The notes under the pieces: model-generated
The model's input: the letters and a program-made list of their open reading frames with translations, nothing else
What the model was told of the DNA's origin: nothing
The model's database searches: none
Origin: a virus
Reading direction: 5' to 3' (one strand)
DNA: 29,302 bases
IMG/VR virus record: IMGVR_UViG_3300044732_001250
Location: 1-29,302 of that record
Shown: positions 1 through 29,302 of the stretch, piece by piece
How positions within the stretch are numbered: position 1 is the stretch's first letter
How the letters are laid out: every line of letters begins with the position of its first letter
Position numbers and translations under genes: made by a program

Positions 1-1
1 T

Positions 2-43
2 GTAAAAGGAAAACCAAAAGAAGAAGAATTTGATATATTTTAA
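2..43 (+). CDS. C-terminal end of an upstream gene (partial)
   Basis: The last 13 codons of a gene that begins before the window, read in frame 2 and closed by TAA at 41-43. The visible tail is short and acidic (KEEEFDIF). An acidic tail ending in a hydrophobic tip is reminiscent of single-stranded DNA-binding proteins, but this is far too little sequence to name a function. It matters mainly because the next 137 bases hold no gene and look regulatory. Confidence 0.5.
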   Translation, partial: VKGKPKEEEFDIF

Positions 44-103
44 GCTATGAGTACAATAGAAAAAATGAAAGTGTAGATTATTTATATTCTTTCTATTTTT
101 AGT

Positions 104-126
104 TTATTTAGAATGGTTCTAAATAA
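104..126. promoter_or_regulatory. Inverted-repeat operator candidate, copy A
   Basis: A perfect 10-bp inverted repeat: arms TTATTTAGAA and TTCTAAATAA around a 3-base spacer TGG. The left half-site TATTTAGAA recurs exactly at 28149-28157 and 28863-28871, each time with a degenerate right half. All three copies lie upstream of a TAnnTTTG promoter-like element. I infer a repressor or activator binding site. The core TTAGAATGGTTCTAA has the 7-1-7 layout of Fur-family boxes. Confidence 0.6.
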
Positions 127-141
127 CAGTAATAAAATAAG

Positions 142-177
142 TTGTATTTTTTTTTTAAATAAAAATAACTATATTTG
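142..177 (+). promoter_or_regulatory. Possible promoter with TATATTTG -7 element
   Basis: TATATTTG at 170-177 matches the Bacteroidota -7 consensus TAnnTTTG. A TTG at 142-144 could be the -33 element, but the 25-base spacing is longer than the usual 17-23. The -7 element ends only three bases before the ATG at 181, so a transcript from here would be leaderless or nearly so. The same arrangement recurs at the HNH gene (28940). In DNA this A+T-rich, chance matches are possible. Confidence 0.4.
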
Positions 178-180
178 ACT

Positions 181-369
181 ATGAATACAGACCAGATAAA
201 ACCGCTAATTAAGGCTGTAAAACAAAGTGTTAACAAAAAAATACTTAACTACTATTCAGCACGAAGCCTTACAATAAAACAAAAAATGATGTTTTTAAGA
301 CATGGAATACAAGCAGAATGTCGAAGACGTAGTAATGCATGGTTTGAAATTGATTTGATATGCAGTTAG
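181..369 (+). CDS. Small basic protein of unknown function (62 aa)
   Basis: I do not recognise this protein. It is Lys/Arg-rich (motifs such as KQKMMFLRHG and ECRRRS), probably helical, without a membrane segment or signal peptide. I start it at ATG 181; a TTG at 175 in the same frame is less likely because it lies inside the TATATTTG promoter-like element. Its end overlaps the start of the glycosyltransferase gene by 10 bases in another frame, which suggests translational coupling. The basic character fits a nucleic-acid-binding protein, but this is only inference. Confidence 0.6.
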   Translation: MNTDQIKPLIKAVKQSVNKKILNYYSARSLTIKQKMMFLRHGIQAECRRRSNAWFEIDLICS

Positions 370-1025
370 AACACATTTTTATAATAACATTGCCACATCG
401 CAAAGATAGGCTAAATCTAATTACATCGCAATTGGATAGCTTTGGACTCAAATATGAAGTCTTTAACGGTGTAAATGGAAAAAATATAAAAGCAAAATAC
501 GAATCAGATAATTTAAATGTAGGTTGTACGGCTTCGCATGGTCAAGTTTTAGAAAGAGCGAAAATAATGGGTTTAAGCAATTGTTTGGTATTAGAGGATG
601 ATTGCGAGTTATCAAATGATTTTTTGCAAATAATTACCAATTTACAATTACCAAATAACTGGGATTTATGTTATTTAAGCGGAACACATAGGGAACAACC
701 AATAAAAGTGAATGATAAAATTTCGAGATGTGTTAGGACTTTAACAACTCATGCGTATCTCATTAATGTAAAATCAAATGCATGTGATGAATTAATTATG
801 TCACTTAGTATATTCTCAGGTACTGAATGTGGAAATCTTTGTTTAGATGTTAGTTTTAATCAGCCTGTGGATTGTTATTTTGCAATTTTGCAAAAATTTA
901 ATTATTTTTATGTTTTAAATAAACCAATAGCTTGGCAGAAAGGCGGTTATTCAGATATAAACGGACGTGAAATGAATTATGAATGGTTAAAAGAAGAAAT
1001 TAAATGTTTTACAATAGATTTATAG
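360..1025 (+). CDS. GT25-type glycosyltransferase
   Basis: Resembles glycosyltransferase family 25 (LPS biosynthesis type). Residues 6-12 (IFIITLP) followed by HRKDRL match the N-terminal 'LprrtdR' signature, then comes a segment reading YEVFNGVNGK. GCTASHGQVL and VLEDDCELS follow, with the LEDD metal-binding motif at residues 78-81. At 221 aa it is near the usual domain length and seems intact. No membrane segment, so it is cytoplasmic. GT25 enzymes transfer sugars from nucleotide-sugar donors to LPS or protein. In a phage it could alter host surface glycans or glycosylate virion protein; the acceptor cannot be read from sequence. The next gene overlaps its end by 22 bases. Confidence 0.8.
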   Translation: MQLEHIFIITLPHRKDRLNLITSQLDSFGLKYEVFNGVNGKNIKAKYESDNLNVGCTASHGQVLERAKIMGLSNCLVLEDDCELSNDFLQIITNLQLPNNWDLCYLSGTHREQPIKVNDKISRCVRTLTTHAYLINVKSNACDELIMSLSIFSGTECGNLCLDVSFNQPVDCYFAILQKFNYFYVLNKPIAWQKGGYSDINGREMNYEWLKEEIKCFTIDL

Positions 1026-1228
1026 ATACAAAAGACGGAACTTTTATAAAGTTAACAGGGTCTTCAATTGATGATTTAAATAATTCAAAAGAAATATTAT
1101 ATAAAAACTATCCTGAATATACATTTAATAAATTAGGTAATGTTTATGTTCATTCAGGTGATACATTGTTAAATGGAACATCACAAAATATAAGATTTTT
1201 TGTTCAAGAAATGCAAGTTATAAAATGA
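1004..1228 (+). CDS. Hypothetical protein (74 aa)
   Basis: Unrecognised. A short soluble protein, rich in Asn, Lys and aromatic residues, with no evident motif, signal or membrane segment. It overlaps the glycosyltransferase by 22 bases and its TGA overlaps the next ATG in an ATGA junction, so it appears to be part of one translationally coupled chain that leads into the terminase genes. Its place beside the GT25 gene might mean a shared role, but nothing in the sequence shows it. Confidence 0.6.
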   Translation: MFYNRFIDTKDGTFIKLTGSSIDDLNNSKEILYKNYPEYTFNKLGNVYVHSGDTLLNGTSQNIRFFVQEMQVIK

Positions 1229-1542
1229 GTGAACTAAGCGACATAATACAGGAACTATCAAAAAACTTTAAGGTAACTATACGCCCTAAATCATTAGATG
1301 AATATCGGAATTATCTATATGAGATAAAAGCACTTTGCATTAATAAAGAAATTGAACCTGAAAACATATACGCATATCACTTTTTAAAAGAAAAATATCC
1401 TTATCTTACATGTAAAGATATGTCTGATATAATGGGGTTATCTATATCAAACTACACGCAAAGGAAAGAAAAATGGATATTTGAAATAAAGACTTATGAT
1501 GATGTTAAAGCAAACATAAATAAACTTAAAGACGTTTTATGA
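1225..1542 (+). CDS. Putative HTH-like DNA-binding protein (105 aa)
   Basis: Two parts can be seen: a Lys/Glu-rich helical N-terminal half, and a segment near residues 61-80 (LTCKDMSDIMGLSISNYTQRK) that has the spacing of a helix-turn-helix, with a Gly in the turn and a Ser/Asn/Tyr-rich recognition-like helix. Joined by ATGA overlaps to both neighbours. Small HTH proteins just before a terminase gene often act in DNA recognition for packaging, so this could be an accessory packaging factor or a regulator. The fold is a guess from pattern only. Confidence 0.55.
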   Translation: MSELSDIIQELSKNFKVTIRPKSLDEYRNYLYEIKALCINKEIEPENIYAYHFLKEKYPYLTCKDMSDIMGLSISNYTQRKEKWIFEIKTYDDVKANINKLKDVL

Positions 1543-1835
1543 AAGTAGCAACGGTAAAAATATCACGCCATGAAAGCCAGCACTATGATTCAATACTTAA
1601 TTTTTATTTTAACAAAGAAGCATTATTAATATTGGATTCAAATAATATAGTGATTGACAAAGTAAATTTAAGAATACGACACGCAACTATTGATGATAAA
1701 AAGACATACACAATTAATAGATTAAGTGGCGGTGCAACAGTAACGGCAAAGATGCCTAATAGTGATGAGATTTTAGGAATGTATGAGATAGAGGATGAAG
1801 GTAATTATTTTCAAATGTATAGAACTGACCAATGA
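1539..1835 (+). CDS. Hypothetical protein (98 aa)
   Basis: Unrecognised. The sequence alternates hydrophobic and polar residues in a way that suggests a mostly beta fold (for example ALLILDSNNIVIDKVNLRI), and has an acidic C-terminus. No signal peptide, membrane segment or cysteine. Coupled by ATGA overlaps to the genes on both sides, directly upstream of the small-terminase candidate, so it is expressed with the packaging genes. Confidence 0.6.
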   Translation: MKVATVKISRHESQHYDSILNFYFNKEALLILDSNNIVIDKVNLRIRHATIDDKKTYTINRLSGGATVTAKMPNSDEILGMYEIEDEGNYFQMYRTDQ

Positions 1836-2254
1836 ATCCTACCAATATAAAACATATAGAATTTTGTTCATTGGTTTCTAAAGGCGAAAACCAAGATAAG
1901 GCATATAGGGTAACAATAGGTAGTAAAGAGGTAACAGACGCAGTATGTAGGGTAAAGGGTTCGCAGTTATCATCTAAATACGCTGAATACATATCAAATT
2001 TAAAGAAACAGGATGCAGATATGGTATTACAAGCCAAATCAGATGAAACGGTTAAAAAGGCTTTAAATAACGTTTTAAGTACTATTGAAGTTGATGCATA
2101 TTTAAGTAATGGAATAAAGAAAGGTGACATAAGAGCAATTGATATTTATTATAAGCGTTTTGGTGTGTATCCAACTATAAAGACAGAAACGGAACTAATT
2201 GTAACTGATAAGGTAAAAGGCAAACTGCCAGACGGTACTGAATTTGAACTATGA
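1832..2254 (+). CDS. Terminase small subunit candidate
   Basis: Called mainly from position: it abuts the terminase large subunit with an ATGA overlap at 2251. At 140 aa it has the usual size of a small terminase. The N-terminal half has a predicted helical region with KGENQDKAYRVTIG, followed by KGSQLSSKYAEYISNLKKQ, which resembles the 'nprkAaiaAGYS' HTH and linker layout of small terminases (the VKGSQLSSKYAEYI portion). The C-terminal half is helical with a charged tail. It would bind the packaging site and regulate TerL. No diagnostic motif is decisive. Confidence 0.65.
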   Translation: MNPTNIKHIEFCSLVSKGENQDKAYRVTIGSKEVTDAVCRVKGSQLSSKYAEYISNLKKQDADMVLQAKSDETVKKALNNVLSTIEVDAYLSNGIKKGDIRAIDIYYKRFGVYPTIKTETELIVTDKVKGKLPDGTEFEL

Positions 2255-3558
2255 TAACAGTTGACTTGTCGAAAAACGAAAAGCAAAAGGAACTTTTTAA
2301 TGAAGTTATGTATGCTATACGTAATAAAGAAAACGATTTAGAATACAACAAATACTTCTTTTACGGTGGTGCTATTCGTGGAGGTAAAACCTTCTGCATT
2401 CTTACAATTTTAACTATACTATGTAAGATGTTTCCTAACTCTAAATGGGTTGTGGTGCGTTCTGATATGCCAGCACTTACAACAACCACTATACCTTCAA
2501 TCGAGAAAATATTAGGAACTTCAGCAAATTGGAAATGGTCACGAGATAAGTCTAACTGTTTCGTAAAGCATAAAAACGGTTCAAAAATTATATTTAAAGG
2601 CGAAAATATAACAAGCGACCCTGAATTAAATGACTTTTTAGGTTTAGAATGCAACGGTTTCTTTTTAGAACAAATAGAGGAGCTAAGTCAAAAGATGTGG
2701 TATAGGGCATTAGAGCGTTCAGGTTCACATTATGTACTAAGAATGCCACCACCGTTTATTTTCAGTTCATTTAATCCTACTCAAACATGGGTAAAAGATT
2801 TTATATATGTGCCGTATCAAAAAAGAACTTTAAAAGCACCGTTCCACTATATCAATGCAAGTCCAATAGATAATCCATTCGTAACTAATGACCAATGGTC
2901 AGCGTGGGAAAACTTAGATGAACGGTCACGTAAGATAATGATTGAAGGTGACTGGACTAACTATGATACGGATGCTAAGTTCGTTTATACTTTTAAAGAA
3001 GAAAAACATATCAAAGAAACGAAATACGACCCTACACAAATTACTTACCTATCATTTGACTTTAATAGGAATCCATTTTGTTGTACTATTATTCAGCAAT
3101 ATGATGGCGCAATACACGTTCCAATAGTAATTAAGCTAATGAACGCTAATACATACGAATTATGCGAGTATATACGATTGAATTACCCTGCACCACTTTA
3201 CTATGTAACAGGTGACTATTCAGGTAAAACACGTGGGACTTTAAACGAGGATAATTATCATAACTACGATATTATACAGCAAAAATTAAGCATACCGTCA
3301 AAAGATATGTACTTAGTGCCAAATCCACCGTTAAAGACAAACAGAGTATTAGTTAACGCTGTTTTGGAGCATTACCCTTGTTACTTTGACCCTGAAGGTG
3401 CTAAAGAATTGATATTTGATATGAAACACGTTGAAATATTACCCGATGGAACTATTAAGAAGACAGACAGGAAAGACCCTGCACAACAGGCAGATGCATT
3501 AGACACGTTCCGATATTGGTTAAATATATTTATGTCAGATTTTATACGCAATATGTAA
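2251..3558 (+). CDS. terL: Terminase large subunit (ATPase-nuclease)
   Basis: The DNA-packaging motor and headful/cos nuclease. The Walker A motif GGAIRGGKT lies at residues 39-47. A Walker B-like hydrophobic strand with acidic end (GFFLEQIEE) is at about 136-144, and a coupling-type FSSFNP at 171-176. The C-terminal RNase H-like nuclease shows three acidic landmarks: YLSFDFN with D270, TGDYSG with D322, and ADALDTFRYW with D415/D418. At 435 aa it is of normal length and all key residues are present, so it looks functional. It would dock on the portal and use ATP to fill the head. A late-promoter-like element follows its stop codon. Confidence 0.95.
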   Translation: MITVDLSKNEKQKELFNEVMYAIRNKENDLEYNKYFFYGGAIRGGKTFCILTILTILCKMFPNSKWVVVRSDMPALTTTTIPSIEKILGTSANWKWSRDKSNCFVKHKNGSKIIFKGENITSDPELNDFLGLECNGFFLEQIEELSQKMWYRALERSGSHYVLRMPPPFIFSSFNPTQTWVKDFIYVPYQKRTLKAPFHYINASPIDNPFVTNDQWSAWENLDERSRKIMIEGDWTNYDTDAKFVYTFKEEKHIKETKYDPTQITYLSFDFNRNPFCCTIIQQYDGAIHVPIVIKLMNANTYELCEYIRLNYPAPLYYVTGDYSGKTRGTLNEDNYHNYDIIQQKLSIPSKDMYLVPNPPLKTNRVLVNAVLEHYPCYFDPEGAKELIFDMKHVEILPDGTIKKTDRKDPAQQADALDTFRYWLNIFMSDFIRNM

Positions 3559-3560
3559 TT

Positions 3561-3575
3561 TTTTTATTAAATTTG
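3561..3575 (+). promoter_or_regulatory. Late promoter candidate, copy 1
   Basis: The 15-mer TTTTTATTAAATTTG is found identically at 9667-9681. It contains TAAATTTG (3568-3575), a match to the TAnnTTTG -7 element. No good TTG -33 element lies upstream; a similar GCA plus A+T-rich block precedes both copies instead. The ATG of the next gene is 15 bases after the element. Being one of the few intergenic gaps in this cluster supports the call. Confidence 0.55.
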
Positions 3576-3590
3576 TCTAAAATAGATAAA

Positions 3591-3929
3591 ATGAGTTGTA
3601 TTTGTGTTTGGAATGTAGAGGTTCCGCTATGTTCAGAATCGGTTATAGTACCGACTACATTAGATAACGGTGTTTATAAATCTGTCATTACTGACAAGTT
3701 CGGTAAACAATATGAACGTGAAATAACTGTTTATGGTGCTGACTTTACAATAGACTTAACGGATTACCCTGAAGGATTAATAACAGAATATTCATTATTG
3801 CTATTTGAGTTATTCGATGTATGTGATTTACAAGTATTAGGCAATTGCGATACCGAGTATAAACAGATAGTTTTTAAATTCATTCCAAAAGATACAACAG
3901 AAACGGAAATTGAATTATGTTGCAACTAA
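3591..3929 (+). CDS. Hypothetical cysteine-rich structural-type protein (112 aa)
   Basis: Unrecognised. I start at ATG 3591, after the promoter candidate. An open frame continues upstream but would run through the promoter. The N-terminus MSCICVWNVEVPLC holds three cysteines, and the C-terminus ends in ELCCN. The middle looks like a beta-sandwich (GVYKSVITDKFGKQYEREITV, then FTIDLTDYPEG). That layout, short and beta-rich with Asp-Leu-Thr strands, is seen in small phage tail or baseplate proteins. It overlaps the next gene by 13 bases. Confidence 0.65.
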   Translation: MSCICVWNVEVPLCSESVIVPTTLDNGVYKSVITDKFGKQYEREITVYGADFTIDLTDYPEGLITEYSLLLFELFDVCDLQVLGNCDTEYKQIVFKFIPKDTTETEIELCCN

Positions 3930-4198
3930 TAGAGATAAGTTTAATTTGTGTAGGTATTCACGTATGCTTTTTAGAAGGAATGATATTTGAAAGTTTGCGA
4001 ATTGAAAAATATTTAGTTAAATTACAATGGATTATAAAGCCCTTATACGATTGCTTACCATGTATGGCTTCTTTTTGGACTTGCATTATATTGTGGAAAA
4101 TAGATATTAAATCAATGTTGATAGTGTGTGGCATAAATGCGATTATTGCAAGTGTATTGCAATTCTTTGATAACACTAAACTTCCTGAAAATGAGTAA
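3917..4198 (+). CDS. Small membrane protein with CxxC-SFW motif (93 aa)
   Basis: Three hydrophobic segments can be seen, at about residues 2-22, 46-62 and 66-85. Between the first two lies DCLPCMASFW, a CxxC followed by Ser-Phe-Trp at the head of a membrane helix, a feature of several small phage and bacterial membrane protein families. No enzymatic function can be assigned. It overlaps both neighbours, so it is cotranscribed with tail genes. It could act in the inner membrane during infection or lysis, but it is far from the lysis module. Confidence 0.65.
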   Translation: MLQLIEISLICVGIHVCFLEGMIFESLRIEKYLVKLQWIIKPLYDCLPCMASFWTCIILWKIDIKSMLIVCGINAIIASVLQFFDNTKLPENE

Positions 4199-4406
4199 AT
4201 CAGAGCCATTAGAAGGATTTAAGCATTATAAAACGTGTAGGTGTGGCGGTTCATTGCAATACAGATACGAGAACATAGAATATCCAGCCAACAAGTATTG
4301 GATATATCCAACAAAGGGACAGGTAAGAATATTTAAAGACAATAGAACGGTAGGAACTTATCCATTGAGTAAATTAAAAGAAAAAATAGTCGAATATGGC
4401 ATTTAA
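4191..4406 (+). CDS. Hypothetical protein (71 aa)
   Basis: Unrecognised soluble protein. ATG 4191 overlaps the previous gene's stop region by 8 bases and its end overlaps the next gene by 11. The N-terminal part has CRCGGS (residues about 18-23), after which come many aromatic residues (YRYENIEYP, KYWIYP). The two close cysteines could form half a metal site. A longer frame with an upstream non-ATG start exists but is less likely. Confidence 0.6.
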   Translation: MSKSEPLEGFKHYKTCRCGGSLQYRYENIEYPANKYWIYPTKGQVRIFKDNRTVGTYPLSKLKEKIVEYGI

Positions 4407-4980
4407 AGCATTAAAAAACAAATTTAAATCATTGTTTACACGTTTTCCTAAAGATGTGAAATATCCTATTAAAGAGGCGTTCACTATTGAAGGCAGAACT
4501 TTTTACCAATTTGAAGACACGTTTAATATTCCATATCAAAGAGGATTAAAGACAGTTACTTTCTATGAAGAAGCGAGAATGAAAATAACGTATGAGTATT
4601 TAGAACAACACACCAAAGCAATTGACAAAATACTTAGCTCTCAAAAGATAGACGTATTTAAAATAAAAGCGTTGCACGATATATTAAAGGAAAGAATGAA
4701 GTGGTATTGCGATACCGATATAATGTATAAATTAGCATCTGTTGTATTCTTTGAGAAAGGAGACAATCCTACAACATACGACTTTAAGAAAGGTGCTGAA
4801 AATATAGAGTTTTGGAAACAACATAAATCTGTTTCCGATTTTTTTTACCAAGTGCCTTTGTTGCAATTGTTTCCGTTTTTGACCGAATTAGAAGTGAATT
4901 TGGAGATTTATTCGGAAATAACAAAGGCACTGACCAAACAGCATTCGGATTTGGTTACTTCTATTCTGTCCGAAAAGTAG
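4396..4980 (+). CDS. Tail assembly chaperone, unshifted form (194 aa)
   Basis: It lies just before the tape measure, the usual place of the lambda gpG-type tail assembly chaperone, and it contains a frameshift signal at codons 148-150 (GAT TTT TTT TAC). The first 150 residues are helical and charged (for example KAIDKILSSQKIDVFKIKALHDIL). After the slippery site the unshifted frame encodes 44 more residues with a Leu- and Pro-rich start. Their codon use (TTG, CCG) is less like neighbouring genes because the stretch is dual-coding. The protein would hold the tape measure during tail tube polymerisation. The family cannot be named from sequence; the call rests on synteny and the frameshift. Confidence 0.7.
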   Translation: MAFKALKNKFKSLFTRFPKDVKYPIKEAFTIEGRTFYQFEDTFNIPYQRGLKTVTFYEEARMKITYEYLEQHTKAIDKILSSQKIDVFKIKALHDILKERMKWYCDTDIMYKLASVVFFEKGDNPTTYDFKKGAENIEFWKQHKSVSDFFYQVPLLQLFPFLTELEVNLEIYSEITKALTKQHSDLVTSILSEK

Positions 4981-5156
4981 AATCGGAAATAAGAGAACTT
5001 CAATTAAATTTTGTTGGACATGATGAGTCCAAAATAGAATCATTAAAAAACATGACTATTTATGAGTTTTATTTTTCGTTAAACTCTAAGCGTCAACAAA
5101 ATTTAAAAGACAATGAAATATCTAATAGAGTTAGTAGCAGACCCCAAAGGACTTGA
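4396..5156 (+). CDS. Tail assembly chaperone, -1 frameshift product (about 253 aa)
   Basis: After a -1 slip at 4845 the ribosome would read 103 further codons to TGA at 5154-5156, overlapping the tape measure start by 44 bases. The -1 frame is open from 4827 and has no ATG until 5051, so it cannot be a normal separate gene of this length. Its product is protein-like: GFGYFYSVRKVESEIRELQL, then NMTIYEFYFSLNSKRQ. It also explains the apparent 132-base gap between 4980 and 5113. In lambda the equivalent G-T product bridges tape measure and tail tube. Expression ratio cannot be judged here. Confidence 0.75.
4839..4846 (+). promoter_or_regulatory. Programmed -1 ribosomal slippery site (T8)
   Basis: Eight T residues set as GAT TTT TTT TAC in the zero frame, giving the canonical heptamer T TTT TTT (X XXY YYZ) at 4839-4845. 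Both P- and A-site tRNAs can re-pair with TTT after a -1 slip. It sits upstream of a 103-codon open -1 frame that fills the space before the tape measure. I did not identify a downstream pseudoknot. Confidence 0.75.
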
Positions 5157-7341
5157 GCCAGCAATCACTGCAATAGATGAACTTAACCAAGCGGAAAAGG
5201 AACTAAAAGCCACAACAAGTTCCGTAAGTTCAGAGCAAAAGAAAATGATGGATGATTACGCTGCAAAAGCGAAATTAGGAAAAGCTTCAGTAGATAAACT
5301 AATGGATGGCTATAAGCAGTTAGGAAAAGCTGCAACAGGTGCGTTTGGTGGCGAAGCTATTAAAGGCGCAACTAAACAAGCAGAATCATTCCGTACACAA
5401 TTAAAAAATTCACGTGAAGAATTAACTAAATTATTTGTAAGCGGAAATGCTACAACGCAACAAATATATGAAGCTGCAAGAGGTGCTGGTAATTTAAAAG
5501 ATAATATCGGAGATGCGCAACAAGCTATATCTGTTTTAGCAAGTGATACATTCAAATTAGATGCAGCATTGCAAGGCGTTCAAGTTGGTGCTGCTGGATT
5601 TCAGGTAATGACAGGTGCGGCAGCATTGTTTGGTGTAGAAAGTGAAGAATTACAAAAGACATTAGTAAAGTTGAATGCTATAATGGCAATCACTAACGGA
5701 CTGAAACAAATTCAGGACGGATTGCAGAAACAAACTGCACTTAGTTTGGGTTTGAATATAGCAGCACAAAAAGTTTATTCTGTTGTTGTTGGACAAAGTA
5801 CAGGTGCTATGAAAGGCTTTAAAATTGCACTTGCATCTACTGGAATAGGTGCTATTATTTTGGCTATTGGTTATTTAATAGCGAATTTTGATAACTTAAA
5901 AACATCAAGTGGACTGATAGGTAAATCATTTAGAGCAATAGGTGATATTGTTAATATGGTAATTTCTGACATTAAACGACTTACAGATACATTAGGACTG
6001 ACTGAATTTGCACACGATGAATTTGTAAAAAGGGTATCTGAAAATAATGATATTATACTTTCTAAAATGGAAAAAGACCATAAAAGAAAGTTGGCTATAA
6101 TGGAAATACAAGGTAAGGAAACACTTAAAACACAACTTAAGTTTTTACAAGAAGAATTAAAGCAGTCAAGAAAAAACAATGAATGGGATGATGAACAAAC
6201 TGAAGCAGGAAAAGAAAGAATTGCTAAACAGACAGAACTTGAAGAAAGTATTATTTTATTAAAAGCAAAGATAGCGCAGAAAGGCATTGATGATTCAAAA
6301 AAGGCACAGGAAGAAGCAGATAAAAAAAGAGACGAAGCTGAAAAGGAAAGAATAAAAAAATTAAATGATGATAATGATGAAATATTAAGTAATATTGAAA
6401 AATACTTAGAAAAGGAAAATAAATTAAGGGAATCATACAGAGATGCTGAAAAGGATAATGATGAAAAATGGAGAAAAGAACTAAACGAAAGAAATGATGA
6501 AACACTTAATAGTATTGAAAAATATTTAGAAAAGGAAAGCAAATTAATGAAATCATATCGAGATGCTGAAGATGAGTATGATGAGAAATGGAGAAAAGAC
6601 AAAAAAGATAAGGAATTAGCCATTAAAGAAGCGAGTATTCAGATAGCACAACAAACTGCAGATGCAATATTTACAATAGCAAATCAAAGACGTAACGCTG
6701 AATTTAACTTACAGATACAACAGTTAACTGACTTAAAAAACAAGGAATTAGCAAATAAAGAGTTAACAGATGCGCAAAAGGAACGTATTGAATTAAGGTA
6801 TCAAAGACAAGTTGCAGCTATTAAAACAAAACAAGCACAAGCAGATAAACAGGCTGCAATTGCACAAGCTATTATTAACGGTGCATTAGCAATTACTAAA
6901 CTTTGGGTAAGTCCTGGCTTTCCAGCAGCTATTCCGCTTGCAGCAGTAGTAGCAGTAACAACGGCAGCACAAGTAGCTATAATAGCAGCACAGAAAATAC
7001 CTAAGTTTGCTAAAGGAACTGAATACGTTCAAGGCGGTGGTACTGAAACAAGTGATAGTGTACCTGCCATGTTATCTAAAGGCGAAAGGGTAATTGATGC
7101 TAAAACAAACAAGCTATTAAAAGGCATTCCAAATAAAATGTTGCCACAGTTATTAATTCCTGACGTATCGAGTGCAGTAAACGGTAGTAATTTCGATTAC
7201 AATAAAATGGCAAAAGTATTCAGTAAAGAGTTGGCTAATAATCCTGCTTTAATGGTTAACTTTGATAAAAACGGTTTTAATACATTCATAAAAAATGGCG
7301 TTACGGTATCGCAAATAAAAAACAATAGAAATGGAGTTTAA
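5113..7341 (+). CDS. Tail tape measure protein
   Basis: Sets tail length and is ejected into the host with the DNA. At 742 aa it has long coiled-coil stretches, a hydrophobic helix near residues 236-258 (GIGAIILAIGYLIANF), a second hydrophobic region near residues 580-630 (AQAIINGALAITKLW and AVVAVTTAAQVAIIAAQ), and a C-terminal segment (FAKGTEYVQGGGTETSDSVPAMLSKGERV) of a type seen at the ends of many Bacteroidota phage tape measures. A 40-residue unit (NDEILSNIEKYLEK and NDETLNSIEKYLEK starts) is tandemly repeated from residue 421. ATG 5113 lies within the end of the chaperone frameshift product. The next gene overlaps by 11 bases. Confidence 0.9.
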   Translation: MKYLIELVADPKGLEPAITAIDELNQAEKELKATTSSVSSEQKKMMDDYAAKAKLGKASVDKLMDGYKQLGKAATGAFGGEAIKGATKQAESFRTQLKNSREELTKLFVSGNATTQQIYEAARGAGNLKDNIGDAQQAISVLASDTFKLDAALQGVQVGAAGFQVMTGAAALFGVESEELQKTLVKLNAIMAITNGLKQIQDGLQKQTALSLGLNIAAQKVYSVVVGQSTGAMKGFKIALASTGIGAIILAIGYLIANFDNLKTSSGLIGKSFRAIGDIVNMVISDIKRLTDTLGLTEFAHDEFVKRVSENNDIILSKMEKDHKRKLAIMEIQGKETLKTQLKFLQEELKQSRKNNEWDDEQTEAGKERIAKQTELEESIILLKAKIAQKGIDDSKKAQEEADKKRDEAEKERIKKLNDDNDEILSNIEKYLEKENKLRESYRDAEKDNDEKWRKELNERNDETLNSIEKYLEKESKLMKSYRDAEDEYDEKWRKDKKDKELAIKEASIQIAQQTADAIFTIANQRRNAEFNLQIQQLTDLKNKELANKELTDAQKERIELRYQRQVAAIKTKQAQADKQAAIAQAIINGALAITKLWVSPGFPAAIPLAAVVAVTTAAQVAIIAAQKIPKFAKGTEYVQGGGTETSDSVPAMLSKGERVIDAKTNKLLKGIPNKMLPQLLIPDVSSAVNGSNFDYNKMAKVFSKELANNPALMVNFDKNGFNTFIKNGVTVSQIKNNRNGV
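6373..6603 (+). repeat. Tandem 120-bp repeat inside the tape measure
   Basis: Two in-frame units with a 120-bp period (6373-6492 and 6493 onward). Each encodes a 40-residue, Glu/Lys-rich coiled-coil unit with NDE, IEKYLEKE, SYRDAE and DEKWRK in the same order. Synonymous differences (TAC/TAT, GAA/GAG) and amino-acid changes show that the duplication is not recent. Unit gain or loss here would change tail length. Confidence 0.85.
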
Positions 7342-9550
7342 ATTCTATATAAATGATGTTGAAGTTGATGAGCCAGTTGGTTTTGACGCTACAAAAATTA
7401 AGCTAAAGCGTTCTGAAAACTGGCACGGAGTTATGGCTGAAGCGAGTGAAGAAACTATTGAAGTTTATGGAAACGGATTTGATATACTTAGCGGTCTTTA
7501 TGCGGTTAGCGGAATAGATGCGGTTGCTGTTCTTAAAATAGAGTATTATTGTAGCGGTGTATTAGAAGAAACAATTGAATACAATGTAACATTTTATGAA
7601 TACAAAGAGTTTTGCGGAAATGATTGTTATTGTGTAGTGGGTATTGAAAAATCAGGTTGCTTTTATCAGTTTAAGAACGCAATGGATACAAAGGTAGATT
7701 TAGATATTTTAAAAGCTATTGACAATACAACGGATTTGGCTGATTACGAGTATTTAGGCAAAGAAATAGAAGTACCAAGTAAAACGATTGTATTAACAGA
7801 TAGTGTTGAAAATAGAGAAATAATATCTACTTATTTAAATGATGAAACTGGAACTTTCCCTGCTGGATGGAATCATTCCCCGAGTATAACAGGATTGTAT
7901 CAAGTGTTATTTACGCTACCATTTGAAACAATAATATATGATGAGTTTGGTGATTTTTTACCAAATAATTTTGTTAACCTGTTTTCTTCAGATGCAGCAA
8001 ACAATATAAACAATACAGTATTATCTGAAACGGATGCAATATATAAAAACACAAGCAGGGATAATATAAATTGTTTAACCGATGATATTGAAATAACAAC
8101 AATTATAAATGCAGACATTACTATTGAAACGTCTGCATCCTATACAATAAGTTCAATTAGTATTATATTAGGTATGTCTGATTTGGTTAACGGCATAGAT
8201 ACACAATTACAACTTTTTCCTGCAACTTTAATTAGTACGGTTGGATTTACAAAAACATACGGATGGAATATATCAAACACTACAAATACATCTTTTCCTA
8301 CTGCAAATACAAAGTTATATGTTTATTGTTTTATTCAATATACAACCACAACTACTGGAGAATTATATATGAATTTCAATATGAATACACCAAGTAGTTT
8401 TGAGATTACAAACAATTCACTATGCGCACCTACAAACGCAAAACTATACTTAGTAAATGAAACACTTAGCCATATATCAGAGTATGTTACAAACAACTGT
8501 TTAAGGGTTTATAGTGAGTATTTAGGTAGGATAGATTCAAGTCCGTATAACTTTGAAGATGATGGATGCGGTGGTATGTTGGCATTAACCTCAGGACTGT
8601 TTTTAAGGCGTATAGAAGACGTTAAAACAGGTGATAAAGCACCTAAGTTGGCATTGACATTTAATGATGTTTTAAACGCTACAAACTGCATATATCCGTT
8701 AGGAATGACAATAGAGCAACAGGGCGAAGATGAAGTTATAAGGATAGAAGATTGGAAACACTTTTATAACGATACCGTAATTGCTGACATTGGAACTGTT
8801 GCGGTTGAAAAACAACCGAACTTAAAGCTTCATTTTAAGAATTACAAAACAGGTTATTCTAAGTATGAAGCAGAAGAATACAACGGATTAGATGAATTTT
8901 TAACGGAACGTGAATATACTACACGATTAATAAACCATAACGGTGTATTAGAGAAAGTATGTCAGTTTGTAGCGAGTGGATATGCTATTGAGATTACAAG
9001 ACGTAAGGGCAATACGGATTCAAAAGACTGGCGATACGATAATGATACTTTTGTTCTTTGCTTAGATAGGTATTACGGAGCATTGCAAGTTGAACAGGGC
9101 AATATTGTTAATGATGCTAATATTATTGACCCTTCTACAATTCTTAACTTCAGAATAAGTCCTGCACGTATGGCGGTGCAATGGTTTGAGTATGTAACTA
9201 CGTTTTTGAAGTCTGCAAAAGAGTTGTTATTCTCAAGTGGTAAAGGTAATACGGCAGCGGAAGGTGAGTTAACAAGTGGATGTGAGTTTGAAAGCGGTGT
9301 ATTATCTGAAAAGCAGAATATAACGTCAAGTGATATAATAGTAGATAGTAATGGTATATACTTGCCAGAATTACATAAGATTGAAGGCGTACCGTTTACT
9401 TTTCAGCAATATAAATCTTTGCAGGCAAATCCTCACGGGTTGTTTGCTTACAAGTGTGATGAAACACAAAGATACGGATGGGTGCAAGAATGCAGTTATT
9501 CTTTTGTAGGAGGAACTATTGATTTAATTTTAATACCAAAAGTTGCATAA
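7331..9550 (+). CDS. Large tail/baseplate structural protein (739 aa)
   Basis: It directly follows the tape measure, where distal tail and baseplate hub proteins lie. The N-terminus (MEFKFYINDVEVDEPVGFD, then KIKLKRSENWHGVM) is a beta-rich start seen in such proteins in Bacteroidota phages. The rest is long and beta-rich, with scattered cysteines (CGNDCYC) and an aromatic C-terminus (CDETQRYGWVQECSYSF). No signal peptide, membrane span or enzymatic motif is evident. It overlaps the tape measure by 11 bases and ends this transcription unit, followed by a terminator. The exact role (distal tail, hub or tail-associated protein) cannot be told. Confidence 0.75.
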   Translation: MEFKFYINDVEVDEPVGFDATKIKLKRSENWHGVMAEASEETIEVYGNGFDILSGLYAVSGIDAVAVLKIEYYCSGVLEETIEYNVTFYEYKEFCGNDCYCVVGIEKSGCFYQFKNAMDTKVDLDILKAIDNTTDLADYEYLGKEIEVPSKTIVLTDSVENREIISTYLNDETGTFPAGWNHSPSITGLYQVLFTLPFETIIYDEFGDFLPNNFVNLFSSDAANNINNTVLSETDAIYKNTSRDNINCLTDDIEITTIINADITIETSASYTISSISIILGMSDLVNGIDTQLQLFPATLISTVGFTKTYGWNISNTTNTSFPTANTKLYVYCFIQYTTTTTGELYMNFNMNTPSSFEITNNSLCAPTNAKLYLVNETLSHISEYVTNNCLRVYSEYLGRIDSSPYNFEDDGCGGMLALTSGLFLRRIEDVKTGDKAPKLALTFNDVLNATNCIYPLGMTIEQQGEDEVIRIEDWKHFYNDTVIADIGTVAVEKQPNLKLHFKNYKTGYSKYEAEEYNGLDEFLTEREYTTRLINHNGVLEKVCQFVASGYAIEITRRKGNTDSKDWRYDNDTFVLCLDRYYGALQVEQGNIVNDANIIDPSTILNFRISPARMAVQWFEYVTTFLKSAKELLFSSGKGNTAAEGELTSGCEFESGVLSEKQNITSSDIIVDSNGIYLPELHKIEGVPFTFQQYKSLQANPHGLFAYKCDETQRYGWVQECSYSFVGGTIDLILIPKVA

Positions 9551-9613
9551 TTAAAAAAGATTGTCTAATATTGCATCAGTCTTATTTTCATATTGCTTTT
9601 TACTTTTATTTTA

Positions 9614-9641
9614 CCGTCACATTATTTGTGGCGGTTTTTTT
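9614..9641 (+). terminator. Intrinsic terminator
   Basis: A 7-bp stem CCGTCAC (9614-9620) with GTGGCGG (9628-9634), one G-T pair, 7-base loop ATTATTT, followed at once by seven T residues (9635-9641). It lies 63 bases after the stop of the tail/baseplate gene and before a new promoter candidate, so it marks the border between two transcription units. Confidence 0.9.
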
Positions 9642-9666
9642 ATTAAGATAGTGCAAATATCAATTA

Positions 9667-9681
9667 TTTTTATTAAATTTG
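9667..9681 (+). promoter_or_regulatory. Late promoter candidate, copy 2
   Basis: TTTTTATTAAATTTG, identical to 3561-3575, with the -7 match TAAATTTG at 9674-9681. It lies 25 bases after the terminator. Transcription would start near 9687, giving a leader of about 37-43 bases to the TTG start of the next gene. As with copy 1 there is no clear TTG -33 box; GCA plus an A+T block lies upstream. Confidence 0.6.
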
Positions 9682-9723
9682 CATATCTGGGCGCATTGCC
9701 AATAATTTATCACTTCAATTTTA

Positions 9724-11547
9724 TTGGTTTTGAATATTATAAGTCCTGAATTTAGTTTCTTAGATTTTAATTATAATGAGTATTCAGATACATGCGATGC
9801 TGAACATTTAAACGTATTGCCAGCGTGTAATGACTTAGGAATTAAAGCACAAATTGAGATTCAAACGGATGAAGACTTACCAACAACAACACCTATCTAC
9901 ATAGCCATTGCTGATTCAGATTGTAACGTTATTTACGATGCTGACATTGAAGTAACTCCGATATGTTCACTATATAAATTTTATACTGATTTTGAAGGCG
10001 ATGAAGTATTGGTAACAAATCCTTACAACCTTTGCAACACGGATAACGATACACCTACCGAAACAATTGAGTTTATAACAAATCCTTTTGATGAAATTAC
10101 AAGTACGGATTTGGAATTTGATATGATATCAGCAACACTTGCTACTGAATTGCAGATATATTGTGAAAATAAGATTTATATAATAAGAAGAAATGATGGT
10201 GGTGTTATTGGTTATACCTATACACAAACAGAAGATGTTTATATTGTTTATATAGAGGGTACGGTTGCATCAAATAGGGCTTTTATATTAAAAGCATTTC
10301 TTAATGAAGTATTTGACGTAAATCACGGCACAACGTCAACTTATTCAGGTGTAACTGTTAATATAGCAAATATTCCTGCTGGTTCTTATTTAAATAATTA
10401 CGGATTAATAGGTAATATTTCAACAGTAACGGCATCAACAAATACTGGTAATTGGTTTTATTGGAAAAATAGTAAAATAAACTTTTCTTTTACAAACCAA
10501 ACCGTATCTGATGATATAGTTTATTCTTTTGAAGATACATTAAGCGGTAGTAACGTTTATTCTTTTAAGTTCTATTATACGTCTATCTATAACGATATGA
10601 CAGGTAGTATATCGTTTGATGACGGTACAAATCCGCCAACAGTTATTAACGTTAATTTCGATAGTTATGACGGATTCGTAGAAGTGGACTTTCAGGCGAC
10701 ATTAAATCCGTGTACAATATCAATAAACGTAGATAACAACAATCATATAAACGGAATATCATTTTACAAGATAGAAAAATACGATACACTACTCTATAAC
10801 GTAACCAACAACATAAGCGGAAACGTGCCAGTAGCAGTTTATAGCAGAGCAGAATTAATTGCATTGATTAGTGACTTATTAGGCTTTGATTTTGACTGTG
10901 AGTTTACATCTTGTTGTACAGTCCCAGACATTGAATTTGATATAACACTACCAAACGATGATAGTGTTTACCATTATACACTTACATCATATTGGAGAAA
11001 AGGATTTATAAATTTTCCTGAATTGCCATTAGAAACAATTATTCCTGAATGTTTTACTTATGCTATATTAGACAGTAATAAGGATTTGGTAGCGTGTAGC
11101 AATCTATTTGAGAAAGTTGAGGATTGTTGTTTTGTAACAAAGATTGAATACTCAAACAATGAAGATGCATTCGGGTTTACATATCCAACAGGCGTGACAA
11201 ATAGCGTTAATTTTCCGTTCTTTTTACACAGTCCACAATATCCAACAACAGAAAAGATATACAAACAAACAAACGGACAGTATAGGCGTTTAAGTGCTGA
11301 CATTGAAAAGGAATACGAATGTGAAACAGACTACATTCAGGAGTCATACCATGATAAGCTAATAACAGCATTAAAACACGATACATTAATTGTTACATCA
11401 AATCGTTTAGGATTTACAACTCAAATGAGCCAACAAGGCGACTATTCACCTGACTGGAATAGTAAGATAGAATTTACATCTAAAGCAGAATTTAAACTAA
11501 AAAAATACTTTAATGGAAAAAACAGCAACTGCGGTGCAAACTGCTAA
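9724..11547 (+). CDS. Large structural protein, probable tail/virion component (607 aa)
   Basis: Unrecognised at family level. It is long, beta-rich and full of Asp, Asn, Thr and Tyr, with cysteine clusters (FTSCCTVPD, EDCCFV, NSNCGANC). Near the C-terminus a region with FGFTYPTGV, FFLHSPQYP and LSADIEKEYECETDY recalls structural proteins of Bacteroidota phages, followed by a strand-rich end (FKLKKYF). No ATG lies near the N-terminus: an in-frame TAA at 9703-9705 bounds it and TTG 9724 or TTG 9730 are the plausible starts. First gene after the terminator and promoter. It overlaps the glycosyltransferase gene by 35 bases. Role could be fibre, baseplate or head decoration. Confidence 0.7.
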   Translation: MVLNIISPEFSFLDFNYNEYSDTCDAEHLNVLPACNDLGIKAQIEIQTDEDLPTTTPIYIAIADSDCNVIYDADIEVTPICSLYKFYTDFEGDEVLVTNPYNLCNTDNDTPTETIEFITNPFDEITSTDLEFDMISATLATELQIYCENKIYIIRRNDGGVIGYTYTQTEDVYIVYIEGTVASNRAFILKAFLNEVFDVNHGTTSTYSGVTVNIANIPAGSYLNNYGLIGNISTVTASTNTGNWFYWKNSKINFSFTNQTVSDDIVYSFEDTLSGSNVYSFKFYYTSIYNDMTGSISFDDGTNPPTVINVNFDSYDGFVEVDFQATLNPCTISINVDNNNHINGISFYKIEKYDTLLYNVTNNISGNVPVAVYSRAELIALISDLLGFDFDCEFTSCCTVPDIEFDITLPNDDSVYHYTLTSYWRKGFINFPELPLETIIPECFTYAILDSNKDLVACSNLFEKVEDCCFVTKIEYSNNEDAFGFTYPTGVTNSVNFPFFLHSPQYPTTEKIYKQTNGQYRRLSADIEKEYECETDYIQESYHDKLITALKHDTLIVTSNRLGFTTQMSQQGDYSPDWNSKIEFTSKAEFKLKKYFNGKNSNCGANC

Positions 11548-12373
11548 AGGAATCCTATTAATAGCAATCGGTTCAAATGAATACTTGGAAATGGCTAAAA
11601 ACTTAGCTATGTCAATTAAACACTTAGAGCCTGAAATGCCTATCTGTTTAGCGCATAACTACAATTATATAGACAAGTCTTTATTTGACTTTGAAGTAAA
11701 AGTTCCTAATGAAAGTTGGAATACAAAAGGCAAAATCGAATACATAAAAGTAAAAACGTGGATGTATGATTTTTCACCATTTCAGGAAACTATTTTTTTG
11801 GATGTTGATATGGTTTGGTTATTTTCAAAAAAGCCTTCAGAGTTATTTAATCAATGCATTGGATTAGATTGGACTATGTCAAACACAGGACTTGCAGGAT
11901 ATTCAATTTGGTGCGATATAAACGATATTAGAAAAATTTACCCTGATGTTATGATGTGGAATTATCACAGCGAATGTGTGTATTTTAATAAATCTGAAAA
12001 GACTAAAACGTATTTTGATACCGTAAAAGATATGTATTTAAATCCACCTGTTAAAGGTACTAAATTCGGTGGCGCATCAATTGCAGATGAATTAGCTTTT
12101 CAGTTAGCATCATTAAAATTAAATGAATTTCCACACAAAGAAAACTGGTTGCCGATATTTTGGTATGCACGTGATAAAAGAACAACACACTTACAACCAT
12201 ATAAATTAAGTGAAATATACTTTGCATATTCAGTAGGTGGCAATAAGTTACCGACAGTTATTAAGAACAATTTTTCAACTATATCAAACTATCATTCTAA
12301 AATGAGTAAGTTAGGCAAGCCATATAAGATTAGAGATAAAAAATCATTCATTCCTGAAAGACGTAGTTTATGA
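11513..12373 (+). CDS. DxD-motif glycosyltransferase (GT-A fold, GT8-like)
   Basis: Cytoplasmic sugar transferase. The N-terminus ILLIAIGSNEYLEMAKNLAM starts a nucleotide-binding fold; the metal/UDP-sugar DxD motif occurs as FLDVDMVW with D97 and D99. Further on are NTGLAGYSIW, a typical acceptor-side loop, and a late ADELAF segment. At 286 aa it appears complete. It is not similar in motif layout to the GT25 enzyme at 360-1025, so the phage carries two different transferases. It overlaps the upstream structural gene by 35 bases and the portal by an ATGA. The acceptor could be a virion protein or host glycan; the close link to structural genes favours virion, as inference. Confidence 0.75.
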   Translation: MEKTATAVQTAKGILLIAIGSNEYLEMAKNLAMSIKHLEPEMPICLAHNYNYIDKSLFDFEVKVPNESWNTKGKIEYIKVKTWMYDFSPFQETIFLDVDMVWLFSKKPSELFNQCIGLDWTMSNTGLAGYSIWCDINDIRKIYPDVMMWNYHSECVYFNKSEKTKTYFDTVKDMYLNPPVKGTKFGGASIADELAFQLASLKLNEFPHKENWLPIFWYARDKRTTHLQPYKLSEIYFAYSVGGNKLPTVIKNNFSTISNYHSKMSKLGKPYKIRDKKSFIPERRSL

Positions 12374-14175
12374 CACCAATAGAACAAATAAATATATTTA
12401 ACCACCACGATGATAAAATAAAGTGGAATATAAAAAAAGATGCTTTAAAACTTTATAAAGCGTTAAAGACTCATGCAGACGGATTAGTTCCTGAAGAAAT
12501 AATCAGAGAACGCAGACCGAATGAGCCTGATGCTATAATGGATTACAGGTTTAAAATCTACGCACCAAAAACGGAACACCCGATTTCTAAGGTAATTACT
12601 TCTTTGAGTAAAATAAGACGTTCACCTGATTGGAAAGTGAATTACGATAAAACAAAAGAGCCTGCATTTTTAGAAACGGCAAATAAGACATTAAAAACAT
12701 ATTTAGAAAATGAATATCCTATTTATGACAATATAGATTCATGGTTGTTTGATGAGTGCTTACAGAATATAATGATAGATGCAAATGCTGTTGTTGTTAT
12801 CGTTCCATTGTCGTATAATATTCAGGTAGGTGAATTTTATAAACCAATTCCGTTTATTGCTAATGTTGACGAAGTTATTTATTACAAAGAAAATGACTAT
12901 ACAATAGTAAAAACAGATAGAGATTATGAATACAAAGATGAAAGCGGAAAGCGTGAATATGATATACATATTTTATCAACAAGAAACGAGATAGTAGAAT
13001 ATGTAATTTTAGAAACAAAAGGGCAAAAGGTATATTTAGAATTAAATAGACTTCAACATAATTTTGATGAATTGCAGGCTTTCCGATTTAGGGGTTTATT
13101 CTATAAGAATGAAGACGGTGATATTATTTGGAAGACACCTATAAATTCAATGGTAACGCATTTAAACGAAGCAGCACGTATGTATTCAGATTTACAAGCT
13201 GAATATGTTTTACACATGCATTCGGAAAAATGGACTATTAACACCAATACTTGTAAGAAGTGCAACGGAACAGGCAAAACAAAAGTAGGTTTGGCAATGT
13301 CAAATTCAACGTGTGGAACTTGTAACGGTAGCGGTTATGAAACTGTTTCACCTTTCCAAAACAGGGTAATTAATTTAGACTTAAATAGACCGAATAGCCA
13401 AATACCACCAATACCACCAGCAGGCTATATTCAAAAGAGTATAGAGATAGCACACTTATTAAGAGATGCTGTTAAAAGCAACTTATACGAAGCATTAGAG
13501 GCGGTTAACATGCAGTTTCTTTACAATGTTCCAATAAATGAAAGCGGAATAGCTAAACAATGGGACAGAGATGAAACGGATAACTTTGCACATAAGGTTG
13601 CAGGATTATTAAAGTACGTTCGTGAAAATGTAGATTACTATACTTGTAATTTGCGTTATGGCTTTTTAATTCAGGATGCAAAGACACGTGAGGAAATGCT
13701 ACCGAAAATTAGTATTCCACAAAAATACGATTTAGTAAATAATGCGTTATTGATTGAAGAATATAAACATGCTAAAGATGCAAATTTAAGTCCCGTTATA
13801 TTAGCGTCAATGGAAATGGAAATATCTTTAAAGCGTTTCACTCATGATTCTGATGTAAGCAAATACACTATGTTGGTTTACAAGTTAGACCCTTTATATG
13901 GTGTTTCTGAAGATAATAAAATGATGCGTTTGCAAAATAACGGTATTACAGAAAAAGACTATGTAGTTAGTTCTAATATTCAAAAGTTTGTGCGTAAAGC
14001 ATTGATAGAAGATGAAGAGTTTGCATTTAAAGGATATGAAGAACAAGTGGCTATTATGAATAAATATGCAGATGAAGTGATGAGAGAAAATAGTATTAGT
14101 ACAGATTTATTAGCACCTTTACAAGATGCACGTAAACAATTAGGAACGCCACAAATAATTCAATCAGAACAATAG
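12370..14175 (+). CDS. Portal protein with embedded zinc-finger-like motif
   Basis: Called as portal from its size (601 aa) and place just before the MuF-like, scaffold and capsid genes. The protein is helix-rich and shows portal-like features such as a YRFKIYAP segment near the N-terminus, a long helical middle, and an acidic helical C-terminal region rich in Lys/Glu. Unusual is a pair of CxxCxGxG repeats, CKKCNGTG at residues 295-302 and CGTCNGSG at 315-322, as in the zinc-binding domain of DnaJ. The portal ring forms the DNA entry channel, docks TerL and joins the tail. It starts in an ATGA overlap with the glycosyltransferase. Confidence 0.8.
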   Translation: MTPIEQINIFNHHDDKIKWNIKKDALKLYKALKTHADGLVPEEIIRERRPNEPDAIMDYRFKIYAPKTEHPISKVITSLSKIRRSPDWKVNYDKTKEPAFLETANKTLKTYLENEYPIYDNIDSWLFDECLQNIMIDANAVVVIVPLSYNIQVGEFYKPIPFIANVDEVIYYKENDYTIVKTDRDYEYKDESGKREYDIHILSTRNEIVEYVILETKGQKVYLELNRLQHNFDELQAFRFRGLFYKNEDGDIIWKTPINSMVTHLNEAARMYSDLQAEYVLHMHSEKWTINTNTCKKCNGTGKTKVGLAMSNSTCGTCNGSGYETVSPFQNRVINLDLNRPNSQIPPIPPAGYIQKSIEIAHLLRDAVKSNLYEALEAVNMQFLYNVPINESGIAKQWDRDETDNFAHKVAGLLKYVRENVDYYTCNLRYGFLIQDAKTREEMLPKISIPQKYDLVNNALLIEEYKHAKDANLSPVILASMEMEISLKRFTHDSDVSKYTMLVYKLDPLYGVSEDNKMMRLQNNGITEKDYVVSSNIQKFVRKALIEDEEFAFKGYEEQVAIMNKYADEVMRENSISTDLLAPLQDARKQLGTPQIIQSEQ

Positions 14176-14203
14176 GCAGACAAAATAGCTATATTAACAT
14201 AGA

Positions 14204-15124
14204 ATGAGTAGTATTAAAAAAATAATTGAAACAGTTGATAGTTCTATTAATGAATTTATGGACAAAGTGCCAAAAATCCAAAAGAATATCTATAAAGAAA
14301 TACTAACAATTACAAAAGATTTAAAGTTAGATGCTAAAGGTAATATCAAAAACACGATAGACAATTATCGTATTCTTTCTCAATTGCGGATGCGATTACG
14401 TAGAGTTATTTTTGACAAAGAATACATAAAAGCATCAAAGGAACTTATTAAATCATTCGATACAATTTCTGAAGTTCAACAGTCTTATTTTGCTACTTTT
14501 GCAACATCTAAAAGTGCCACAACGCAAGAAATTCTAAATATAGTTAGACAAGATTCAATTGATAGAACGGCACTTTATTTAAGTGAGCAAGGAATTGATT
14601 TAAACATTATTTCAAAGACTCAATCTATACTGCAATCAAATATTACGTCTGGCGGTTCTTATGCTGAATTTCAGGAAGCGATGAAAGTATATATTAACGG
14701 CAACACTAATAATTTAGGTGCTTTTGAAAAATATGCTAATACAATTGTAATAGATTCAATAAATACTTATTCACGTACTTATTCAACTATACTTACAGAT
14801 GATTTGGGATTGGAATGGTTTATGTACACAGGTTCTTTATTAGAAACATCTCGTGAATGGTGTCAGTATATGGTAAAAAAGAAGTATGTACATAAATCAG
14901 AATTTCAAACTATTTTAACAGGAAATATTGACGGTATTGACATTTGTAGTGATAAAATACCATGCAATGCAAAAACAAAACTACCAAACGGAATGAAAGC
15001 AGATACCAATACATCAAACATTACTAATTATGCAGGTGGATGGAATTGCGGACATGCATTTTATGCAGTTGCAAAGGAAGCCGTACCTAAAAATATAAGA
15101 GATAAGTTTAACAGTAAAGTATAG
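14204..15124 (+). CDS. MuF-like head morphogenesis protein
   Basis: A minor head protein of the Mu gpF/SPP1 gp7 type, usually found next to the portal. The N-terminal two-thirds is helical. The C-terminal part has SREWCQYM (residues 216-223) and NYAGGWNCGHAFY (274-286), matching the conserved 'R..C....' and 'GGwnCrH' signatures with C220, C282 and H284. At 306 aa it is the usual size. In related phages it is packaged in the head and may be ejected or help fill it. No toxin domain is fused at its C-terminus. Confidence 0.85.
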   Translation: MSSIKKIIETVDSSINEFMDKVPKIQKNIYKEILTITKDLKLDAKGNIKNTIDNYRILSQLRMRLRRVIFDKEYIKASKELIKSFDTISEVQQSYFATFATSKSATTQEILNIVRQDSIDRTALYLSEQGIDLNIISKTQSILQSNITSGGSYAEFQEAMKVYINGNTNNLGAFEKYANTIVIDSINTYSRTYSTILTDDLGLEWFMYTGSLLETSREWCQYMVKKKYVHKSEFQTILTGNIDGIDICSDKIPCNAKTKLPNGMKADTNTSNITNYAGGWNCGHAFYAVAKEAVPKNIRDKFNSKV

Positions 15125-15159
15125 TTTACTAAGTAGAACAAATACATACAAAACTATTA

Positions 15160-15169
15160 ATTAAATTTA
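15160..15169 (+). promoter_or_regulatory. Weak late-promoter-like element upstream of the head genes
   Basis: ATTAAATTTA resembles the core of the two late-promoter copies (ATTAAATTTG), with A in place of the final G. It lies exactly 15 bases before the ATG at 15185, the same distance as copy 1 to ATG 3591, and the bases between are similar (AAAATA in both). This would boost the scaffold and capsid genes. The mismatch at the last position keeps confidence low. Confidence 0.3.
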
Positions 15170-15184
15170 CACAAAATATTTTAA

Positions 15185-15472
15185 ATGGCTAAGGATTTCA
15201 TAGCAATAGACACAGAAAAAAACATATACGAATTTAGTGAGAAAGGAATAAATTCACTAAAAGAGTTACACAAAGCACAAAGAAAGACAGGATGGCAATA
15301 CGGCTTAAAATCAGAAAAAAATAATTTACTGATAAAAGTTGTAACACCGAAAGAAGCGCAGGATGCAGTTAAAGAAAATGCATTGTTAAAACAAAGAGTT
15401 GCTGAATTAGAGGCAATGAAAGATAAAAGAGGTGCTAAAACACAAAACGAGTCTGATAACACAGAAAAATAA
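15185..15472 (+). CDS. Small coiled-coil protein upstream of the scaffold (95 aa)
   Basis: Begins MAKDFIAIDTEKNIYEFSEKG and ends in a Lys/Glu-rich helix (ENALLKQRVAELEAM) that would form a coiled coil. No other motif. It lies in a 61-base gap after the MuF-like gene, before the scaffold candidate. Such small proteins next to capsid genes may be head accessory or scaffold partners, but the sequence does not show which. RBS is not Shine-Dalgarno-like; the upstream TTTTAA is A+T-rich as usual here. Confidence 0.65.
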   Translation: MAKDFIAIDTEKNIYEFSEKGINSLKELHKAQRKTGWQYGLKSEKNNLLIKVVTPKEAQDAVKENALLKQRVAELEAMKDKRGAKTQNESDNTEK

Positions 15473-15475
15473 TTT

Positions 15476-16345
15476 ATGAATAAACTTAAAACTTTATTTG
15501 ACAGTTTGGCTAAAAAAGCAGGTGTCGATATTACAGATGAAAGCTATCTTAAAGCATTAGAAGCTATAAAGGAAGTTGAAATTTCAGATGAGATTTCTAC
15601 AAAATTGGAAAGCAATCTGTACGATATTGAAAGTGCAAAACAAAACTACACACTTAAACAACACTTTACAGCGTTAGGATTAAATGGAGTAGATGCACAG
15701 CTAAAAGAAGCCTTAGAAGAATTGATAGAAGATGAAAGTGTAAGAAATGAATTATTAGGTGTTAAATCAACTCCAGCACGTGTTAGAACAGCATTAGCAA
15801 AGATAAAAGAACTTGAAGCTAAGAAAGCGAGTGCAGAAGGCAAAGGCGATGACGGAAAGGCTAAGAAAGCACAAGATGAAATTGATAGATTAGTAAACGA
15901 CTTTAAAGCAAAAGAAACTAACTATCTACAAGAGATTGAAAAGGAAAAAAACTCTAAGTTTGCAGAAATTGAAAAATTGCAACATAAGTTTTTTTTACAA
16001 GGATTAGAATACGATAAAAGCAAATCAATAGAAGAAAACCTATTGTTAGCTGATTACCATATAAACAACGAGCTTACTGCAAAGGGAGCTAAAAGAATAT
16101 ACAACACAGAAATTGGCAAATTCGAGCTGAAAAGAGCAGATGACACGTCTCTCGATTATCTTGATGAACGCAACAACAAAACCTCTTACGAGGATTTTAC
16201 AAAGGGAGTTTTACTCAATAAAAAACTTCTGGCAACAAATGACGGAACGCCACAAAAAAGCAATCCATTGTTTGCACCAGACCCTACTAATAGCGGTCAT
16301 TCACAGGTAGATTTTTCAGCATTCGACAATTTAAAGATACCATAG
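15476..16345 (+). CDS. Head scaffolding protein candidate
   Basis: A 289-aa, highly charged, mostly helical protein directly before the major capsid gene, the place and composition of a scaffold. Residues about 105-175 are Lys/Glu/Ala-rich coiled coil (ARVRTALAKIKELEAKKA, later KAKKAQDEIDRLVNDFKAK). The C-terminal region loses the charge pattern and ends with a Pro/Ser/Asn-rich tail (FAPDPTNSGHSQ) and FSAFDNLKIP, which could bind the capsid protein. No protease motif is seen. The start lies three bases after the previous stop. Confidence 0.7.
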   Translation: MNKLKTLFDSLAKKAGVDITDESYLKALEAIKEVEISDEISTKLESNLYDIESAKQNYTLKQHFTALGLNGVDAQLKEALEELIEDESVRNELLGVKSTPARVRTALAKIKELEAKKASAEGKGDDGKAKKAQDEIDRLVNDFKAKETNYLQEIEKEKNSKFAEIEKLQHKFFLQGLEYDKSKSIEENLLLADYHINNELTAKGAKRIYNTEIGKFELKRADDTSLDYLDERNNKTSYEDFTKGVLLNKKLLATNDGTPQKSNPLFAPDPTNSGHSQVDFSAFDNLKIP

Positions 16346-16397
16346 TATAGACCATATTAGTATTCAAAGATTATTAACAATTTTAAATACTAAAAAA

Positions 16398-17528
16398 ATG
16401 GCAAACGGTTTCGCACCTTATTTATTGGAGGATATAGCAAAGATTGCTAAATCAGCAACTCCACAAAACAAAATAGAAATGCCTGGATTCTTACAATCCT
16501 TACTTACGGCACATTCTTATGGTATCAGCAATATTAAATATGACTTAATGAACGGTCATTTTAACGCTGTACAAGTTAAGAAGAAAAAACGCTACACAGC
16601 AGCACAAACAGAAACAACTCCTTCATGTGAGATTACGAATGTAAACGGTTACACAGAGGATGCAGTAAGTGTTGCTAACTACCGACAAATTGCAATCCAC
16701 ATCGAAGATGAAGTTATTGCAGCTTACGAAAAGGCGGCTTCAAATCCTGCTATGATAGGAAATGCAGCAGTAGTTGAAGAGTTTGCAATTGAAACTTTAT
16801 TAGCAGCAAACGGATTAATGAGTGCAGTAAATAGCGACTTATTAACTTTAGCTTATGCAAATTTAGGTAAAAATAGACGTACAGGATTAACAACAGCGTC
16901 AACAATCAACATCGGGAAGGATACAAACTTCAACTCTTTAACTGATGGAGCAACACAGATTCTTTCTGATTACAAGTTAAACAACATGGGTGGTAAACCG
17001 ATTGCAGTAGGTGGAGGTTTGTTTAACAACTATATCATGCAACAAGCTGCTAAACAAACGGCTCAAAACGGATTGGATACACGTACACAAGCAGGCGGTT
17101 TTGATTTCTTCTATGACAATGAAGTAGAAACAATCGGAGACGCTAACGATTTATTAGTTTACGAAAAAGATGCAATCCAATTAGTTACTTACTTGAAATA
17201 TCAAGGTTTCAAAAGACGTGACTTAGGAACTGCAATTTTTGATTACATCAAATTGCCTTATACTACAATGACTGCAAATGGTGGCATTCAAGTTGCACCA
17301 ATGCCAGTTGACGTACAGTTTAAGTTTAACGATTGTGAAGCTGATTATACAGTTGATGGTGAAACAGAAACTTTACAAAAAGGATGGAATATGATTTTGT
17401 CTTTAAACTTCGGTTTGTGGACTATTCCAAGTACAGCGTATAGAGCTGAAGACCCTTTAACAGGAAATAGAGGTTCTTTATTGTACAACGTAACTAATGA
17501 TTGCGATTCTTGTGATGGCGGTTATTAA
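16398..17528 (+). CDS. Major capsid protein candidate
   Basis: Called from context: it follows portal, MuF and scaffold genes and precedes neck genes. At 376 aa it is the normal size. The sequence is balanced and less charged than its neighbours, and shows features common to HK97-type capsid proteins: an N-terminal arm (APYLLEDIAKI), a long helical spine near residues 110-150 (EEFAIETLLAANGLMSAV), and beta-rich later sections. The C-terminus ends in DCDSCDGGY with three or four Asp and two Cys. No maturation-protease site is apparent. Codon choice is less AT-biased than the small genes, as expected for high expression. Confidence 0.75.
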   Translation: MANGFAPYLLEDIAKIAKSATPQNKIEMPGFLQSLLTAHSYGISNIKYDLMNGHFNAVQVKKKKRYTAAQTETTPSCEITNVNGYTEDAVSVANYRQIAIHIEDEVIAAYEKAASNPAMIGNAAVVEEFAIETLLAANGLMSAVNSDLLTLAYANLGKNRRTGLTTASTINIGKDTNFNSLTDGATQILSDYKLNNMGGKPIAVGGGLFNNYIMQQAAKQTAQNGLDTRTQAGGFDFFYDNEVETIGDANDLLVYEKDAIQLVTYLKYQGFKRRDLGTAIFDYIKLPYTTMTANGGIQVAPMPVDVQFKFNDCEADYTVDGETETLQKGWNMILSLNFGLWTIPSTAYRAEDPLTGNRGSLLYNVTNDCDSCDGGY

Positions 17529-17550
17529 GATTTAAAAAACATACTTATAT

Positions 17551-18507
17551 ATGAAATGTTTAGAAGGGTACATTGGTGTTGGAGTTAACTGTCAAACGGA
17601 AGAATCCGTTAGTGGCAAATATTTAACAGACCTCGCTGGTGTTACCCTTCAAAACATAGATGCTGTTGCAAATGCAAATCAGTTATCATTTTTAGGTGTG
17701 TTTGCAGATGTACAAAAAAGAGCAATTTCACGTTTAAGTAAGGATGTGTTAGCATATATGAAAACGCAATACAATTTTAAAAAAATTGTAAATACATACT
17801 TTACAAATGGAGAATTAGGAGATACAACAAGTTCTTTGAATTTAAAAAATGGTGTTAGGCTTCAGTCTTTTGAATGCGAAAGCGAGTTACTAAGATTTCA
17901 TGTAAGCAAAGTTTACTTGTATGCATTAGAAGAGCAAATTACTACTATCTATATTTATTCCGATAAGATATTATTGTACAGTCAAGCGTTAATAACTAAA
18001 ATAGGATGGAATGAGATTTATGTAAATAAGTCTTACGATACATTAGATATAGTTGTTGCTTATGATAGTTCAGTATTTGAAGAAGTTAAGAAACTTGTAT
18101 TTGATGATACTTTGTGTGATTGCCTCTGCGATGATTGTGACGATGTATTTAAACAAGCTATACAGTTCGATACAATAGACGATATAGTACAAGTTAATAA
18201 CACTTACGGATTAAAAGTTGACGTGTCTTTAAGATGCTTATATGACTCGATTCTTTGCGCCAATATAGATGTTTATTCAGATGCTTATTTATATGCTTTA
18301 GGAATGGAATTAATGCGTGAACGTATTTATTCAGATAGAGTAAACAGATTTACAACGGTTGACAAAAAACGTGCTGAAGAGTTATTGCAAATGTACACTA
18401 CTGATTATACGGAGTTTTTACAAACGGCAAACGATAGTATTAGAATTGATAATGATTATTGTATAGAGTGTTTAGAGATTTCAGGAACTGAATATGTAAT
18501 GCCATGA
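17551..18507 (+). CDS. Head-tail connector/virion protein candidate (318 aa)
   Basis: Lies immediately after the capsid gene, where head-completion or adaptor proteins occur, but at 318 aa it is larger than a simple adaptor. The N-terminus MKCLEGYIGVGVNCQ is followed by helical and beta parts, and there is a striking cysteine/Asp cluster CDCLCDDCDD near residues 190-200 with further cysteines (CLYDSILCAN, CIECLE). Such clusters could bind metal or form disulphides. It ends in an ATGA overlap with the next gene. The family is not recognised. Confidence 0.6.
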   Translation: MKCLEGYIGVGVNCQTEESVSGKYLTDLAGVTLQNIDAVANANQLSFLGVFADVQKRAISRLSKDVLAYMKTQYNFKKIVNTYFTNGELGDTTSSLNLKNGVRLQSFECESELLRFHVSKVYLYALEEQITTIYIYSDKILLYSQALITKIGWNEIYVNKSYDTLDIVVAYDSSVFEEVKKLVFDDTLCDCLCDDCDDVFKQAIQFDTIDDIVQVNNTYGLKVDVSLRCLYDSILCANIDVYSDAYLYALGMELMRERIYSDRVNRFTTVDKKRAEELLQMYTTDYTEFLQTANDSIRIDNDYCIECLEISGTEYVMP

Positions 18508-19034
18508 TAGCGTTTAACAGCAACGGAAAAGATGTATTAGATGCAATTAAAGCAGACTTAAAAGGTAAGGCAAGTCCACAGGAAACGGATAAGCTATTAA
18601 GAACTATTGCAAGTACATTGACAGGAATGATGCGTGATAGAGTACACGTGCAAGGCAAAGATTCTAATGATAACCAAATCGGTACTTATTCAAGTGAATA
18701 CATGAAAGTGCGAACAGGTAATTTTAAAAGTTCTAAAATTGTAAGAGGTGTTAACAAAGGTAATGCACGAAAAAAGTATAACAGGACAAGTGACACAAAA
18801 GTAATTTTATCATTAACTCGACAAATGGAAAATGATATGTCTATTTGTGAACGCAATCCAATAAAGATACCATACGGATATGCAATAGGCTACCAAAACG
18901 ATTTTAATTTTGAAAAGTTGACATGGCTTGAAAAGAAATATAAAAAGCAGATTTTAACTAAGTTATCAAAGCATGAGGAGCAGTTAAAAGACGAAATTGT
19001 AAACAATTATCTAAATGATAGAACAACTAATTAA
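18504..19034 (+). CDS. Neck/virion morphogenesis protein candidate (HK97 gp10-like)
   Basis: 176 aa. Has the look of a virion morphogenesis or tail-completion protein: an N-terminal helix with LLRTIASTLTGMMRDRVHVQ, then KDSNDNQIGTYSSEYMKVRTG, a pattern that recurs in phage neck proteins. After it comes a Lys-rich part (KKYKKQILTKL). Its position, between the capsid-adjacent protein and a tail-terminator candidate, agrees. It joins head and tail. The call is moderate. Confidence 0.6.
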   Translation: MIAFNSNGKDVLDAIKADLKGKASPQETDKLLRTIASTLTGMMRDRVHVQGKDSNDNQIGTYSSEYMKVRTGNFKSSKIVRGVNKGNARKKYNRTSDTKVILSLTRQMENDMSICERNPIKIPYGYAIGYQNDFNFEKLTWLEKKYKKQILTKLSKHEEQLKDEIVNNYLNDRTTN

Positions 19035-19596
19035 ACTCGTTAACGACTCAATAAAAGAGAAAGCAATCGTAAAAAAATACGATGCTAACTTTTATGGATT
19101 AACAGAATTAGTTCCTATTGAAGATGATAATACTATAACACTCCAACCAAATGTAGTTAACGAGTTTGGAGAATGCATAAAAATAGCTTTAGACAATACG
19201 TTAGGATTGCAAGTATATCATAGGCTAAATGATAAAACACCCGTATATAAATCACAGCAATACGGAGAATCAAACAAAGAGATAACAGATAGTTACGGAC
19301 TTTCAATGTTTGTTGTCGGTAACAGAATAAAGCTAAAACAAGATAGTTCAACACTTTCGCAGTTCGTGACAGGTGCTATTCCTGACAGCTTTAAATTAGA
19401 AGGGAGAAGCGTGGCTAACTTAATTCAAAACAGAATAGATTACAACTCAAATCAAATAATAAATACAGAATTTGCAGACTATACGGGAATGCCTGATTTA
19501 TTTATGTTTAGAGTTGACTATAATATAAGACATACATATAGACGTAAATGTTTAGACGTATGCGAAACGATTTGTAACAATTATTCATCAAATTAA
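19015..19596 (+). CDS. Tail terminator candidate (193 aa)
   Basis: Named only by synteny: the gene between the gp10-like neck protein and the tail-tube candidate is usually the tail terminator. The protein starts MIEQLIKLVNDSIKEKA and contains a mixed alpha/beta pattern with TDSYGLSMFVVGNRIKL; it ends in a cysteine-containing tail (CLDVCETICNNY). It overlaps its neighbour by 20 bases. No signal or membrane segment. The role is uncertain. Confidence 0.5.
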   Translation: MIEQLIKLVNDSIKEKAIVKKYDANFYGLTELVPIEDDNTITLQPNVVNEFGECIKIALDNTLGLQVYHRLNDKTPVYKSQQYGESNKEITDSYGLSMFVVGNRIKLKQDSSTLSQFVTGAIPDSFKLEGRSVANLIQNRIDYNSNQIINTEFADYTGMPDLFMFRVDYNIRHTYRRKCLDVCETICNNYSSN

Positions 19597-19607
19597 ATTA
19601 ATAAAAA

Positions 19608-20165
19608 ATGAGTGTTTATTATCCAGGCGCATCATGCGAATCAGAAGTACCTGAACACGTGTGTAATCCATGTTCAGAATTTGAAAAAGGTCGTGTACGT
19701 TCAGCGGCTTATATTCATAAAGACTATGTGTCTATTATTCAGGCAGCACCAAACGACACAGCGTTATGGCAAGCAGGAATTGAAAGCGGTTTAATTCGTA
19801 TCATTCCTGAAGTTAGCGGAACGTCAAACGGTGGTGAAAAGGTAGCAGGCGCAGGTTACGGAGACCAAAAAGAACAAGTAACAGGTCGTAATTATGTAGT
19901 AGCGTTTAAAGACCCTAACTATGTAGATAACTGTTCTTTCTTTACAGAACTTGAAAAATCTCGTGCATGGTTTTTAGCTTACAAAACAGAAACGTTATTA
20001 CACATTAGCGATAAGCCAGTATCTGTATTTACAAACAATGCCGTAACTGAAAATTTAGAAGAGGATGTTGTTTGGATGGTTGAGAATACATGGTTTCAAA
20101 AAGTTCCAGTGTGTCCTTTAGAAAGTCCTGAAGATATTTTTGATTGCTTTCAACTTGTAGTATAG
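19608..20165 (+). CDS. Major tail tube protein candidate
   Basis: 185 aa, after the neck genes and before the baseplate/fibre genes. The N-terminus MSVYYPGASCESEVPEHVC followed by NPCSEFEKGR contains several cysteines. The middle is beta-rich with Gly- and Ser-rich loops (VSGTSNGGEKVAGAGYGDQ) and aromatic strands, and the C-terminus has ENLEEDVVWMVENTWFQKV. This size and fold fit a tail tube subunit. Upstream AATTAATAAAAA is a typical A-rich start region. It ends with TAGTG, sharing one base with the GTG start of the next gene. Confidence 0.6.
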   Translation: MSVYYPGASCESEVPEHVCNPCSEFEKGRVRSAAYIHKDYVSIIQAAPNDTALWQAGIESGLIRIIPEVSGTSNGGEKVAGAGYGDQKEQVTGRNYVVAFKDPNYVDNCSFFTELEKSRAWFLAYKTETLLHISDKPVSVFTNNAVTENLEEDVVWMVENTWFQKVPVCPLESPEDIFDCFQLVV

Positions 20166-20497
20166 TGAGCTTAAAAAAACACAAAAAGACAACTACCTTT
20201 GATGGTTTATGTTTTACTGTTACAATAAACGGAGTGGCATTGGATTTGACTAATATCGAAATCAATGCACACTTTCGTTTAGGCAGTAAAACAGGATGCA
20301 AGGTACATAAATTTAGTGTTGGCAATGGTATAGAAAAAACAGATTCCGTAAACGGACAATTCTCACTATTAGAAGGTGAAATAATTAACTGGGAAGTAGG
20401 GGATTGGTATTTTGACATTAAGTTTACGTGGCTAAGCGGACGTGTTGAAATATACTATGAAAATATTTTACCAGTTGTTCAAAATATAACGCAATGA
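20165..20497 (+). CDS. Small baseplate-type protein, BppU N-terminal-like (110 aa)
   Basis: The sequence pattern (FDGLCFTVTINGVALDLTN, NAHFRLGSKTG, GEIINWEVGDWYFDIKF, GRVEIYYENILPVVQNIT) matches the small beta-sandwich domain that starts many baseplate upper proteins (BppU_N type): 'ng..iDLtg', 'w..G.Y.yDI', and a closing 'v..dIT'. Here the domain stands alone. I start it at GTG 20165, which overlaps the previous stop; a TTG at 20144 is possible. It overlaps the next gene by an ATGA. It would sit on the baseplate as a fibre anchor. Confidence 0.6.
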   Translation: MSLKKHKKTTTFDGLCFTVTINGVALDLTNIEINAHFRLGSKTGCKVHKFSVGNGIEKTDSVNGQFSLLEGEIINWEVGDWYFDIKFTWLSGRVEIYYENILPVVQNITQ

Positions 20498-20775
20498 GTG
20501 ACAGTATAAACATAGAAGTTATAGAACAATGTGAAAATGTAACAATTGTTGTTTCTGAATGTGGCGGTGGTTCATCTGTTGAGTTATTAAAAATTACAGG
20601 AACTAATACAAATTCATATACAAGTTCTAATTTAATAGGAAGAACTATTTTGCAAATATCTATTGACTCTCAGATTATAGATGAGGATTATTTTGCTTTT
20701 AATATAATGACAGGAAATGTGCTTTTTGATTCGGTAGCAGACACAGGCGCAAAAATAAGAATAATATACACATGA
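20494..20775 (+). CDS. Hypothetical small tail protein (93 aa)
   Basis: Unrecognised. Beta-rich and polar, starting MSDSINIEVIEQCENVTI, with a Gly-rich turn SECGGGSS after the first strands and no signal or membrane segment. Joined by ATGA overlaps to the BppU-like gene before it and the fibre-like gene after it, so it very likely belongs to the baseplate-fibre group. Similar short proteins with a 'v.Es..ggg' start are often fused to tail fibres; here it is separate. Confidence 0.6.
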   Translation: MSDSINIEVIEQCENVTIVVSECGGGSSVELLKITGTNTNSYTSSNLIGRTILQISIDSQIIDEDYFAFNIMTGNVLFDSVADTGAKIRIIYT

Positions 20776-22667
20776 GAAAATTAACGACAATATTATTATT
20801 ATTATTTTCATTGTCTGCACAGTCGCAGATAGTTAATAAGTTCAGGGATTCGACATGGTTTGCAAAGGGTGTGCGTTTTGATAGTGCAATCTATTTAATA
20901 AAAGGTGCATCCAATGGAAAGGTTTTAACTTCGGATGCAAACGGTCGTGCAACATGGCAAACGTTTTCAGGTTCAGGTGTAACACAAAGTACTTTAAATG
21001 ACTCAATTAGTGCGGTTCGTTCGATACGTAAAGTAGATACACTTTACAGAAATTTAGATAGCTTAATATTTAAGATTAATGGTATTCGATATGCTATTAT
21101 AGATAGTTCGGGCGGGGGTGGCGGTTCGCAAGATTTGCAACAAACACTTACAAACGGAAATACAACAGGCGGTTTTAATATCAGTATATCAAATGGTGAT
21201 GCTATTATTTTAGATAATGGTTCAATGTTAAAAAAGGGAACTATTGATGCTGGATTGGGTGGCGTTAATGGTATTGCTCAAATATGTGCGGTTGGTTACG
21301 AATTAAAATGGGAAGCGGGGCGGTTGTATGTAATGGGCAGTAATGGTAATACAATAAGACAATCGCTATATAACTTCACCACTACACCTACTGTAAATGA
21401 TGACAATTTAAAAGGATATGGAATTGGTAGCTTATGGACTTTAGATGACAATACAACTTATTTATGTACGGATGCTACAACGGCTAATGCAGTTTGGAGT
21501 TTGATTAATGATTCAATTTACTTTAATAGAACGTATGCACAACTTAGAGCGCAAATGTCAGCACATACTTTAGTTGAGGGCGCTACTTACAAGTTAACAG
21601 ACTTTGCAACCATTTATGACCAGTCATTAAGTGCAGTAACTAAAACTGCGAGTGGTGAAGTGATAGTTTTAGTAGCAAATTCAGATAGTACATTTTCACC
21701 AATAGTGAGTTCATTAGACTTTCCTACTGATATAATTCATTACGATATTACGATAGATACTACTTATATAAATGGTGCGCCATGTAAGGGAAAGATAACT
21801 TATCGTAAAGATGCAAATGGGAACTCTACTTATTTTGATTTCAGAAAAGTTTTGATGGTAAATTATAATGATTCAACAGAACAGTTATTTTTTGATTTAT
21901 CAAAATTAGTTACAGGTAATGATATGCCGTTTACAAAAGAATATGGACTGTCTTTTGGTATTAATGCTGTTGAATTTCCAGCATCTTTTTTTAAAGATAA
22001 TGTTTATCAAAATAGTAATAATTATTTTGCTGCTTCATACTTTAACGGAGAGGTAACGCAGAATACAGGAAACACTATTTTAGCTTCTAATTTCGGAGGT
22101 GAATTTATACAAAATTTTGAATTAGAAATAATAGAATGTGTTTTTGATTCTATTTTGCAGTATAGTGGTGAGGGTTCTTGGAGCAATTCTATTTTTCATA
22201 GTGCAGTAAACAAGGTGGTAAGTACAAACTTTAATTATACGGAAGTAGATGGATTGATAGACCGTATATTTCAAAGTGGTTATTTATACGATACTATACA
22301 AGGTAGGTTGTATTGGTGTGTTGGTATATATATGTACGCTTGTAATATTGATGGTGATTTTAGCGGTGTAAATGAGTGTGCATGGGTTCAAACTCGTTCT
22401 AATTGTAATGTTGAAACTATAAATGGTATTTCACACCAATCTGTAAAAATAGGCTTTAAAGATTGCACTATAACAGGAACTTCAGGTTCTTCAGATTTTG
22501 GAAATATAAGAATAGATTGTTTAGTGGAAAGTAAGATAATTTCTGAAGCATTATACCCTGAACTATTTGATACAAGTTACGCTAAAACAATTTTTAAAGG
22601 CAGTAACGGAAGTGTTTACTATACATATTACAATGGTTTAACTTATGTAATTAATGAGATTATATGA
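20772..22667 (+). CDS. Tail-fibre-like protein with signal peptide (631 aa)
   Basis: The N-terminus MRKLTTILLLLFSLSAQSQ is a Sec-type signal peptide: two basic residues, a hydrophobic run and a small-residue cleavage region near residue 19. After it comes a fibre-like beta-rich protein with short repeats, Gly-rich linker SSGGGGGS (about residues 111-119), and long stretches of Asn, Thr and Ser that suggest a beta-helix or fibre shaft. Residues 88-119 (VDTLYRN, GIRYAI) resemble a module in the next gene. It ends in an ATGA overlap with that gene. Probable role is host recognition, or if exported a cell-surface protein. Confidence 0.65.
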   Translation: MRKLTTILLLLFSLSAQSQIVNKFRDSTWFAKGVRFDSAIYLIKGASNGKVLTSDANGRATWQTFSGSGVTQSTLNDSISAVRSIRKVDTLYRNLDSLIFKINGIRYAIIDSSGGGGGSQDLQQTLTNGNTTGGFNISISNGDAIILDNGSMLKKGTIDAGLGGVNGIAQICAVGYELKWEAGRLYVMGSNGNTIRQSLYNFTTTPTVNDDNLKGYGIGSLWTLDDNTTYLCTDATTANAVWSLINDSIYFNRTYAQLRAQMSAHTLVEGATYKLTDFATIYDQSLSAVTKTASGEVIVLVANSDSTFSPIVSSLDFPTDIIHYDITIDTTYINGAPCKGKITYRKDANGNSTYFDFRKVLMVNYNDSTEQLFFDLSKLVTGNDMPFTKEYGLSFGINAVEFPASFFKDNVYQNSNNYFAASYFNGEVTQNTGNTILASNFGGEFIQNFELEIIECVFDSILQYSGEGSWSNSIFHSAVNKVVSTNFNYTEVDGLIDRIFQSGYLYDTIQGRLYWCVGIYMYACNIDGDFSGVNECAWVQTRSNCNVETINGISHQSVKIGFKDCTITGTSGSSDFGNIRIDCLVESKIISEALYPELFDTSYAKTIFKGSNGSVYYTYYNGLTYVINEII

Positions 22668-23797
22668 AAAGATTAATATTTATATTGTTTTTTTTTAACG
22701 TTGCTTATTCGCAGTCTTATTTAGCTAAGTCGGTAAATAATGTTAATGCTGATAGTTCAGGTAATATTACTATATCCGTTGGTGGTCGGGTTGTTGATAC
22801 CATTTACAAAAACAGTGCAAAAGATAGTATCGTGTTTGCAATTTCAGGAGTTAGATATGCGGTTCAAGATTCAATAGGCGGGGGCGGTGCATCATTAAGC
22901 GGTTTAACTTCGGCAACGGCAACGAATACAATTAACAATACTAACTATAAACAACGTTGGCAATGGAACTCAATAGGTGCTGATAGTGCTTTCGTTTTAG
23001 AAACAGTAAGCACAACGGCAGCGAGTAGCTTACAGAACGTTTTTACAGCTATATCAAGGGGTGCTAATGCAACTTCAGGGCAGACAACAAGAACAGGTAT
23101 ATTCAGCAACACACACACAGGAACGACAAGCACAAATATAGCTTTACAATTAACTGCGAGTGGTGCGACAACTAATAATGCGCTTAACATAACGGCTGGT
23201 AATATTCAACTGGTATCGGGTTCATTTATTAACTTTTTATCTAATACACAGCGTATTGGTTCATTAAGTGGATTTTTACAATATGATGCTGGGACATCAC
23301 AAAATATAATGATTAGTACAAGCACATCACCAGTTTGTGTAGTTACTACCACAGGAAGCAATTATTTGACTTTTGCAAAACCTTCATCTGGTACGAATGC
23401 AATTGTATTTAATGGCGATTATATAAGCGGTTCGTACAGAGGTGAGTTGACTTATTCAAACGTAATAAAAACGGCAAATGGTCAAATGGATTTTTGTGGA
23501 AATACAGGTCAAGCGGGTGGATTTGGTTCATTCACTCCTTCGGAAATTCTTACTATAAAAGGAAGTACAACGGCAGCATTAGGAAGTGTTGGCATAGGTA
23601 CGACATCTCCAGTTGCAAGTGCTAAGTTACAGATAAACAGTACTACAATGGGGTTTTTACCACCGAGAATGACAACAACGGAAATTAACGCCATAGTATC
23701 TCCAGCGGAGGGTTTAATAGTATATAATACAACATTGCATGAACTTTGTTTTTACGACGGGACAGGATGGCGTAAGTTTTCACATTCAAATATGTAA
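22664..23797 (+). CDS. Tail-fibre-like protein with signal peptide (377 aa)
   Basis: Begins MKRLIFILFFFNVAYSQSY, a second Sec-type signal. Residues 44-77 carry the same module as the preceding protein (VDTIYKN, GVRYAV, DSIGGGG). The middle is rich in Thr, Ser, Asn and Gly, typical of fibre shafts. The C-terminus (GSVGIGTTSP, LPPRMTTTEINAI, GLIVYNTTLHELCFYDGTGWRKF) is a receptor-binding/fibre end common in Bacteroidota phages and secreted adhesins. The GIGTTSP and FYDGTGWRKF pieces are the recognisable marks. It closes the fibre group. Confidence 0.7.
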   Translation: MKRLIFILFFFNVAYSQSYLAKSVNNVNADSSGNITISVGGRVVDTIYKNSAKDSIVFAISGVRYAVQDSIGGGGASLSGLTSATATNTINNTNYKQRWQWNSIGADSAFVLETVSTTAASSLQNVFTAISRGANATSGQTTRTGIFSNTHTGTTSTNIALQLTASGATTNNALNITAGNIQLVSGSFINFLSNTQRIGSLSGFLQYDAGTSQNIMISTSTSPVCVVTTTGSNYLTFAKPSSGTNAIVFNGDYISGSYRGELTYSNVIKTANGQMDFCGNTGQAGGFGSFTPSEILTIKGSTTAALGSVGIGTTSPVASAKLQINSTTMGFLPPRMTTTEINAIVSPAEGLIVYNTTLHELCFYDGTGWRKFSHSNM

Positions 23798-23809
23798 ATA
23801 GAATAAAAT

Positions 23810-24031
23810 ATGAGATACGAAATTATAGAAACACAGATAAGCGCAGAAACAACACTTGAGAATGATAAGTATAGTGTGTTGATTTCATTAGCAGTTAAAG
23901 ATAATAACGGAGTAATACCGAATTTCACCAAGTGGATAACTGTTGAAAGTCATCAAAGTAAAACAGGATATGAAGTTGACTTACAAAGGGAAACTGCTAT
24001 CAATAATTACATTGCAGAACTTAACGCTTAA
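23810..24031 (+). CDS. Hypothetical protein (73 aa)
   Basis: Unrecognised small soluble protein with beta-like N-terminal half (RYEIIETQISAETTLEND) and a helical C-terminus (RETAINNYIAELNA). No signal or membrane span. It follows the fibre genes after 12 bases and shares a TAATG junction with the first membrane-protein gene, so it is probably coexpressed with both the fibre and lysis genes. Confidence 0.6.
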   Translation: MRYEIIETQISAETTLENDKYSVLISLAVKDNNGVIPNFTKWITVESHQSKTGYEVDLQRETAINNYIAELNA

Positions 24032-24420
24032 TGACAATAGCCTTAATCATATTATCTATTGTGTTTGCTATTCTTAGCGGAATAAGTAAGGCTATTATGG
24101 ATTTATCGGAAGAAGGTAAATTAAAAGGCAATCCGATATTTTGGCATAAAAATAAATCATGGCAAAATAAGTGGAAAAACGGAGATAAGATGTTAGGTGA
24201 AAAGTTTTGGTTAAGTTCAACATTTTTTGTGGCACAAACAGATGCATGGCACTTATTCGGTACGATAATGTTTTATAGTTATTGGATTTCATTTACTATT
24301 TCAGGCTTTATAATTGGTTATAATTTTACCAATAAATATTACTTATTTTTATTATTAATTCCGTATCTTTCAAGGGCAATATTTCATGTTTTTTATTCAT
24401 ATAAAATATTAAAAAAATGA
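24031..24420 (+). CDS. Membrane protein with three predicted helices (129 aa)
   Basis: Hydrophobic segments at about residues 2-18 (TIALIILSIVFAILSGI), 75-100 (aromatic, TIMFYSYWISFTISGF) and 102-122. A Trp/Lys-rich stretch lies between the first and second. No holin family is recognised, but a small multi-span membrane protein beside a lysis group could be a holin or antiholin. It ends in an ATGA overlap with a 33-aa membrane peptide gene. Confidence 0.55.
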   Translation: MTIALIILSIVFAILSGISKAIMDLSEEGKLKGNPIFWHKNKSWQNKWKNGDKMLGEKFWLSSTFFVAQTDAWHLFGTIMFYSYWISFTISGFIIGYNFTNKYYLFLLLIPYLSRAIFHVFYSYKILKK

Positions 24421-24518
24421 GCAGAATAAAATTAAGTAAAGGAAAGTTGGCTTTTTGGATTTCTCTATTTGCGTTTATTGCAATCGCAGCAACAATATCA
24501 ATCATTAAATTAAATTAA
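24417..24518 (+). CDS. 33-aa single-span membrane peptide
   Basis: A very short gene, MSRIKLSKGKLAFWISLFAF plus a hydrophobic end, with a basic N-terminus and one membrane helix over residues about 12-30. The ATG lies in an ATGA overlap with the previous gene and the TAA is five bases from the next ATG, which supports real translation. The size and topology are like small phage lysis-control peptides, but the function is unknown. Confidence 0.55.
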   Translation: MSRIKLSKGKLAFWISLFAFIAIAATISIIKLN

Positions 24519-24523
24519 GAAAC

Positions 24524-24895
24524 ATGACACCATTAACAATTTTAATAGCTGGATTTTTAGGGTTTATAACCTTTAAGTTAGCGAACTATTCAGCGAGTGG
24601 GAAACATGCTAAATATTCACCAAAACAATTTGACTTTATGTATTGGATTTCAGACAGAGGAAATTGGAATGACTTACTATTTGGTACAATCGTTTTTGCT
24701 GTTATAGCACGTTATAAAACGCAAATATTTACAGCATTTTCAACTAACTTTATAGTTGATTTCTTTGAACCGTATAAAGATACAGAGTTCTTTTATTTCG
24801 GATTAGGATTCACAATGACATTTATACTAATGTTAATTAGAATGCTGATTGATAAAATTAAGTCAACTATTAAACTTTTAAAGAAAACAAATTAA
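24524..24895 (+). CDS. Membrane protein with about three helices (123 aa)
   Basis: Hydrophobic segments near residues 2-21 (PLTILIAGFLGFITFKL), 50-64 and 86-108 (FFYFGLGFTMTFILMLI). A polar segment with KHAKYSPKQFDFMYW lies between the first two and the C-terminus is Lys-rich, which fits a cytoplasmic end. Unrecognised. It is the third small membrane protein in a row before the holin-like gene and could be part of the lysis group. Confidence 0.55.
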   Translation: MTPLTILIAGFLGFITFKLANYSASGKHAKYSPKQFDFMYWISDRGNWNDLLFGTIVFAVIARYKTQIFTAFSTNFIVDFFEPYKDTEFFYFGLGFTMTFILMLIRMLIDKIKSTIKLLKKTN

Positions 24896-24909
24896 TAGTC
24901 ATTCCTTAT

Positions 24910-24942
24910 ATGGATAAAAAATGGATAAAAAATGGATGCTAA
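24910..24942 (+). repeat. Three staggered ATGGAT starts with 11-base period
   Basis: ATGGATAAAAA occurs twice in tandem (24910-24920 and 24921-24931), followed by ATGGATGCT at 24932. Since 11 is not a multiple of 3, the three ATGs are in three frames. The first two open only 10- and 15-codon reading frames, ending at 24942 and 24968. The third is the start of the holin-like gene. It could act as a translational brake. Confidence 0.7.
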
Positions 24943-25183
24943 AATGGAGAAAGAATTTCACGAATTGAAAAATAAAGTAGATGAAATACATAGAATTTTA
25001 CTCGGCAACGAACACGAGCAAGAGGTTGGCATCCATTCACGAGTGAAAAAAAATGAAGTCGAAATAAAGGCAATACAGGAATGGAAACAGCGCATTACTT
25101 ACTTTGCCTACGGAATGATTATACCAGCTTCTTACGGTGTATTTGACGTTGTAAAATCTATTTTGCAAGTTATCGGAAAGTAA
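24932..25183 (+). CDS. Holin-like protein (XhlA-type layout)
   Basis: 83 aa: a charged helical N-terminal part (residues 1-54, FHELKNKVDEIHRILLG and KAIQEWKQRI), then one membrane helix from about 55 to 75 (ITYFAYGMIIPASYGVF). This coiled coil plus C-terminal span layout is that of XhlA/hemolysin-type accessory lysis proteins. It lies near the spanin candidate and lysozyme genes. It would help permeabilise the inner membrane. Start ATG 24932 is the third of three staggered ATGs; ATG 24944 downstream is an alternative start of a shorter form. Confidence 0.5.
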   Translation: MDAKMEKEFHELKNKVDEIHRILLGNEHEQEVGIHSRVKKNEVEIKAIQEWKQRITYFAYGMIIPASYGVFDVVKSILQVIGK

Positions 25184-25189
25184 TTTAAA

Positions 25190-25675
25190 ATGAGAAACTT
25201 AATTATATTAGTCAGTATTGGGTTTTTGGCTATCGGGTGCAGTCGAAAGGTTGCACCTACTATTATCTATCAGGATAAAATAGTAAATTCAGTTGATACC
25301 GTAATAATTCATAGTAGAGCAACCGATACAATACCATGCGATGACTTTGAGATTTACATTGAGAATGAAGTACACGATACTGTTTATATTAAGGTAGTGG
25401 ATAAGGTTGTTTCTGTTAAGTACGTAAAAATTAGAGATACTGTTTACCGAGAAACAATAATAGTACAACCGACACCAAGAAAGTCAGTAATTAAAACCGA
25501 TAATTCCGTAACGGCAAAGAAAGGCTCTATAATTGGTAATGACAATGTAATGACCACAAAAAACAATAATTGGTGGTGGATATTCTTAGCAGGAATGTTG
25601 ACATGGTTTATTATACAAAATGTAGTATTTAAAGTAGCAAAAAAATACATTCCAATACTAAACTTTTTGCCATAA
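25190..25675 (+). CDS. Candidate unimolecular spanin (lipoprotein with C-terminal span)
   Basis: 161 aa. The N-terminus is a lipoprotein signal: MRN, hydrophobic ILVSIGFLAIGC with the lipobox cysteine at C17. The middle is beta-rich with repeated DTV/KV motifs (NEVHDTVYIKVVDKVVSVKYV, RDTVYRE). Near the C-terminus one hydrophobic helix at 128-147 (WWWIFLAGMLTWFIIQNVVF), followed by basic KVAKKY, fits a span with its end in the cytoplasm. N-terminal outer-membrane lipid plus a C-terminal inner-membrane span is the layout of u-spanins such as T1 gp11, which fuse the two membranes in the last step of lysis. It lies one small gene away from the lysozyme. Confidence 0.6.
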   Translation: MRNLIILVSIGFLAIGCSRKVAPTIIYQDKIVNSVDTVIIHSRATDTIPCDDFEIYIENEVHDTVYIKVVDKVVSVKYVKIRDTVYRETIIVQPTPRKSVIKTDNSVTAKKGSIIGNDNVMTTKNNNWWWIFLAGMLTWFIIQNVVFKVAKKYIPILNFLP

Positions 25676-25679
25676 TTCG

Positions 25680-25710
25680 ACATGAAATTAAATTCATGTA
25701 GATTATAATC
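25680..25710. repeat. Two adjacent palindromes after the spanin candidate
   Basis: ACATGAA and TTCATGT (25680-25686, 25693-25699) form a perfect 7-bp inverted repeat with a 6-base spacer; it is followed at once by the perfect palindrome GATTATAATC (25701-25710). No T tract follows, so this is not a typical terminator. It lies in the 76-base gap between the spanin candidate and the 56-aa gene and could be a protein-binding site or an mRNA end. Confidence 0.45.
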
Positions 25711-25751
25711 AACAAAAACGAAATAAATGTGGACTATAAACTACATACAAG

Positions 25752-25922
25752 ATGATAGAAATAAGCGAAGGAGTTTTTATAGTAGATGTCGCAAAGTTTT
25801 TAGACGTTTACAACGCACGTTCAAAAGAATATACACCATTAATTTTAAACGCTGGAGTTGTTGAAAGAATGGAGTTGTATAATGCAAAAAACGATACACT
25901 AAACCGACAAAAAACCGATTAA
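25752..25922 (+). CDS. Hypothetical protein (56 aa)
   Basis: Reads MIEISEGVFIVDVAKFLDV and ends NRQKTD; soluble, acidic N-terminal half and polar C-terminus. The TAA is one base before the lysozyme ATG, which supports coupling. No motif is recognised. It is one of two genes after the double palindrome and may be expressed with the lysozyme. Confidence 0.5.
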   Translation: MIEISEGVFIVDVAKFLDVYNARSKEYTPLILNAGVVERMELYNAKNDTLNRQKTD

Positions 25923-25923
25923 T

Positions 25924-26367
25924 ATGAAAATAAATAGCAAAGGAATAGCACTTATAAAAGAATTTGAAGGATGCCTTTTAAATGCCTACAAATGCAGTGC
26001 AGGTGTACCAACTATCGGTTATGGTGCCACGTTCTATGAAAACGGAACTAAAGTAAAGATAGGTGACAAAATAACTCAACAAAGAGCAAACGAGTTGCTT
26101 GTATATCATTTAGATTTATTTGCTGATAAGGTAACACCATTAATCAAAAAAGAACTTAACGAAAATCAATTTTCTGCATTGGTGTCTTTTGCTTTTAATT
26201 TAGGTTCTGGTGCATTGTCAAAATCTACACTACTAAAAAAAGTAAATGCAAATCCTAATGATGCAAGTATTGGTGCAGAGTTCCTGAAATGGAATAAAGC
26301 TGGTGGCAAAGTTTTAGCAGGATTAACACGCAGGAGAAAGGCTGAAAGTGAACTATATTTTAGTTAG
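25924..26367 (+). CDS. Lysozyme/endolysin (GH24, T4-type)
   Basis: Cleaves the glycan strands of peptidoglycan. 147 aa with the E-8-[D/C]-5-T catalytic layout: E15, C24 and T30 (KEFEGCLLNAYKC, VPTIGYG). The second position is Cys instead of the Asp of T4 lysozyme, a change seen or tolerated in the family. Later come QFSALVSFAFNLG and the C-terminal RRRKAESELY, both typical of the family. There is no signal peptide, so it needs a holin to reach the periplasm. It lies after the holin-like and spanin candidates. Confidence 0.92.
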   Translation: MKINSKGIALIKEFEGCLLNAYKCSAGVPTIGYGATFYENGTKVKIGDKITQQRANELLVYHLDLFADKVTPLIKKELNENQFSALVSFAFNLGSGALSKSTLLKKVNANPNDASIGAEFLKWNKAGGKVLAGLTRRRKAESELYFS

Positions 26368-26369
26368 AC

Positions 26370-26564
26370 ATGAAATGGATAACAGATAATAACCCAATAC
26401 GCACCATTAACACAATGGAAGTGAAATTATCCGAGAAAGAAATACAGCAATGTGTTGTTGCCGGAATGAAATCAGCGTATAAATTAACTTCTAATCCTTG
26501 TATCACAGTTTTAGAACTTGAAATATTTAGAGCCGTTAAAATGGCTTGTAATAGACCTAAATGA
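26370..26564 (+). CDS. Hypothetical protein (64 aa)
   Basis: Unrecognised. The N-terminal 15 residues (MKWITDNNPIRTINT) are followed by a helical part with SEKEIQQCVVAGMKSAY; two cysteines near the end. A second ATG (M16, at 26415) is a possible alternative start. ATGA overlap with the next gene shows coupling. It lies immediately after the lysozyme, so it probably shares its transcript. Confidence 0.5.
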   Translation: MKWITDNNPIRTINTMEVKLSEKEIQQCVVAGMKSAYKLTSNPCITVLELEIFRAVKMACNRPK

Positions 26565-26764
26565 AAATAAACACCAAATACAATATTGAAGATAGTGTGT
26601 ATTTGGTTACAGATGCGGAACAATCGGAACGTATTATAATTTCAATCACAATTTTACCGAATAGCTTAATAGTTTATAGTGTTATGTGTGGAACGGAAAG
26701 TTCAGAACATTATGAATTTGAGTTATGCGAAACGGTTGACGTTATAAAGAAAACATCAAACTAA
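26561..26764 (+). CDS. Hypothetical protein (67 aa)
   Basis: Unrecognised. Short, beta-like (SVYLVTDAEQSERIIISITI), ends with ELCETVDVIKKTSN. No signal peptide or membrane span. The YNIEDSVYLVTDAEQ start has the look of a small SH3-like or Tudor-like fold, but this is only an impression. Coupled to its upstream neighbour; the next gene starts seven bases on. Confidence 0.5.
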   Translation: MKINTKYNIEDSVYLVTDAEQSERIIISITILPNSLIVYSVMCGTESSEHYEFELCETVDVIKKTSN

Positions 26765-26770
26765 ACTACC

Positions 26771-27949
26771 ATGACCTATAACGAAACATTTGAAAAGTAC
26801 CCTTACAATGAACAACAGTATGGCAGTAAACAGAAATACTATACATTTGTCGGAACCATTGTCGGGAATGACAACACAGAAACAGTAGGCAGATTTTATA
26901 GGCGTTATGCTGAAAAAATAAACTATGAAACAATAAAGGTAAAGCGTTCAGAAACACTAAACGCAAAAGGTGAAATAATAAGCGAAAAATATGCTTTTGT
27001 AAAAGAAGATGAAATACAAGATAAGACAGATTATGAAGCCAAAAGATTAACTACAAATCCGTATGGTGGACAATGGGTAAAATACGAAAAAAAGAAATTA
27101 GATTATTTCGATATTAAAGATGCAATAATAAAAGAATTAGAAAATTACATTCCTGAATATCCTACAATTAAAAGAGAAAAAACAAAAGAAAATCATTTAT
27201 TAGTTGTTGACCCTGCCGACATTCATATAGGCAAACTTGCAAGGTCATATGAAACTGGCGAAGAATACAATTCAGAGATAGCAATAAAACGTGTTTTAAG
27301 CGGAATTAACGGACTTTTAAATAAGTCAATAGGTTTTAACATTGATAAGGTTTTATTGATTATAGGTAACGATATACTGCATACAGATACACCGAAAAGA
27401 ACAACAACAAGCGGAACACCACAAGATACAGATGGGATGTGGTATGATAATTTTTTAACTGCTAAATCATTGTATGTAAAAGTAATTGAGCAACTAATGC
27501 AAGTGGCAGATTTAACGGTTCATTATAATCCGTCAAATCACGATTATACAAGCGGTTTCTATTTAGCTGATTGTTTAGCAACATGGTTTAGAACTTCAAA
27601 AAATATTACTTTTAATACAAGTATTTCACATCGAAAATATTTAAAGTATCATTCCAATTTAATAGGTACTACACATGGTGACGGTGCAAAGGATTCTGAT
27701 TTACCATTACTTATGGCGCAGGAAAGCAAAGATTGGACTGATTGCAAACATCGGTACATTTATACGCATCATATACACCACAAAAAAAGTAAAGACTATG
27801 GCAGTGTGTGTGTTGAAAGTTTAAGAAGCCCAAGTGGGACTGATAGTTGGCATCACCGTAACGGCTACCAACACGCCCCAAAAGCGGTTGAAGCCTTTAT
27901 ACATGATAAAAATGACGGTCAAATTGCAAGGATAAACCATGTATTTTGA
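26771..27949 (+). CDS. Calcineurin-like metallophosphoesterase
   Basis: 392 aa. The N-terminal 145 residues are a variable, Lys/Glu/Tyr-rich domain. The phosphoesterase core follows with its five metal motifs in order: DIH at 150-152, GND at 199-201, NHD at 256-258 (in NPSNHD), H302 in THGDG, and H334/H336 in HHIHH. This is a dinuclear-metal hydrolase; members act on DNA, RNA, nucleotides or proteins, and phage members may be nucleases. Substrate cannot be read from sequence. It lies after the lysis genes and before the regulatory gap. Confidence 0.85.
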   Translation: MTYNETFEKYPYNEQQYGSKQKYYTFVGTIVGNDNTETVGRFYRRYAEKINYETIKVKRSETLNAKGEIISEKYAFVKEDEIQDKTDYEAKRLTTNPYGGQWVKYEKKKLDYFDIKDAIIKELENYIPEYPTIKREKTKENHLLVVDPADIHIGKLARSYETGEEYNSEIAIKRVLSGINGLLNKSIGFNIDKVLLIIGNDILHTDTPKRTTTSGTPQDTDGMWYDNFLTAKSLYVKVIEQLMQVADLTVHYNPSNHDYTSGFYLADCLATWFRTSKNITFNTSISHRKYLKYHSNLIGTTHGDGAKDSDLPLLMAQESKDWTDCKHRYIYTHHIHHKKSKDYGSVCVESLRSPSGTDSWHHRNGYQHAPKAVEAFIHDKNDGQIARINHVF

Positions 27950-28147
27950 AAACGATACCAAAGATATTAGATGCATAGCCTAAGTAATGTCGATTATTAA
28001 CAACAAAATCGACATTTATGTAGAAAAAACTCAACATAATCGGTTAAAATCCGATTTTAGTATAATAAAATAGCAATTATTATAGTTCTATATTTGGTAA
28101 CATTTATGCCAAAACACCAATAAACACTATCATATTAATATTAATCG
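27950..28147. other. Intergenic stretch with hairpins and palindrome, no gene
   Basis: With the following operator and promoter this forms a gap of 314 bases without a gene. It holds a 10-bp perfect stem AATGTCGATT/AATCGACATT (27986-27995, 28007-28016; 11-base loop), a second stem AATCGG/CCGATT (28038-28043, 28051-28056) followed by TT only, a TATATTTG promoter-like match at 28089-28096 without a -33 box, and the palindrome ATTAATATTAAT (28134-28145). The hairpins could end the late transcript, although neither has a proper T tract. Confidence 0.5.
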
Positions 28148-28170
28148 CTATTTAGAATGATTATAAATTA
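28148..28170. promoter_or_regulatory. Inverted-repeat operator candidate, copy B
   Basis: Arms CTATTTAGAA and TTATAAATTA around TGA. Differs from copy C (28862-28884) by one base (T/C) and shares TATTTAGAA with copy A. The inner TTAGAATGATTATAA (28152-28166) differs from the PerR box TTATAATNATTATAA at one position. It lies 31 bases upstream of the TTG of a good promoter. Confidence 0.6.
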
Positions 28171-28201
28171 GCTATTTTAGTGAAAATAATTTATAAAAGT
28201 G

Positions 28202-28233
28202 TTGCATTAATCAAAAAAGAAATAGTATCTTTG
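28202..28233 (+). promoter_or_regulatory. Promoter with TTG and TATCTTTG boxes
   Basis: A -33 TTG at 28202-28204 and a -7 TATCTTTG at 28226-28233, separated by 21 bases, both matching the Bacteroidota consensus. The sequence AAAAGTGTTGCAT around the TTG recurs at the promoter at 28905. Transcription would begin near 28238, leaving a leader of about 25 bases to the ATG at 28264. Confidence 0.75.
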
Positions 28234-28263
28234 AACATCGTTAACAACTTAAATAAAACAACA

Positions 28264-28551
28264 ATGAAAATTCAAGACTTAAAAAACAACAGAAAACAAA
28301 TAATTGAGAAAATCAACGAATTAGGTGTATCTGATGTTAAAACATTCATGGAATTATTAGTAATGGATGTTGATTTTTTCAAAGGCGATAATGTTTTAGA
28401 TTTGGTAAATGAAGTATTCAATACACACTTTAGAGAAAGAGCAAAAAGAAGTGATTTTTTAGCTAATTCAATAGCTAAAGGAAGAGAAGTAGAAGAATCA
28501 AAAGGCAATATTTGGAATCCAATTACATCATCTTGGGAAAAAGCTAATTAA
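28264..28551 (+). CDS. Hypothetical protein (95 aa)
   Basis: Unrecognised, highly charged and helical (MKIQDLKNNRKQIIEKINEL), with a central FFKGDNVLDLVNEVF and a C-terminal WNPITSSWEKAN. I chose ATG 28264 because a longer frame from 28180 would run through the promoter. It is the first gene of a new unit controlled by operator B, probably early or regulatory in timing. No HTH is clear. Confidence 0.65.
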   Translation: MKIQDLKNNRKQIIEKINELGVSDVKTFMELLVMDVDFFKGDNVLDLVNEVFNTHFRERAKRSDFLANSIAKGREVEESKGNIWNPITSSWEKAN

Positions 28552-28573
28552 TATAGAAATTAAAAACAATATT

Positions 28574-28804
28574 ATGAAAAATTACATCGTAAAAACAGAA
28601 AGCAAAAAACTACAATTAGAGATTGCAGGCACAAGTAAAAAAGAAATAAACGATATTTTTGATAATTTTATCGGATTCGGTATATCAAGTTTTAGTGTCT
28701 TTGAAAAAACAAAATTACCGAACAAAGAACAAGCATTTTTTTATCAAAAGGTAACTTTTGACGGCATGAATATTTTAAATGAAAAAGAGTTACCTATAAT
28801 CTAA
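28574..28804 (+). CDS. Hypothetical protein (76 aa)
   Basis: Unrecognised. Starts MKNYIVKTESKKLQLEIAGT, then KKEINDIFDNFIGFGISSFSV and a QAFFYQKVTFDG end. Mixed alpha/beta, no signal or membrane segment. It follows the 95-aa gene by 22 bases and probably shares its promoter. The gap after it holds operator C and the next promoter. Confidence 0.6.
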   Translation: MKNYIVKTESKKLQLEIAGTSKKEINDIFDNFIGFGISSFSVFEKTKLPNKEQAFFYQKVTFDGMNILNEKELPII

Positions 28805-28861
28805 AAAAACCAACCCTACGATAATGAATCATAGTAGCTAAAAACAAACTAAAAAACTACA

Positions 28862-28884
28862 CTATTTAGAACGATTATAAATTA
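28862..28884. promoter_or_regulatory. Inverted-repeat operator candidate, copy C
   Basis: Arms CTATTTAGAA and TTATAAATTA around CGA, identical to copy B except one base. It lies 20 bases upstream of the TTG of the HNH gene promoter. The near identity of B and C, with 700 bases between them, makes chance unlikely. Confidence 0.6.
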
Positions 28885-28904
28885 CGAATTATTTTTAAAA
28901 AGTG

Positions 28905-28935
28905 TTGCATATATCAAAAGTTTGATTTATCTTTG
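28905..28935 (+). promoter_or_regulatory. Promoter of the HNH gene with TTG and TATCTTTG
   Basis: A -33 TTG at 28905-28907 and a -7 TATCTTTG at 28928-28935, spaced by 20 bases. It shares AAAAGTGTTGCAT with the promoter at 28202. The ATG of the HNH gene begins four bases after the -7 element, near the predicted transcription start, so the mRNA may be leaderless. Confidence 0.75.
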
Positions 28936-28939
28936 TGGT

Positions 28940-29302
28940 ATGGAAATTTGGAAAAACATAATAGGATTTAATGGTAGGTATCAAGTTAGCAATTTAGGTA
29001 ATATTAATTCTATAAGAGCAAACTCAGGTCTTATTTTGAAACCTAAAATAAATTCACGAGGATATTTTTTGGTTAATTTATACCATAATAAAAGCGTAAA
29101 AACATACGCAATACATAGATTAGTTGCTGAAACGTTTATTAAAAATGAACAAAATAAACCGCAGGTAAATCACATAAACGGTATTAAAACAGATAACAGA
29201 ATTGAGAATTTAGAATGGTGTACTCCAAAAGAAAATATAAAGCATTCGTGGGTATATGGTTTAAATAAACCAAGTGGTGCAAAAGGTGAAAATCACGGAA
29301 CT
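28940..29302 (+). CDS. HNH endonuclease with NUMOD4 domain (partial, runs off the window)
   Basis: A homing-type HNH nuclease, 121 codons visible. The N-terminus [20 protein letters not shown] is a NUMOD4 DNA-binding motif. The HNH core follows: HRLVAETFI with H59, then [18 protein letters not shown] with H78 and several Asn residues, then [11 protein letters not shown]. These motifs are complete, but the C-terminus lies beyond 29302. Such genes are mobile in phage genomes and nick or cut DNA. It has its own promoter and a copy of the operator. Confidence 0.9.

Follow-up and report, generated by a model that had tools for sequence, protein, structure and literature searches.

A conserved T run and a probable frame slip in a candidate family of tail assembly chaperone genes

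The closest described system is the G/GT pair of phage lambda, whose biology has been reviewed and in which the two products stand at a ratio of 30:1 (PMC5009743). There, a gene lying directly 5' of the tape measure gene gives a short form and, through a slip site close to the 3' end of that gene (PMC5009743), a form with a −1 C-terminal extension that has no start codon of its own; the products are small helical proteins. Ribosomes of Escherichia coli also shift on U UUU UUU, less than they do on A AAA AAG (PMC5009743). Proteins of two lengths are likewise obtained by transcriptional slippage, as in Thermus dnaX with its A9 run, Shigella mxiE and spa13, and tssM with A9 or A11, where the run sets the ratio of the two lengths without stimulatory signals (PMC1088944, PMC5009743, PMC4256274). 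Selection in bacteria against runs prone to slippage acts most commonly at a length of nine, and eight is apparently productive in some of them (PMC1088944).

A two-frame gene before the tape measure gene

We analysed a stretch of 29,302 bases, IMG/VR virus record IMGVR_UViG_3300044732_001250 (hereafter the window), which probably derives from a phage of a Bacteroidota host. On its plus strand, a gene at 4396–4980 with a predicted product of 194 residues lies directly 5' of the tape measure protein gene at 5113–7341 (plus strand), which matches PHROG tape measure families with E values down to 2e-12. A T8 run at 4839–4846 (plus strand), read GAT TTT TTT TAC, contains U UUU UUU as a zero-frame heptamer. 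No stop interrupts the −1 frame over the 103 codons that lead from 4845 to a TGA at 5154–5156 (4845–5156, plus strand); the sole ATG of this frame is codon 70, leaving the first two thirds without one. Three stretches can be told apart along this frame, all on the plus strand: 4845–4980, in which both frames are coding and 44 zero-frame codons and a stop follow the second Phe; 4981–5112, read in the −1 frame alone; and 5113–5156, where the opening 44 nt of the tape measure gene are also read in the −1 frame. The fused product of the two frames has a predicted length of about 253 residues. Near-identical IMG/VR contigs from four other metagenomes likewise carry T8.

An earlier sequence-only reading had proposed this layout, and its placement and phase of the run, its gene order and its account of the −1 frame, from length and scarcity of ATG codons to both overlaps, all held on re-examination. 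It had also said that both ends of the protein come from one stretch; the dual coding stands, but it is better put that one piece of DNA encodes the C-terminal end of the short form together with the initial ~45 residues of the T-like domain.

The likeness to lambda G/G-T that had been drawn holds for gene position and layout, that is, a gene directly 5' of the tape measure gene giving a short form and a −1 C-terminal extension without a start codon, and, by model, for small helical proteins. In sequence or fold, no significant homology was detectable. An AlphaFold model of the short form gave a small helical fold, a beta-hairpin followed by helices, with a pLDDT of 85, and the model of the −1 domain was of low confidence (pLDDT 72). 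Searches of Pfam, PHROGs, NCBIfam, PDB and BFVD with the chaperone protein gave no significant match; two BFVD rows, low in the ranking and short of significance, bore the name tail assembly chaperone, and fold searches with the short-form model returned generic helical matches only. Given the position before the tape measure gene, the short form with its −1 extension and the helical fold, the comparison supports the locus as a probable functional analogue of lambda G/GT. The slip site itself is of another kind, a T8–T10 homopolymer in the window's family and G GGA AAG in lambda. It also lies 39–72 codons 5' of the zero-frame stop in the family, whereas in lambda the site falls close to where G ends (PMC5009743). 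Unlike in lambda, a major tail protein gene was not identified beside the chaperone gene of the window, the genes 5' of it being TerL and small unassigned ORFs.

We consider it about 90% probable that this single gene yields two tail assembly chaperones by slippage from the zero to the −1 frame on its T run. Most translation would give the 194-residue, G-like short form, and a minority of events would slip at the run to give the GT-like form, whose last 103 residues are modelled as a helical C-terminal domain. That there are two products, in what ratio, and which proteins they bind is inferred. In lambda, G attaches to the tape measure and T to the major tail protein, neither being present in the virion; by analogy, both forms would use their common N-terminal part to cover the tape measure protein, the T-like domain would bring in the tail tube protein, and the efficiency of the slip would set the proportion of short to long form. 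The kind of system is known; the novelty lies in its protein family, in its homopolymer slip site and in an overlap whose dual coding is conserved and long (unusually so relative to lambda, the one system compared in this respect). The assignment adds a putative family of tail assembly chaperones in Bacteroidota phages, whose −1 domain is split or overlooked by gene-calling programs.

Elsewhere in the window, we observed a direct repeat of about 126 bp (6354–6479 and 6474–6599, 83% identical) within the tape measure gene, likely a step in tail length change. A large ORF at 12370–14175, between the tail and head genes and portal-like by position, carries at residues 292–323 a DnaJ-type zinc-binding stretch, CxxCxGxG, which scored below the cut-off for PF00684. 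Two ORFs, at 360–1025 and 11513–12373, look glycosyltransferase-like by eye from their translations, one of them lying between the tail and head genes.

The run and both reading frames in relatives

Together with the window, the family comprises 23 further sequences (some of them close pairs) from viral contigs and Bacteroidota genomes, with identity down to ~37%. Relatives about 70% identical (L014/L017 and L015) were reached through relatives of the terminase; their run, at the matching codons, is T9, and their −1 frame is conserved. Another, L026 (38% identity), came from a protein scan. A DNA pattern for FWK-x6-DFF, which left the Phe codons free to be TTC and required T only as the leading base of the codon that follows both Phe, gave 16 more members, close pairs counted, from viral contigs and from genomes of Dysgonomonas, Prevotellaceae, Azobacteroides and Chitinophagaceae. 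Seven members came from protein or profile searches that made no use of the DNA pattern, and all carry the T run; L091 and L094–L096 came from a profile search of genome families that was blind to the run. Translation showed some matches of the pattern to lie in unrelated bacterial genes, and these were discarded; a pattern of the wrong spacing produced a single chance match, and the first weak tblastn match over the fusion (H34, E 0.8) proved to be an ordinary bacterial gene. Tblastn of the searched records found no members in cultured phages, and about 785 Bacteroidales/Bacteroidota genomes, drawn regardless of the family, held none beyond the seeds.

A run of T8–T10 occupies the same codons in all 24 members, as T9 in 22, T8 in the window and T10 in L091, these lengths being read from metagenome and genome assemblies, where homopolymer lengths can be wrong. 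The heptamer U UUU UUU, of the form X XXY YYZ, stands in the zero frame in 23/23 members tabulated, and their two Phe codons are TTT in 46 of 46 cases, compared with 62% TTT elsewhere in the genes. Matches to T8 are rarer in the window than chance would give (8 against 22.6 expected from shuffles). The T8 run is unremarkable by itself, and its conservation, judged by comparing sequences, exceeds chance. FWK-x6-DFF with T9, located 5' of the tape measure gene, makes up a recognisable signature for finding the family. A separate T9 run of the window, at 22688–22696, lies in the N-terminal signal-like stretch (MKRLIFILFFF...) of an ORF at 22664–23797.

The two-frame layout recurs in 23 of the 24 members; the exception is L091, where T10 at 1944–1953, at the same codons as the other runs but longer, puts both parts in a single frame of 250 residues while the zero-frame tail is still open in another frame. 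This may reflect a natural switch of the default product or, alternatively, an assembly indel.

In 20 of 23 members, namely the window and 19 of 22 others, the next gene 3' of the −1 frame is a tape measure homologue. In L030 (truncated) and L095 no ORF was found there in the available sequence, and in L051 another gene follows, which indicates that the chaperone can move away from the tape measure gene. The neighbour of this member, which itself lies at 1421–2163 of L051, resembles the window's ORF at 18504–19034.

The overlap of the two frames spans 39–72 zero-frame codons (118–217 nt) across 23 members, and in 23 of 23 examined the −1 frame has no stop codon within it. Control frames in the same members behave otherwise, with 3–8 stops in the +1 frame across the overlap and 2–10 in the −1 frame immediately 5' of it. 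When the zero-frame protein was recoded with its own codon usage, the −1 frame stayed open by chance in 1.65% of trials for the window and in 0–16% for the others, so that a single genome taken alone is weak evidence. The comparison of members is stronger on this point. At conserved residues, relatives differ in synonymous codon at 39% of sites upstream of the run, at 21% in the overlap and at 2% in the codons of DFF(L/Y). The Fisher p for upstream against overlap, 9e-13, is only indicative, because the compared pairs share branches and are not independent. Pooled pS falls from 0.65 upstream to 0.35 in the overlap, and this drop in zero-frame synonymous change, by half, begins exactly at the run. 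The stretch read in the −1 frame alone has a pooled pN/pS of 0.47 and keeps the motifs FG and T-I-Y-E-F-[YF]...LN. The zero-frame tail past the slip is conserved as well (Q.P...L.P.L, pN/pS 0.41), which argues for the short form as a genuine product, more than the outcome of a slip that fails. Comparison of the relatives therefore shows that both frames are under selection as protein, as read from their substitution patterns, and the 118–217 nt of conserved dual coding form a clean natural case of two-frame constraint. The checks that the sequence-only reading had called for, namely conservation of the run, synonymous-site constraint on both frames, and the lack of −1 stop codons and of single uninterrupted frames among relatives, came out in its favour, with L091 as the qualification to the last.

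The level of the slip and other readings

A programmed −1 frameshift had been proposed. The run and the conservation of both frames uphold a programmed slip; the ribosomal level does not follow, since a ribosome slipping by −1 is inseparable by sequence from an RNA polymerase that adds one U. For the T8 of the window we lean slightly towards ribosomal −1 slippage on U UUU UUU. In programmed transcriptional slippage, the polymerase would add one U, or drop two, on T8–T10, and an unshifted ribosome would make two proteins identical to those of the ribosomal model. Run-length variation and the A8–A11 runs of a second chaperone family, kept at a G/T-like junction in cultured Bacteroidota phages and varying in length so as to flip the default form, make this a serious rival, to which we give somewhat less than even odds.

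Several observations bear on the choice. The T9 of 22 of the 24 members exceeds what the heptamer needs and matches the commonest length that bacteria select against (PMC1088944), but it may stem from a conserved Phe in the −1 frame, and the window has T8 only. A conserved downstream stimulatory RNA structure was not found, with z near 0 in most members and below −3 only in the window and L015, and no downstream RNA structure matched Rfam, such structures being common in canonical −1 frameshifting without being obligatory; the lack of a conserved stimulatory structure would suit a slipping polymerase, as would the T10 of L091, in which the fused frame is the default. Against it, the canonical U UUU UUU stands in the right frame in every member with a tabulated junction, and the run lengths that argue for the polymerase are themselves open to assembly error. 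The known transcriptional slippage genes resemble the window's family in having an A/T homopolymer of about nine at the junction; their proteins are unrelated to it, and RNA heterogeneity, demonstrated in those genes, is a possibility in the family. With this locus one can test whether RNA polymerase, and not the ribosome, may determine a G/GT ratio.

It is very improbable that the −1 frame is a separate gene with its own start or with re-initiation after the zero-frame stop. Small phage genes often overlap and are coupled, and the window does have an ATG at −1 codon 70, but no ATG, GTG or TTG of the −1 frame is shared across the members and several have none at all, which makes independent initiation unlikely; moreover, constraint on the −1 frame begins at the T run, 39–72 codons 5' of the zero-frame stop. 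Less probable still is that a real gene of one frame is concealed by decay or by an indel from sequencing or assembly. Homopolymers are prone to indels and L091 does read as one frame; against this, five near-identical assemblies agree, the two-frame layout recurs in 22 further members with T9, and the conserved zero-frame tail (pN/pS 0.41) is under selection. Least credible is dual coding by accident, which the 1.65% chance of opening would allow for the window alone but which, like indel or decay, is refuted by the relatives, with their open −1 frames (23/23 tested), conserved residues and halved synonymous change.

A second chaperone family with homopolymer runs

The second family, phrog_8914, surfaced when we sought the gene 5' of the tape measure gene in cultured Bacteroidota phages. 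Its members include gp56 of Parabacteroides phage PDS1, the Bacteroides fragilis phage B124-14 type and Flavobacterium Fpv8, and some of the records are annotated as tail assembly chaperone. Every member read carries a run of A8–A11 at the codons for VKKK or FKKK (L097, PDS1 gp56, at 1972–1981; L100; L106–L118). In most of them, with A9, A10 or A11, a single frame spans the whole protein, and after a shift in either direction a stop comes within 0–30 codons; in BF8P1 (A11, its nearly identical relative VA7 having A10) and P2559S (A8) the C-terminal part is instead in the +1 frame. Such flips with run length favour slippage by the polymerase in phrog_8914, judging from assemblies in which homopolymer lengths can be wrong.

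Like the window's family, phrog_8914 belongs to Bacteroidota phages, is encoded just 5' of their tape measure gene and has a homopolymer at a G/T-like junction. It differs in that the run is A8–A11 and not T, and in that the long form is usually the unshifted one, which a slip would truncate. The N-terminal domains of the two families cannot be aligned. The last ~50 residues of the −1 domain align weakly to those of phrog_8914 (hhalign E 1.9e-4, probability 48%), whereas over full length the window's family gave no match to the PHROG profile, apart from one member with a weak one (E 0.036). Our literature search found no paper on the slip runs of either family.

A broader proposal, which we hold tentatively and think rather doubtful, is that Bacteroidota phages generally set the ratio of short to long chaperone by homopolymer runs through polymerase slippage and not by lambda-type frameshifting, with changes of one base flipping the default while both products are kept. 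Under that proposal, the default would be the short form in the T8–T10 family and usually the long form in the A8–A11 family of phrog_8914.
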